Shown piece after piece: positions 1-57,380 of a DNA stretch of 57,380 nucleotides. Within the stretch, counting starts at the first letter, position 1. The number at the start of each line of letters is the position of its first letter. This stretch comes from Lachnospiraceae bacterium (GTDB taxonomy: Bacteria; Bacillota; Clostridia; Lachnospirales; Lachnospiraceae), in NCBI GenBank assembly GCA_030526245.1, contig JAUNDD010000011.1, forward strand, positions 1 to 57,380, written 5' to 3'. The notes under the pieces are model-generated. The model saw only the letters and a list, made by a program, of their open reading frames with translations, did no database searches and was not told the origin of the DNA. The position numbers were made by a program, and so were the translations under genes.

Positions 1-959
1 GTCATACCAACCATCGGGTTGTTACCAGCACCGATCAGACCCATCATCTCAACGTGAGCCGGAACGGAAGAAGAACCTGCGAACTGAGCATCGCTGTGCA
101 TACGGCCCAGAGTATCGGTGAAGCCGTAGGAAGCCGGGCCTGCAGCCATGTTATCCGGATGCAGAGTACGTCCGGTACCACCGCCGGAAGCTACGGAGAA
201 GTACTTCTTGCCCTTCTCAGTGCACTCCTTCTTGTAGGTACCAGCTACCGGATGCTGGAAACGGGTCGGGTTGGTGGAGTTACCAGTGATGGAAACGTCA
301 ACGCCCTCTTTCCACATGATAGCAACGCCTTCCGGAACGCTGTTAGCGCCGTAGCAGTTAACCTTGGAACGAAGTCCATCGGAGTAAGACTTGCGGAAAA
401 CTTCCTCTACGGTGTTGGTGTACGGATCGTACTTGGTCTCAACATAGGTGAAGCCGTTGATACGGGAGATGATCTGAGCAGCATCCTTACCAAGACCGTT
501 CAGGATAACGCGAAGCGGTTTCTGACGAACCTTGTTAGCCTTCTCTGCGATACCGATAGCACCCTCTGCAGCTGCGAAGGACTCATGTCCAGCCAGGAAG
601 CAGAAGCAGTCGGTCTCTTCTTCCAGAAGCATCTTGCCCAGGTTACCATGGCCAAGACCTACCTTACGGGTATCTGCAACAGAACCCGGGATACAGAAAG
701 CCTGCAGACCTTCGCCGATTGCTGCAGCAGCATCAGCAGCCTTGCGGCAGCCCTTCTTGATAGCGATAGCAGCACCAACGGTGTATGCCCAGCAAGCGTT
801 TTCGAAGCAGATCGGCTGAATGCCCTTTACCTGATTGTAGACATCGAGGCCGGCATCTTTGGTGATCTTCTCTGCTTCTTCGATGGAAGCAATGCCATAG
901 CTGTTTAATACAGCATTGATCTGATCAATTCGTCTTTCATATGATTCAAATAAAGCCAT
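1..959 (-). CDS. GGGtGRT-family protein (3' end outside window)
   Basis: The reading frame is open from an ATG at 957-959 to the window edge (about 319 codons), so the C-terminus is missing. The start has a good ribosome site (AGGAGG, 9 nt upstream). The translation contains the motif GGGTGRT at about residues 259-265 (positions 165-185), which names the GGGtGRT family, a conserved family of anaerobic Firmicutes with no established biochemical role. Only 16 nt separate it from the upstream IscU-like gene, so the two are almost certainly co-transcribed, which hints at a metal or Fe-S related job (inference). No signal peptide or membrane segment is visible. Confidence 0.85.
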   Translation of the reverse strand, partial: MALFESYERRIDQINAVLNSYGIASIEEAEKITKDAGLDVYNQVKGIQPICFENACWAYTVGAAIAIKKGCRKAADAAAAIGEGLQAFCIPGSVADTRKVGLGHGNLGKMLLEEETDCFCFLAGHESFAAAEGAIGIAEKANKVRQKPLRVILNGLGKDAAQIISRINGFTYVETKYDPYTNTVEEVFRKSYSDGLRSKVNCYGANSVPEGVAIMWKEGVDVSITGNSTNPTRFQHPVAGTYKKECTEKGKKYFSVASGGGTGRTLHPDNMAAGPASYGFTDTLGRMHSDAQFAGSSSVPAHVEMMGLIGAGNNPMVGM

Positions 960-975
960 CCTTATGTCCCTCCTA

Positions 976-1668
976 TTATTCCTTTCTCGGATCGATTACG
1001 CGTACAGCATCTGCAACGCGGCCGTACTGACCCTTAGCCTTTTCCCATGCGGTGTTCGGGTCATCACCCTTCTTGATGAAGTCAGTCATCTTGCCGAGGG
1101 AAACGAAGGTGTAACCAATGATCTGATCCTCTGCATCCAGAGCGATACCGGTTACATAACCTTCAGCCATTTCCAGATAACGCGGTCCCTTCTTCAGAGT
1201 ACCGTACATGGTACCAACCTGAGAACGAAGGCCCTTACCAAGGTCTTCCAGACCAGCACCAACCGGAAGTCCATCCTCAGAGAAAGCGGACTGGCTGCGG
1301 CCGTAAACGATCTGCAGGAACAGCTCTCTCATAGCGGTGTTGATAGCATCACAAACAAGGTCGGTGTTCAGAGCTTCCATAACGGTCAGACCCGGCAGGA
1401 TCTCAGAAGCCATAGCTGCGGAATGAGTCATACCGGAGCAGCCGATAGTCTCAACCAGTGCTTCCTGGATGATACCTTCCTTAACGTTAAGGCTCAGCTT
1501 GCAGGCACCCTGCTGCGGAGCACACCAGCCTACACCATGAGTGAAGCCGGAGATATCTTTAACTTCTTTAGCCTGTACCCACTTAGCCTCTTCCGGAATC
1601 GGGGCTGCGCCGTGATGAACGCCCTGGGCTACCGGACACATTTCTTCTACTTCGCGTGAATAAATCAT
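976..1668 (-). CDS. IscU/NifU-like iron-sulfur scaffold-type protein, divergent
   Basis: A 230-residue protein whose central part aligns by eye with the ordinary NifU scaffold of this window (31172-31609). Cys56 in GACKLSLNV sits where NifU has AKCGD, Cys77 in TIGCSGMTHSAAMASEI matches TFGCGAAVATSSMATEL, and Cys106 in LVCDAINTA matches the third scaffold cysteine. Cys11 and Cys49 are extra. This supports a cluster-binding or scaffold-like role, but the N- and C-terminal parts are longer and different. A strong AAAGGAG site precedes the ATG. It heads a two-gene unit with the GGGtGRT protein. Family assignment is fairly secure; function is inferred. Confidence 0.8.
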   Translation of the reverse strand: MIYSREVEEMCPVAQGVHHGAAPIPEEAKWVQAKEVKDISGFTHGVGWCAPQQGACKLSLNVKEGIIQEALVETIGCSGMTHSAAMASEILPGLTVMEALNTDLVCDAINTAMRELFLQIVYGRSQSAFSEDGLPVGAGLEDLGKGLRSQVGTMYGTLKKGPRYLEMAEGYVTGIALDAEDQIIGYTFVSLGKMTDFIKKGDDPNTAWEKAKGQYGRVADAVRVIDPRKE

Positions 1669-1753
1669 ACTGAAACTCCTTTCATATGTATATGGCCCAA
1701 TTGACCATTTGAATGCATTTTCTCACAAAGCCCGCCATTCGTCCAGTAAAAAA

Positions 1754-2674
1754 TCAGAATTCTACCGGATAAACGCCCTGCTTTTTGAGGTCCTGCATTG
1801 CGGACTCCACCATTTTTTTGTCTTCCTTATAGGTCATACCGTACCAGCGATCCGGGGTCTGCAGAACGCGGGCTGTAGCCCGGCCTTCCTGCAGCAGTTC
1901 ATCCACTACAAAGGGCAGGAAATACTCACCCTTCAGCGGATTGCTCTCCAGGGTCTGATCCAGGAAAGCACCGAAGCGCTGATCCAGCTCCTTCATAAAG
2001 CCGGCCGGGAAGCCCCACATATTCATGGATACCGGTGACTCCGGCGAGATCTCCGTCCAGGTCTGTCCGTCATCCTCCGAGAAAGCCGTACCGGTCTCGG
2101 TCTTGATGATCTTCGTACGCTCCGTAATGGTCTGCAGATACCCCTCCTCGTTGACCGAGCAGACGCCTCTGGCCACATGACCACTTTCGGTAACGGTATT
2201 CTTCAGAATATAGGCCACCATAGCGCAGCGCACCTTCTCCTCGTCGGCACACTCCTCACCTGCCAGGTAGTCATAGATCAGCTTGAACGCCTCCGGTCCA
2301 TAGTAATCGTCTGCATTGATGACGGCAAACGGACCATTCAGCAGATGCCGAGCCGAGCGCACTGCATGACCGGTACCCCAGGGTTTTACACGCTCCTCCG
2401 GCACCTGATATCCTTCCGGCAGATCATCCAGGTTCTGGAACGCATATTCCACCTGCATCTTCTCGGCAATACGTCCGCCGATGCCTTCGCGGAAGGCTTC
2501 TTCATTCTCCTTTTTGATGATCAGGATCACCTTCTCAAAGCCGGCCCGTCTGGCGTCAAACAGGGAGTAATCCATAATGATGTGTCCCTGCTCATCGATC
2601 GGATCGATCTGCTTCATACCGCCGTAACGGCTGCCCATGCCGGCTGCCATAATCACTAAAACTGGTTTATCCAT
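1754..2674 (-). CDS. Sugar-phosphate nucleotidyltransferase family protein
   Basis: The 306-residue product begins with the NTP-transferase signature AAGMGSRYGGMKQ (residues 10-22), the nucleotide-binding loop of GT-A type sugar nucleotidyltransferases. An acidic metal-binding segment INADDYYG follows near residue 120. This fold transfers an NMP to a sugar-1-phosphate, for example making UDP-glucose, but the exact sugar and nucleotide cannot be read from sequence. It stands alone: the Fe-S scaffold gene lies downstream and a 330-nt gene-poor stretch upstream. The ribosome site upstream of ATG 2674 (GAAGGGA) is moderate. Confidence 0.82.
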   Translation of the reverse strand: MDKPVLVIMAAGMGSRYGGMKQIDPIDEQGHIIMDYSLFDARRAGFEKVILIIKKENEEAFREGIGGRIAEKMQVEYAFQNLDDLPEGYQVPEERVKPWGTGHAVRSARHLLNGPFAVINADDYYGPEAFKLIYDYLAGEECADEEKVRCAMVAYILKNTVTESGHVARGVCSVNEEGYLQTITERTKIIKTETGTAFSEDDGQTWTEISPESPVSMNMWGFPAGFMKELDQRFGAFLDQTLESNPLKGEYFLPFVVDELLQEGRATARVLQTPDRWYGMTYKEDKKMVESAMQDLKKQGVYPVEF

Positions 2675-3005
2675 AACCCATTCATTCCCTTCGTATTTTT
2701 GCTCTCAGGCCGATACTGTTTCCAGCGTGCAATACACGCAGGTGTCATCACTTGCTTTGCAGATCATCGTCGCTTAAGCCCAGCATCACCAAGCGCCTGA
2801 GGTTACATCTCAGCTGCATTGTACCGCACCCCGGGCACCGACGCAAACGGTTTCTCAATGCCCCGTACTGTTTTCAATCACTCGTCCACCTTTTTCTTTA
2901 GTGCGATATTCATTTTCGCCATATTACCCCATTCAAGGCCTGTAAAAACTACAGAAACCAAAAGACCTAGAGCTGGCACTTCTTGGTCTCTTTTATTTTT
3001 TTCAT
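2675..3005. other. Gene-poor spacer
   Basis: About 330 nt between the nucleotidyltransferase start and the terminator of the CAP-repeat pseudogene. I see no convincing gene, RNA or repeat here. A 23-codon minus-strand ORF (2748-2819) has no ribosome site and is treated as chance. Confidence 0.5.
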
Positions 3006-3039
3006 AAAAACGCCGCTTGCCACTAACATGGCAAACGGC
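3006..3039 (-). terminator. Intrinsic terminator of the CAP/LRR pseudogene
   Basis: An 11-bp stem (arms 3012-3022 and 3029-3039, core TTGCCA/TGGCAA) lies 15 nt after the stop of the pseudogene. On the minus strand it is followed by GTTTTTA. A T-run on the other side (3040-3044) makes it potentially bidirectional. Confidence 0.75.
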
Positions 3040-3054
3040 TTTTTATACATGCTT

Positions 3055-4757
3055 TTATTTGATCTTCACACTCGCATACAACTTTCTCTTCTGGAACAGG
3101 CTGCGGTATGCCCCGATTTTGCTGTTCGGTACATCCACCACCAGCTTTTTGCCCTTCTTATATCCAGCCTTCTTAAATGCGTTTTTACCAACGCTCTTAA
3201 TCGACTTGGATTTAATGACGAGCTTTCTAAGATTAGTCGTTCTATAGAAAGCATACTTTCCGATACCCTTGACGTACTTTCCAATGGTGATCTTCTTGAC
3301 CTTCTTGTTCTTGGAGAATGCCTTCTCCTTAATGGAGGTCACCTTATGTGCTTTTCCATTCACGGTTACGGTGTTCGGAATCGTCACGGTAGTCGCATTC
3401 GGGTTCGTCGGACCGTCATAGCGAACGGTATTGGACTTGCAAACGGTGTATCTTCCGGCACCGATGTTCACGCTCTGGCCGACCTTTATCGGAGCCGGAG
3501 CTGCAGGCTTAGCGGGGGCCGGGGAAACAGGAGTCGTTGTTCCACCTGTGGAGGGAGATGTGGAGCCGCCGGTTGTGCCTCCCGTGGTGCCGCCGGTGTT
3601 TCCACCAGTGGTGTTGCCAGTATTGCTGCCGGTGCCACTGGTAGATGCCGGACGGATATTAAAGTAGACTTCTTTCCAAGCGGTATAATTTCCAATACCT
3701 TCTAAAGCTACCGTTGCTGCTCCGGGTTAATGTTGTTCTCATATAAGATCCGGTAATCGACACCTTCTTTTAGAGAATTTCCGTACTCATCAATGAAACT
3801 CGTTACCTTCGGTTTAATCTCCGAACCGGTATAGGTAGCCGTAGAATACTCCAGTGTGACGCTTCCTTTATTCTGTGCAAAGCGCTGCTGCTTTACCTTC
3901 GCCTCCTGGGTGCTCTCCACGTTCTTTCCGTTCCACTTGATATTTAATTAGCCCGTTCCCAGACTATTTGCTTTGATCTTATTGCCGCTGACCGTGAAGT
4001 GTTCATCTCCTGTGATCGTCACCTGGGAAGCCGGGATGCGAAGCCAGTCTAATACATATTCTCTGACCGGCTTGTATGCGTTCTGGATATACACATAGGT
4101 GTATTCCTTGGTATCGCCATACTCCATGCCGGTTTGAGGAACTTCTCCTACTGCAAACTCGATGTTGCTCCTTAGCATATCGATCTTGTAGAGTTTATCT
4201 TCCTTTCCGCTTGTGGGGAACGGATCGTTTTTCATATCCTCATAGGTATAAGGATAAACGAAACAGGCCTTATCCACGTACTTATAACAAACGTAGGTCG
4301 TCTCGCGGTAATTCACGATACCGACACCGCAGGCCTGAGCAGTCGGGCAAAGCATAGAGGCGGAATGACCATTCGTCGTCTCTTCCAAAAACTGATTACA
4401 GGAGAATTCACCGCTACTGGAACGATTTGCGGCAAGACACTCACCTGCTAAATACATAGACCCGGATGCTTCCGCAAATGAATAATCATTGACCCTGCGA
4501 TCCGGATGTCCGTGAGCCAGGTCAAGTATGATCTCAGCAGCCCGAAGCTCTGCTTCCTGCATCAGAAAGCTGTTCATTGGCAATTCATTAAGGCCCTTTT
4601 CAGTCCTGGCTTTATTTAAGGTACGGATAAACTCCTGCTCCGCGTCATAGTCTACAGTGATCGGTACATCGATGGTGACTACATCCGCCGCCAGCACCTG
4701 AAAGCTCAGCATGAGCGTACATACAAAGGTAAACCAAAGTATAGAAAGCTTTTTCAT
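3055..4757 (-). pseudogene. Secreted CAP-domain / leucine-rich-repeat surface protein, broken by a stop and a frameshift
   Basis: Three consecutive pieces read as one ancestral protein. From ATG 4757 (AAGGAGGTG site) come a signal peptide (MKKLSILWFTFVCTLMLS) and a CAP/SCP-like domain with the segment TTNGHSASMLC. The frame then hits TAA at 3948-3950 but continues in the same frame (NIKWNGKNVEST...) into an Ig-like domain ending YENNINP. A one-base loss near 3720-3725 (CCCGGAGC where CCCGGGAGC would restore frame) shifts to GAATVALEGIGNYT, a Gly/Thr/Pro linker and a BspA-type leucine-rich repeat to 3055. CAP and BspA proteins are usually secreted. Promoter and terminator are intact, so this is recent decay or assembly error. 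Confidence 0.8.
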
Positions 4758-4776
4758 AATACACCTCCTTTTTGCC

Positions 4777-4805
4777 ATAGTACCATATACATTTTTCCTT
4801 TGCAA
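4777..4805 (-). promoter_or_regulatory. Sigma-A type promoter of the CAP/LRR gene
   Basis: On the minus strand TTGCAA (4800-4805), a 17-nt spacer and TACTAT (4777-4782) lie about 20 nt before the start codon. Spacing is ideal and the -35 box is close to consensus. Confidence 0.65.
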
Positions 4806-4823
4806 TAAGGCCTGGAAAAATTA

Positions 4824-4855
4824 GAAAAAGGAAGGGGCTTTTTACGCCCCTCCCC
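4824..4855 (-). terminator. Intrinsic terminator of the Cna-B surface protein gene
   Basis: A GC-rich hairpin (arms 4830-4838 and 4846-4854, GGGAGGGGC type) is followed on the minus strand by CCTTTTTC. It lies about 40 nt past the stop codon of the large adhesin gene. Confidence 0.8.
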
Positions 4856-4893
4856 GTTGCCTGGCTAGTTAGCTACGCGCTTTGCCGGATGCT

Positions 4894-7800
4894 TTAGCCG
4901 CGCTTTTTCTTTTTGCTCACAAGGATCGTGCCGCCGATCGCCAGCATCATAGCCAGTGCGATCAGTACGTACATCAGTCCTGTGTTCAGATCATCACCCG
5001 TCTTGGGCGGTGTGACGATATCCGGTGAATCGAACATCTTCACGTGCTGGATATCTCCGGTATCCTCCACCTTAAAGGTAACAGTCTCCGCTACCAGGTA
5101 TCCCTTCGGTGCCGTGATCTCGGTCAGCGTATAGGTGCCGACCGGCAGCTTTTCGATGTAGTGCGGCTCAGCCTTGGTCTCCCAGCGGTCGATCTGCTTG
5201 CCATCCTTATCCTTAATCACAAGAACAGCTCCGATGACCGGTTTGCTGTCGGTGATGTCCAGCTTGGAGATCTTGACCTTGGTCGGCTCGTTGAGCATTT
5301 CTGCCTTCACTACCTCGTAGTCATTAGCGCCTCTCTGAGTCACGGTGAACTCTACCGTATTCTTCTGGGTTGCAAAGCCCTTGGGTGCAATAGTCTCGGT
5401 CAGGGTGTACTTACCTGCCGGCAGCTTGAAGGTATGGGTCTTTACCGTACCGTCTTCATTCTTGCCATCCTGGCCGGATACCCAGGCCTCGACTACTTCA
5501 CCAGCTTCGTTCTTAACTTCCAGATGTGCGCCCTCCAATTCGCCAGCGCCCTTGCCGTCAACGACCTCTTTCTTGGAGATCTCAACGTCACGGTACGGAA
5601 CATTCAGCATGGTATGGGACTGAACTTCGCCGCTGTCCAGAACTTCGAAACGGGTCACGCCCTTGCCGCTCTCATCCTTATCCTCGTTACGAGCTTCATA
5701 CTCTTCCGGGTTGACGATCTCGACCAGTACATACTTGCCGATCGGGATCTGCTCGATATAATGCGGTTCGTTGGTGGATGTCCAGTTGTACATCGGCTCA
5801 CCACCGCCAGCGTATGCTTCCTCAGTGTAGATGGAAAGCTGTGCTCCCGGGACTTCCTCGGAGTTAACGATATCCTTCTTGCTGATATACAGCTGAGTCG
5901 GCTTATCCTTCATCTCGATCTTATCGACGGTGTAGGTGCCGTCTGCTCCGTTGATGGTTACTGTGGTCGCATTGTCGCCAACGGTCTCGCGGCGGCCAAC
6001 GCTGAACTGAATGCTCTCTGCCGTGGTATATCCGGTTGCCGGCTGGGTCTCAACCAGCCAGTAGGTACCGGTGGGCAGGTAGAATTCCTTCGGAGTGTCA
6101 GTGCTTACCCAGGTCATCGGTACATCGTTTTCATCTTTGACGATGTTTTCCTTGTTGGCGTCGTAGATCGCCAGAGTAGCGCCCGGAAGCTCTTCGCCGT
6201 CGATCCATTCGATCTCATCCGAGTCTTCCTTCTTCTGCTTGGTCAGTGCCTTCTTGGAGATTAAGACCTTACGGTACGGATGGTTCGCGAAGGACTGCTT
6301 CTGGATCTCCAGAGAGTCGGTAACAGTGAAGGTGATGGAGCTGCTGAGTTCCTCATACAGATCCGGGTTCTCATACAGTGTCGGCGGGATCGTCTCGGTC
6401 AGCGTATAGGTACCGGCCGGGATCGCAACCAGCTCGTAGGGCTCGGTGCCGGATACCCAGGTACGGGTATAGGTGCCATCCTCGCTGGCGATGGTCAGTG
6501 TTGCGCCCGGAAGCTCATCACTTTCTTCGCCTTCCACGATATCGTATTTGTGGATGTACAGCACGTTTGGTTTGTTTGTGCGTGTAACTTCCAGGGTCGA
6601 GCTTCCATCGATGAGGCCATCGGCGGAAACGGTGAAATTAGTTACGGTCGTATCCAGGTTGTAGCCCGGGATCGTTGCGGTCTCGCGGATCTCGTAATCG
6701 CCCACCGGCAGGTGGTCTACTTTCAGTTCTCCGTTTGCATCCGTCATCAGCGTGATGGTGTAGTTCGGAGCAAGGGTTCCCTCGCTGGCCGTTGCGGTAG
6801 TTGCACCGGTAGCAGTTCCCTTGGTGACATTGGTGATCTCGAAGGTGATACCGGCCAGTACGATCTCCTCGCCGTTCTCATCCAGTCTGGTGGAGATCTT
6901 GCGAAGTTTCAGTCCGTTGGTATCGTTTTCGAATAGTCTTTCTTCTACCGTATCGCTGTCAGAGCTGATGGTGAAGGTTCCTTCCTCGATGCTCTTTACC
7001 AGACCATCCTCCTGGTTGATAGCTACTTCTCTGTATCCATAGCTTCCAACATACAGCGGAGAAGTGGTTGCAAAGCCATCATTATTCGGATCGGTCTCGA
7101 TGGTCTCGATTACGGTACCGGCTGTCATAACCGTGCCATCGGTCCAGGTACGGGTATCACCCTTCTGGTCTACGATGTCTGCTGCGGCAAAGATCTCGAA
7201 ACGATAACCGCTGGTCTTGACTGCTTCGCCGGTGGTCTTATCGATCTTGCGGATCTTGAAAGGTTTCGTAAACGGTGCATCAGTGCAGTTTACAGTAACC
7301 TCGGTCATGGTTCCGTCTACATCGAAGGTCAGCGGGTTCGGAGTCATCAGCGTATAGTCAGCCGGAGCCGAGGTCTCGGTCAGGGTATAGTTACCACCGA
7401 TGAAAACATCATAAAACGAAATCTGACCCTTTTCGTTCGTTGCATAGTGGGTATCGTCGATCTTGGTACCTGCCGTAAGAGTCAGGTTCATCAGTGCGCC
7501 GCCGGTGGGCTGAATGGTAAAGACAGCGCCCTCTACCGGACCACCGGTATTAGAGTCGGTCTTTACGATTCTGACGTACTGCTCAGTCGGAATATTCTCA
7601 ACGACCTTACCGCTGCCATCCTGGGCCTGTACACCGATCTCGGTAGTCTTACCGTCCTCGATCACAACGGTCATCTCGCCCAGCGGCTGATAATATTTCT
7701 GTGTTTCCTCGGTTAAGGTATAGGTGCCTGCCGGGATCATCGGCCAGGTAGCAATACCGTTTGCATCGGTTACCGCATCATAGGAAGTGCGTCCACCCTG

Positions 7801-9300
7801 CGGAGTTAAGTGGAAAGTGATGTCGCTGTTCACCTTCTGATCGTTCGCGTTCGCCTCAACGATCTTCTTCAGAGTTGCATTACCCTGGAGCGGCTTATCC
7901 GTGGTGTTAACGGTTGCTGTACCAGCTGCCGCTACGGTGACATTGTGTGTCTGTACATTGATAGCGTAGCCATCCGGAGCTTCGATCTCCTTCACCCAGT
8001 AGGTGCCGACCGGAAGAGCAGAAGACTTTCCGTATCCACTGTTATCCAGTTCGATGGTGCACTTGCGATCAGCCTCTGTGCAGGCGCTGCTACTGTATAC
8101 GCCGTACTTTGCGTTAGCCATGCCGTGAGCTTCAGACCAAGCCTTGAGGATCTGCGATTCTACACCGTTAACATTAACATCAGCAGATTTTCTGATCTCG
8201 ATGTAACCATCCAGGGAACCCGTGGTGAGGGTGAAATCGAGCCCTGCGTTAGAGTCTACGCCAAAAACAAGGTCCTGCTGTTTATCACTATCTGTATTAA
8301 TGTAGTATCCTGCAAAGTCTGTGTTGTACTTTGCAGCAAAATGATATTTGTGTGTCGTATTCTGGACAGTACTCTCGATCACGAAGGACTCACCGCCATA
8401 AATGATCGCCTTCTGTCCTGCCGTATAGGTACGAGAGCCTACCTTGAAGGTGTCGCCAGTCTGTACCGTTGTGGAGATGGAATTTTCTCTAAGCCCACAG
8501 TTATAGGTGATCGAACCGGAGGTAAACTTTCCTGCGCTCTGGGTTGCTGTCACGCTCGTCTTGCTCAGAGAGATCAGACCCGGATCCGGAAGTTTTTCCA
8601 AGGTAGCCTTAAGCTTCGGAATATATGTTTTGATCGCAGCATCAGACAGATATTTCTCTCCATATGCATATGTCCAGGTCTTGTTGGTCTTTTCATTCGA
8701 ACAATAAATGGAACCGATGAGATAGTGAGTCATGGTCGCAAAGTGGATCTTGTCCGTCATTCCATAGCCTTTTAGGATATTTACCAGGTTGTAGGTCTTT
8801 CCGTCAGTACCAGTCAGGCTCATCGACTTAGGAGCGCCTGTTTCCTGGAGCGGACCTCCGTACAGATAGTACAGAGCTTTTACAAGAAGCTTCTGCGTTT
8901 CCAGATCCAATCCGTTACAAGGATACGTCGTAGAACCATTTGCCTTTGTTGTACCAATGATATAGCAATCGTAAGATTCCTTGTCTCCCTGTTTCCAATC
9001 AGGAGCGTCCAGTAGAGGTTCTGCACAATGGACATAATACTGGACTCCGTTGATATAAATCTGACGGCCTGCGTTGGTAGAACTTCCCTGCTTGTAGTCT
9101 GGGTCGATCCAGTTAGAAGGCATATATGAGGTCAGGTAATAACTTTCATACATATTGTAGCCCTTGACGCTTCCTGCCATCTTGGTAGTAAGGCCCGCTT
9201 CTTTCAAATACAGGCTCTCCTGTATTTCCAAAACACTTCTGACAACATACACATTTGACGCACTAACCCGGTTTTGTATTTCCCCATAAACCTCACACAT
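4894..9300 (-). CDS. Large Cna-B repeat surface protein with cell-wall anchor (pilin/adhesin type)
   Basis: A 1468-residue protein with an N-terminal domain containing HCAEP (Cys92), resembling the YC(V/I)EP segment of thioester-type adhesin heads. About ten tandem Cna-B/SpaA-like domains follow from about residue 370, each ending with an E-box such as YTLTET, YWVKEI or YTLTEI. The C-terminus has a sorting signal variant PPKTGDD, a hydrophobic helix and KKKKRG. Cna-B domains form internal isopeptide bonds and give rigid stalks; the tail predicts sortase attachment. No signal peptide is visible at the N-terminus, and the likely promoter -10 box touches the first codon, so the true start is uncertain or the 5' end damaged. 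No sortase gene is in the window. Confidence 0.85.
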   Translation of the reverse strand: MCEVYGEIQNRVSASNVYVVRSVLEIQESLYLKEAGLTTKMAGSVKGYNMYESYYLTSYMPSNWIDPDYKQGSSTNAGRQIYINGVQYYVHCAEPLLDAPDWKQGDKESYDCYIIGTTKANGSTTYPCNGLDLETQKLLVKALYYLYGGPLQETGAPKSMSLTGTDGKTYNLVNILKGYGMTDKIHFATMTHYLIGSIYCSNEKTNKTWTYAYGEKYLSDAAIKTYIPKLKATLEKLPDPGLISLSKTSVTATQSAGKFTSGSITYNCGLRENSISTTVQTGDTFKVGSRTYTAGQKAIIYGGESFVIESTVQNTTHKYHFAAKYNTDFAGYYINTDSDKQQDLVFGVDSNAGLDFTLTTGSLDGYIEIRKSADVNVNGVESQILKAWSEAHGMANAKYGVYSSSACTEADRKCTIELDNSGYGKSSALPVGTYWVKEIEAPDGYAINVQTHNVTVAAAGTATVNTTDKPLQGNATLKKIVEANANDQKVNSDITFHLTPQGGRTSYDAVTDANGIATWPMIPAGTYTLTEETQKYYQPLGEMTVVIEDGKTTEIGVQAQDGSGKVVENIPTEQYVRIVKTDSNTGGPVEGAVFTIQPTGGALMNLTLTAGTKIDDTHYATNEKGQISFYDVFIGGNYTLTETSAPADYTLMTPNPLTFDVDGTMTEVTVNCTDAPFTKPFKIRKIDKTTGEAVKTSGYRFEIFAAADIVDQKGDTRTWTDGTVMTAGTVIETIETDPNNDGFATTSPLYVGSYGYREVAINQEDGLVKSIEEGTFTISSDSDTVEERLFENDTNGLKLRKISTRLDENGEEIVLAGITFEITNVTKGTATGATTATASEGTLAPNYTITLMTDANGELKVDHLPVGDYEIRETATIPGYNLDTTVTNFTVSADGLIDGSSTLEVTRTNKPNVLYIHKYDIVEGEESDELPGATLTIASEDGTYTRTWVSGTEPYELVAIPAGTYTLTETIPPTLYENPDLYEELSSSITFTVTDSLEIQKQSFANHPYRKVLISKKALTKQKKEDSDEIEWIDGEELPGATLAIYDANKENIVKDENDVPMTWVSTDTPKEFYLPTGTYWLVETQPATGYTTAESIQFSVGRRETVGDNATTVTINGADGTYTVDKIEMKDKPTQLYISKKDIVNSEEVPGAQLSIYTEEAYAGGGEPMYNWTSTNEPHYIEQIPIGKYVLVEIVNPEEYEARNEDKDESGKGVTRFEVLDSGEVQSHTMLNVPYRDVEISKKEVVDGKGAGELEGAHLEVKNEAGEVVEAWVSGQDGKNEDGTVKTHTFKLPAGKYTLTETIAPKGFATQKNTVEFTVTQRGANDYEVVKAEMLNEPTKVKISKLDITDSKPVIGAVLVIKDKDGKQIDRWETKAEPHYIEKLPVGTYTLTEITAPKGYLVAETVTFKVEDTGDIQHVKMFDSPDIVTPPKTGDDLNTGLMYVLIALAMMLAIGGTILVSKKKKRG

Positions 9301-9302
9301 AT

Positions 9303-9332
9303 ATTATAATGTTACTCAGTCGTGCACCTCAA
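9303..9332 (-). promoter_or_regulatory. Likely promoter of the Cna-B protein gene
   Basis: On the minus strand TTGAGG (9327-9332), an 18-nt spacer and a perfect TATAAT (9303-9308) are present. Predicted transcription would begin near 9296, just inside the longest reading frame, which argues that the first ATG (9298-9300) is not the real start. Confidence 0.55.
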
Positions 9333-9365
9333 ACGCAACATCTAATCAACCCAGGAGGCCCATAC

Positions 9366-10460
9366 ATGCTGACGCAAGAACACAGCTATCACTTCACAAC
9401 CGACTATCTGTGCAGCCGCGGACTGGATCCGGCGGACTGCCTGTTTTTTGATATCGAAACTACGGGCTTTCGCGCCTCATCCTCCCACCTGTACATGATC
9501 GGGGTGGCCTGCCTCGGAAAAGATGGCTGGCGGATCCTGCAGTGGATGGCCGAAAAACCCTCCGAGGAAGCTCTGCTGCTGCGCACCTTTGCCGCTTTCA
9601 TCCGTCCCTATTCGACGATGATCCAGTTTAACGGCAATCGCTTTGACATTCCCTATCTGGAGGAAAAATATGCCCAGTACGGCCTTCCCTCGCCTTTCAC
9701 CGGTTTCACACAGTGCGAAGACCTGTATGTTCTGATCCGGCCGCTGAAGAAGCTGCTGGGTCTGCCCCGCCTGAACCAGAAGACCGTCGAAAGCTTTCTG
9801 TGTCTCCAGCGCCAGGACCCCTATAACGGCGGCGAGCTGATCCAGGTATACCGGCAGTTCGTCAAGACCGGTGATCCGGCCGAAGCAGATAAGCTCTGGC
9901 TCCATAACCGGGAGGATGTAGAAGGCATGCTGGCTCTGACCGCTCTCTATGCTTATGTCGCCCTTCAAGACCCGGATCTTTCTCCCCAGCGGCTTTGCTT
10001 CCGTCAGTCCGATGACCTGATGACCCTTACCTTCTCCTGGCAGCAGGATGTTTCTTTCCCGACCAGGCTGCAAATCAGGCCCGAAGTTTTTCCGGTTGTT
10101 ATCGAATTAGCGGACCAGCAGGTCCATATCCACGTCTCATTTTTGGAGGGTACCCTGCTGCATTTCCTGCCGGACTGGAAAGACTACTATTATCTGCCGG
10201 AGCTGGATGAAGCCTACCACAAAAGTGTCTCCAGCTTTGCCGATGCCTCCCACCGGGTCAAGGCCCGTCCGGAAAACTGCCGCATCCGGCAGAATGGTCT
10301 GTTTTTACCCCAGCCATCCGCTTGTTTTACGCCTGTCTTCCAGCACGAATTCAAGGATCCGGTCTACTGGCTCCATGCGGATGAAAGCTTTGTCGGCAGC
10401 CCCGACACTATTGTGAGATACGCACAGGTTCTCATGCAAAATATTCTGAATATAGTATAA
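9366..10460 (+). CDS. YprB-like ribonuclease H-fold exonuclease domain protein
   Basis: The start at 9366 is chosen because CAGGAGG lies 8 nt upstream; the frame is open further 5' without a ribosome site. The 364-residue product has DEDD-exonuclease motifs: FFDIETTGF (Asp29, Glu31), IQFNGNRFDIPYLEEKY around residue 90, and HNREDVEGM around residue 180. These match the YprB-type RNase H-like domain, a predicted 3'-5' nuclease. The C-terminal half, about 150 residues, is not recognised. It is one of only two plus-strand genes, divergent from the adhesin gene. The substrate is unknown. Confidence 0.82.
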   Translation: MLTQEHSYHFTTDYLCSRGLDPADCLFFDIETTGFRASSSHLYMIGVACLGKDGWRILQWMAEKPSEEALLLRTFAAFIRPYSTMIQFNGNRFDIPYLEEKYAQYGLPSPFTGFTQCEDLYVLIRPLKKLLGLPRLNQKTVESFLCLQRQDPYNGGELIQVYRQFVKTGDPAEADKLWLHNREDVEGMLALTALYAYVALQDPDLSPQRLCFRQSDDLMTLTFSWQQDVSFPTRLQIRPEVFPVVIELADQQVHIHVSFLEGTLLHFLPDWKDYYYLPELDEAYHKSVSSFADASHRVKARPENCRIRQNGLFLPQPSACFTPVFQHEFKDPVYWLHADESFVGSPDTIVRYAQVLMQNILNIV

Positions 10461-10558
10461 TAATACCATAAATCTTTTTTAAAAACACACCTATCAGGTA
10501 TGTTATCGTCCCATCATACAAATGAACAATCCTCATTCCGCAACTCATTTTACGAATC

Positions 10559-10588
10559 AAAAAAGACTGCCGGTTACCCGACAGTCTT
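10559..10588 (-). terminator. Intrinsic terminator of rpsA
   Basis: An 11-bp stem (arms 10563-10573 and 10578-10588, AAGACTGTCGG type) with a short loop and a run of T on the minus strand, about 35 nt after the rpsA stop. It may also limit read-through from the convergent plus-strand nuclease gene. Confidence 0.8.
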
Positions 10589-10621
10589 TCATTATTATTC
10601 AGATAAATTCAGCAGTCTGAA

Positions 10622-11707
10622 TTACTCCTCGTCAGCAGCTTCTTCTGCTGCAGCCGGAGCTTCCAGAGCCTTCATGCTGAGGCTGATCTTCTTGTCAGCT
10701 TCGTTGAAGTCAACGATTCTGGCAGTGATCTCCTGGCCAGTCTTCAGAACGTCAGACGGCTTGTCAACATGATCGTGAGAGATCTGAGAAACGTGCAGCA
10801 GAGCATCAACGCCCGGCTCAAGCTCTACGAATGCACCGAAATCGGTCATACGAGCTACACGGCCAGTGATTACGTTGCCAACTGCGAACTTCTCGGAAGC
10901 GTTCAGCCACGGATTCTTCTCCGGGAACTTCAGGGACAGAGCGATCTTCTCGCCGTTGATGTCCTTGATCAGAACTTCCATCTCTTCGCCAACCTTGAAT
11001 ACCTTCTTCGGATTCTCAACATGTCCCCAGGACATCTCAGAGATATGAAGCAGACCGTCAGCGCCGCCCAGGTCGATGAATGCACCGAAATCAGTTACAT
11101 TCTTAACAACGCCGGTAACCTTGTCGCCAACAGCGATGCGAGCGAAAAGCTCTTCCTGCATCTGTTTCTTCTTCTCAACCAGAAGCTGCTTGCGGTCACC
11201 GATGATTCTTCTTCTTCTCGGGTTGAACTCGGTGATAACGAATTCGATTTCCTGACCTGCATACTTCTCCAGGTTCTTTTCATAGGTGTCAGAAACAAGA
11301 CTAGCCGGAATGAATACTCTTGCTTCTTCAACAACTGCGATCAGACCACCGTTGAGTACCTGAACTACCGGAGCAGTCAGAACCTCATGGTTGTTCATAG
11401 CCTCTTCAAGTCTCTTGTTGCCCTTCTCAGCAGCAAGTCTCTTGTAGGTCAGAATGATCTGTCCTTCGCCGTCATTCACCTTCATAACTTTTGCTTCCAG
11501 TTTTTCGTCTACGTGAACCAGCTCACGAAGATCTGCGTTGGAATCGTTCGTAAATTCATTACGGGAAATGATACCGTCAGCCTTGCAGCCGATGTTCAGG
11601 ATGATCTCGTCTTCCTTTACATCAATAATAGTACCTTCTACGATCTCTCCGTTGTGAATTGTCTTGAAAGATTCTTCAAGCATCTGTTCGAAACTCATTT
11701 CAGACAT
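10622..11707 (-). CDS. rpsA: 30S ribosomal protein S1 homologue (four S1 domains)
   Basis: A 361-residue protein with four S1 RNA-binding domains at about residues 18-86, 103-168, 189-257 and 274-345. The third and fourth carry the typical VTDFGAFIDLGG and MTDFGAFVELEP strands and end in IALSLK and ISLSMK. The tail is acidic. S1 helps mRNA docking on the small ribosomal subunit; the Firmicutes type is shorter than the six-domain proteobacterial form. An AGGAGG site precedes the ATG. Its first 13 nt overlap the end of the cmk-ispH gene, so the two are translationally linked. Confidence 0.92.
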   Translation of the reverse strand: MSEMSFEQMLEESFKTIHNGEIVEGTIIDVKEDEIILNIGCKADGIISRNEFTNDSNADLRELVHVDEKLEAKVMKVNDGEGQIILTYKRLAAEKGNKRLEEAMNNHEVLTAPVVQVLNGGLIAVVEEARVFIPASLVSDTYEKNLEKYAGQEIEFVITEFNPRRRRIIGDRKQLLVEKKKQMQEELFARIAVGDKVTGVVKNVTDFGAFIDLGGADGLLHISEMSWGHVENPKKVFKVGEEMEVLIKDINGEKIALSLKFPEKNPWLNASEKFAVGNVITGRVARMTDFGAFVELEPGVDALLHVSQISHDHVDKPSDVLKTGQEITARIVDFNEADKKISLSMKALEAPAAAEEAADEE

Positions 11708-13209
11708 TGGTGTGAAACCTCCTCGATTAAGTTATTGGGAGTTGAAGCTCCCGCTGTAATACCTACACAACCACTGGATGGCAAAAGACTAACATCAAAA
11801 TCAACGAGTGACTGGATATAGAACGTCTGCTCACACTCGCTCCGGCAGATCTCATAGAGCTTCTGCGTATTGGAGCTGTGTCTGCCTCCGATAACAATCA
11901 TGGCATCGCAGTTTTGCGCCAGTTTTCTGGCCTCTGCCTGACGTTCCTCTGTTGCGTTACAAATGGTATTCAGTATGTCTGTGTAATAATATCGTAAATT
12001 CTTGATGATTTCAACTATTTTTGAAAACTTTTTAGAATCAAAAGTTGTCTGGCTGACCACGCAGATCTTCGCATCCTCCGATGTCTTAAAGGCTCTGGCC
12101 TCCTCTTCTGTGGCGATCACCTGCACCTTTCCGCTGATCCAGCCGCAGATTCCCTGCACCTCCGGATGATCAGCACTGCCGATGATCAGAATCTCCCAGC
12201 CCTGCTCGCTTTTTTCTTTAACAATTTTGTGAATTTTCTTAACAAACGGACAGGTGGCATCCACCAGCGTCAGTCCCTGGCGTTCGATCTGCTGATAAAT
12301 ACTGCGGCCGACACCGTGAGAGCGGATGATCACGGTTCCCTCCGTGATCTCCGACAGCTCTTCCTCGGAGGCGATCACACGCACACCCTTTTTCTCCAGA
12401 TCACTCACCACCTGCTCATTGTGGATGATCGGTCCGAATGTGTAGATCGGCTTGCGTCCCTTCTGTGCTTCCTCATAACAGGTCTCTACCGCCCGGCGCA
12501 CACCAAAGCAGAAGCCGGCGGTTTCAGCAGTTATGACTCGCCTGGCACGGCGGCTGTCAGCCAGCTGAACAATGGTCTCGATGCTCTCTTCCAGGGTCAG
12601 ATCCGAGGTATCTACCAGCACGGCATCCTCTGCCTGACAAAGCGGCGATTCCTCCCGGTGCATATCCCGGTAGTCCCGCTCGATAATGTCTGCCTTGATC
12701 TCTTCCAGCGTACACTCTACGCCCTTTTCCTGCTGCTCAAGGTATCTTCTTTTGGCACGCACGTCTGCGGAAGCCGTCAGGAAGATCTTCAGCTGAGCAT
12801 CCGGCAGGATCTTGGTGCCGATATCCCGGCCATCCATCAGAACATCCTGGGATTTTGCCATATCCCGCTGCAGCTTAAGCAGGCTGGCACGTACTTCCTT
12901 CTTGGAGGAACTGATGGATGCCATACGGCTGACCTCCTCGGTCCGGATCAGTCCGGTCACATTTTCACCGTTCAGATACATCTGCTGCAGGCCATCTTCA
13001 TAGCCCAGGCGGATCTCGATCTGTGAAAGCGCCCGACTGAGCGCCTCCGTATCCTCACAATCCGTTCCTGTCCGAAGCAGATACAGTGCAATCGTCCGAT
13101 ACATCGCTCCCGTGTCCACATATACCGCGCCCAGTCTGGCTGCCGCTGCCTTGGCAATGGTACTCTTACCGGCTCCGGCCGGTCCGTCTATTGCAATCGC
13201 AAAACCCAT
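11695..13209 (-). CDS. cmk-ispH: Fusion of cytidylate kinase and HMBPP reductase (IspH)
   Basis: The start at 13209 is preferred to ATG 13221 because GGAGAGAG precedes it. Residues 1 to about 220 are cytidylate kinase, with P-loop GPAGAGKST, DTGAMYR and DGRDIGT, phosphorylating CMP/dCMP. Residues from about 228 to the end are IspH, the [4Fe-4S] enzyme of the last non-mevalonate step; cluster cysteines appear in AGFCFGVRRA, DATCPFVKK and CNATEERQ. Both halves look complete. IspH fused to ribosomal protein S1 is known in Clostridia; here the order is Cmk-IspH followed by an overlapping, separate S1 gene. Confidence 0.92.
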   Translation of the reverse strand: MGFAIAIDGPAGAGKSTIAKAAAARLGAVYVDTGAMYRTIALYLLRTGTDCEDTEALSRALSQIEIRLGYEDGLQQMYLNGENVTGLIRTEEVSRMASISSSKKEVRASLLKLQRDMAKSQDVLMDGRDIGTKILPDAQLKIFLTASADVRAKRRYLEQQEKGVECTLEEIKADIIERDYRDMHREESPLCQAEDAVLVDTSDLTLEESIETIVQLADSRRARRVITAETAGFCFGVRRAVETCYEEAQKGRKPIYTFGPIIHNEQVVSDLEKKGVRVIASEEELSEITEGTVIIRSHGVGRSIYQQIERQGLTLVDATCPFVKKIHKIVKEKSEQGWEILIIGSADHPEVQGICGWISGKVQVIATEEEARAFKTSEDAKICVVSQTTFDSKKFSKIVEIIKNLRYYYTDILNTICNATEERQAEARKLAQNCDAMIVIGGRHSSNTQKLYEICRSECEQTFYIQSLVDFDVSLLPSSGCVGITAGASTPNNLIEEVSHQCLK

Positions 13210-13413
13210 ATCTCTCTCCATTCCGCCGCCATCTTCTGCAGGTGGCGTGCTTTCTCTTTTCTATTCTCTATATCTATTACTCCGATTTCCGGTGTTTTCA
13301 AAATCAGTTTTATCCATGACCTTATGATCGTTTCGCCTCACGGCGAAAACTGCAGTCAACCTAAACTCTGACCATAGTTTTCCTTGCCATAGCTTTCCTG
13401 ATCAAGGCCCCGC

Positions 13414-14673
13414 TCACACCATCTCAGCCGCTGCCAGTCCTGCCGCATGTCCGGTGGACCAGGCGATCTGAAGATTGTAGCCGCCGGTCACCGCATCCAG
13501 ATCCAGCACCTCTCCGGCAAAGTACAGCCCGCCGGTCAGCTTCGATTCCATGGTGTCCGGCTTGACCTGGCGCACGTCCACGCCGCCCCGGGTCACCACT
13601 GCCTCATTGTAGCCGCGCATGCCCACAACACGACAGGTAAAGCACTTGGTCACCTCCACCAGCCGCTGCCGTTCCTCCCTGGAGATCTCATGGATCGGAC
13701 GGCTCGGATCCAGCTCGCTTCTGGACAGGATCACCGGAATCAGACTGGACGGATAGACCTTCGCCAGTACATTTTTCAAAAATCCGTTCTGATGAGCAGC
13801 AAACTCCCGCAGGAAACGCTCATCCAGCTGCTGCCGGGAGATGGCCGGCTTCAGGTCGATCATCATATTCAGCTCGCCCTTCTCCTTCAGCTTTTTGCCC
13901 ACCTTGGCACTGGCCGACAGAATCAGCGGACCCGTTACTCCAAAATGAGTAAACATCATTTCGCCGAATTCGTCAAACAACGTTTTCTTGCCGTCCTTAA
14001 TGGTGACCTGGATATTCCGCAGGGACAGTCCCTGCAGCAGGCGCGTATCCTCATCCGCCGTATTGAAGGGTACCAATGAGGGAGACAGCTCCGTCACCGT
14101 ATGCCCTGCTGCTTTCGCAAAGCGATACCCGTCTCCGGTGGAACCGGTGGTGGGATAGGAAAGACCGCCGGTACATACGATCACCGCATCCGCCTTCACC
14201 CATTCGCCGTCCATCAGACGCACACCCTCGCAGACACTTCCCTCCTGCGCATCGGAAAGCAGCAGTTCCTTCACGCCGCAGTTTAAATGGATCCGCACGC
14301 CCAGCCGCTTCATCTCCCGGGCCAGCGCTCCGGTCACATCGGAGGCGTGATCCGATACCGGGAACACGCGCTGTCCGCGCTCCACCTTCACCGGCGTTCC
14401 GGCCTCCTCAAAAAACTGCATGACATCCTCTGCCGTAAAGCCGTACAGCGCACTGTACAGAAACTTCCGATTGCTGCAGACATGCTCCGGGAACTGGGAC
14501 GTCTCGCAGGCATTCGTCAGATTGCAGCGTCCCTTTCCCGTGATGTAGATCTTTTTTCCCAGCTTCTCATTCTTCTCATACAGGTCCACCTCGGCGCCCT
14601 GACCGGCTGCGGCAATGGCTGCCATCATGCCGGCGGCACCGCCGCCCACGACCACGATCCTTCTGTTGCTCAC
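13414..14673 (-). CDS. YhiN/HI0933-like FAD-dependent oxidoreductase
   Basis: A 419-residue flavoprotein with an N-terminal dinucleotide fold IVVVGGGAAGMMAAI (residues 5-19), the family signature GKKIYITGKGRCNLTN (about 38-53) and a C-terminal FAD motif FAGEVLDLDAVTGGYNLQ. This matches the HI0933/YhiN family, often annotated as NAD(P)/FAD-dependent oxidoreductase; the physiological substrate is not established. Translation starts at GTG (14671-14673), preceded by GAGAGGAAAC. It lies between the histidine kinase and cmk-ispH genes, the latter about 200 nt downstream. Confidence 0.88.
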   Translation of the reverse strand: MSNRRIVVVGGGAAGMMAAIAAAGQGAEVDLYEKNEKLGKKIYITGKGRCNLTNACETSQFPEHVCSNRKFLYSALYGFTAEDVMQFFEEAGTPVKVERGQRVFPVSDHASDVTGALAREMKRLGVRIHLNCGVKELLLSDAQEGSVCEGVRLMDGEWVKADAVIVCTGGLSYPTTGSTGDGYRFAKAAGHTVTELSPSLVPFNTADEDTRLLQGLSLRNIQVTIKDGKKTLFDEFGEMMFTHFGVTGPLILSASAKVGKKLKEKGELNMMIDLKPAISRQQLDERFLREFAAHQNGFLKNVLAKVYPSSLIPVILSRSELDPSRPIHEISREERQRLVEVTKCFTCRVVGMRGYNEAVVTRGGVDVRQVKPDTMESKLTGGLYFAGEVLDLDAVTGGYNLQIAWSTGHAAGLAAAEMV

Positions 14674-14792
14674 GTTTCCTCTCTTTCCTCAGCACTCGAG
14701 CCCCGGACCTCCGCTTGCATGCTCATCAAAAACAGCGTCCCGGCAGGCTTCTTCTATTTTTACTACAAAATCACTTCGTTTTTTCGAACCGG

Positions 14793-16316
14793 TCAATCGT
14801 CAGCCTCATCCGCCGTGTTCCCAGCATCGACCAGTCCGGCCTGTCCGTCCAGCTCAAACCAGAACTCTACGCCATCCTCACAATTACGGACACCAAAGCC
14901 CTGTCCCAGGGAGTCCATAATCGCCTTGACGATGGAGAGCCCCACGCCGCTGCCGCCGTACTCCCGGGTCCTGGCCTTGTCGACCTTGTAAAACTTCTCC
15001 CACACCCGGTCCAGCGCTTCCTCGGGAATCAGCTTGCCGGTATTGCGCACACCGGTCCGCCAGACTCCATCCCGCTGTGTCAACGACACCAGGATCCGCC
15101 GCTCACCCTCCGCATGGTTCATGGCATTGCTCAGATAATTGGTCAGCACCTCTTCCACCTTAAAGGGCGGTCCCCAGGCAAAGGCTTTTTCCGGCCCCTG
15201 GTACTCAATGGAGATGTCCTTCGGCTGCGCCAGGATCTGAACCTCCGCCACCTTGTCCTGAATCATCTCTGCCAGATCAAACCGTTCCAGCTCCTCCGGG
15301 TTCTCGCCGCTTTCCAGCTGCATCAGTTCCATCAGCTTGCGGACCATGTTGTCCATCTTTCCGGCTTCATCCATGATCACTTCACAGTAGAAATTCCGGC
15401 TCTCCTCATCTTCACAGATGCCCTCCTGCAGACCTTCCGCATAACCCTGGATCAGCGCCAGCGGCGTCTTCAGTTCATGGGATACACTGGCCAGAAATTC
15501 CCGGCGCATCTCATCGATCCGGGTCTTCGCCTCGATATCCTTCTCCAGCTGCAGGTTCGCCGACTTCAGCTGGGCAATGGAACTCTCCAGCGTTTCGGAC
15601 ATCTGATTAAAATGGTCACCCAGCTGACCGATCTCATTCTTACCGCCACTGGTGTACTTGGCATCAAAATCCAGCTCCGCCATCCGCTTGGACAGCTCCG
15701 TCAGCTCCCGAACCGGTCGGGTGATCTGCCGGGAGATCCACACGCTCAATGCGATGCACACCAGCACCGCCAGCACGCTGAAGTAGACCATAAACCGCAT
15801 GGAGATCGCCGCATTGATCCGGATACTCTCCAGCGGGATACGCATCATAAAAAAGCCGCCGGCCGAGATGGATCCCCACATCTCCAGATAAGCCATCTTC
15901 ATGCGCTCATCATTTTTCTTCTGAATGGTATACCGCTCGGTCTCCTTCAGGATCTGGGCATCCCCCTTCTCCAGCCCCGCCGTATAACCAAACAGTCTGA
16001 CTTCCATAATATCACTGTTTTTGCTGTTTGTCGCAATCAGAGAATTATAATTCCGGTCCACTACCACCAGACTGATATTGTTGGAGCTGACCAGCTGGGA
16101 AAACTCTCCCGAAAAATAGCCGGCATCCAGATACTCTTCATCGATATGCTCATCCAGTCCGCGGTAAGCCTGCTCCAGTGTCTGCTCCAGCTGTTGGGTA
16201 TAGAAACGCTCCAGAAACACCCTGTTGATCAGCAGTGTGGCGGCAATCAGCGTACCGGTCACCAGCATAAAGATCAGCGCGATCTGTCCGGCCAGCGAAT
16301 GCTTGATCTTTTTCAT
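14793..16316 (-). CDS. Membrane sensor histidine kinase
   Basis: A 507-residue kinase. The first helix (about 7-30) and second helix (FMVYFSVLAVLVCIALSVWI, about 173-192) frame an extracellular sensing loop of about 140 residues. A HAMP linker (ITRPVRELTELSKRMAEL), HisKA with phospho-accepting His in SVSHELKTPL, and an ATPase domain with N-box YLSNAMNH and G-box GGSGVGLSIV follow. It overlaps the upstream response-regulator gene by 4 nt (ATGA), so the two form one operon and presumably one signalling pair. The stimulus is not deducible. All catalytic boxes look intact. Confidence 0.92.
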   Translation of the reverse strand: MKKIKHSLAGQIALIFMLVTGTLIAATLLINRVFLERFYTQQLEQTLEQAYRGLDEHIDEEYLDAGYFSGEFSQLVSSNNISLVVVDRNYNSLIATNSKNSDIMEVRLFGYTAGLEKGDAQILKETERYTIQKKNDERMKMAYLEMWGSISAGGFFMMRIPLESIRINAAISMRFMVYFSVLAVLVCIALSVWISRQITRPVRELTELSKRMAELDFDAKYTSGGKNEIGQLGDHFNQMSETLESSIAQLKSANLQLEKDIEAKTRIDEMRREFLASVSHELKTPLALIQGYAEGLQEGICEDEESRNFYCEVIMDEAGKMDNMVRKLMELMQLESGENPEELERFDLAEMIQDKVAEVQILAQPKDISIEYQGPEKAFAWGPPFKVEEVLTNYLSNAMNHAEGERRILVSLTQRDGVWRTGVRNTGKLIPEEALDRVWEKFYKVDKARTREYGGSGVGLSIVKAIMDSLGQGFGVRNCEDGVEFWFELDGQAGLVDAGNTADEADD

Positions 16317-16993
16317 TCCTCGACCTCAAACTTATATCCGATACTGCGGATGGTATGAATATAATCTCCGTATTTTCCCATCTTGCTGCGCAGCTTTTTC
16401 ACATGCGTATCGATGGTGCGGGCATCTCCGTAGTAGTCAAAATTCCAGACTCCGTTCAGGATCTTCTCCCGGGAAAGAGCAATGCCCTCATTTTCCGCGA
16501 AATAGGTCAAAAGCTCAAACTCCTTAAAGCTCAGCTCGATGGGCTGTCCTTCGATGGTCACCTGATGGGCCGACTTGTTGATCTCGATCTGCCCCACCCG
16601 GATCAGATCCTCACTGCTGCCCGGATTGGTCCGACGCAGGATCGCCTCGATCCGCGCCAGCAGGATCTTCGGCCGCACCGGCTTCGTAATATACTCATCC
16701 ACGCCCAGTTCAAATCCAAGCAGCTCATCCCGCTCATCCGACCGGGCCGTCAGCATAATGATGGGCACCTTCGACTGATCCCGAATCGCCCGGCATACCT
16801 CCCAGCCGTCCATCCGGGGCATCATCACATCCAGGAGCACCAGTGCGATCTCCTTGTCCGCATAAAACTTCTCCAGTGCTTCCTCACCGTCACCGGCTTC
16901 CACCACATCAAACCCGGCATGCACCAGGAAGTCGTGTACCACCTTTCTCATTCTGGCTTCATCATCTACGATCAGAACCTTTAATTTATCCAT
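16313..16993 (-). CDS. OmpR/PhoB-type response regulator
   Basis: The start at 16993 (MDKLKVLIVDDE) has AAGAGG about 9 nt upstream; the longer frame from 17056 lacks a receiver-like extension. The receiver domain holds the acidic pocket VDDE, the phosphorylated Asp in LLDVMMPRMDG, and the conserved Lys in ITKPVRP. A C-terminal winged helix contains ALSREKILNGVWNFDYYGDARTID-like segments and THVKKLRSKMG. It should be phosphorylated by the kinase encoded immediately downstream. At 226 residues it has the normal length for the family. Targets are unknown. Confidence 0.92.
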   Translation of the reverse strand: MDKLKVLIVDDEARMRKVVHDFLVHAGFDVVEAGDGEEALEKFYADKEIALVLLDVMMPRMDGWEVCRAIRDQSKVPIIMLTARSDERDELLGFELGVDEYITKPVRPKILLARIEAILRRTNPGSSEDLIRVGQIEINKSAHQVTIEGQPIELSFKEFELLTYFAENEGIALSREKILNGVWNFDYYGDARTIDTHVKKLRSKMGKYGDYIHTIRSIGYKFEVEE

Positions 16994-17121
16994 ATGCTGT
17001 GCCTCTTTTCCAGTATCATTTTTTCTTAACGTAGCACGCCTTTGTGTCGTTTTCATGTTCTCGGGCAGCCGCCTCAGCGAGCGTTGGATCTGGACAGGAG
17101 CTGCTCTATATCTACAAAAGG

Positions 17122-17150
17122 AAAAACCGGCGGGCTCAAAGCCTGCCGGT
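17122..17150 (-). terminator. Intrinsic terminator of the tmRNA gene
   Basis: A strong GC-rich hairpin, ACCGGCAGGC paired with GCCCGCCGGT, followed on the minus strand by TTTTTCC. It lies 16 nt past the CCA end of tmRNA. Confidence 0.85.
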
Positions 17151-17165
17151 CATTCAAAAAACCTA

Positions 17166-17503
17166 TGGAGTAGACGGGAATTGAACCCGTGTCCGAAAAC
17201 CACTCCCCTGTCCTTCTACTATCATAGTCTGTTATTTGACATTCCCTCCGGCAGGCGAGAGCAGACACCCTTCTGCGTTCAGTAGCTTCATGATACGCCC
17301 GTATGCGCAAAGCTTAACATACGTCGTTTCCTGCATATTCGACGCCCGGATCACAATGTGCAGGTGCACTGTGGCGGACGGCTGTCAATTAGGCAGCGAG
17401 TGCTACGTTTTCGTTAGCGTTTAATTTTAAGGTTGCGAGTTAACGCATCGCCTGCGGATAGCTTCTCCAGCTTCACAGCCCCCGTCGAAACCTTTACTAC
17501 CCC
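17166..17503 (-). ncRNA. ssrA: Transfer-messenger RNA (tmRNA)
   Basis: A 338-nt one-piece tmRNA. The 5' end GGGGTAGTAAAGGTTTCGAC (from 17503) pairs with the 3' end CTACTCCA (CCA at 17166-17168), and the T-arm GGGTTCAATTCCCG is present. The tag reading frame lies at 17389-17436; the resume codon is inferred to be GCA by comparison with the E. coli context, giving ATLKLNANENVALAA and then TAA. The tag ends in the usual ALAA degradation signal. tmRNA rescues stalled ribosomes together with SmpB, whose gene lies directly upstream. Confidence 0.95.
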
Positions 17504-17630
17504 GGATCATGCACCTGACGGTGCGATCGAAGCGCCGGTGCCTGATGTAAGATCAAACAGCTGCACTGCTCTGCCGCCCTGCAGTATTCCGCAAAGGCAA
17601 CAGTCCTTCGTTTCAACGAATGTGAACTAT
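17504..17630 (-). other. 5' leader of the tmRNA precursor
   Basis: About 120 nt lie between the predicted transcription start (near 17624) and the mature tmRNA 5' end. The stretch is GC-rich and can form local hairpins, for instance a long imperfect one at about 17504-17548 (GGCACC pairing with GGTGC). It contains no ORF with a ribosome site. It is presumably removed by RNase P. Confidence 0.45.
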
Positions 17631-17659
17631 ATTATACCCATGGCTTCCATCCGTGTCAA
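17631..17659 (-). promoter_or_regulatory. Consensus sigma-A promoter for tmRNA
   Basis: A perfect TTGACA (17654-17659), a 17-nt spacer and a perfect TATAAT (17631-17636) on the minus strand. This is the best promoter match in the window and fits the high level expected for tmRNA. Confidence 0.85.
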
Positions 17660-17743
17660 ACCGGATTTCCACCTTGTCCTGACCTTCCCAAAAACCGGCG
17701 AATACATCCTTCCGACTTTCAGAAATGCCATCTTTTCCGGATC

Positions 17744-18217
17744 TCAGCCCAGATTGCGGATCTTAAATTCCTTCTCCGCTTCACGGCGCTGGTCCTTCTT
17801 GGCGATGTCCGCCCTCTTGTCATACAGCTTCTTGCCTCGAGCCAGACCGACCTGGACCTTAACCAGACTTCCCTTGAAATAGACCTGCAGCGGTACGAGG
17901 GTCAGCCCCTTTTCCTTGATCTTTCCCATCAGCTTGTTGATCTCACTCTTGTGCATCAGCAGCTTTCTCGTCCGAAGCGGATCCTTGTTGAAAATATTGC
18001 CCTTCTCATACGGACTGATATGCATGCCCTGGATAAAGACCTCTCCCTTATCGATGCGGATAAAGGACTCCTTGATGCTGCATTTGCCCATACGGATCGA
18101 CTTGACCTCCGTGCCGGCCAGCTCGATGCCTGCCTCATAGGTCTCATCAATAAAATAGTCGTGATACGCCTTTTTGTTATTGGCGATCAGCTTTGTCCCT
18201 TCTTTTGCCATACACAT
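17744..18217 (-). CDS. smpB: SsrA-binding protein SmpB
   Basis: A 157-residue protein with the SmpB core: [33 protein letters not shown], the central [17 protein letters not shown], and the basic tail beginning [15 protein letters not shown]. SmpB binds the tRNA-like domain of tmRNA and places it in the A site of stalled ribosomes; the tail reaches into the mRNA channel. The start could be ATG 18217 or ATG 18211 (MAKEG); both have a GAGGTGAAAGG-type site in range. It lies just upstream of ssrA on the same strand, but tmRNA has its own promoter. Confidence 0.95.
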
Positions 18218-18242
18218 CCGCCTTTCACCTCAGTCAACGTTT

Positions 18243-18335
18243 CCCCACTTCTTGCTCATATCGGGGCGTGTCATTAAGTCACGTCTCCACTTTCATGCAA
18301 GCATGAAGTGGAGAGTGACTTTTGACACTTTAATC
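18243..18335 (+). repeat. Palindromic repeat family A, copy 1
   Basis: A 93-bp intergenic sequence, from CCCCACTTCTTGC to GACACTTTAATC, that differs by one base from 52481-52573 and is related to an inverted copy at 33614-33685. Its core is a long hairpin: GTGTCA, AGTCAC and TCTCCACTT on the left are matched by AAGTGGAGA, GTGACTT and TGACAC on the right. It lies between smpB and the secG terminator. Strand is given by the orientation of this copy. Confidence 0.85.
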
Positions 18336-18383
18336 ATAGAACAAAGCGTGCTTTGCACGCTAGCCGCTTTGCGGCGGTTGTTC

Positions 18384-18443
18384 GGATATTTGCCCGATTT
18401 TATATCGGGCCCATAGGAAATTCCAACCGGAATTTCCTATGAA
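18384..18443 (+). repeat. Double-hairpin repeat family D, copy 1
   Basis: Two adjacent hairpins (GCCCGA/TCGGGC, then CATAGGAAATTCC/GGAATTTCCTATG) that recur in the same order and spacing at 26678-26737. This copy follows family A copy 1 and ends just before the secG terminator. Confidence 0.7.
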
Positions 18444-18448
18444 ATAAA

Positions 18449-18480
18449 GAAAAAAACGTCTCTGCACACAGCAGAAACGT
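18449..18480 (-). terminator. Intrinsic terminator of secG
   Basis: A 10-bp stem (arms 18456-18465 and 18471-18480, ACGTTTCTGC/GCAGAGACGT) followed by seven T on the minus strand, about 30 nt after the secG stop. Confidence 0.85.
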
Positions 18481-18511
18481 TTCAGTCTCATTTCTTTGTC
18501 CGATCCTGCAA

Positions 18512-18742
18512 TTAGAATACCGACAGGTTCAGGATGATTGCAAGGAGAATAAATCCAATTGCCAGAAGCTTCGTGAATTTAACCAGGTTGCCTTCCATGG
18601 AACGGGATTTGTTCTTTCCCCAGTAGCTGTCACCCAGTCCACCGATCGATCCCAGACCGGCATCCTTGCCTTCCTGAGCCAGAACGATTGCTGTTAACGC
18701 TATGCAGACCAATACAAAAATAATGGTAAGAAATACTCTCAT
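18512..18742 (-). CDS. secG: Preprotein translocase subunit SecG
   Basis: A 76-residue protein with two hydrophobic helices (residues 1-22, FLTIIFVLVCIALTAIVLAQ, and about 55-75, LLAIGFILLAIILNLSVF) joined by a Gly-rich loop with QEGKDAGLGSIGG, the usual SecG layout. SecG is the auxiliary membrane subunit of the SecYEG channel. It is monocistronic here, with its own promoter and terminator. The length is normal for Firmicutes and an AAGGAGG site precedes the ATG. Confidence 0.93.
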   Translation of the reverse strand: MRVFLTIIFVLVCIALTAIVLAQEGKDAGLGSIGGLGDSYWGKNKSRSMEGNLVKFTKLLAIGFILLAIILNLSVF

Positions 18743-18771
18743 GATTCATTCCTCCTTGTGTCAGCCTTTTG

Positions 18772-18800
18772 AGTTTAACACACGATACATAATATTTCAA
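18772..18800 (-). promoter_or_regulatory. Promoter of secG
   Basis: TTGAAA (18795-18800), a 17-nt spacer and TAAACT (18772-18777) on the minus strand, about 25 nt upstream of the secG start codon region. Confidence 0.65.
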
Positions 18801-18903
18801 TACCAAAATCGTGCCGCCCAGCCGGGTCATTTCCGCTCATAAGCTGAACATTTACCATCTCTCACCGTCTGATCAGATGATTACTCACGTCAAATCGATG
18901 GTC

Positions 18904-19452
18904 TCACCACACCAGCGCAAACGCTTCCGTCTCACTCCAGAGCTGAAACAGCGCCGCTGCAGCCTTCTCATCCTTCGCTGTATCCTCCGCCAGCGTCAGA
19001 CGATATCGTCCGCTTTCGGCCGGGTTCATCAGCATCAGGCTCTTCAGTCCGATTCCCAGATCATCCAGCACCGAGAGCACGGCTCCCAGCGTATTCTCCG
19101 CCGGAACAGAAAACTCCAGCATCGGCAGCTCCGGCCGGCTGGTCCATTCCTGCAGTAAAGCCGAAACCTCCTCCGGCTGCGCCTGCCAGGACAGCAGCTT
19201 GCTGTACTGGTACTCCCGGCTGATGGCCACGATCTTTCGCAGCAACGCCCGATAAGGGGCCGCCACTTCCTGGCTCAGCCCCTCACCGCATGTATTTAAC
19301 ATATCCTGTTCCCGGACCGGCTTGTAAACCTGGTCCTTCGTGTCTGCCTTTACCTTTGCCACCTGCAGAGACATACGCATGCGCTCTGCAAACAGCTCCT
19401 TCATCTCACCATCGATCCGATCGATCTGACGGCGGGTATCCTCTAAATTCAT
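18904..19452 (-). CDS. AroQ-type chorismate mutase with C-terminal ACT-like region
   Basis: A 182-residue protein. The first 90 residues fit the all-helical AroQ chorismate mutase: an N-terminal helix RRQIDRIDGEMKELFAERM, the active-site region VAKVKADTKDQVYKPVREQ, and a third helix ending REYQYSKLL. This converts chorismate to prephenate. Residues 110-182 (ENTLGAVLSVLDDLGIGLKS) look like a diverged ACT regulatory domain, which would allow control by an aromatic amino acid (inference). Its ATG shares one base with the htrA stop (TGATG), so the two genes are translationally coupled, an unexpected functional pairing. Confidence 0.82.
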   Translation of the reverse strand: MNLEDTRRQIDRIDGEMKELFAERMRMSLQVAKVKADTKDQVYKPVREQDMLNTCGEGLSQEVAAPYRALLRKIVAISREYQYSKLLSWQAQPEEVSALLQEWTSRPELPMLEFSVPAENTLGAVLSVLDDLGIGLKSLMLMNPAESGRYRLTLAEDTAKDEKAAAALFQLWSETEAFALVW

Positions 19453-20873
19453 CAGAACATTCCATCTCCACTGTATCCGTCGCTGCCGCCGAACCAGAAC
19501 GGGCTGAACATATCCGAACCCCAGTCAAAGCCGTTGCCGTTGCCGTTGTCACCCTGTACGTCCGCTTCCGGATCTGCCGGCTCTTCCTCTTCCAGGTCTT
19601 CCACCGGCTCACCTTCCTGCAGCGTTACCTCTACTTCCTTCGTATCATATCCATTGCTGCCGTTGGCCACCTTCAGTTCCACGGTCAGCGTCTCACCGGC
19701 CTCATAATAGCTCAGTGTATCCACCAGCTGATCCGAAGAGCTGACCTCCAGGCCATCAAACTTCGTAATGATGTCACCCTTCTTGATGCCGGCTTTCTCT
19801 GCTGCGGAACCCTCTGTTACCGAGTATACAAAAGCACCTGCCGGCATATCGTACAGCTCCTTGGCCTCATCGGATACCGGAACAACGGTGATGCCCATGT
19901 AGCCGTGGTTCTTTACCACCTCTCTGGTCTCACGGTTGATCAGATCCTTCAGGATCGGGATCGCGGTATCGATGGGGATACCGTAGCCCATGCTCTCCGC
20001 ATCGTTGTCCACTTCCTTGGCATCGGTGATGGCGATGACCTCACCTCTTGCATTCAGAATCGCACCGCCGCTGCAGCCATAGTTCACTGCTGCATCCGTC
20101 TGAAGCTGCGGCTGGGTACCCATATCCGTGGTGATCTCACGGCCCAGTGCGCTGACGATACCGGTGGTAACGGTCTGACCGGAGCCCAGTGCATTACCGA
20201 TCACGATGGCCGCTTCACCAACCTTCAGCTTGTCCGAGCTGCCCAGGGTCGCTACCTTCAGCTGCTTGAACACATCCTCATCGATATCATTCAGATTGAC
20301 AGCAATTACCGCCAGATCCACACCGGCTGCCGCACCCTTGACCTTTGCCTTGGCCAGCAGCTTGTTCTCATCCTCCGCATCGGCGGAGAAGCAAACCGTC
20401 AGCTCACTGGCATCCTGCACTACATGATAGTTGGTGGCGATCAGAAGCTCCGTCTCGTTCTGGGCAATGATGATACCGGAACCGGCACCGCCCTTTTCGA
20501 TCTGCTGGCTGCCGCCGAAGATATCGCGCACCTCCTGCATGGACTTCATGGTCACCGATACGATGGACGGCATGCAGGACTCAACAATGTCGGACACATC
20601 CACGGCCTGTACCGGCGTGCTGCCGGTGGTCTCCAGCTGATCGAAGACCTTTGCTTCGGTGGGCGCCTCGGTGGGCTTTTCCGTTTCCGTGGGTTCTTCT
20701 GTTTCTTCCGGAGCTACCGTTTCCTCGGCTCCGCTCTCCTCTTCACCGGCGATGGACAGGCTGGTCTGCTCCTTGGCGGTTTCCTTTTCATCTCCTGCCA
20801 TTACGGTTCCGGAAAAAGCAAGTGCCGCGCTCATGATCACAGCGGCTGCTGTATTAAACTTTCTGTTTCTCAT
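19452..20873 (-). CDS. HtrA/DegP-like membrane-anchored serine protease with PDZ domain
   Basis: The start at 20873 (MRNRKFNTAA) is chosen because GAAAGGGGATG lies at proper distance. A signal or anchor helix (about 9-25) is followed by a Glu/Thr-rich linker, a trypsin-like domain with His in ATNYHVV, Asp in GVDLAVIAV and Ser in YGCSGGAIL, and a PDZ domain (about 290-385, GSAAEKAGIKKGDIITKFDG). The tail is acidic and ends Gly-rich. HtrA proteases degrade or sort misfolded exported proteins. The usual GNSGGP around the serine is changed to GCSGGA. It overlaps the chorismate mutase start by one base. Confidence 0.9.
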   Translation of the reverse strand: MRNRKFNTAAAVIMSAALAFSGTVMAGDEKETAKEQTSLSIAGEEESGAEETVAPEETEEPTETEKPTEAPTEAKVFDQLETTGSTPVQAVDVSDIVESCMPSIVSVTMKSMQEVRDIFGGSQQIEKGGAGSGIIIAQNETELLIATNYHVVQDASELTVCFSADAEDENKLLAKAKVKGAAAGVDLAVIAVNLNDIDEDVFKQLKVATLGSSDKLKVGEAAIVIGNALGSGQTVTTGIVSALGREITTDMGTQPQLQTDAAVNYGCSGGAILNARGEVIAITDAKEVDNDAESMGYGIPIDTAIPILKDLINRETREVVKNHGYMGITVVPVSDEAKELYDMPAGAFVYSVTEGSAAEKAGIKKGDIITKFDGLEVSSSDQLVDTLSYYEAGETLTVELKVANGSNGYDTKEVEVTLQEGEPVEDLEEEEPADPEADVQGDNGNGNGFDWGSDMFSPFWFGGSDGYSGDGMF

Positions 20874-21094
20874 ATATAACATCCCCTTTCAGAAATCTCT
20901 GTTAAAGATAAGATCCTTTACTTTCTGTTTCATCTACGATACACAGGCTGTTTTGCCTTTCTGCTTCACCTATGATACGCAGGCTGTTTTCGTTTCAGCT
21001 CTGCTTCGTAAGCTGTATCGTTTTCCTTTTGACAGGACACAGTATAGGGGGACTTTGTGAATACTCTGTGACTTTCTTTCGTTATCTTTGTGAA
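20874..21094. other. htrA upstream spacer with 36-bp tandem repeat
   Basis: The gap between htrA and hom is about 330 nt. It holds a two-copy 36-bp tandem repeat (20921-20992) in the htrA leader and, further out, the hom terminator. A TATACT box on the minus strand (near 21045) could be a -10 element, but I find no matching -35, so no promoter is called. Confidence 0.5.
20921..20992. repeat. 36-bp tandem repeat, two copies
   Basis: Units 20921-20956 and 20957-20992 both read CTTTCTG(T/C)TTCA(T/C)CTA, then (C/T)GATAC(A/G)CAGGCTGTTTT, with about five differences between copies. They lie in the untranslated leader of htrA. Confidence 0.8.
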
Positions 21095-21127
21095 AACACA
21101 TCTGGCAGCACGTTTCCATGCTGCCAG
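21095..21127 (-). terminator. Hairpin terminator of hom
   Basis: A perfect 9-bp stem CTGGCAGCA/TGCTGCCAG (21102-21110 with 21119-21127) followed on the minus strand by ATGTGTTTTC, about 80 nt after the hom stop. The T-tract is weak. Confidence 0.55.
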
Positions 21128-21206
21128 AGACTCCCCTGATCGGGTTTCCAACGATCCAATTCGCTTCATCTGTGAGCTGTGATCTGCCCAATCGGCCAAC
21201 AGAGCA

Positions 21207-22502
21207 TTACAATACACGAATCACCACCGGCTCGGAGCGAACGATGGACATGGCCCGGAAGGTCAGCAGGGCATCCTTCAGATGATACTCCTTGACCAGA
21301 TCCGTTACCAGCATGATCTCGGCGCTGTCTTCCTTGCGCACCTTCTGTACCAGCTGCTGGATGCTCACGCCGTTGTTACCCAGTACGCTGGCCAGGGTTG
21401 CCAGAACGCCCGGCTTGTCATCCACAGACATGCGCAGGTAATAGCGGCTGACCATATCCTCCGGCTTTTTGATGGGAAGGTTCCGGTAGCAGGGATCCAT
21501 GGTGCTTCCCTTCATGCCCCGGGTCAGGGTCTTGGCGGCTGCAAACACGTCGCCCATGATCGCACTGGCGGTGGGCATCTCGCCGGCACCGCGTCCGTAG
21601 AACATGACATCATCCACCGCGTCACCGTGTACGAACACCGCATTAAAGGATCCGGATACGTTGGCCAGGGGATGCTCTGCCGGGATCATCATCGGGTGTA
21701 CCCGTACCTCCACGCCGCCGCTGGTCTCCTTGGCCACGCCGATGAGCTTGATCTTGCGTCCGATCTCCGATGCGCTGGCAATATCCTTGCTGGAGATGGA
21801 GGAGATACCCTCGGTATACACATCCCGGAAGGTCACCGGCGTATGGAACGCCAGGGTCGCCATGATCGCCACCTTGCGGCCGGCATCCAGGCCCTCCACG
21901 TCCGCGGTGGGATCCGCCTCCGCATAGCCGAGCTGCTGGGCCATCTCCAGAGCCGGGCCAAAGTCCATACCCTCTTCCGTCATCTTGGTCAGGATGAAGT
22001 TGGTGGTTCCGTTGACGATGCCCATGATCTCCGTGATATGGTTGGCGGACAGGCTGTTCTTCAGCGGATCGATGATCGGAATACCTCCGGCTACCGCTGC
22101 CTCAAACAGCAGATCCACTTCGTTTTCCTGAGCCAGTCTGGTCAGCTCCAGTCCCTGCTCCGCGATCAGGTCCTTGTTGGCGGTCACCACATGACGGCCG
22201 CTGCTCAATGCCTGACGGATGTAGGTGCCGGCCGGCTCGATGCCGCCCATCACCTCGATCACCAGCTCGATCTCCGGATCATCCAGGATCTCCTGCCAGC
22301 TGTTTGTCAGAACCGAAGGATCCTCCACCTTGGATGCGGCCTTCTCCAGATTTCTGACCAGTACCTTTTTGATCTGAAGGGTGCTGCCCAGCTTGCTTTC
22401 CATTTCCGGTTCCTGCATATGAACCAGTTTATATACACCGGAACCAACCGTTCCGAGCCCCAGCAGGGCTGCCTTGATCTCTCGTTTTGCCATGTTACTC
22501 AT
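21207..22502 (-). CDS. hom: Homoserine dehydrogenase
   Basis: A 431-residue enzyme with an N-terminal NAD(P) fold (ALLGLGTVGSGVYKL), the substrate-domain signature AEADPTADVEGLDAGRKVAIMA, GTTNFILTKM, and a C-terminal ACT domain (about 350-425, DKPGVLATLASVLGNNGVSIQQL). It reduces aspartate semialdehyde to homoserine, the branch point for threonine and methionine; the ACT domain suggests threonine feedback. The start may be ATG 22502 or ATG 22493 (MAKREIK). The gene appears monocistronic; no thr genes adjoin it here. Confidence 0.93.
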   Translation of the reverse strand: MSNMAKREIKAALLGLGTVGSGVYKLVHMQEPEMESKLGSTLQIKKVLVRNLEKAASKVEDPSVLTNSWQEILDDPEIELVIEVMGGIEPAGTYIRQALSSGRHVVTANKDLIAEQGLELTRLAQENEVDLLFEAAVAGGIPIIDPLKNSLSANHITEIMGIVNGTTNFILTKMTEEGMDFGPALEMAQQLGYAEADPTADVEGLDAGRKVAIMATLAFHTPVTFRDVYTEGISSISSKDIASASEIGRKIKLIGVAKETSGGVEVRVHPMMIPAEHPLANVSGSFNAVFVHGDAVDDVMFYGRGAGEMPTASAIMGDVFAAAKTLTRGMKGSTMDPCYRNLPIKKPEDMVSRYYLRMSVDDKPGVLATLASVLGNNGVSIQQLVQKVRKEDSAEIMLVTDLVKEYHLKDALLTFRAMSIVRSEPVVIRVL

Positions 22503-22543
22503 TCCCTTCTTCAGCGTTAATTACGTTATCATAGCACAGTCCT

Positions 22544-22586
22544 AAAGAAAAAGAAACAGGCTTCCGACCAGATATCGGAAGCCTGT
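22544..22586 (-). terminator. Intrinsic terminator downstream of the ABC transporter operon
   Basis: A perfect 12-bp stem ACAGGCTTCCGA/TCGGAAGCCTGT (22556-22567 with 22575-22586), followed on the minus strand by TTCTTTTTCTTT. It ends the amino-acid ABC transporter unit and protects hom from read-through. Confidence 0.85.
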
Positions 22587-22598
22587 TATATCGTAAGT

Positions 22599-22654
22599 CC
22601 TCGGGATCCTACCGCATACACGGCAATGCACCTCACGGAATCGAACCGCTTGAA
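22599..22654 (-). repeat. Module C repeat (copy of the 142-bp element interior)
   Basis: A 56-bp minus-strand sequence matching the plus-strand stretch 53952-54007 at about 48 of 56 positions with no gap. It carries a TTCGATT loop closed by GCGG/CCGT and a second GTAT-loop hairpin. The GTTACAGTTCA ends of the mobile copies are not recognisable here. Confidence 0.75.
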
Positions 22655-22729
22655 CCGCAGCAGATTCTCAGCACCTTGCGATATGCACGAAGTTTAAAGC
22701 CATCCGTACCGCAAAGTCACTGCCGCGTT

Positions 22730-23476
22730 TTACAGCACCTTGTTCAGGAACTCCTTCAGACGCGGAGCCTTCGGGTTGCCGAACAGCTCCTGGGGCGGAG
22801 CCTGTTCCAGGATGATACCCTCATCCATAAACAGCACCTTGCTGCCCACTTCCCGGGCAAAGCCCATCTCATGGGTAACGATGGCCATGGTCATGCCCTC
22901 GTCCGCCAGCTCCTTCATAACCTCCAGAACCTCACCGACCATCTCCGGGTCCAGAGCCGAGGTAGGTTCGTCGAAGAGCATCATCTCCGGGTTCATCGCC
23001 AGGGCACGCACGATGGCGATACGCTGCTTCTGTCCGCCGGACAGGGAGGCCGGATACGCATCCGCCTTATCGTACAGGTCTACGCGCTTTAAGAGCTTTT
23101 CAGCCACGGCGTCCGCCTCATCCTGCTTCATGAAGCCGGTACGGACCGGAGCCAGGGTGATGTTGCGGCGAACCGTCATATTCGGGAACAGATTAAAGTG
23201 CTGGAATACCATGCCCATTCTCCGGCGGACCGCATTGATGTCCACCTTCGGCTGGGTAATGTCCTCTCCATGCACCAGAATCCGTCCGGAGGTCGGCTCC
23301 TCCAAAAGGTTCAGGCAGCGCAGGAAGGTGGACTTTCCGGAACCGGAAGGCCCGATGATGACCAGCTTGTCGCCCCGGCGGATCTCCTGATCGATACCAC
23401 GCAGCACGGCGTTGTCTCCAAATGTCTTATGCAGGTTTTCTACTTTAATGATCAGCTTATCGTCTGTCACTTGCAC
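22730..23476 (-). CDS. Polar amino-acid ABC transporter ATP-binding protein
   Basis: A 248-residue ABC ATPase: Walker [10 protein letters not shown] (about 38-46), Q-loop [14 protein letters not shown], signature LSGGQKQR, Walker [13 protein letters not shown] and the H-loop THEMGFA. This is the GlnQ/HisP class of polar amino-acid importers. Translation begins at GTG (23474-23476), with AGGAGG just upstream, inside the end of the permease gene (20-nt overlap). It energises import together with the next two genes. The transported amino acid cannot be told from sequence. Confidence 0.92.
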
Positions 23477-24161
23477 GCATCCTCCTTTCCAGGATTCCCA
23501 GCAGCCAGGTCAGGATCATGACCACGATCAGGTACATGACCGCGATACCGATAAAGGGCATGAAGGCCTGATAGGTCTTCGCCTGGATCTGCTGTGCCGC
23601 CTTGGTCAGGTCCACCAGACCGATGACGGTTACCAGCGAGGTATCCTTAAACAGGGTGATCAGCTCGTTGCCCAGTGCCGGCAGGATGTTCTTGATCGCC
23701 TGGGGGATCACCACATCCTTCATAACCGTGGCATAGCCCATACCCAGTGAACGGCCGGCCTCCATCTGTCCCGGATCGATGGACATGATACCGGAACGGA
23801 TGATCTCCGCCGTGTAGGCACCGGAGTTGATGCCCAGTGCCAGAATGGCGATGCCCATCCGGTTACGGCTGGTTGAAAAGATGACAAAGTTCATGATCAG
23901 CAGCTGGACCATCATCGGTGTGCCGCGGATGATCGTGGTATACAGCTGGCAGATCTTGTTGACAAGGACCAGCCAGATGGGCGCTCTGCCCCGCTTCTGG
24001 TCATGCAGCGTACGAACCACTGCCACCAGAATACCCAGAACCACACCAATGGCCAGGGCACCCAGGGTTACCAGCAGCGACACCTTCAGACCTTTCAGGT
24101 ATGCCAGCCATCTGTCGCCTTCAATAAACGACTGCTGAAACTGTGCGCGAAGTGCTTCCAA
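23457..24161 (-). CDS. Polar amino-acid ABC transporter permease
   Basis: A 234-residue membrane protein with about five hydrophobic segments and the EAA loop [20 protein letters not shown] that contacts the ATPase. It also has [16 protein letters not shown], typical of the His/Glu/Gln/Arg permease family. It starts at TTG (24159-24161) with AAGGAGG upstream, and its end overlaps the ATPase start. A terminator-like hairpin separates it from the upstream binding-protein gene, so it is probably made in smaller amounts. Confidence 0.92.
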
Positions 24162-24182
24162 ATTCAGTTCCTCCTTAACTGT

Positions 24183-24212
24183 AAAAAAGGGTGGCTTACC
24201 AAAAAGCCACCC
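24183..24212 (-). terminator. Intercistronic terminator/attenuator inside the ABC operon
   Basis: A 9-bp stem GGGTGGCTT/AAGCCACCC (24189-24197 with 24204-24212) followed by TTTTTT on the minus strand. It lies between the solute-binding-protein gene and the permease gene. Confidence 0.8.
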
Positions 24213-24329
24213 ATCCAGGACAGGTATATTCCTCTGTCTGCTATCCGTTGCAGCCTGAATCCCGCCGCAGCCAACCGGGTCCGAAACGGATCCCCATAGC
24301 CTGTGCGGTCAGGCAGCCGGTTCAACCCA

Positions 24330-25124
24330 TTACTCGGTTGCTGCTTCCTCATCGGCATCGGCATTGATGTACTTGCCAACGATCGCGTCAACGGTACCAT
24401 CCTCCTGCAGCTCAACCAGTGCATTGTTGATGGCTTCCAGAAGCTCCGGATTTTCCTTGGAAACGCCGATTGCGTAATCTTCTACCACATACTCGGTATC
24501 CAGGATCTTCAGACCTTCGTTTGCTTCTACGAAAGCCTTAGCCGGGTTGCTGTCGATAACTACAGCGTCCACCTTGCCGGTGAGCAGAGCCTGTACAGCC
24601 ATAGCGCCGTTGGTGTAAGCCACAACATGATCCTCGCCGTAACCGCCGTTTTCAACGGTATCGGAGCAGTAGATGTAGCCGGTGGTGCCTTCCTGGCAGC
24701 CGATCATCTTGTCATCAGCCAGATCATCTACGGTCTCGATATCGGAATCTTCCGGAACGATAACGACCTGAACACCCGTGGAATAGCTGTTGGTGAAGTC
24801 GATGTTCTGCTTACGCTCTTCCGTTACAGTCAGACCTGCCATAACCATATCGTCCTTGCCGGCCTGTACGGAAGTGATGGTGCTGCCGAACTCCATATCG
24901 TCAACGACCAGCTCCAGACCGAGCTTTTCAGCGATAGCGCCGGCGATCTCCACATCGATGCCTTCGAAGCCGCCGTCATCGGTGGTCATCTCATACGGCG
25001 GGAAAGCAGCGTTGGTAGCCATGTACAGCTTGCCCTCTTCAACGGTAGAAAATTCAGCGGCTGCGGCGGTGATGGTCATAACCATAGCTGCGCCAAGAGT
25101 CAGTGCGATCACATTCTTTTTCAT
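24330..25124 (-). CDS. Amino-acid ABC transporter substrate-binding protein
   Basis: The start at 25124 (MKKNVIALTLGAAMVMTITAAAAE) has GAGGAGGAG upstream and gives a signal peptide; the longer frame does not. The mature part is a family-3 solute-binding protein with MATNAAFPPYEM near its start, GIDVEIAGAIAEKLG, and AGLTVTEERKQNIDFTNSY. No lipobox cysteine is visible: the residue run after the helix is AAAAEF, so membrane attachment is unclear. Its stable terminator and position first in the operon fit the excess of binding protein over membrane parts seen in such systems. The ligand is probably a polar amino acid. Confidence 0.9.
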   Translation of the reverse strand: MKKNVIALTLGAAMVMTITAAAAEFSTVEEGKLYMATNAAFPPYEMTTDDGGFEGIDVEIAGAIAEKLGLELVVDDMEFGSTITSVQAGKDDMVMAGLTVTEERKQNIDFTNSYSTGVQVVIVPEDSDIETVDDLADDKMIGCQEGTTGYIYCSDTVENGGYGEDHVVAYTNGAMAVQALLTGKVDAVVIDSNPAKAFVEANEGLKILDTEYVVEDYAIGVSKENPELLEAINNALVELQEDGTVDAIVGKYINADADEEAATE

Positions 25125-25194
25125 GTTTCTCCTCCTCTTACGCTTCATGCATGTGTTATGCATGCAATTCGTATAATTATTCAAGATGAAGTCC

Positions 25195-25222
25195 ATTATA
25201 GCACGCAGACCGCAAAAGGCAA
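25195..25222 (-). promoter_or_regulatory. Promoter of the ABC transporter operon
   Basis: TTGCCT (25217-25222), a 16-nt spacer and TATAAT (25195-25200) on the minus strand, giving a leader of about 65 nt. The leader contains a small inverted repeat (GCATG...CATGC) of unknown meaning. Confidence 0.65.
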
Positions 25223-25304
25223 CGCTAAAATTCCACAATATTTCTTTCTTTGTTTCCGAAAGATTTTGTCAACTCTCGGTTCCCCCAATCGTCCGTTCCA
25301 TTAT

Positions 25305-26402
25305 TTACAGCTTATACTCCGGCTCCAGCCTTCCCTGAGGCAGCAGCTCCGGCGCCGTATATCCGCTTTCGATCTCCACACACTCTCCTGTCCGGCCGGC
25401 CCGGTCGATGGCTTCGATCACCTCCAGCACATGCAGCCCCTGCTGACCGCCTGCGCAGACCGGTTCGCCCTTTTCGATGGCCTGGCACATCTGCGCGAGA
25501 CCGATGCCCCGGGCATTTTCATGGTAGGGATTGACCAGCGGAAGCTCCTTCGCCTCTTCGTCATACAGGCTGCGCAGCTTCACCGGACCTTCAAAGAAAT
25601 TCGGATCCGGCACCGAAATGGTTCCGGCGGTGCCGTAAAACTCCATGCAGGGCAGATCCGTGGACCACACGTCGAAGGACAGCATCATGGTGGCGATGAC
25701 GCCACAGTCAAACTCCAGGGACACACTCAGATGGGTATCCACCTCCACCGGGATCACCTTGCCGTGGTTCGGGCCCGATGCCGTCACCAGTCTTTCCGGG
25801 AAGGTCCGCCGGCTCAGAGCATTCACACGCTTCACCCGACCGAAGGCTGCACACAGGGCGGTCAGATAATAGGGGCCCATGTCAAAATGAGGGCCGCCGC
25901 CCTTCTGATAATAGAAGCCCGGATTTCCATGCCACCGTTCATGGCCCCGGCAGCTGAAAAAGCCCACCGCTGCCACCGGCTGCCCGATCCATCCGTCCCG
26001 CAGCGCCTTCAGAGCGGTCTGAACACCGGCTCCCAGGAACGTATCCGGTGCGCAGCCTACCTGCAGCCCCTTTTCCGCAGCCTTTTCCATGATCCGTCTG
26101 CCATCCTCCACCGACACAGCCAGCGGCTTTTCGCAGTACACATGCTTGCCGTTTTCCAGCGCCCGCAGCGAGATCTCCGCATGCTGCAGGGGCGTAGTCA
26201 GATTCAGGATCAGATCGATCTGGGGATCCGCCATCATTTCATCCACGGTCATGGCCTGAATACCAAACTGCTCCGCTCTCTCCCTGGCCTTCTCCATAAA
26301 CAGATCCGCACAGGCCACGATCTCCGGGTTCGCATACCTCTCCGTCAGGTTCTTTAAATAGATCTCACTGATCACACCGCATCCAATGATTCCGGCTTTC
26401 AT
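25305..26402 (-). CDS. Gfo/Idh/MocA family oxidoreductase
   Basis: A 365-residue protein with a Rossmann start GIIGCGVISEIY, the EKP motif in HVYCEKPLAVS (about 93-103), and a C-terminal domain containing GGGPHFDMGPYYL with the conserved family His. The family oxidises or reduces sugars and inositols with NAD(P); the substrate cannot be assigned. An AAGGAG site precedes the start. It is flanked by the ABC transporter and, after a 396-nt gap, the tpiA end; no sugar genes adjoin it. Confidence 0.9.
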   Translation of the reverse strand: MKAGIIGCGVISEIYLKNLTERYANPEIVACADLFMEKARERAEQFGIQAMTVDEMMADPQIDLILNLTTPLQHAEISLRALENGKHVYCEKPLAVSVEDGRRIMEKAAEKGLQVGCAPDTFLGAGVQTALKALRDGWIGQPVAAVGFFSCRGHERWHGNPGFYYQKGGGPHFDMGPYYLTALCAAFGRVKRVNALSRRTFPERLVTASGPNHGKVIPVEVDTHLSVSLEFDCGVIATMMLSFDVWSTDLPCMEFYGTAGTISVPDPNFFEGPVKLRSLYDEEAKELPLVNPYHENARGIGLAQMCQAIEKGEPVCAGGQQGLHVLEVIEAIDRAGRTGECVEIESGYTAPELLPQGRLEPEYKL

Positions 26403-26677
26403 CCCATACTCCTTTCTGCCGCCGGTCGTTCACGCCCCGCGGCATACCTCATGCACATATTTTTCGCAGGAGCTGCGTCCGGACCATTTAGTCCAACCCG
26501 CACGCCATGGCAGCTGCCTTTTGCAAGGCTGATACCCCTTTCGTTTCCCGCACGCTTTCTTTCAAGTGCCATTATTGTATGACTACGGGCCGAAACACCT
26601 CTACTCAGAACCTATGATGTAGCCTTTCACTTTTTGCGATGCCCTTTTCTTCTTACTGATCCATTTTCATCACAGCT
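26403..26677. other. Gene-poor spacer upstream of the MocA-type gene
   Basis: Part of a gap of nearly 400 nt between tpiA and the oxidoreductase gene. It presumably contains the oxidoreductase promoter (a TACAAT box at about 26575-26582 on the minus strand, without a clear -35). I see no gene. The tpiA side holds family D copy 2 and the tpiA terminator. Confidence 0.45.
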
Positions 26678-26737
26678 GGATCTCTGTCCGATTTTGTTTC
26701 GGGCCTGCAGGAAATCCCTGTCGGAATTTCCCGTGAC
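26678..26737 (+). repeat. Double-hairpin repeat family D, copy 2
   Basis: The same two-hairpin order as 18384-18443: TCCGA-TTTTGTT-TCGGG, then AGGAAATCCC with GGAATTTCC. Roughly three quarters of positions match. Both copies abut a downstream terminator with a run of A on the plus strand. Confidence 0.65.
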
Positions 26738-26738
26738 G

Positions 26739-26774
26739 AAAAAAGGGGACCGCCCGGTTACCCGGGCAGCCCCC
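26739..26774 (-). terminator. Intrinsic terminator of the gap-pgk-tpiA operon
   Basis: A strong 13-bp GC-rich hairpin (GGGGGCTGCCCGG type, GTAA loop) followed by TTTTTT on the minus strand, about 25 nt after the tpiA stop. Confidence 0.9.
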
Positions 26775-26798
26775 TATAATTTTTCAGCCTATGCGAAA

Positions 26799-27545
26799 TT
26801 ATGCATTAACGATCTGACCGAAGTCCGGCTTCAGAGCAGCGCCGCCGATCAGGCCGCCGTCGATGTCCGGCTTGGACAGAAGCTCTGCAGCGTTGCCGGC
26901 GTTCATGGAACCGCCGTACTGGATGCGAACTGCTTCTGCAGTATCGGTATCGTACATTTCAGCGATGGTGTTACGGATCAGAGCGCAAACCTCCTGAGCC
27001 TGGTCAGCGGTAGCGGTCTTGCCGGTTCCGATTGCCCAGATCGGCTCGTAAGCGATTACCATGCTCTTAACCTGATCAGCGGTTACGCCTTCCAGGTCAG
27101 CCTTGATCTGCAGGCCGATCCACTCCTTGTATGCGTTTCTCTCACGCAGCTCCAGAGACTCGCCGCAGCAAAGGATCGGAGTCAGGCCGGAAGCGAATGC
27201 CTTCAGAACCTTCTTGTTCAGGAACTCGTCGGTCTCGCCGAAGTACTCACGTCTCTCGGAATGTCCGATGATTACATACTTAACGCCTGCATCCAGCAGC
27301 ATCGGAGCAGAGATCTCACCGGTGAAAGCACCCTTGTCTTCGATGTAGAAGTTCTCAGCGCCTACTTCAACGTTGGTTCCCTTAACAGCCTCAACGACCG
27401 GAACGATATCGATCGCCGGAACGCAGTAAACAACGTCTACATCCGGGTTGTTTACCAGCGGCTTCAGGGTCTCAACCAGAGCCTTAGCCTCGGTGGGAGT
27501 CATGTTCATCTTCCAGTTACCAGCAATGATTCTTCTTCTTGCCAT
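26799..27545 (-). CDS. tpiA: Triosephosphate isomerase
   Basis: A 248-residue TIM barrel with the usual landmarks: [15 protein letters not shown] (Lys in NWKMN), the catalytic His in [12 protein letters not shown], Glu in [12 protein letters not shown], and the phosphate loop [14 protein letters not shown]. It interconverts dihydroxyacetone phosphate and glyceraldehyde-3-phosphate. It is the last gene of gap-pgk-tpiA, 25 nt after pgk, with AAAGGAG upstream. Confidence 0.96.
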
Positions 27546-27570
27546 GGTATATTTTCTCCTTTACCTCTAA

Positions 27571-28803
27571 TTATTTGTTGTCTGCTGCGCTTACGCCCGG
27601 AAGATCCTTGCCCTCCAGGAACTCAAGGGAAGCACCGCCGCCGGTGGAGATGTGGGACATCTTGTCAGCGTAGCCCAGCTGGTTAACAGCTGCTGCGGAG
27701 TCACCGCCGCCGATGATGGTGGTAGCGTCGGTCTCAGCCAGAGCTGCAGCTACAGCCTTGGTACCAACAGCCAGAGTCGGGTTCTCGAATACGCCCATCG
27801 GTCCGTTCCATACAACGGTCTTTGCGTTCTTAACAGCATCGGAGTAGATAGCAACGGTCTTCGGACCGATATCCATACCAGCCTTGTCAGCCGGGATCGC
27901 ATCAGCATCTACCGTGATGGTGTCGATCGGAGCATCGATCGGGTTCGGGAAGCTGTCGGTGCAGACAGCATCAACCGGCAGAAGCAGAGACTTGCCAAGG
28001 CTTTCTGCCTTTGCCATCATCTCCTTGCAGTAGTCGATCTTGGTCTCGTCTACCAGAGACTTACCGATCTCATAGCCCTTAGCCTTCAGGAAGGTGAAAG
28101 CCATACCGCCGCCAATGATCAGGGTGTCGCACTTCTCCAGCAGGTTGGAGATAACGTTCAGCTTGTCAGCAACCTTAGCGCCGCCAAGGATAGCTACGAA
28201 CGGACGAACCGGATCCTCAACTGCATTGCCAAGGAACTGGATCTCCTTCTCCATCAGGTAGCCAACAGCACAGTTGCCGCCCTTTTCACGGATATACTTG
28301 GTTACAACTGCAACAGAAGCGTGTGCTCTGTGAGCAGAACCGAAAGCATCGCATACATAGTCATCAGCCAGATCAGCCAGCTCTTTTGCGAAAGCTTCGC
28401 CGGCATCCTGGGGCTTGGTCTCTTCCTTACCGCGGAAACGGGTATTCTGCAGAAGAACAACATCGCCGTCCTGCATAGCAGCAACAGCAGCGGTAGCTTC
28501 CTCGCCGGTTACGTTGTAATCAGCAACGAAAACGACCTTCTTGCCCAGCTTCTCGGACAGTCTCTCAGCAACCGGAGCCAGGGACTCACCCTCGTTCGGG
28601 CCATTCTTTACCTTGCCCAGGTGAGAGCAAAGGATAACCTTAGCGCCGTCAGCGATCAGCTTGTTGATGGTCGGCAGAGCTGCAACGACACGGGTCTCAT
28701 CCGTGATCTTGCCATCCTTCAGCGGTACGTTGAAGTCACATCTTACCAGAACCTTGCGGCCTGCTGCATTGAAATCTGCAACGGTCTTCTTATTTAATCC
28801 CAT
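27571..28803 (-). CDS. pgk: Phosphoglycerate kinase
   Basis: A 410-residue enzyme. The N-terminal substrate-binding segment [14 protein letters not shown], the helix LLENTRF-type motif (here LLQNTRF), the hinge region [11 protein letters not shown], the ATP site GPMGVFE and the C-terminal GGGDSAAAV and [13 protein letters not shown] are all present. It makes ATP from 1,3-bisphosphoglycerate. Length is slightly above the usual 390-400 residues. A GAGGAGG site precedes the start. About 130 nt separate it from gap. Confidence 0.96.
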
Positions 28804-28861
28804 AGTGGAACCTCCTCATGATCTGCCGTCCCCCTTCGGAGGGCGGCATTTCCTGTGAAAC

Positions 28862-28895
28862 AAAAGAAAGGTCCGGTCCTTTGACAGACCGGACC
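28862..28895 (-). terminator. Terminator between gap and pgk
   Basis: A perfect 9-bp stem GGTCCGGTC/GACCGGACC (28870-28878 with 28887-28895) followed by TTTCTTTTG on the minus strand. A second GC-rich hairpin (28825-28847, GCCGTCCCCC/GGAGGGCGGC) lies just before the pgk ribosome site. Together they could set the gap:pgk ratio. Confidence 0.7.
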
Positions 28896-28937
28896 TATTC
28901 AGTCACTCAAATGTATATTACATTTTCTCTGTTTGGA

Positions 28938-29951
28938 TTAAACTCCCAGCAGCTTGCCGAAGTGCTTGATGGTGCGAACCATCTGGCTGGTGTAGGAGTT
29001 CTCGTTGTCGTACCAGGAAACAACCTGTACCTCGGTGGTGCCGTTATCCAGCGGCAGAACCATGGTCTGGGTAGCATCGAACAGAGAACCGTACTTCATA
29101 CCAACGATATCGGAAGATACGATCTCATCGGTGTTGTAACCGAAGGACTCGTTGGAAGCAGCCTTCATAGCCTCGTTAACCTGCTCTACAGTAACAGTGC
29201 CTTCAACAACAGCAGTCAGGATGGTGGTAGAACCGGTCGGGGTCGGGATACGCTGAGCAGCGCCGATGAGCTTGCCGTTCAGTTCCGGGATAACCAGGCC
29301 GATAGCCTTTGCAGCACCAGTGCTGTTCGGAACGATGTTGATAGCGCCTGCGCGGGATCTTCTCAGATCACCCTTTCTCTGCGGTCCATCCAGGATCATC
29401 TGGTCGCCAGTGTAAGCGTGGATGGTGCACATGATACCGGACTTGATTGCAGCCAGCTTGTTCAGAGCGTTAGCCATCGGAGCCAGGCAGTTGGTGGTGC
29501 AGGATGCAGCGGAGATGATGGTATCTTCGTTGGTCAGAGTCTCATGGTTTACATTGTAAACGATGGTCGGCAGATCGTTGCCAGCCGGTGCAGAGATAAC
29601 AACGTGCTTAGCACCTGCGGTGATGTGAGCCTGAGCCTTATCCTTAGAGGTGTAGAAGCCGGTGCACTCCAGAACTACGTCAACACCCAGCTCGCCCCAC
29701 GGAAGCTCTGCAGCGTTAGCCTTAGCGTAGATGGTGATCTTCTTGCCGTTAACGGTGATGTAATCTTCGCCAGCTTCAACGGTTCCGTCGTATCTGCCCT
29801 GAGTAGAGTCATATTTCAGAAGATGAGCAAGCATCTTCGGAGAAGTCAGGTCGTTGATAGCAACGATTTCGAAACCTTCAGCGCCAAACATCTGACGGAA
29901 TGCCAGACGACCGATACGGCCAAATCCATTAATCGCAACTTTAACTGCCAT
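28938..29951 (-). CDS. gap: Glyceraldehyde-3-phosphate dehydrogenase
   Basis: A 337-residue enzyme. NAD-binding start [16 protein letters not shown], catalytic Cys in [14 protein letters not shown], catalytic His in [10 protein letters not shown], and the substrate segment [12 protein letters not shown] and PTPTGSTT are all present. It is first in the gap-pgk-tpiA order, with a strong TTAGGAGG site. No CggR-like repressor gene lies upstream; the neighbour is the divergent histidinol-phosphatase gene about 250 nt away. Confidence 0.96.
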
Positions 29952-30200
29952 AATGAGTAACCTCCTAATAATATATGGTTTGTTTTAAAAAGTTGACTGT
30001 CTTAATTCGCCAGAAGTACTAGCGCACTAATCAATCCTTTGATATTCTATCGGAAGTGCCCGTAAAAAACAAGGGGTAACACAGCCGAAGATTGCACGTA
30101 ATTCGACACGTTCTTCGCTTTTTTGCATAAATATCAGTACAAAATGGCCCCCTTTCGTCAGATTACATGCTTTTTTATCATGAAAAGGAGGATCACTACG

Positions 30201-31004
30201 ATGATTTTCAGCGATTTTCATATGCATTCTGCACATTCCGAGGACTCCTCCTCTCCCATGCGGGACATGGTGGAGGGCGCCCTCCGCAAGGGTCTGACCC
30301 GCATCTGCTTCACGGAGCATATGGACCGGGACAACCCGGAATGCCCAGGCTCCTTCGAGGCGGATCTGGATGCCGTCTGGGAGGAGATCTCCCGGCTTCG
30401 CCCGGAATACCGGGACCGCATCGAGATCGGCTTCGGCATCGAGGCCGGTATGCAGCCCCACCTGGCAGACTTCTACGCCGACCTGTTTTCCCGCTATCCC
30501 TTCGATTTCATCATTGCATCCCAGCACATGACCCAAAAGCACGACCCCTACTATACCTCCTTCTGGGAGGGTAAAGAGGAAGCCCAGGTCTTCGCCCGTT
30601 ACTTCGAAGAATACAACGTCAATCTTCGCGCCATGCCGGATTTTGACACCGCCGCGCATCTGGACTACGTAGTCCGCTATGCTCCCGGCCTGGACCGCTG
30701 CTATTCCTATGAGAGCTTTGCCGATCGGATCGATCCCCTTCTGACCTATCTGATCGAAACGGACCGCTGCCTGGAGGTCAACACCGCCGGGCTGGCAAAA
30801 AACATCCGCCAGACCAATCCCTACCCGGATGTGTTGCAGCGCTACTACGACCTGGGCGGCCGCCGGATCACCATCGGCTCCGACGCCCATTGTCCGGAGG
30901 CCATTGCCTACGGCTTTGACCAGACACGGGAGCTCCTGCTCTCCATCGGCTTCCGCGAGTACTATGTATTCCGCCAGCGTCAGGCCCAGCCGGTGCTTCT
31001 ATAG
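30201..31004 (+). CDS. hisK: PHP-domain histidinol-phosphatase (HisJ/HisK family)
   Basis: The start at 30201 has AAAGGAGG 9 nt upstream; the frame from 30123 has none. The 267-residue product has PHP metal motifs: FHMHS near the N-terminus, FTEHMD, GIEAG, SQHM, and SDAHCPE near the C-terminus. It should hydrolyse histidinol phosphate in histidine synthesis, though other PHP phosphoesterase activities are possible. It is on the plus strand, apart from the hisH-hisF pair at 55 kb. Confidence 0.85.
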   Translation: MIFSDFHMHSAHSEDSSSPMRDMVEGALRKGLTRICFTEHMDRDNPECPGSFEADLDAVWEEISRLRPEYRDRIEIGFGIEAGMQPHLADFYADLFSRYPFDFIIASQHMTQKHDPYYTSFWEGKEEAQVFARYFEEYNVNLRAMPDFDTAAHLDYVVRYAPGLDRCYSYESFADRIDPLLTYLIETDRCLEVNTAGLAKNIRQTNPYPDVLQRYYDLGGRRITIGSDAHCPEAIAYGFDQTRELLLSIGFREYYVFRQRQAQPVLL

Positions 31005-31080
31005 GTCAGTGGTCACCACTGCCTTTGCCGGTCAGCAGGCAGCGAACTGCTCCAGAAGCCAAAAGCTCGCATTAACATAG

Positions 31081-31120
31081 AACAAGCCGCCGATCCTCCG
31101 GACCGGCGGCTATTGTTTTT
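31081..31120 (+). terminator. Intrinsic terminator of the histidinol-phosphatase gene
   Basis: The stem AGCCGCCG/CGGCGGCT, extended by AACA/TGTT, is followed by TTTTT on the plus strand, about 80 nt past the stop codon. Confidence 0.8.
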
Positions 31121-31171
31121 GATCATATCATCAAATAAAGGCTTACGGATCATCCCGTGATCCATCTGGAA

Positions 31172-31609
31172 TTAATATTCCTCTTCCTCTTCGTGCTCAC
31201 TGATATCCGTCTTCGGCTTTTCCAGGCCTTCGATCTTGATACCGTGCTTTTCAGCGTAATCCCACAGAGCAGCGTGGATCGCCTCTTCAGCCAGCAGGCT
31301 GCAGTGTACCTTTACAGGCGGAAGTCCATCCAGCGCTTCCATAACCGCCTTGTTGGTGACCTCCATGGCTTCCTGAATGGTCTTGCCGATGACCAGCTCG
31401 GTGGCCATGGAAGAGGTTGCAACCGCCGCGCCGCAGCCGAAGGTCTTGAACTTGCAGTCACGGATCACCTGGTTCTCGTCGATATCCAGGTAGATTCTCA
31501 TGATATCACCGCACTTGGCGTTGCCTACGGTACCCACACCGCTGGCGTTTTCGATCTCTCCCACATTGCGGGGATGCTGGAAGTGGTCCATTACTTTTTC
31601 ACTGTACAT
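31172..31609 (-). CDS. nifU: Fe-S cluster assembly scaffold NifU/IscU type
   Basis: A 145-residue scaffold with three cluster-ligand cysteines in NAKCGD, TFGCGAAVATSSMATEL and VHCSLLAEEAI. It lacks the C-terminal Nfu domain of long NifU and ends in an acidic EEEEEY tail. It receives sulfur from the cysteine desulfurase encoded upstream and builds [2Fe-2S]/[4Fe-4S] clusters. A gap of about 180 nt, in which I see no gene, separates it from nifS. Third gene of iscR-nifS-nifU. Confidence 0.94.
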   Translation of the reverse strand: MYSEKVMDHFQHPRNVGEIENASGVGTVGNAKCGDIMRIYLDIDENQVIRDCKFKTFGCGAAVATSSMATELVIGKTIQEAMEVTNKAVMEALDGLPPVKVHCSLLAEEAIHAALWDYAEKHGIKIEGLEKPKTDISEHEEEEEY

Positions 31610-31793
31610 ATCTATATCCTTTCTACGGGCTCCTGGCCCTCACTGTTTCTTCTGTCCGAAAGCCGGCTGCCGCTCACCGATTTCACTTCAAGCGGCGACG
31701 CCGGTCACCGCCCGGCCAACCGCCAGACGGTCTCCAGATTTACCTGAGGTATTTTATATCAATCTCTCGACTTATTTAAAGTATCCAGGAAGC

Positions 31794-32975
31794 TTACTGG
31801 TTTTTCTTAACAAAATCCTCATACAGCGGTGACATGCTGCGCAGGTTTTCGATGATGCGCTTTAAGTTGTCCACCGTGTAATCGATGTCTTCCTTCGTAG
31901 TCTCCTCACTCAGGGTCAGACGCAGGCTGCCGTGAGCGATCTCGTGGGGCAGGCCAATGGCCAGCAGCACATGGGACGGATCCAGAGATCCGGAGGTGCA
32001 GGCGCTTCCGGAGGAACCGCAGACACCGGCCATGTCCAGCATGATCAGCATGGACTCACCCTCGATAAAGCGGAAGCAGAAGTTTGCATTGTTCGGAAGA
32101 CGCTCGCTTCTGTGTCCGTTCAGACGGCTGTGGGGGATCTCGGTCAGCACGCGGTCGATGAGATAATCTCTCAGCTCTCTCTCGTAAGCCGTGCGCTCCT
32201 CCATGGTCCGTCCGGCGATCTCCACCGCCTTGCCCAGGCCCACGATACCCGGAATGTTCTCGGTACCGGCCCGGCGTTTTCTCTCCTGTGCACCACCGTG
32301 CACGAAGGAACGGATCTTCACACCCTTGCGGATATACAGCACGCCGATGCCCTTGGGACCGTGCAGCTTGTGGCCGCTGGCACTGAGCATGTCGATGTGC
32401 ATCTCATCCACATTGATCGGCACCTGACCGAAGGCCTGTACCGCATCCGTATGGAACAGAATGCCCTTCTCATGGGCGATCTCACCGATCTCCCGGATGG
32501 GCTCGATGGTTCCGATCTCGTTGTTGGCAAACATGATGGAGATCAGAATGGTGTCCGGGCGGATGGCTGCCTTCAGATCCTCCAGACGGACCTGACCGTT
32601 TTCATCCACATCCAGATAGGTTACCTCAAAGCCGTGCTTTTCCAACCATTCACAGGTGTGAAGGATGGCATGATGCTCGATCTTCGACGTGATGATATGC
32701 CTGCCTTTTCCGGCATAGGCCTCCGCCGTTGCCTTCAGAGCCCAGTTGTCGGACTCGCTGCCGCCGGCCGTAAAATAGATCTCCTCGGTCTTAGCGCCCA
32801 GCAGCTGTGCGATCTGGGTACGCGCACCGGTCATAGCTTCCTTGCTGGCTGCACCCAGCTTATAGATCGTGGAGGCATTGCCGTAATGCTCTGTAAAGAA
32901 GGGCATCATTGCTTCGGCCACCTCCGGCAGCACTCTGGTAGTTGCTGCATTATCCAGATAAATAAACTTATCCAT
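31794..32975 (-). CDS. nifS: Cysteine desulfurase
   Basis: A 393-residue PLP enzyme of class V fold: HTDAVQAFGQVPI, the PLP lysine in SASGHKLHGPKG, and the catalytic loop CGSSGSACTSGSLDPSHVL with its cysteine. It removes sulfur from cysteine and passes it to the NifU scaffold. An AAAGGAG site precedes the ATG, 15 nt after iscR. Size and motifs fit the group I (NifS/IscS) type. Confidence 0.95.
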   Translation of the reverse strand: MDKFIYLDNAATTRVLPEVAEAMMPFFTEHYGNASTIYKLGAASKEAMTGARTQIAQLLGAKTEEIYFTAGGSESDNWALKATAEAYAGKGRHIITSKIEHHAILHTCEWLEKHGFEVTYLDVDENGQVRLEDLKAAIRPDTILISIMFANNEIGTIEPIREIGEIAHEKGILFHTDAVQAFGQVPINVDEMHIDMLSASGHKLHGPKGIGVLYIRKGVKIRSFVHGGAQERKRRAGTENIPGIVGLGKAVEIAGRTMEERTAYERELRDYLIDRVLTEIPHSRLNGHRSERLPNNANFCFRFIEGESMLIMLDMAGVCGSSGSACTSGSLDPSHVLLAIGLPHEIAHGSLRLTLSEETTKEDIDYTVDNLKRIIENLRSMSPLYEDFVKKNQ

Positions 32976-32990
32976 GTTTCTCTCCTTTAT

Positions 32991-33422
32991 TTATTCACAA
33001 ACCGTCTGGCTTTTGGCCGCGCTCTCCTGCGCCAGGCTCTCCAGACTGATCTCGTCCACCGCGGTTGAAATCGCGTCATTGATCTTTTTCCAGACCGTTT
33101 TGCTGACGCAGTTTTCCGATCCGGAGCATTCACCGGAAATGCCGGAGCATACCACTGCATCCAGGTCGCCTTCCAACGCCCGCAGCACATCTCCCACCGA
33201 GATCTGCGCCGCATCCCTGGCCAGACGGTAGCCGCCCTGGGCCCCGCGCTGACTGGTGATCATTCCCGCCTTTTTCAGCTTGGCCACCAGCTGCTCCAGA
33301 TAAGCCTCGGATACACCCTGCCGCACCGCGATATCGCTGACCGGCACCGGACCCTCCGGGCTGTGAACGGCTATATCAATGAGGGCTTTCAGCCCATATT
33401 TACTCCTTGTGGAAAGCTTCAT
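32991..33422 (-). CDS. iscR: Rrf2-family regulator, IscR type
   Basis: A 143-residue winged-helix protein: MKLSTRSKYGLKALIDIA start and DNA-binding segment GVSEAYLEQLVAKLKKAG. Three cysteines in VVCSGISGECSGSENC match the [2Fe-2S] ligands of IscR-like regulators. It heads the operon with nifS and nifU and most likely senses Fe-S status and represses its own promoter (family knowledge). The start has AGGAGC upstream. Confidence 0.93.
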   Translation of the reverse strand: MKLSTRSKYGLKALIDIAVHSPEGPVPVSDIAVRQGVSEAYLEQLVAKLKKAGMITSQRGAQGGYRLARDAAQISVGDVLRALEGDLDAVVCSGISGECSGSENCVSKTVWKKINDAISTAVDEISLESLAQESAAKSQTVCE

Positions 33423-33516
33423 AGGCCGCTCCTGTATCTGTGTCGGATCTGCCTCCGATCATACTTCGGCATCGCAGTTTTTAATTCCGACTGATTTACT
33501 TTGTTTTCCAGATGAA

Positions 33517-33545
33517 AATATAACAAACGCAGGCGGTAAAGTCAA
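33517..33545 (-). promoter_or_regulatory. Promoter of the iscR operon, embedded in an inverted repeat
   Basis: TTGACT (33540-33545), a 17-nt spacer and TATATT (33517-33522) on the minus strand. A perfect inverted repeat ACGCAGGCGG/CCGCCTGCGT (33528-33537 with 33546-33555) covers the spacer and the -35 flank, a plausible operator or a cruciform. The leader to ATG 33422 is about 90 nt. Confidence 0.65.
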
Positions 33546-33584
33546 CCGCCTGCGTCTTAATTCCTAGTGTTTCGCTTGGATTAC

Positions 33585-33611
33585 GTTACAGTTCACGCAG
33601 TGAACTGTAAC
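33585..33611. mobile_element. 27-bp palindromic mini-element with 8-bp target duplication
   Basis: GTTACAGTTCAC, loop GCA, then GTGAACTGTAAC: a perfect 12-bp palindrome. It is flanked by identical octamers TGGATTAC at 33577-33584 and 33612-33619, as expected from a transposition-type insertion. It abuts family A copy 4. Confidence 0.75.
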
Positions 33612-33613
33612 TG

Positions 33614-33685
33614 GATTACAGTGTCAAAAGCTGCGTCTGCACTTTATGTTTGCATGAAAGTGCAGACGCGACTGAATGACACGCC
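33614..33685 (-). repeat. Palindromic repeat family A, diverged inverted copy
   Basis: Read on the minus strand it matches copy 1: GGCGTGTCATTCAGTC, CTTTCATGCAAACAT, and TTTTGACACTGTAATC. The stem keeps pairing through paired changes (CTGCACTT/AAGTGCAG instead of CTCCACTT/AAGTGGAG). It ends next to the glgA stop codon and may serve as its terminator. Confidence 0.75.
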
Positions 33686-35128
33686 CTACAGGATCAGCCC
33701 GTCATAGAGCTTTTCATATTCTTTAGCGGATACCGTCCAGGAGAAGTCCGCAGCCATGGCCCGATCCACCAGCTTGTTCCACTCACGTTTCCGGTTATAG
33801 AACACATCCATGGCGTACTGCACCGTCCGCAGCATCTCATGGGCATTGTAGTTGGCAAAGCTGAAGCCGGTACCGGTGTTCTCATACTCATTGTACGGTT
33901 CCACGGTATCCTTCAGGCCGCCGGTCTCGCGCACGATCGGAATGGTGCCGTAGCGCAGACTCATCAGCTGGGACAGACCGCAGGGCTCAAACAGAGACGG
34001 CATCAGGAAGGCATCACAGGCCGCATAGACCTGATGGGACATATCCTCATTGTAGTAAATGTTGGCGGATACCTTGTCCTTATACTTCCATGCGAAATGA
34101 CGGAACATGTTCTCGTAGCGCTCTTCGCCGGTTCCCAGAACCACAAACTGAACATCCAGCTGGCACATCTCATCCATCATGTAGGCAATGAGGTCAAAGC
34201 CCTTCTGGTCCGTGAGACGGGAAATGATGCCGATCATGAACTTCTTGTCATCCTGCTCCAGGCCCAGCTTCTTCTGCAGTGCCCGCTTGTTTTTGATCTT
34301 TTCCTTGCGGAAGGTACGCGCGTCGTACTTCGCCGGAATGGCCGGATCCGTGGCGGGATTGAACACATCGTAGTCGATGCCGTTGACGATACCCGTCAGC
34401 GCGTTGGCTCTGGCCTGCATCAGGCCCTCCAGACGCTCGCCGTAGAACGGTGTCTTGATCTCCTCGGCATAGGTGTTGCTCACCGTGGTCACCGCATCCG
34501 CATACACGATACCACCCTTCAGATAGTTGGCATCCCCGTAGGCCTCCAGCTTATCCGACGTGAAATAGTAGGCCGGCAGACCGGTGATATCCCGTACCGT
34601 CCGGATGTCCCAGGCGCCCTGGAACTTCAGGTTGTGGATGGTCATGATGGACTTCATATTTCTGAAAAACTCATTCTCATGGAAATCCGCCTTCAGGAAG
34701 ACCGGGATCAGACCCGTCTGCCAGTCATGGCAGTGGATCACATCCGGCTGGAAGCCGATGATTGGCAGCGCCGACAGCACCGCCTTGGAGAAAAAGGCAA
34801 ATTTTTCAATATCCTCGTAGATATTGCCGTAGGGTCTGGGACCTGCAAAGTAGAACTCGTTGTCAATAAAGTAATATTTGACTCCGTCATACTCCGCCTC
34901 CAGAATGCCCACATACTGGGATCTCCAGGCCAGATCCATATAAAAATGAGTCATATAGCTCATTTTTTCCTTCCACTCATCGCTGATGCAGATGTACTTC
35001 GGAAGGATCACGCGCACGTCGTACTCATCCTTGTTAAAGCACTTCGGCAAGGATCCGACTACGTCTGCCAGTCCACCGGTCTTGATGAACGGTACCCCTT
35101 CCGAGGCTGCAAATAAAATCTTCTTCAT
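33686..35128 (-). CDS. glgA: Glycogen synthase (ADP-glucose type)
   Basis: The start at 35128 (MKKILFAASEGVPF) has GGGGGTGG upstream; the longer frame begins with 12 unrelated residues. A 480-residue GT5 enzyme with the ADP-glucose loop KTGGLADVVGSLPK, the HDWQTG segment and C-terminal PSLFEPCGLSQL. It elongates alpha-1,4-glucan from ADP-glucose. No other glg genes are adjacent, which is unusual because they are often clustered. Family A copy 4 lies immediately after the stop. Confidence 0.94.
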   Translation of the reverse strand: MKKILFAASEGVPFIKTGGLADVVGSLPKCFNKDEYDVRVILPKYICISDEWKEKMSYMTHFYMDLAWRSQYVGILEAEYDGVKYYFIDNEFYFAGPRPYGNIYEDIEKFAFFSKAVLSALPIIGFQPDVIHCHDWQTGLIPVFLKADFHENEFFRNMKSIMTIHNLKFQGAWDIRTVRDITGLPAYYFTSDKLEAYGDANYLKGGIVYADAVTTVSNTYAEEIKTPFYGERLEGLMQARANALTGIVNGIDYDVFNPATDPAIPAKYDARTFRKEKIKNKRALQKKLGLEQDDKKFMIGIISRLTDQKGFDLIAYMMDEMCQLDVQFVVLGTGEERYENMFRHFAWKYKDKVSANIYYNEDMSHQVYAACDAFLMPSLFEPCGLSQLMSLRYGTIPIVRETGGLKDTVEPYNEYENTGTGFSFANYNAHEMLRTVQYAMDVFYNRKREWNKLVDRAMAADFSWTVSAKEYEKLYDGLIL

Positions 35129-35317
35129 AACTGCTTTCCACCCCCATTTATCTTTATGCGCCAACTCTGCGCCTATGTGCCACGTCAGTCATTTCTTTCG
35201 GCAGTATGTATTCCTGCCGCCTGTTATCCTGTTATCCCATTCGCCTGTTATCCTGTTCGCCCGATTTCGGTCACCGCGCTACCGTTTACGCAGCAAACTG
35301 CAGCAGGCACTTCTTGG

Positions 35318-36994
35318 CTATCTTCTTTTGATCTCGTCCGCCAGCCGCTTCATCTCCTGGGCACTCTCCCGCACCGTCTGGGTCACACTGACACCGCCCA
35401 GGATTCTGGCCAGCTCTTCAATGATCTCCTCCTCCGACAGCTGCCGGATCCGTGTGGTGGTATGGCCGTCCCTGGTGGCCTTTTCGATCTCAAAGTGCGT
35501 ATCCGCCATGGCCGCGATCTGGGCCAGATGGGTGATGCACAGGATCTGATGGGACGCCGCGATCACGGCCATCTTTTCCGATACCTTCTGAGCTGTCCGG
35601 CCGCTGATACCCGTGTCGATCTCATCAAAGATCAGGGTGCCGATGGCATCCTGGTCCGCCATCACGGACTTTAAGGCCAGCATGATACGGGACAGCTCAC
35701 CGCCGGAGGCCGTATCCTGCAGCGGACGCATGGGCATGCCCGGATTGGTGGAGATGCGCATCTCGGCGCCGTCCATTCCGGAGGCATTCCCCTCCTTCAG
35801 CTCTGTAAACTCGATGCCGAACCGGACATCCAGGAAATTCAGATCCACCAGTGCCTGGGTGATCTGCTGCTCCAGCACCTTCGCATGTTCCCGGCGAATG
35901 CCGCGGATCTCCAGTGCCAGCTTTCGAAAGGCCTCCCGGCTCTTTGCCTCCTGCTTTTTCAGGCGCTCGATGTAGGCCTCATAATCCGTCAGCTGATCCA
36001 GCTTTTCCTGCTGTGCCTGCCCGTAGGCGAGCACCTCCTCGATGGTCCGTCCGTACTTGGACTTCAGATGATTGACCAGATCCAGCCGGCGCTCCGTCTC
36101 GTAGCATTCCTGCTCATCAAAGGCGAAGCTCTCCTCGCAGTCCGCCAGACTGCGTCCCAGCTCGCTGAGCAGATCCTCGATCTGAGCCAGCCCCTGCTGC
36201 AGCTGCTCCAGCTGCTCATCCAGATCGCTCACCGCGCTCACCGCCCTGGCGGCCCGGGATACCCGGTCTCCGGCTCCGTCGTCGGAGCTGATCAGCCCGC
36301 TGGCCTCTGCAATGGCCTGGGCGATCTTCTGACTGTGGGACATCCGGTTATAGAGCTGTTCCAGCTCCTCATCCTCACCGGGACGCAGCCCGGCGGAATC
36401 GATCTCATTTAACTCATATTCGATCAGGTCGATCTGCTTGGCCCGCTCGGAGGCATCCAGCTGCGCCTCCTGCAGCTCCTTCTGAGCCTGACTGAATTCC
36501 TTATAGGCCTGGGCACACTGCCGCGGCAGGTCTCCCAGCTTTTCAGCGGCAAACCGGTCCAGCAGCCGCAGATGATTCTTCGGATACAGCAGAGACTGAT
36601 GCTGATGCTGTCCGTGGATATCGATCAGATGTCCCGCCAGCTCCCGGATCAGCCCCGCCGGCACGCTCTCTCCGTTGATCCGGTTGATAGTCCGGCCGTT
36701 CTGGTACTTCCGGGTGATCAGCACCTCTCCGTCTGTGACCGGGATCTGTGCCTGCTCCAGCCGTTCCAGTGCCGCCGGATCCTGCGTTTCAAAGAGCAGC
36801 TCCACCAGCGCGTAGTCGGCATCCTCCGGAATATAATCCTTAAAGCTTCCGGTACCCAGTGCCAGACTGATGGAACCGATCAGGATCGATTTACCTGCAC
36901 CGGTCTCACCGGTCAGGATGTTCAGCCCCGGCCCAAACAGGATCTCCTCCTCCCGGATCAGTGCCATATTTTTTACATGTAAACTTACCAGCAT
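35318..36994 (-). CDS. recN: DNA repair ATPase RecN
   Basis: The start at 36994 (MLVSLHVKNMALI) fits the family; GGGGGAGAG lies upstream. A 558-residue SMC-like protein: Walker A GETGAGKSIL near residue 34, a long coiled-coil middle (about 150-390), signature TASGGELSRIMLAL and Walker B TLIFDEIDTGISG. RecN acts early in double-strand break repair. It is the last gene of the nusB-recN cluster, 31 nt after argR, an arrangement known from many Firmicutes. Confidence 0.95.
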   Translation of the reverse strand: MLVSLHVKNMALIREEEILFGPGLNILTGETGAGKSILIGSISLALGTGSFKDYIPEDADYALVELLFETQDPAALERLEQAQIPVTDGEVLITRKYQNGRTINRINGESVPAGLIRELAGHLIDIHGQHQHQSLLYPKNHLRLLDRFAAEKLGDLPRQCAQAYKEFSQAQKELQEAQLDASERAKQIDLIEYELNEIDSAGLRPGEDEELEQLYNRMSHSQKIAQAIAEASGLISSDDGAGDRVSRAARAVSAVSDLDEQLEQLQQGLAQIEDLLSELGRSLADCEESFAFDEQECYETERRLDLVNHLKSKYGRTIEEVLAYGQAQQEKLDQLTDYEAYIERLKKQEAKSREAFRKLALEIRGIRREHAKVLEQQITQALVDLNFLDVRFGIEFTELKEGNASGMDGAEMRISTNPGMPMRPLQDTASGGELSRIMLALKSVMADQDAIGTLIFDEIDTGISGRTAQKVSEKMAVIAASHQILCITHLAQIAAMADTHFEIEKATRDGHTTTRIRQLSEEEIIEELARILGGVSVTQTVRESAQEMKRLADEIKRR

Positions 36995-37025
36995 ATTCTG
37001 TGCGTCTCTCCCCCGCTGTTTAAAC

Positions 37026-37478
37026 TCAGCCACCCACGATCTGGCGGATCTTGGCCATCACCTGCACGGTCTCCTCCACGCTGTGCACCGCGCACATGAT
37101 CGTATCGTCTCCCGCGATGCAGCCGGCGATCTCCTGCCAGTGCATGTTGTCCAGGGAAGCAGCCACCGCCATGGCCATGCCCGAAACCGTTTTTACCACC
37201 AGAATGTTCTGGGCCATGTCCATGGACACAAAGCCCTCCCGCAGTACCCGCAGGTATTTCTCGTTCAATCCCGGAAGCTCATCATACATCAGGACGTATT
37301 TCTGCTTGCCGTGCCTGCCCGGCGCCTTGGTCAGCTTCAGCTCCCGGATATCCCGGGACACCGTTGCCTGGGTCACATTGCATCCGGCTTTCTTCAGATA
37401 CAGCGCCAGCTCTTCCTGGGTCTCAATATCGTATTGGCTGATCAGTTCTATGATCTTTGCCTGTCTGTCTGCCTTCAT
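37026..37478 (-). CDS. argR: Arginine repressor ArgR
   Basis: A 150-residue regulator: an N-terminal winged helix (RQAKIIELISQYDIETQEEL, ATVSRDIRELKLTK) and a C-terminal oligomerisation/arginine-binding domain with the acidic motif AGDDTIMCAV. ArgR represses arginine synthesis genes when arginine is bound. Placement between nadK and recN is the typical Firmicutes context. A GAGGCAGAT site precedes the ATG. Confidence 0.95.
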   Translation of the reverse strand: MKADRQAKIIELISQYDIETQEELALYLKKAGCNVTQATVSRDIRELKLTKAPGRHGKQKYVLMYDELPGLNEKYLRVLREGFVSMDMAQNILVVKTVSGMAMAVAASLDNMHWQEIAGCIAGDDTIMCAVHSVEETVQVMAKIRQIVGG

Positions 37479-37491
37479 ATCTGCCTCATCA

Positions 37492-38346
37492 TCAGTTCAT
37501 CTTCGTTCTCAATATCTCGACAAAGCTCTTCTTGCTGATCTTCACCAGCCGGGCCGACCGCTCCGACCGGCGGATCTCGATGGCATCGCCTCCGGTGAGC
37601 ATCATGGAGGTGTCGCCGTCAAAGGTGACCTCCGCTCCCTGTCCGTCATGTCCGTCCGTGGCCAGCCGCAGGGTGATCTTCACTGAATCCGGCAGCACCA
37701 CCGGTCTGGTGGCCAGAGTATGGGGGGCGATGGCGGTGAGCAGCATCAGACTGGCATCCGGTGCCACGATGGGACCGCCTGCCGACAGAGCATAGCCGGT
37801 GGAACCGGTGGGCGTTGAAACGATCATGCCGTCCGCCCGGTACTCACACAGAAAGGTATCGTTGACATACACCTCGATGTGAATGACCCGCAGATGTCCC
37901 CGGCGGCCTACGACGATGTCATTCAGCGCCGTATCCTCCAGCAGCACCCGGCCTTCCCGCAGTACCTGCCCGCTGATCATCATCCGCTCCTCGATGGAAT
38001 AGTCATCCCGCAGCAGCCGGGTCAGAGCTTCCTCCACGCCGGCCATCTCCACCTCTGCCAGATAGCCCAGGGTCCCCAGGTTGATACCCAGCAGCGGCAG
38101 CCCGGTATCGATCAGGTCACGGCTGGCCTGCAGCAGTGTACCGTCTCCGCCCAGCACCAGCACACATTCCACCCCCGCCGGGATCTTTCCCGCGTCCGTG
38201 TACTTGTAGGCAGCGTGCTCCTCCGGATGCGCCTGCTCCTGCACGCAGCAGACGGCACCATGCTCCTCCAGAAAACGGCGGATCCGGTCGGTCTGCTGCA
38301 TATCGCGGTCCTTGTCCCGGTTCGTAATGATGTAAAAATGCTTCAT
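37492..38346 (-). CDS. nadK: NAD kinase
   Basis: A 284-residue enzyme with the signature VLGGDGTLLQASR, NLGTLGYLAEVE, STPTGSTGYALSAGGPIV and the NAD-binding region typical of the family. It phosphorylates NAD to NADP. Its ATG overlaps the tlyA stop by 4 nt (ATGA), with GAGGAGC upstream inside tlyA, and argR follows after 13 nt. Confidence 0.95.
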   Translation of the reverse strand: MKHFYIITNRDKDRDMQQTDRIRRFLEEHGAVCCVQEQAHPEEHAAYKYTDAGKIPAGVECVLVLGGDGTLLQASRDLIDTGLPLLGINLGTLGYLAEVEMAGVEEALTRLLRDDYSIEERMMISGQVLREGRVLLEDTALNDIVVGRRGHLRVIHIEVYVNDTFLCEYRADGMIVSTPTGSTGYALSAGGPIVAPDASLMLLTAIAPHTLATRPVVLPDSVKITLRLATDGHDGQGAEVTFDGDTSMMLTGGDAIEIRRSERSARLVKISKKSFVEILRTKMN

Positions 38347-39155
38347 CTGTCCAGCTCCTCATGGGCCTGCTTTACCACAGCCGCAATGTCAAAGGGGGTG
38401 TCGGAGCAGATCTCCTCTCCGGAAAGCTTTTTCATCCAGAGAAGATACTCAATGTTTCCTTCCGGTCCCCGGATCGGTGAAAAGTCCAGTCCCAGTGTCT
38501 TAAAGTGTACGGACTGGGCAAACAGCACGATCTTCTCGATCACATCCTCATGTACCTGGGGATCCCGGACCACGCCCTTCTTGCCGACACGCTCCCGGCC
38601 GGCCTCAAACTGGGGCTTGATCAGGACCACCACTTCACCATCCTCCGCCAGGACCCGGTAGATGGGTTCCAGAATCAGCGTCAGCGAAATGAAGGACACA
38701 TCACTGGCCGCAAAGGAAGGCACCACGGGCAGATCCTCCGGCTGCACATACCGCATGTTGGTCTTTTCCATACAGATGACCCGGGGATCGTTGCGCAGCT
38801 GCCAGCACAGCTGCCCCCGGCCTACATCCACGCTGCAGACCTGCACAGCGCCCTTCTGCAGCATACAATCCGTAAAGCCGCCGGTGGAGGCACCCACGTC
38901 GATACAGATTCGTCCCGTCAGATCGATGGGAAATACCTGCAGTGCCTTCTCCAGCTTATGGCCGCCCCGGCTGACAAACTGCTGGGTGTTGGAACGCACC
39001 TCTACCGGAAGCTGGTCGTCAAACATGCTGCCGGCCTTATCCTCCTTCTGTCCGTCCACATACACCGCACCGGCCATGATCAGGGCCTTGGCCTTTTCTC
39101 TCGAAGGGGCCAGTCCCCGCTGTACCAGTATCACATCCAGTCGTTCCTTGCTCAT
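38343..39155 (-). CDS. tlyA: TlyA-family rRNA 2'-O-methyltransferase
   Basis: The start at 39155 (MSKERLDVILVQRGLA) has GGAGCAGG upstream. 270 residues: an N-terminal S4 RNA-binding domain (about 1-60), then an FtsJ-like Rossmann methyltransferase with DVGASTGGFTDCMLQ and VSFISLTLIL. TlyA proteins 2'-O-methylate rRNA; the old hemolysin label comes from related proteins. It overlaps the ends of dxs and nadK by 4 nt on each side. Confidence 0.92.
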   Translation of the reverse strand: MSKERLDVILVQRGLAPSREKAKALIMAGAVYVDGQKEDKAGSMFDDQLPVEVRSNTQQFVSRGGHKLEKALQVFPIDLTGRICIDVGASTGGFTDCMLQKGAVQVCSVDVGRGQLCWQLRNDPRVICMEKTNMRYVQPEDLPVVPSFAASDVSFISLTLILEPIYRVLAEDGEVVVLIKPQFEAGRERVGKKGVVRDPQVHEDVIEKIVLFAQSVHFKTLGLDFSPIRGPEGNIEYLLWMKKLSGEEICSDTPFDIAAVVKQAHEELDR

Positions 39156-41032
39156 GTATCCTGCTCCGTTCCTGTAATATAAGCTGCAATGATCCGCTTC
39201 AGCACGGACTGTGCATCGATGCAGCATTCATTTCTCAAAACATCCACGCTGCCGTGCTCCACATAGTCATCCGGCAGTGCCACATTGATGACCCGGCAGT
39301 CTGCGCCGATGTCGTTTAAATACTCCAGACAGTGGTCTCCAAAACCGCCGGTCCGGACATTCTCCTCCATCGTCACGATCAGGCGATGGTCCTTCGACGC
39401 CCGCAGCAGCATCGCTTCATCCAGGGGCTTGACAAACCGGGCATTGATCACGCTGGCACTGTAGCCGATCTCATGCAGCATCTCCCGCACCTCCATGGCC
39501 GTCTTCACCATGGAGCCCACGGCGATCAGTGCAATGCCGTTCTCGTCGTAGAGCACCTCGCTCTTTCCGATCTGAATAGGCGCTCTCCACTCCCGGGCTC
39601 CGTCCCAGGCTGTGCCGCGAGGATAACGGATCGCCACCGGGCTGTCCATCTTGCCCACAGCAAACCGCAGCATATCCGCCAGCTCCCACTTGTTCTTGGG
39701 CGCCATCACCGTCATGTTCGGAATCTCCGACAGATAGGACAGATCAAAGATGCCCTGATGGGTCTCTCCGTCGCTGCCCACCAGACCGGCCCGGTCGATG
39801 GCAAAGACCACGTGCAGATTCTGCAGACAGACATCGTGCACCACCTGGTCATAGGCCCGCTGCAGGAAGGAGGAATACACCGCAAACACCGGAATCAGAC
39901 CTCCCAGGGCCAGTCCGGCCGAGAAGGTCACCGCGTGCTGCTCCGCAATACCTACGTCAAAAAAACGCTCCGGGTACATGCCGGCAAACCGTTTCAGTCC
40001 GGTACCGCCCGGCATGGCAGCCGTCACCGCTGCCAGATTGGGCTGGGTCCTGGCCATCTTGCACATCACCGTGGAAAATACATCCTGGTAATTGGCCACA
40101 TGCTTCGGATTTTTGGGGAGACCCGTTTCGATCTCAAAGGGCTCCGTTCCGTGGAACCGGGCCGGATGACGCTCTGCCGGCTCATAGCCCTTGCCCTTCA
40201 CGGTCTTCACATGGACCACCACCGGACCGTTGACCCGTTTGGCCTCCTGGAGCACCCGGATCAGCTGTCCGATCTGATGACCGTCCACCGGTCCCAGATA
40301 GGTGATTCCCAGGTTTTCAAAAAACATGCCCGGAATCAGGATCTGCTTTAAGCTGTTCTTCGTATTGCGGATTCCCTCCGCCACCCGGCTTCCCAGATTC
40401 GTCCGGCTCAGGGATTTTTCCACTCCGTTTTTGATCTCCGAATAGCCGTGGGAGGTACGAAGTGCACTCAGATACAGGTGCAGTCCGCCCACATTCTCCG
40501 AGATGGACATCTCATTATCGTTCAGGATGATCACAAAATTGGAACGGACCTGGGCCGCATTGTTCAGGGCCTCATAGGCCATGCCGCCGGTCATGGACCC
40601 GTCGCCGATCACCGAGACCACATTGTAGCTTTCTCCGGTGACCTCCCGGGCCTTCACATAGCCAAGACCCGCCGAAATGGAGGTGCTGCTGTGCCCGGTA
40701 TTGAAGGCATCCGCCGGACTTTCCCCCCGTTTGGGGAAGCCGCTCATGCCGCCGAATTTCCGGAGACTGTCAAAGCCCTCCCGGCGTCCGGTCAGAAGCT
40801 TATGGGTATAGGCCTGATGTCCCACGTCCCAGATGATCTTATCCTCCGGCAGATCAAACACCAGGTGCAGTGCCATGGTCAGCTCCACCACGCCCAGGTT
40901 CGATGCCAGATGCCCGCCGGTCATGCTGATCTTTTCGATCAGAAAATCCCGGATCTCCTGGGCCAGCTCATCCCAGTTTTCTTTATCTACCTGCCGGATA
41001 TCTCCCGGCTTATTAATGGTTTCCAGAATCAT
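39152..41032 (-). CDS. dxs: 1-deoxy-D-xylulose-5-phosphate synthase
   Basis: The start at 41032 (MILETINKPGDI) has TGAGGG upstream, 10 nt after the ispA stop. A 626-residue thiamine-diphosphate enzyme: IWDVGHQAYTHKLLTGR, the ThDP motif VIGDGSMTGGMAYEALNN, the transketolase central motif FDVGIAEQHAVTFSAGLA and a C-terminal domain. It joins pyruvate and glyceraldehyde-3-phosphate, the first step of the non-mevalonate isoprenoid route that ends at IspH (11.7-13.2 kb). Confidence 0.96.
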   Translation of the reverse strand: MILETINKPGDIRQVDKENWDELAQEIRDFLIEKISMTGGHLASNLGVVELTMALHLVFDLPEDKIIWDVGHQAYTHKLLTGRREGFDSLRKFGGMSGFPKRGESPADAFNTGHSSTSISAGLGYVKAREVTGESYNVVSVIGDGSMTGGMAYEALNNAAQVRSNFVIILNDNEMSISENVGGLHLYLSALRTSHGYSEIKNGVEKSLSRTNLGSRVAEGIRNTKNSLKQILIPGMFFENLGITYLGPVDGHQIGQLIRVLQEAKRVNGPVVVHVKTVKGKGYEPAERHPARFHGTEPFEIETGLPKNPKHVANYQDVFSTVMCKMARTQPNLAAVTAAMPGGTGLKRFAGMYPERFFDVGIAEQHAVTFSAGLALGGLIPVFAVYSSFLQRAYDQVVHDVCLQNLHVVFAIDRAGLVGSDGETHQGIFDLSYLSEIPNMTVMAPKNKWELADMLRFAVGKMDSPVAIRYPRGTAWDGAREWRAPIQIGKSEVLYDENGIALIAVGSMVKTAMEVREMLHEIGYSASVINARFVKPLDEAMLLRASKDHRLIVTMEENVRTGGFGDHCLEYLNDIGADCRVINVALPDDYVEHGSVDVLRNECCIDAQSVLKRIIAAYITGTEQDT

Positions 41033-41042
41033 ATGCAATCCC

Positions 41043-41930
41043 TCAGAATTCACGTCCCGCAAGACTCTCGATCAGAGCTCTCAGGAAGGAATGCTCCGCC
41101 TCAAAGCTGTCCAGCAGCTCCAGTGCCTCCTCCGTCAGTCTGCGCGAATCCTCCCGCGCCTTATCCAGTCCGTACAGGGTGACATAGGTCGTTTTCTGAT
41201 TACGCTCATCGCTGTTTAAATGCTTGCCCAGCATGGCTTCATTGCCCACCACATCCAGGATATCGTCCTCGATCTGGAACGCAAGGCCCACCTTCCGGCC
41301 GATCTGCTCGAAGCGGTCGATGGTCTCCTGATCCGCACCGGCCAGCGCTGCTCCCGCCATCAAAGAGGCCTCCAGCAGTGCTCCGGTCTTCAGGCGATAG
41401 ATATAATCCAGTGTTTCCACATTCAGCTTGCGTCCATCCGTCTCCACATCCACGGACTGACCGCCGATCATGCCGTTATGGCCGCTCTTCTGGGCAATGA
41501 TGGAAAAAGCCTTTACGCGCCCCATATCGCCGGGATGCTCCAGCAGGTCCTTCGCCATCGTTTCATAGGCGTAGTTGAGCAGACCGTCACCGGCCAGAAT
41601 CGCCGCCGCCTCACCGTACAGCTTCCAGGTAGATGGCTTGCCCCGACGCAGCTCGTCGTTGTCCATCGCCGGGAGATCATCGTGTACCAGGGAATGGCTG
41701 TGGATCATTTCGATGGCAGCCATGTACGGACCTGCATCCTCCGGGGTTCCGCCGCACATCTGGCAGGCCAGCATCACCAGCAGCGGTCGAATACGCTTTC
41801 CGCCTGCCTTCACGCTGTAATTCATAGCCTCCGCCAGCGCTCTGGCCCGGCCGCTCTCTTCTGCCAGATAGGTATAACAAATCGACTCTGCCTTCATGGT
41901 CCGGCAAATTCTCATCTCTTCAAAGTTCAT
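41043..41930 (-). CDS. ispA: Polyprenyl (farnesyl) diphosphate synthase
   Basis: The start at 41930 (MNFEEMRICR) has AAGGAGATACGC upstream. 295 residues with both aspartate-rich motifs: HDDLPAMDND plus RRGKP, and EDDILDVVG. GGKRIRPLLVML near residue 44 binds the diphosphate. Length and the two extra residues in the first DDxxxxD motif fit short-chain farnesyl diphosphate synthases. It extends the C5 units supplied through Dxs and IspH. It is co-transcribed with xseB upstream and dxs downstream. Confidence 0.93.
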   Translation of the reverse strand: MNFEEMRICRTMKAESICYTYLAEESGRARALAEAMNYSVKAGGKRIRPLLVMLACQMCGGTPEDAGPYMAAIEMIHSHSLVHDDLPAMDNDELRRGKPSTWKLYGEAAAILAGDGLLNYAYETMAKDLLEHPGDMGRVKAFSIIAQKSGHNGMIGGQSVDVETDGRKLNVETLDYIYRLKTGALLEASLMAGAALAGADQETIDRFEQIGRKVGLAFQIEDDILDVVGNEAMLGKHLNSDERNQKTTYVTLYGLDKAREDSRRLTEEALELLDSFEAEHSFLRALIESLAGREF

Positions 41931-42051
41931 GCGTATCTCCTTTTCATTCCGCCATCCTGCCTCTGCATCCCGTTCCAAAGCAGCCGGCTCCCTGCCGGCA
42001 GCCTTCCCGGATCATCGTTCCGGGCGGACCGGGGCCGGCCCGCCGCTCCGC

Positions 42052-42279
42052 TTAAAGAGGTACCTGACTGCCGTCCTGCATCAGCTGCATGACCTGCTTT
42101 TCCGTCAGATCGATCTTTTCCGTACAGCCCTTCACCAGCTTCATGCCCTCCTGGTAGGCTGCAAAGGCCGCCTCCAGCGTCGTCGTCGGGTTTTCCAGCT
42201 GCTCACACAAACGGTCCAGCTGCTCGAAGGCCTCTTCAATGGACATATCCTGTATCTGTTTATCCTGTGCTTCACTCAT
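42052..42279 (-). CDS. xseB: Exodeoxyribonuclease VII small subunit
   Basis: A 75-residue helical protein: SIEEAFEQLDRLCEQLENPTTT and EAFAAYQEGMKLVKGCTEKI match the XseB core. It binds in several copies to the large subunit encoded upstream. Spacing is unusual: about 180 nt of 38-bp tandem repeat separate it from xseA, and the ribosome site is weak (GGGATAATAACCG). Confidence 0.92.
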   Translation of the reverse strand: MSEAQDKQIQDMSIEEAFEQLDRLCEQLENPTTTLEAAFAAYQEGMKLVKGCTEKIDLTEKQVMQLMQDGSQVPL

Positions 42280-42372
42280 CGGTTATTATCCCTCATGTAT
42301 CCTGAACTTCCGCGGTATTTGCAATCTGTCTGCAGGCAGCACTGCATCCGCTCCGAAATGCCGCTTCTTGGG

Positions 42373-42486
42373 CACTACCCGGTCTCACGCACCGGAGCCG
42401 CTGCTTTCAGCACTGCCCGGTTTCACACGCCGGAGCCACTCTTTCGGTCCTGCCCGGTTTCACGCACCAGAACCGCTGCTTTCAGC
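42373..42486. repeat. 38-bp tandem repeat, three copies, crossing the xseA stop
   Basis: Units at 42373-42410, 42411-42448 and 42449-42486 share CC(C)GGT(T/C)TCAC, GCACC(G/A)GA(G/A)CCGCTGCTTTCAG with several differences. The first two and part of the third lie between xseA and xseB; the third contains the xseA stop codon (42460-42462). Confidence 0.8.
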
Positions 42487-43737
42487 ACTGGTCACCCTTG
42501 CCTTCAGCTGTCCGTCCCGCAGATACACCTGTATCTCATCTCCGGCGCTGACCTGGGCCACACTCGCCAGCCGGCTGCCATCCGGCGCCGTGGCCAGCGC
42601 ATAGCCCTGACTGAGCTTGTCATAGGGCGAAAGGCCCTTCAAAGCTGCTTTGCGGACCAGACAGTCCCGTCTGGCCTTTTCCAGTCGCAGGGTGATGCCG
42701 TGATCCAGTCGTTCCCGCAGGGTTTGATTCCGGTTCGTCGTCCGCTCCAGCCGCAGCTGCATACTGCCCGCCAGGCGCTGCTGGATCTCTCCCAGCCGCT
42801 GCCGGGACTGTCGGGCCCGGTGAATAGGATCCGCCGCCCGCAAAGCCAGCGCCCGGCGCTGCAGCTCTCCCCGGGCCAGATCGATCCGGGCTTCCATACG
42901 CTCCGTCAGCCGCTGCCGCTCTGCCTGAAGCTGTTCCATCAGCTTGCGGATATCCGCCACCGCCAGCTCCGCCGCCGCGGAGGGCGTGGGTGCTCTAAGG
43001 TCCGCCACAAAGTCGGTGATCACCGTATCCGTCTCATGTCCCACTGCTGAAATGATGGGCACCTCACAGGCAAAGACCGCCCGGGCTGTCAGCTCCTCAT
43101 TGAAGGCCCACAGATCCTCGATGGAGCCGCCGCCCCGGCCGATGATGATCAGGTCCACGCCGGCTTTTTCCAGGGTCATGATACCCTCGGCCACACTTTC
43201 CGCAGCCCCTTCGCCCTGGACCTTCGCCGGGTACAGCACGATCTCGATACCCGGATTGCGGCGCTTCGAGATCTGAATGATATCCCGCACGGCAGCTCCC
43301 GTGGGCGCAGTGACCACACCCAGACGGCGCACATAGGCCGGAATGGGCTTTTTGTAGGCGGCATCGAACATGCCCATGTCCGCCAGCTCTTCCTTCAGCT
43401 GCAGATAGCGCTGATACAGCTCTCCCAGTCCGTCCATGGTGATGCTCTCGGCATACAGCTGATACCGGCCATCCCGCTCGTATACACTCACCGAGCCGCC
43501 GGCTACCACCTGCTGACCGTCCTCCAGCCGGAACTTAAGACGCGTCCTGGCACTGGCAAACATCACACAGGCGATGGCTGCCCCGGAATCCTTCAGGGTA
43601 AAGTAGATGTGCCCCGAGGAGTGGTACTTGCAGTTGCTGACCTCCCCCTTGATCTGCACCATCGGCAGCAGAAAATCCTGGGCAAACATCCTTTTGATAT
43701 AGCTGTTGATCTGACTGACGGTATATGCCCGGGTCAT
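42460..43737 (-). CDS. xseA: Exodeoxyribonuclease VII large subunit
   Basis: A 425-residue protein: an N-terminal OB-fold (about 1-100, YTVSQINSYIKRMF and CKYHSSGHIYFTLKD), a catalytic core with GRGGGSIEDLWAFNEE and SAVGHETDTVITDFVADLRAPTPSAAAE, and a coiled-coil C-terminus. Exo VII degrades single-stranded DNA from both ends. It overlaps the nusB end by 4 nt (ATGA). Its last residues (SAESSGSGA) are encoded by a 38-bp tandem repeat, so the C-terminus is likely variable. Confidence 0.95.
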   Translation of the reverse strand: MTRAYTVSQINSYIKRMFAQDFLLPMVQIKGEVSNCKYHSSGHIYFTLKDSGAAIACVMFASARTRLKFRLEDGQQVVAGGSVSVYERDGRYQLYAESITMDGLGELYQRYLQLKEELADMGMFDAAYKKPIPAYVRRLGVVTAPTGAAVRDIIQISKRRNPGIEIVLYPAKVQGEGAAESVAEGIMTLEKAGVDLIIIGRGGGSIEDLWAFNEELTARAVFACEVPIISAVGHETDTVITDFVADLRAPTPSAAAELAVADIRKLMEQLQAERQRLTERMEARIDLARGELQRRALALRAADPIHRARQSRQRLGEIQQRLAGSMQLRLERTTNRNQTLRERLDHGITLRLEKARRDCLVRKAALKGLSPYDKLSQGYALATAPDGSRLASVAQVSAGDEIQVYLRDGQLKARVTSAESSGSGA

Positions 43738-44240
43738 GCCTTTGCTGCGTCCCCGCTGCTCTCCGCCTGCTTTTTCTCTTCCTTCGTAAATCTGGCCAGA
43801 ATGCCGTTGATGAAGGCCGGTGAAGCGTCGCTTCCGTATCTCTTGGCCAGTTCCACCGCCTCATTGATGGCTACGCCGTCCGGGATCTCCTCATCAAAAC
43901 GGATCTCATACAACGCCAGACGCAGGATCGCCAGGTCTGTTTTGGGCATACGCGTCGTCTTCCAGCCCTTGGCCACTGCACCAATGGCCTCATCGAGCTC
44001 CGCTGCCTTGTCCAGTACCGCCTGGGCCTTGACACGGATGTATTCTCTCTCATCGTCCGTGGAAAAAGCCGGCGGATTCGGGATCTCCTCATCCGGAACC
44101 TGTTCAAAATACAGCTGAGCCTGCTCCGGCTTTTCCTCTCCCGGATAGAATCCCATGGTGTATACCAGTTTAAAGATATGTTCACGGATCTGACTTCTGG
44201 ACTGTCCGTGGGTGGTCGTGATCTCGATCTTGTTTTCCAT
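43734..44240 (-). CDS. nusB: Transcription antitermination protein NusB
   Basis: A 168-residue helical protein with REHIFKLVYTMGFYP near the N-terminus and the family signature DLAILRLALYEIRF...PDGVAINEAVELAKRYG (split here by EEI), then SPAFINGILARF. The C-terminus is Lys/Glu/Ala-rich. NusB with NusE and boxA RNA prevents early termination in rRNA operons. It is first in the long cluster through recN, with GAGGTTAAGGA upstream, just after the terminator of the Asp23 gene. Confidence 0.95.
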   Translation of the reverse strand: MENKIEITTTHGQSRSQIREHIFKLVYTMGFYPGEEKPEQAQLYFEQVPDEEIPNPPAFSTDDEREYIRVKAQAVLDKAAELDEAIGAVAKGWKTTRMPKTDLAILRLALYEIRFDEEIPDGVAINEAVELAKRYGSDASPAFINGILARFTKEEKKQAESSGDAAKA

Positions 44241-44273
44241 GCTGTTCCTTAACCTCTTTCATACGCTTAACAA

Positions 44274-44325
44274 TACAAAAGGCTGCCGCAATGAATGGAA
44301 AATCCGTTCAAATTTTGCGACAGCC
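44274..44325 (-). terminator. Terminator between the Asp23 gene and nusB
   Basis: An 11-bp stem GGCTGTCGCAA/TTGCGGCAGCC with an internal hairpin loop is followed by TTTTGTATTG on the minus strand. It ends the Asp23 transcript about 80 nt after the stop and just before nusB. Confidence 0.75.
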
Positions 44326-44402
44326 CTGTTCACATCTATCCCTCTGGCATAGAACGGGAGCAAGCAATCGTCTAATCGTCTACTCCCCTGCTTCAAAGCG
44401 AT

Positions 44403-44786
44403 TTACTTGTCATTGTCCATTACTACATTGACGATCTTGATGTTGACACCGGTAACCTCCAGGCCCGTCATCGTCTCCAATGCAGTTTTTACTTTATCCT
44501 GAATCTGAGCACAGGTATCCGGCACATTGAAACCGTATTTCAGGTTTACATTGATGGCCACACGGATACTGGTCTCATCCACCTGCACGCGAACACCCTT
44601 GGTCAGGCTCTTCCATCCGAGCTTTTCGATCAGATCTCTGGTCGCATTTCCGGCCATGGAAGCAACGCCCTTAACATCCGCTGCCGCGAGACCTGCGATA
44701 ATTGCGAGCACTTCATCGGCAATCTTCACTTCGCCGTAACCGTCCTTAAGTTCAATCGTGCTGGTATGTGCAGCTTCATTTGCCAT
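44403..44786 (-). CDS. Asp23/Gls24 family envelope stress protein
   Basis: The start at 44786 (MANEAAHTSTIELKDGYGEV) has GAGGAGG upstream; the frame from 44954 lies mostly in leader. 127 residues with the family core VKIADEVLAIIAGLAAADVKGVASMAG and VRVQVDETSIRVAINVNLKYG. The family is linked to envelope stress; its molecular function is unresolved. A copy directly upstream of nusB is common in Clostridia. It has its own promoter and terminator. Confidence 0.92.
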   Translation of the reverse strand: MANEAAHTSTIELKDGYGEVKIADEVLAIIAGLAAADVKGVASMAGNATRDLIEKLGWKSLTKGVRVQVDETSIRVAINVNLKYGFNVPDTCAQIQDKVKTALETMTGLEVTGVNIKIVNVVMDNDK

Positions 44787-44964
44787 ATCTGGTCCTCCTC
44801 GAATCTGTGTCTGTTTCTTCTCCGGATATAGGATCAAGGGTCGAAGGCCTTCTCTTCGGTTCCCTGCTTCAACAGGAGCCCTGCGGAAGCAGCGATCCGG
44901 GTACCAGCCCCTGCTGCGGCCTGCCGTTTCCACTGCGCTTCGATCCTTCCACAATCTACCTAGA

Positions 44965-44993
44965 ATTATAAGCGGAAACCCTCTTCATTGCAA
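44965..44993 (-). promoter_or_regulatory. Promoter of the Asp23 gene
   Basis: TTGCAA (44988-44993), a 17-nt spacer and a perfect TATAAT (44965-44970) on the minus strand. The leader to ATG 44786 is long, about 170 nt, GC-rich and without a recognisable riboswitch. Confidence 0.75.
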
Positions 44994-45017
44994 GAATGGA
45001 TTACACGGACAGCTCCA

Positions 45018-46610
45018 TCAGAAATCGTGTCCGAATTCAGACAGCTGCAGACCCGGATTGCGCTCCAGCACCATGCCCGGCGACCAGCTGTTGATAAACA
45101 GCAGCAGCGGACGGCCCTTCAGGTCACAGATCCGCTTCATATCCGAGGTGCCGGAGATGCTGTAAATGTCGATCTCCCTGTTCTCGATCCAGCGGATATA
45201 TTCGTAGGGAAGATTCTCCAGGATGATCTCCACATTGTATTCCTTTTCCAGACGATGCTTCAGCACATCCAGCTGCAGCACGCCGACCACGCCCACGATG
45301 ATCTCTTCCATACCGCTGCTGGGCTCCTGGAAGATCTGGATCGCACCCTCCTGGGCGATCTCGCTGATACCCTTGACGAACTGCTTACGCTTCATGGTAT
45401 CCACCTGGCGCACCCGGGCGAAATGCTCCGGTGCGAAGGTCGGGATGCCCTCAAAGCAGAAGCTCTTGCCCGGCATGCACAGGGTATCTCCGATGGAGAA
45501 CAGACCCGGATCAAATACACCGATGATGTCACCGGCACAGGCCTCTTTCACGATGTGACGGTCATCCGCCATCATCTGCTGGGGCTGCAGCAGGCGCGCC
45601 TTGCGTTTGCCCTGTACATGGTATACTTCCATGCCGGCATCAAAATGGCCGGAGCAGATGCGCATGAACGCGATACGGTCACGATGGGCCTTGTTCATGT
45701 TAGCCTGGATCTTGAAGACAAAGGCCGAGAAATCCGGGCTGAAGGGATCGATCTCGCCGCAGTCCGCCTTTCTGGGAAGCGGGGAGCTGGTCATCTGAAG
45801 GAAGTACTTCAGGAAGATCTCCACACCGAAGTTCGTCAGCGCCGATCCGAAGAATACCGGGGACAGTTTACCCGCCGACACGGCCTCCAGATCAAATTCA
45901 GCCGCTGCACCGTCCAGCAGCTCGATCTCGTCCGTCAGCTGCTGCTTGGCCTCTTCACCGATGAAGGCCTCCAGCTCCGGATCATCCAGATCATATTCGG
46001 TGGCCAGACCTTCCTTGGTTCCCTTCTCGGTATCCGCATAGGTCACCACCCGGTTGTCCCGTCGGTCATACACACCGCGGAAATTCTTACCGGATCCAAT
46101 CGGCCAGTTCATCGGAACCGTGGCAATACCCAGCTCCTTCTCGATGTCGTCCAGCAGATCAAAGGTATCCATGGCATCCCGGTCCATCTTGTTGATAAAG
46201 GTGAAGATGGGGATATGGCGCATGACGCAGACCTTGAACAGCTTACGGGTCTGGGCCTCAACACCTTTGGATCCGTCGATGACCATGACCGCGGAATCCG
46301 CTGCCATCAGGGTTCGATAGGTATCCTCCGAGAAGTCCTGATGTCCCGGCGTATCCAGGATGTTGATGCAGAAGCCGTCATAGTTAAACTGCAGAACCGA
46401 GGAAGTTACCGAGATACCTCTCTCCTTCTCGATCTCCATCCAGTCGGAGACCGCATGCCTGGCGGTAGCCTTACCCTTTACGGAGCCGGCCATATTGATG
46501 GCGCCTCCATACAGAAGGAACTTCTCTGTCAGTGTCGTCTTACCGGCATCCGGATGCGAAATGATCGCAAATGTTCGTCTTTTCTGAATATCTTCTGTTA
46601 AATTTCCCAC
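45018..46610 (-). CDS. prfC: Peptide chain release factor 3
   Basis: Start assigned to GTG (46608-46610) because GGAAGGGA lies just upstream; the longer ATG frame (46664) has no site. A 530-residue GTPase: G1 SHPDAGKTTLTEK, G3 DTPGHQDFSEDT, G4 FINKMDRD, then EF-G-like domains II and III. RF3 releases RF1/RF2 from the ribosome after termination. Ordinary motifs are intact. It is monocistronic, with its own promoter. Confidence 0.94.
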   Translation of the reverse strand: MGNLTEDIQKRRTFAIISHPDAGKTTLTEKFLLYGGAINMAGSVKGKATARHAVSDWMEIEKERGISVTSSVLQFNYDGFCINILDTPGHQDFSEDTYRTLMAADSAVMVIDGSKGVEAQTRKLFKVCVMRHIPIFTFINKMDRDAMDTFDLLDDIEKELGIATVPMNWPIGSGKNFRGVYDRRDNRVVTYADTEKGTKEGLATEYDLDDPELEAFIGEEAKQQLTDEIELLDGAAAEFDLEAVSAGKLSPVFFGSALTNFGVEIFLKYFLQMTSSPLPRKADCGEIDPFSPDFSAFVFKIQANMNKAHRDRIAFMRICSGHFDAGMEVYHVQGKRKARLLQPQQMMADDRHIVKEACAGDIIGVFDPGLFSIGDTLCMPGKSFCFEGIPTFAPEHFARVRQVDTMKRKQFVKGISEIAQEGAIQIFQEPSSGMEEIIVGVVGVLQLDVLKHRLEKEYNVEIILENLPYEYIRWIENREIDIYSISGTSDMKRICDLKGRPLLLFINSWSPGMVLERNPGLQLSEFGHDF

Positions 46611-46726
46611 GTTATTCCCTTCCTGAAAGTCATCATTGATCAGAAAACCGGTGCGTATATGCACCGCCGACTGCTCACGCCGGCTGCCTGGCAGCCCCGT
46701 TTCCGTCTGAAACCAAAATTATGACC

Positions 46727-46755
46727 ATTGTAGCAATCCGCTTTCTGCCTGTCAA
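46727..46755 (-). promoter_or_regulatory. Promoter of prfC with doubled -35 box
   Basis: TTGACA (46750-46755), a 17-nt spacer and TACAAT (46727-46732) on the minus strand. A second TTGACA lies 13 nt further upstream (46763-46768) in a short direct repeat. The leader of about 110 nt holds two hairpins (GGCTGCC/GGCAGCC and GGTGC/GCACC). Confidence 0.75.
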
Positions 46756-46841
46756 CGGTTCCTGTCAACGCGGCAGCCGTCTCTTTCCTTCTCCGCTCCA
46801 GCTGTTTCTTCCGCCCGGCTGATGAGAGCTCCTGCTGCCCG

Positions 46842-48005
46842 CTATTGACCGCCGTCAGCGTTTCGGTTCCTGTCTCTCAGCTCCTGTACCCACCGGGTGA
46901 CCCGGCCGCACAAAGCATCCACCCGGCACAGTGCAAACAGCGAGATCCGCAGCCGGTCCGCCAGCGAACAGGTCAGGTAGATTCCCAGCGCTGCCAGCAG
47001 CACCGCCGGTATCAGCAGCGGCCAGGGCAGATAGGTCATGGAAGAAGCCGCCCCCTTGATCAGGTACTGCCAGCTCACCGGATGCACATGGATCAGATAG
47101 ACCGCCAGGGTCGAGGGGGCCAGAAAACGAACCAGCTCTCTGATCCGGCCGCTGCACAGCCGGATCTGCGAAAACCACAGAAGCAGTGCGATGGAGCCGA
47201 TCAGGATGAATGGTGAGTGATAGGAGATCACCTTGCGTCCGTACATGGCCTCGCCCATCACCCGCCTGGTGTATTCCTCCAGTCCGATCTTCAGGGCCCA
47301 GCCGGCCGCTGCCGACAGCAGATAGACTGCCGCATACACACCGGCCCGCCGTTTTCGCGCCGGCAGGCTGCCCAGGCAGGCTCCCAGCACATACAGGACC
47401 TCCAGCCAGACAAAGGAGTAGCCAGCCACCAGGCTCATCGTATCTGTCTCAAGTATCCGGGGCATAAAGGTCCAGATTGAAAATACCCCGATCAGCAGCC
47501 CCGCCAGCACCCGCTTTTCCCAGTCGCTTAAGGCGCGGATCATCCGGTTCACAAAGGGCGAAAATACAAAGGCCACCACATAGGCCGACATATACCAGTA
47601 GGTATTCATGCTCAGCGGGAACAGACTGCCGATTACGATCTCCCGGTCCACCAGTGCCGGACTGATCAGCCAGGTGATGCCGGTCATCAGAATCGAATAA
47701 AAATATAACTGAAAAAAGATGCGCAGGATGCGTCCCGCCTTAAAATCCGTGCGAATGCCTACATAACCGGAGATCATGCCATACAGATTCACTGACCCGA
47801 AGCACAGTACCTCCAGCAGCCAGGCCGCATTGTAGGTGGCCGGTCTGGAGGAAAGACGCCGCATGGCCCCTCCCTGTCCCAGCACATGCAGGCAGACGAT
47901 CATAAACATGCTGACGATCCGCAGCAGATCGATGCCGTCATTCCGCCCGCTGGCCCGGGCCGCGCTCACCACTTCTGCACTCTTACGTTTTCCCGTTTCC
48001 ACCAT
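46842..48005 (-). CDS. Membrane acyltransferase, OafA/acyltransferase-3 family
   Basis: The start at 48005 (MVETGKRKS) has GGGAGGA 7 nt upstream. About 387 residues with some ten hydrophobic helices. The first contains the family start GRNDGIDLLRIVSMFMIVCLHVLGQGG with the conserved Arg/His. Such enzymes O-acylate cell-surface glycans; the substrate is unknown. It follows ligA by 35 nt and may be co-transcribed with rluF-ligA. Confidence 0.88.
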   Translation of the reverse strand: MVETGKRKSAEVVSAARASGRNDGIDLLRIVSMFMIVCLHVLGQGGAMRRLSSRPATYNAAWLLEVLCFGSVNLYGMISGYVGIRTDFKAGRILRIFFQLYFYSILMTGITWLISPALVDREIVIGSLFPLSMNTYWYMSAYVVAFVFSPFVNRMIRALSDWEKRVLAGLLIGVFSIWTFMPRILETDTMSLVAGYSFVWLEVLYVLGACLGSLPARKRRAGVYAAVYLLSAAAGWALKIGLEEYTRRVMGEAMYGRKVISYHSPFILIGSIALLLWFSQIRLCSGRIRELVRFLAPSTLAVYLIHVHPVSWQYLIKGAASSMTYLPWPLLIPAVLLAALGIYLTCSLADRLRISLFALCRVDALCGRVTRWVQELRDRNRNADGGQ

Positions 48006-48040
48006 ACGCATTCCTCCCTGAGAGCTCCCGCTCCGAATTA

Positions 48041-50874
<2,834 letters not shown>

Positions 50875-50924
50875 TTTTCCCTCTGCCGTCCGCACGACGG
50901 TCCGCCTCGTACTTCCATCCCCAC

Positions 50925-50939
50925 GTCACAGTTCACGCA
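50925..50939 (+). repeat. Solo end of the GTTACAGTTCA element family
   Basis: GTCACAGTTCACGCA matches the left arm of the 27-bp element (one difference), but the right arm is missing. A small hairpin (ATCGTGC/GCACGAT) follows at about 50955-50973. It lies upstream of rluF. Confidence 0.4.
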
Positions 50940-51041
50940 CCAGCATCCAGCCCAAATCGTGCTTCGCACGATGGCATTGCTTTACCCGTCCGCGCCAGAT
51001 CAAATTTTCTCGAACCCAAAAGCCTCTCCCGCGACCCTGTC

Positions 51042-51116
51042 AAAAAAAAGCTGCCCCATCAAGCCTTGCCTCTCCGTTTTTCAAATGGAGCCGATATCAG
51101 CCTGATAAGACAGCTT
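51042..51116 (-). terminator. Terminator of the SH3-domain protein gene
   Basis: A long branched hairpin: outer stem AAGCTGTC with GGGCAGCTT, inner arm CTCCATTT/AACGGAG, followed by eight T on the minus strand, about 50 nt after the stop. Confidence 0.7.
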
Positions 51117-51162
51117 CTCAGCCAGTGCAGACCCCTTCCGGGCATCCGCTCACTGTAATAGA

Positions 51163-52170
51163 CTATTCATTTGTTGCCGGTGCGGCATCAGCTGTGTTCA
51201 CAGACGGGCTTAAGAACTCCATCTTAACATATCCATCGATGGAACCGTAGGCAGCTGACTCATAGTGGATCTGACACCAGCCATCCGCATCTGCCTCAGA
51301 CATGACCGTCACATCCGTTCCGGTAGCGACCACACCAAGGATCGCTGCATCCGTGCTGCCTGTCGCACGAATATTTACATCATAATTAGCCGTCATCAGC
51401 CGGTTCTTCGGCTGAGCCTCGGTGGCCGGTTCTTCACCGGTGTCACCTACCAGCGATGCCACATAGCTGCGAAGCGCCGGATCACTTTCCAGAACCGTTT
51501 CATACTGCTGCTTCACAGTACTGATCAGGTTCTGTACATCCGCATTGGAGGATGCCTTGGTGATATAATCCGTAATGGCCTTATCGCTGTCATGATCCGT
51601 GCTGACGACCAGCTTGCCTGTCGCATCTTTCTTCAGATAAAGCAATGCCAGATTCGGAACCAGAGTCTCCATATCGGCAACCTTGCCCTCATAGTAGGCA
51701 TAGACCACATAGGAGCCCTCTTCCAGGCCCTTCTGGGAATAGACAGAAATGTTGCTGTAGCTTTCCGTGATGTCGCTGCTCAGGATATTTTCCTTAACCG
51801 TATCGTTCCAGGGCGAAACAATGCCGGCCAAAGCATCCACGTTCTTTTCTGCTACCGCGGTATAATACTGCTTAACGATCGTCAGAACAGCCGAGTCATC
51901 CTTCACCAGATCTCCTGCGTTCACAACAGCTGCTGAAACCACAGCATCCATATCCGGTGCCGCTTCCTTTTCCGTGCTGTCCTGCTCCTGATCATCCTTA
52001 ACTGTCTCCGTAACAGCCGGTTTGGCAGACGCACCATCGCCGCTGCTCTTTCCTCCGCCGACGATCAGCTTGACAACGCAAAAACCGATGACCAGCAAAA
52101 GCAATACAGCGAGGCCCAGAAGGATGTATCTGAGGTTGTCCGACAACCACTCTCTAAAATCATCCAACAT
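51163..52170 (-). CDS. Membrane-anchored SH3-domain protein of unknown function
   Basis: The start at 52170 (MLDDFREWLSDNLRY) has GGAGGAACG upstream. 335 residues: one transmembrane helix (about 12-38, YILLGLAVLLLLVIGFCVVKLIVGG) with the rest predicted outside, a Ser/Glu/Asp-rich linker, a central region of about 150 residues (VLTIVKQYYTAVAEKNVDALAG, NTF2-like in look), and a C-terminal SH3-like domain (NYDVNIRATGSTDAAILG). SH3-type domains often bind peptidoglycan. No recognised family name. Confidence 0.8.
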   Translation of the reverse strand: MLDDFREWLSDNLRYILLGLAVLLLLVIGFCVVKLIVGGGKSSGDGASAKPAVTETVKDDQEQDSTEKEAAPDMDAVVSAAVVNAGDLVKDDSAVLTIVKQYYTAVAEKNVDALAGIVSPWNDTVKENILSSDITESYSNISVYSQKGLEEGSYVVYAYYEGKVADMETLVPNLALLYLKKDATGKLVVSTDHDSDKAITDYITKASSNADVQNLISTVKQQYETVLESDPALRSYVASLVGDTGEEPATEAQPKNRLMTANYDVNIRATGSTDAAILGVVATGTDVTVMSEADADGWCQIHYESAAYGSIDGYVKMEFLSPSVNTADAAPATNE

Positions 52171-52203
52171 ATGTCGTTCCTCCGTTTTTTCTCTGAATAT
52201 CAA

Positions 52204-52480
52204 ATCAAGTCACCTCATCGCCGACATGCTGTCCGAACGCGGAGAGTGACTTCTGACTTGTAGATCCTATAAAGCTTTCAGGTGTCAATAGCAATCAATA
52301 ACAGGACTACGGATTGCTTCGTGCTTCGCACTCCCACAATCCTACCCGCTATTCGCAATTCATGGAGCCCCTTCCCCACTTCTTGCTCATATCGGGGTGT
52401 GTCATTAAGTCACATTACGGTTGCTTCGTGCTTCGCACTCCCACAATCCTACCCGCTATTCGCAATTCATGGGGCCCCTT
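52204..52480 (+). repeat. Repeat cluster: partial family A copies and 107-bp tandem repeat
   Basis: A partial family A copy (about 52204-52260, AAGTCACCTC to GAGAGTGACTTCTGAC) is followed by a unit starting TTGCTTCGTGCTTCGCAC at 52314 that repeats at 52421, a 107-bp period. Each unit ends in the CCCCACTTCTTGC start of family A. No gene is visible in this 400-nt stretch. Confidence 0.75.
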
Positions 52481-52573
52481 CCCCACTTCTTGCTCATATC
52501 GGGGCGTGTCATTAAGTCACATCTCCACTTTCATGCAAGCATGAAGTGGAGAGTGACTTTTGACACTTTAATC
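52481..52573 (+). repeat. Palindromic repeat family A, copy 3
   Basis: 93 bp, 92 of them identical to 18243-18335. It ends 16 nt before the 3' end of the tRNA-Arg gene. Confidence 0.9.
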
Positions 52574-52589
52574 CTATAAATAAGAAAAG

Positions 52590-52662
52590 CGCACTTGGAG
52601 GGATTCGAACCCCCGACACGCGGTACCGGAAACCGCTGCTCTATCCCCTGAGCTACAAGTGC
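52590..52662 (-). tRNA. tRNA-Arg (anticodon CCG)
   Basis: A 73-nt cloverleaf: acceptor GCACTTG/CAAGTGC, D-arm GCTCAGGGGATAGAGC, anticodon arm GCGGT-TTCCGGT-ACCGC with anticodon CCG reading CGG (Arg), and T-arm GGGGGTTCGAATCCCTC. CCA is not encoded. It stands alone, downstream of no other tRNA, with repeat copies on its 3' side. Confidence 0.95.
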
Positions 52663-52878
52663 ACACGTGCGGGATCTTTCTGCTGAAACAGAGGTCTCCC
52701 GCAAACTTTAGACATAATACCACATCTGTCCGGTGCTGTCAAATTCAGACCGCAAAGTCGTATCCATGCCGATCCGGCCGTGTTGCTTCCGGCGCAGTAA
52801 ACTGCAATATAACCGCGGCGACCAGCAGCATAACCTGCCTGACACGTACGTGCCCTCCCGCAGCTTGACCGTTCTGTA

Positions 52879-53790
52879 CTACCGCTCTTCTACCAGCCTC
52901 ATGCTTCCCGTCTTTCGATCGTACCGATAGATTGCATCCGACAGCCGGTCCTCCACCGATACCTGGGTCGCATTGATCTCGCAGACCATGGAAAGAAGAT
53001 GATCCGCCTCCATCTCACAGCCGCAGGGTACCACCATGCATTCGTGAAGAGAACTGGGCAACATGAAATAGTCATCCTCCAGACATTTTTCCAACGCCTC
53101 CTGGATCTCCTTCTGCGTGATCCAACAGGCCCCATAGGTACGGGTCTGGTTTGTCACCACATACATCCGGGGACCGTCCGACTCCGGCAAAATCATTTCC
53201 TCTTCTCCCTGCTCGCCAAGCAGCTCGGTCATCAGATCGGTCATGGTATAGATTGCCGCCGGGTTCTGCTGCCGGACCTTCTCCCAGGCCATCTTCTCCA
53301 GATCTTTCTCCGTCAGATCCCACAGCTTCAGATGCTCATGCCGAATCAGGATCCCCCCGCTGTGCTCGCCGATCTGCTCCAGCACACAGTAATAGACCAC
53401 CGCCAGGTTCAGCCACGCAGAGTGGGGCACCTGCTCCAGGAGCTTCTCATTCCCCTTCTGTCCGATAAGACGGGGCTGCAGATGCTCCAGCAGATACTCC
53501 CGGTTCAGACACTGCTCAAATTCCTGCTCATCCTGCAGATCTCTGTCACGGTAAAAATGCATGGCCCGGGCTGCCAGCGAGGCCAGATTTTCCCCCTTGC
53601 TGTACATAAAATACAGCATGCTCATCGGAATCACCGGCGCGGCCCGCTCTCCCTCGGCCCGAATCGTAAGGTTGTCCGTTTCCCCTTCATTGATCCGGAT
53701 CGTCTGCATGATCTCCACCTTCAGTTCCTCTCCGGCTTCATGCTGCACCAGTGCCAACAGTTCCTCTTTAAACCTTTTGTAATCCAACAC
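52879..53790 (-). CDS. DUF5688-type protein of unknown function
   Basis: Start assigned to GTG (53788-53790), with AAAGGAAAC upstream; the frame from 53904 crosses the terminator hairpin. 303 soluble residues: LTIRAEGERAAPVIPM, MYVVTNQTRTYGACWI, and MLPSSLHECMVVPC. This combination is typical of DUF5688-type proteins, common in Lachnospiraceae; no function is known. It follows the his/ung terminator and precedes tRNA-Arg. Confidence 0.75.
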   Translation of the reverse strand: MLDYKRFKEELLALVQHEAGEELKVEIMQTIRINEGETDNLTIRAEGERAAPVIPMSMLYFMYSKGENLASLAARAMHFYRDRDLQDEQEFEQCLNREYLLEHLQPRLIGQKGNEKLLEQVPHSAWLNLAVVYYCVLEQIGEHSGGILIRHEHLKLWDLTEKDLEKMAWEKVRQQNPAAIYTMTDLMTELLGEQGEEEMILPESDGPRMYVVTNQTRTYGACWITQKEIQEALEKCLEDDYFMLPSSLHECMVVPCGCEMEADHLLSMVCEINATQVSVEDRLSDAIYRYDRKTGSMRLVEER

Positions 53791-53818
53791 GTTTCCTTTC
53801 GCACTCTCCCCAGCAAAA

Positions 53819-53859
53819 GTAAAAGCTCCCTGGCCATTCTCCTCCAAACAGCCAGGGAG
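53819..53859 (-). terminator. Terminator downstream of ung
   Basis: A perfect 10-bp stem GCTCCCTGGC/GCCAGGGAGC (arms 53824-53833 and 53850-53859), followed by TTTTACTTTT on the minus strand. It lies about 30 nt upstream of the DUF5688 start and could also act as an attenuator for it. Confidence 0.75.
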
Positions 53860-53944
53860 CCGGGTTGATGTGATCAGCTTATCACACCCATGTCGACATA
53901 TCAATCCATTTTATGTAACATCACTTTATATTTGTGATGTTTTA

Positions 53945-54086
53945 GTTACAGTTCAGGCGGTTCGATTCCGCGAGGTGTTTTGCCGCGTATGCGGCAAAAT
54001 CCCGAGGGTTGCAGGCCAAAATCCCATTGCCGAAGGCAATTTGGAATGGATTTTGGCCAGTTACAGTTCACTGCGTGAACTGTAAC
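53945..54086 (+). mobile_element. 142-bp MITE-like element with 8-bp target duplication
   Basis: It starts GTTACAGTTCAGGCGG and ends TGAACTGTAAC (11-bp inverted ends). Both flanks carry the octamer ATGTTTTA (53937-53944 and 54087-54094). Inside are module C (53952-54007) with a 9-bp hairpin TTTTGCCGC/GCGGCAAAA, a long hairpin GGCCAAAATCC/GGATTTTGGCC, and a right end that is itself a 27-bp palindrome (54060-54086). It has no coding capacity, so movement would need a transposase elsewhere. Confidence 0.75.
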
Positions 54087-54228
54087 ATGTTTTATTGTGC
54101 TCTGTTATTGCGATTTTTCATTGTGATCACTCATCACAGGACCAGCATAGCGGCCCCGTTTCTTCTGCATCCCGATACCCGTACCATCCGGGGAGGACAA
54201 ATCTGTTCATCCGGAACAGCCCGTTCTT

Positions 54229-54906
54229 TCACTCCACCGGATCGATCTGCCAGTCGATGGGCACTTCTCCCTGCGACTCCAGGAATTGATTGGTTTGGGA
54301 AAAGGGCCGGCTGCCGAAGAAACCGCGGTAGGCCGAAAGGGGGCTGGGATGCGGCGCCTTCAGGATCAGATGCTTCGGATTATTCAGCATGGCCGCCTTG
54401 GCCTGGGCCGGCTTTCCCCACAGGATAAACACGATGGGGCGATCCTGCTCATTCAGTACACGGATGGCCGCATCCGTAAATTCCTCCCATCCAATGCCCC
54501 GATGGGAATAGGCCTGATGCGCCCGCACCGTCAAAACGGTATTCAACAGCAGTACACCCTGCCGTGCCCATTTTTCCAGGAAGCCGTGATTCGGAATCTG
54601 ACATCCCAGATCATCGTGCAGCTCCTGATAGATATTCACCAGCGACGGCGGGATCGCCACCTCCGGGCGTACCGAAAAGCAAAGTCCGTGGGCCTGCCCC
54701 TCGCCGTGATAGGGATCCTGTCCCAGGATCACTACCTTCACCTGACTAAGCGGTGTCAGCTCAAAGGCCCGGAACACATCCTCCGAAGGCGGAAACACCA
54801 GCGTCTGCTGATACTCTTCCCGCACCTTCTTATACAGTTTTGCATAGTAGGGCTTTGAAAACTCCGGTTTTAACGGCTCCAGCCAGTCATTCGCAATGGC
54901 TCCCAT
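54229..54906 (-). CDS. ung: Uracil-DNA glycosylase
   Basis: The start at 54906 (MGAIANDWLEPLK) has GCAGGAGG upstream. 225 residues with family-1 UDG motifs: the catalytic Asp in VVILGQDPYHGEGQAHG and the Leu-intercalation loop HPSPLSAYRGFFG. It removes uracil from DNA. It is 23 nt after hisF and probably in the same transcript as hisH-hisF, a functional mismatch. Family length is normal. Confidence 0.95.
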   Translation of the reverse strand: MGAIANDWLEPLKPEFSKPYYAKLYKKVREEYQQTLVFPPSEDVFRAFELTPLSQVKVVILGQDPYHGEGQAHGLCFSVRPEVAIPPSLVNIYQELHDDLGCQIPNHGFLEKWARQGVLLLNTVLTVRAHQAYSHRGIGWEEFTDAAIRVLNEQDRPIVFILWGKPAQAKAAMLNNPKHLILKAPHPSPLSAYRGFFGSRPFSQTNQFLESQGEVPIDWQIDPVE

Positions 54907-54929
54907 AGTTTGACCTCCTGCACTCACCC

Positions 54930-55691
54930 TCAGAGTCTCACCGGCACACCGCGTCCCTGCAGATACTCCTTCAGCTCACGAATCTCCAGCTCCTTGTAAT
55001 GGAACAGAGACGCAGCCAGCACCGCGTCCGCCTTGCCATCCTCCAGCGCATCGAAGAAATGCTCTTTGGTGCCGGCTCCGCCGGATGCAATGACCGGAAT
55101 ATCCACCGCCTCGGAGATCGCTCTGGTCAGCTCCAGATCATATCCGGCCTTGGTTCCGTCACAGTCCATGCTGGTCAGCAATATCTCACCGGCGCCCAGA
55201 CGGCAGGCTTCCTTCGCCCACTCCACCGCGTCGATGCCCATGTCAACTCGACCACCGTTTTTGAACACATTCCAGCCGCTTCCATCGGCACGCTTTTTGG
55301 CATCGATGGCCACCACCACGCACTGACTGCCGAATTTGTCCGCCGCATCCCGGATCAGCTGGGGATTCATCAGCGCCGCCGAATTCACCGAGATCTTATC
55401 GGCGCCCTCCCGGAGCAGCGTTCTAAAATCCTCCACGGTCCGGATACCGCCGCCTACGGTGAATGGGATAAACACCCTCTTCGCCACCTCACGCACCATA
55501 TCCACCACGGTATTGCGTGCATCCGAGGAGGCGGTAATGTCCAGAAAGACCACCTCATCCGCTCCGGCCCGATCATACGCCTCCGCGATCTCTACCGGAT
55601 CTCCCGCATCCCGAAGATCCACAAAATTTACACCCTTTACAACACGCCCTGCATTGACATCCAGGCAGGGAATAATTCTTTTTGTCAGCAT
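54930..55691 (-). CDS. hisF: Imidazole glycerol phosphate synthase subunit HisF
   Basis: A 253-residue TIM barrel: [20 protein letters not shown] with the first catalytic Asp, the phosphate loops [13 protein letters not shown] and [13 protein letters not shown], and the second catalytic Asp in [15 protein letters not shown]. It uses ammonia from HisH to form imidazole glycerol phosphate. It follows hisH by about 100 nt. Other his genes are not adjacent, apart from the distant HisK-type phosphatase. Confidence 0.96.
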
Positions 55692-55793
55692 ATCCAGTCC
55701 TTCCTAATCCTACGCATCCGGCCAGGTCCTTTCCATGTGCCAGCACGTTTTTCTCAAACAGTACGAAACCGATCCAGTTGTTTTGCGAACGAC

Positions 55794-56411
55794 CTAACGG
55801 GATTTCGCAATATCCAGGAAGCTTCCCAGGATCTTCATTCCCGCATCGCTGCTCTTCTCCGGATGGAACTGGCAGCCAAACAGGTTCCCCTGTTCCACCG
55901 ACGCATGGATATGCACCCCGTACTCAGCGGATGCCTTGACGATCGACGGATCCTCTGCCTGCAGATAATAGGAGTGAACAAAATACACAAAGCTGTGCTC
56001 CGGAAGCTTTTCAAACAGGCGGCCCGGATTGTCATAGCTCAGGTCATTCCAGCCCATGTGCGGGATCTTCAGTCCCGGCGCATCCGGAATGCGGCAGATC
56101 TTTCCCTTCAGCAGGCAAAGGCCTTCCACGCCCGGTGCCTCATCACTGCTTTCAAACAGCAGCTGCATGCCCAGACAGATGCCCAGAAACGGGATCTTTC
56201 GGGCTACCGCTTCCTTAATCACATCGACCAGCTCGTATTCCTTCAGCTTTTCCATGGCATCGCCAAAGGCCCCCACCCCCGGGAGGATAATTCCCTCCGC
56301 CGACAGGATCACCTCCGGATCCCGGGTGCAGACACACTCCGATCCCAGTCTGGCCACTGCCTTTTCCACACTGCGGATATTTCCCGCATCATAATCAATA
56401 ATCGCTATCAT
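55794..56411 (-). CDS. hisH: Imidazole glycerol phosphate synthase subunit HisH
   Basis: A 205-residue class I glutamine amidotransferase: the nucleophile Cys in FLGICLGMQLLFE, oxyanion segment GVGAFGDAM, and His/Glu in CQFHPEKSSDAG. It supplies ammonia to HisF through a subunit channel. An AGGGGTG site precedes the ATG. The sirtuin-like gene lies 30 nt upstream in the same direction. Confidence 0.95.
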   Translation of the reverse strand: MIAIIDYDAGNIRSVEKAVARLGSECVCTRDPEVILSAEGIILPGVGAFGDAMEKLKEYELVDVIKEAVARKIPFLGICLGMQLLFESSDEAPGVEGLCLLKGKICRIPDAPGLKIPHMGWNDLSYDNPGRLFEKLPEHSFVYFVHSYYLQAEDPSIVKASAEYGVHIHASVEQGNLFGCQFHPEKSSDAGMKILGSFLDIAKSR

Positions 56412-56441
56412 ATATTTTCACCCCTTGGTTATACGTAAATC

Positions 56442-57050
56442 TCACAGGCTGGTTCCCTGGCGGCTGATCCCGCCTGAAACACGCACATGTGTCACCCGAT
56501 TTTTCAACATTTTCCAGAAGTATGTGTCACATGCTTTTTCAGAAATATCCTGTACGCTTACCAGCAGCTCGGCCGCATCCATCGCTACCGCCGTTCCCCG
56601 GCCTTCCATTCCTTCCGGAAGCATATACAAAGACCGATGCACACGAACCAGATGTGCTTTCTGATTGTATTCCACGGTCTTTTCAAAGGGCCACCGGATC
56701 AGCTGCATGGCATCGAAGCCGGCCCCCAGCTCCAGCAGGCAGGTCTCATGTCCCAGCGTGCCGGAAAGAAAGTTCATGTAGGCCTTCCACTGCTCTTCGC
56801 TGTTATAGGGCTCCGGAGCATAGGGAGCCGCCGCCAGAAAAGACGGGATCCCGCTCTCAAAGAGCAGGGTGTCCTCATTCTGCGTCAGTACAAAATATAC
56901 CTTATGAGCCAGGAGCTTTTTAAGTCCCGCATAAGCATTGCGAAGGTGCTGCAGTTCCTCCGGCGAGCCTTCCTTAACCGCCAGCTCACGGCCAATGCCA
57001 ACCACCACAAACTGCGCCTTCTCCAGTTCCTGTTTTATCTGTGCAATCAA
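56442..57050 (-). CDS. Sirtuin-like (SIR2-fold) protein, probably non-canonical
   Basis: Translation appears to start at TTG (57048-57050), with AGGAG about 11 nt upstream; no in-frame ATG is close. 202 residues: VVVGIGRELAVKEGS, VYFVLTQNEDTLLFESG, then LLELGAGFDAMQLIRWPFEK, which resemble SIR2-family NAD-binding proteins. The usual catalytic His region and zinc cysteines are not evident, so deacetylase activity is doubtful. It is 30 nt upstream of hisH and likely co-transcribed. Identification is tentative. Confidence 0.6.
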   Translation of the reverse strand: MIAQIKQELEKAQFVVVGIGRELAVKEGSPEELQHLRNAYAGLKKLLAHKVYFVLTQNEDTLLFESGIPSFLAAAPYAPEPYNSEEQWKAYMNFLSGTLGHETCLLELGAGFDAMQLIRWPFEKTVEYNQKAHLVRVHRSLYMLPEGMEGRGTAVAMDAAELLVSVQDISEKACDTYFWKMLKNRVTHVRVSGGISRQGTSL

Positions 57051-57183
57051 AATATTTCATCTCCTGTGATGCAAGATCTATACCATTTGCGGCCCTGGCC
57101 GCTGAAAAACAGAAAAATTGTACCACATTGCCTCCGGAAATCCTAGTAGTTCGCTTCTTAAATAACTGAATACTTGCCCGCTT

Positions 57184-57230
57184 TGTAACAGTTCATACGG
57201 CGAACTGTTACGGACTGCCTGAACTGTAAC
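57184..57230 (-). mobile_element. 47-bp short version of the MITE-like element
   Basis: Read on the minus strand it starts GTTACAGTTCAGGCAG, as the 142-bp element does, and ends in a palindrome GTAACAGTTC/GAACTGTTAC plus one A, without the internal module. The octamer GCCCGCTT flanks it on both sides (57176-57183 and 57231-57238). The terminal few bases at one end differ slightly from the other copies. Confidence 0.65.
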
Positions 57231-57293
57231 GCCCGCTTCCCTGATAGTCCAAACCCGAAATATCTTGCGCCAATGTTCAAAAGACACAGAATC

Positions 57294-57320
57294 AAAAAAT
57301 CCGCTACAACTGTAGCGGAT
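57294..57320 (-). terminator. Intrinsic terminator of a gene outside the window
   Basis: A perfect 10-bp stem ATCCGCTACA/TGTAGCGGAT followed by TTTTTT on the minus strand. The transcript it ends must start beyond position 57380. No gene is visible between 57051 and 57380 apart from this and the 47-bp element. Confidence 0.8.
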
Positions 57321-57380
57321 CAAAAGTACCTTCAAAACTGCATATAAAATATCTATCAAGATCAATCTCTACACTAGGAA

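Follow-up and report, generated by a model that had tools for sequence, protein, structure and literature searches.

The window, by which we mean the whole stretch of 57,380 nucleotides that was analysed, is contig C19 of a Lachnospiraceae assembly that comprises 35 contigs with a total of 1.51 Mb and is 60% complete. At its udg/DUF5688-type locus it contains a 142-bp unit at 53945–54086 (+ strand), found both by direct reading and by script, which we regard as a full-length copy of a miniature transposon. The unit starts with the terminal inverted repeat GTTACAGTTCA (53945–53955, + strand) and closes with a right repeat at 54076–54086 (− strand) that reads TGAACTGTAAC on the + strand, while the octamer ATGTTTTA stands on either side as a target duplication (53937–53944 and 54087–54094, both unstranded). 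The first-pass annotation had described this arrangement, a non-coding unit with inverted ends and an exact octamer on both sides, which we could confirm. Two shorter units lie in the same window: a 27-bp palindrome at 33585–33611 (unstranded), flanked by TGGATTAC at 33577–33584 and 33612–33619, and a 47-bp unit at 57184–57230 (− strand), which consists of the palindrome, 8 bp and a single end and is flanked by GCCCGCTT at 57176–57183 and 57231–57238. The identical flanks reported for both copies proved to be exact as well. The left end of the 47-bp unit, TGTAACAGTTCA, starts one base earlier than the standard end.

From left to right, units are built of the left end, a variable stretch, the motif CGCGAGGYGTT, a hairpin, the motif AAWCCCGAG, a second hairpin and a palindromic right end. 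In the 142-bp copy the conserved core, CGCGAGGTGTT-hairpin-AATCCCGAG, spans 53969–54006 (+ strand) and its hairpin shows compensatory changes across subfamilies. The second, long hairpin, GGCCAAAATCC...GGATTTTGGCC, follows at 54014–54058 (+ strand); some subfamilies carry a different hairpin here, with at least two quite different kinds among the units. The right end is a 27-bp palindrome (54060–54086, + strand) made of the inner arm GTTACAGTTCA, the letters CTGCG and the right end itself. The unit is too short for a transposase gene and has no coding capacity. For the 158 bases of the unit with its flanks, a fold of −72.5 kcal/mol is predicted, compared to −42.7 kcal/mol (sd 3.8) for shuffled sequences (z −7.8).

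Several further features were noted in the window. The stretch GCGGTTCGATTCCGC near the left end (53957–53971), present in the subfamily of the own genome and absent from the other aligned subfamilies, resembles a tRNA T-arm in shape. A strong terminator-like hairpin on the − strand (53824–53861) lies between a putative promoter left of the 142-bp unit and the DUF5688-type gene. The Clostridiales-1 RNA has two matches on the − strand, at 18184–18336 and 52408–52574, one of which is strong (114 bits) and the other barely above the cut-off (51 bits).

Copies in the own genome and in relatives

The end GTTACAGTTCA has 110 exact matches in the own genome (53 forward, 57 reverse), compared to 0 + 0 for the same pattern read backwards, and the 27-bp-type palindrome occurs 19 times. 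Stretches were collected around the first 100 of the 110 end matches listed. Among the end matches listed, 59 pairs of ends lie 25–260 bp apart with at most one mismatch per end, and 12 of these pairs have exact and 11 one-mismatch 8-bp flanks. The search for end pairs with matching flanks, which the first-pass annotation had proposed, thus gave 23 of 59 pairs with at most one mismatch, in contrast to 19 of 3422 swapped-flank combinations, the latter stemming partly from nested pairs with a common flank. Among the other 36 pairs are palindromic right ends that form part of longer units, as well as pairs whose duplication is decayed or missing. Nine members of the 142-bp size class were found among the end matches listed, six with exact and three with one-mismatch octamers, and the eight other full-length copies are 93–99% identical to that of the window. 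Members of 189, 220 and 221 bp contain an additional hairpin segment, members of 90, 46–47 and 26–27 bp lack inside parts, and sizes of single units range from about 26 to 233 bp. The longer units (189–221 bp in the own genome, L066, L011 and L035; 223–233 bp in Oliverpabstia, L097 and L105) have the additional segment at the loop of the second hairpin or close to it. The segment is not the same in the two hosts and gives the impression of a smaller palindrome inserted at this point.

A search for the exact palindrome pattern in 97 relatives gave one match with a long unrelated loop, and units of about 79% similarity were obtained by blastn in two records titled 'Bacteriophage sp.', L086 and L087, where each unit is flanked by an exact octamer duplication (GATCTCAT, identified by eye, in L086 and GAAATTGC in L087). 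A phage origin of these matches was rejected, since the reading frames of both records show pieces or scaffolds of bacterial chromosomes. The two records (MT839183 and MT839053) are unverified fecal scaffolds with ftsZ-, infC-, murE- and priA-like frames, named by eye; with such bacterial genes, they appear to be bacterial DNA filed under a wrong label. Units of the family are likewise present in the similar records L343–L349. The exact core had 0 matches in viral_contigs, and the plasmid sequences searched gave no match to the family.

From the inner sequence common to the units of about 79% similarity, a core pattern was derived, which hit at least 113 stretches of the genome collection, in Blautia, Oliverpabstia, Kineothrix and Hominisplanchenecus and in further assemblies titled Lachnospiraceae, Eubacterium, Eubacteriales or Clostridia. 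The exact core is present in six of 348 genomes of the bacterial family, the own genome included (G152 with 31, G186 with 22, G000 with 19, G137 with 18, G039 and G286 with one copy each). A class-wide search with a covariance model and strict filters found the transposon family in four of 391 genomes (own included), all of the same bacterial family and two of them weak. Among the stretches listed, the core led us to 85 distinct full-length units, whose ends are of at least three kinds, and 71 of them have exact and 14 one-mismatch octamers, in a set chosen for the core, for ends with at most three mismatches and for octamers with at most one. The claim of a mobile non-coding element with an 8-bp target duplication is hence borne out by units from many assemblies.

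In the same genus, the udg gene was matched in 11 of 12 other genomes, and all 11 have the DUF5688-type neighbour. Nothing similar to the unit was detected at any of these 11 loci, in relatives that are about 70–77% identical there and vary in intergenic spacing, which precludes a base-exact comparison. Orthologous sites with an unchanged unit, the observation that had been named as speaking against mobility, were thus not encountered at this level of identity. One genome, G006, has a diverged unit elsewhere (L321) with an exact duplication of CACAGCAG. What the sequences show directly are the inverted ends, the octamer duplications, the dispersed copies and the lack of a detectable unit at the same-genus loci.

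Position relative to promoter-like sites and the presumed helper transposase

For the flanks of the units we scored promoter-like sites, not mapped promoters, by a simple 12-letter count (TTGACA-16/18-TATAAT, at least 9 of 12 letters) and used dinucleotide-block shuffling of the flanks as the null. Across the 85 units, which provide 167 distinct flanks, there is a sharp peak of −35 boxes starting 38–41 bp from the unit, with 39 sites at 33–44 bp compared to a mean of 5.9 and a maximum of 12 in 40 shuffles. We split the units by the letters of their right ends into GTTACTG (46 units), GTAACT (25), the window's own subfamily (10) and others (4). Each of the 46 GTTACTG units has a duplication of its own, and for 26 of them a sigma-A-like −35 box was found at 37–42 bp. 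These 26 are spread over 10 assemblies, and their site lies on the right side in 15 cases and on the left in 11. Other 6-bp windows contain on average 2.6 sites per 46 units (maximum 8), and 200 flank shuffles gave a mean of 1.8 (maximum 6). Corresponding counts at 37–42 bp are 1 of 25 for GTAACT, 2 of 4 for the other ends and a weak 2 of 10 for the window's own subfamily. Of the three units in the window, that of 27 bp has the site TTGACT-17-TATATT (10 of 12 letters) on its left at a distance of 39 bp, directed leftward to the gene of an Rrf2-type regulator. For the 142-bp unit, TTGATA-17-TAAGCT at 40 bp reaches 8 of 12 letters, a score shared by two other sites, and the best site of the 47-bp unit reaches 7 of 12. 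Among 31 short units the same 6-bp window is weakly enriched, with 4 sites at 9 or more letters (0–3 elsewhere) and 9 at 8 or more (1–7 elsewhere). Since the signal is weak in the window and in its own subfamily, our argument on promoter spacing is based on the GTTACTG subfamily. Distance to start codons, as an alternative target rule, showed no sharp peak in any subfamily.

The best reading of the GTTACTG spacing, as judged from sequence statistics, is targeting by the transposase, and the question arises which enzyme could be responsible. According to the parts of PMC3942029 consulted here, Mutator-like (p-MULT) elements make 8–9 bp duplications, have a conserved terminal C and ends of 18–39 bp, and the lineages of TnGBS and ISLre2 and of ISKra4 insert 13–17 bp upstream of sigma-A −35 boxes. 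A helper from this group, such as IS256, ISLre2/TnGBS or ISKra4, would match the duplications, the terminal G/C and the promoter spacing of the unit, and we consider it a possible but doubtful candidate: the spacing of 37–42 bp differs from 13–17 bp, and p-MULT ends are longer. In the G186 contig L284, one-mismatch look-alikes of the end lie near IS256 genes at 1270 and 2793; having the same orientation, they do not form an inverted pair. The IS256 ends of G152, GAGCCTGTGAAA/GACGGTGTGAAA, readable in two of 8 matches, do not fit the unit, and the remaining loci gave no ends. Profile searches with PF06782 and PF12762, which we take to be the ISLre2/TnGBS and IS1595 transposases, respectively (the profile names agreed), gave 0 of 7 host genomes for the former, with the positive control likewise lacking a match, and 0 of 4 hosts for the latter, with the control matched in 1 of 14 genomes.

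Selection could also produce a spacing of this kind, if only harmless or useful insertions survived. Any set of surviving insertions has passed through selection, and in the own genome the spacing of the copies is weak. We nevertheless consider this account unlikely, because the peak is about 4 bp wide (38–41 bp) and occurs in both orientations and in 10 assemblies. Furthermore, the GTAACT units are without a peak, whereas two of the 26 promoter-spaced GTTACTG units come from G152, a genome with mostly GTAACT-kind ends. That GTTACTG units keep their spacing there fits a property tied to the ends, and targeting by the transposase remains the preferred explanation.

The full-length transposon with the unit's ends that the first-pass annotation had suggested looking for was found neither among the end matches listed for the own genome nor in 1.63 Mb of partly overlapping loci. 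Scans of 1777 end pairs 260–7000 bp apart and of 942 pairs 300–7000 bp apart revealed no element that combines a transposase gene, the ends of the unit and octamers in agreement. Octamers agreed in the two scans for a pair at L139, which spans ordinary frames and was taken as chance, and otherwise for a tandem pair at L144 in the 260–7000 bp scan. Two end pairs 3.1 kb apart in the own genome (C9 and C14) were rejected as well, with ordinary genes inside (by eye from the frames) and octamers that do not match. The near-closed genome G152 has 118 exact end matches, and the unpaired ends among the first 100, fetched except for one that carries the core, gave no gene-bearing element. A different short element was noticed at about 7369–7541 of L139 (Lab288P1bin41). 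It resembles the units in the kind of its ends, GTTACTATTCAC...GTGAATAGTAAC, has similar flanks and no conserved core, and may be a closer relation of the missing parent element.

IS66 elements make 8-bp duplications and have ends that begin near GTAA, and an IS66-type transposase acting in trans had been put forward on this basis. IS66 genes are present in G000, G152 and G039, three of the copies have their own 8-bp duplications, and the GTAACT subfamily shares the first letters of the ends. However, two of three similar G152 copies have the ends GTAAACGTCAAACCA, the G039 copy GTAAGYGCTTAA and the G000 copy the left end GTAAGCGTAACC (by eye), so that in three copies with both ends and in one with its left end the readable sequence differs from GTTACAGTTCA and from GTAACTRTTCA. 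G137, G186 and G286 contain the core without an IS66 match. The other two matches in G152 showed no ends passing the test, one of them with an internal stop. Mobilization by IS66 is consequently not supported by the host copies, and we regard it as improbable, although a distant relative of IS66 is conceivable as helper. IS66 proteins had three relatives in one scan of viral_contigs, for which ends were covered by the scan of pairs 300–7000 bp apart, and none in another.

Short units and the hairpin core

The free-standing 27-bp units have the same sequence as the 27-bp right end of the 142-bp unit. For the subfamily found in the window, the inner arm of the right palindrome is an exact 11-bp direct repeat of the left end, and therefore a single deletion between the repeats yields a 27-bp palindrome with intact duplications. 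The direct repeats of other subfamilies are shorter than 11 bp, and free 27-bp palindromes there carry the letters of the inner arm instead of the terminal ones (L347 and L337 with exact duplications, L243 with a one-mismatch duplication). Units with exact duplications form a deletion series of 27, 42, 45, 47, 69, 87 and 90 bp, and units of 41 and 51 bp with one-mismatch duplications show further internal deletions. Judged from this comparison, the 27-, 47- and 90-bp units probably arose by internal deletion of a unit of about 142 bp with the duplication kept, and the 27-bp unit is best read, from its anatomy, as a scar. The 27- and 47-bp copies of the window had previously been described as further copies whose identical octamers speak for transposition, and a rival reading would make them minimal transposons that jump by themselves. 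Both ends are indeed present in these units and the octamers are exact in several cases. Nevertheless, their sequence is that of the long unit's right end, inner-arm letters included, and the graded series as well as the presumable mechanical difficulty of assembling a DDE synapse on 27 bp make independent jumping very unlikely, favouring remnants of insertions of about 142 bp.

The core hairpin is maintained by compensatory changes. This hairpin, the first of the unit, has 60 different sequences in 160 copies, with the stem in nearly all of them, and in 26 aligned units 98.3% of the cells pair, with 35 double-change cells compared to 8.9 in shuffles (0 of 500 reach 35) and 0–8 in slid structures. 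It should be noted that the constancy of the core flanks is partly built in, since most units were chosen by the core pattern, which is not the case for changes inside the hairpin. L321, which was found without the core pattern, keeps CGCGAGGTGTT and AATCCCGAG and has changes in two otherwise steady outer stem pairs. The unit has no Rfam match at the gathering score, all weak matches being far below their respective scores. A conserved structured core would fit a non-mobile cellular regulatory RNA or repeat, a reading that is contradicted by the octamer duplications, finds no counterpart at the same-genus loci or in Rfam and can be practically dismissed.

Proposed model and relation to known systems

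We propose that the units constitute a family of miniature non-autonomous transposons of the MITE type, moved by a trans-acting transposase, with deletion-shrunk copies, promoter targeting in the GTTACTG subfamily and a constrained core, a reading to which we assign a probability of roughly 0.87. A putative transposase, most likely of the DDE kind, would act in trans on ends of about 11–12 bp, namely GTTACAGTTCA here and GTTACTGTTCA or GTAACTRTTCA in other hosts, and insert the unit of about 142 bp via an 8-bp staggered cut. After insertion, many copies would shrink by deletion between short direct repeats, and one such deletion could leave the 27-bp palindrome, as suggested by scars that keep the inner-arm letters. 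The enzyme of the GTTACTG units would, in either orientation of the unit, select DNA that precedes sigma-A −35 boxes by 37–42 bp, a position defined statistically from promoter-like sites, and may recognise the promoter or bound RNA polymerase. The hairpin core is under structural constraint.

A more specific version can be offered tentatively, with less than an even chance of being right. An undescribed DDE transposase of the GTTACTG (perhaps also GTTACAG) units would dock on promoter-bound RNA polymerase or sigma and cut near position −75 relative to the transcription start, about two helical turns beyond TnGBS/ISLre2. This aim would be missing in a sister subfamily whose ends are altered. 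The core would then be a functional part of the transposon, either a site for the transposase or a host factor or an RNA, instead of debris of a parent IS.

The family is frequent in its hosts, with 18–31 exact-core copies in four of the six core-bearing genomes. A palindromic end decaying to a 27-bp scar would also account for tiny palindromes between perfect target duplications, with no need for transposons of that size. One subfamily seemingly reveals a second spacing class of promoter-directed transposition, and insertion at a fixed position upstream of promoters could help to understand how transcription complexes are recognised by transposases and possibly provide a gene-sparing tool.

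No description of the family was found in the literature searched, end sequences included, and we regard it as a new MITE family of the Lachnospiraceae. REP and REPIN palindromes with their RAYT transposases resemble the unit as short multicopy palindromes, and to our knowledge they are not known for 8-bp target duplications. The IS66 family shares the 8-bp duplications and, with one subfamily of units, ends starting with GTAA, but differs in the ends readable in the hosts. Like bacterial MITEs in general (reviewed in PMC10969869; an example is MITEAba12, PMC6382973), the units are short and multicopy, without coding capacity, with terminal inverted repeats and a target duplication, here of fixed 8 bp, and presumably move in trans. 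In contrast to them, no parent IS is recognised, the palindromic right end duplicates the left end, the hairpin core shows compensatory changes and one subfamily has a promoter spacing. Closest in insertion behaviour are TnGBS, ISLre2 and ISKra4 (p-MULT 3 and 4), for which the consulted parts of PMC3942029 likewise give 8–9 bp duplications, a terminal C and a fixed distance upstream of sigma-A promoters. These elements are longer and gene-bearing with ends of 18–39 bp, and their distance of 13–17 bp compares to 37–42 bp for the units described here, a difference of about two helical turns.
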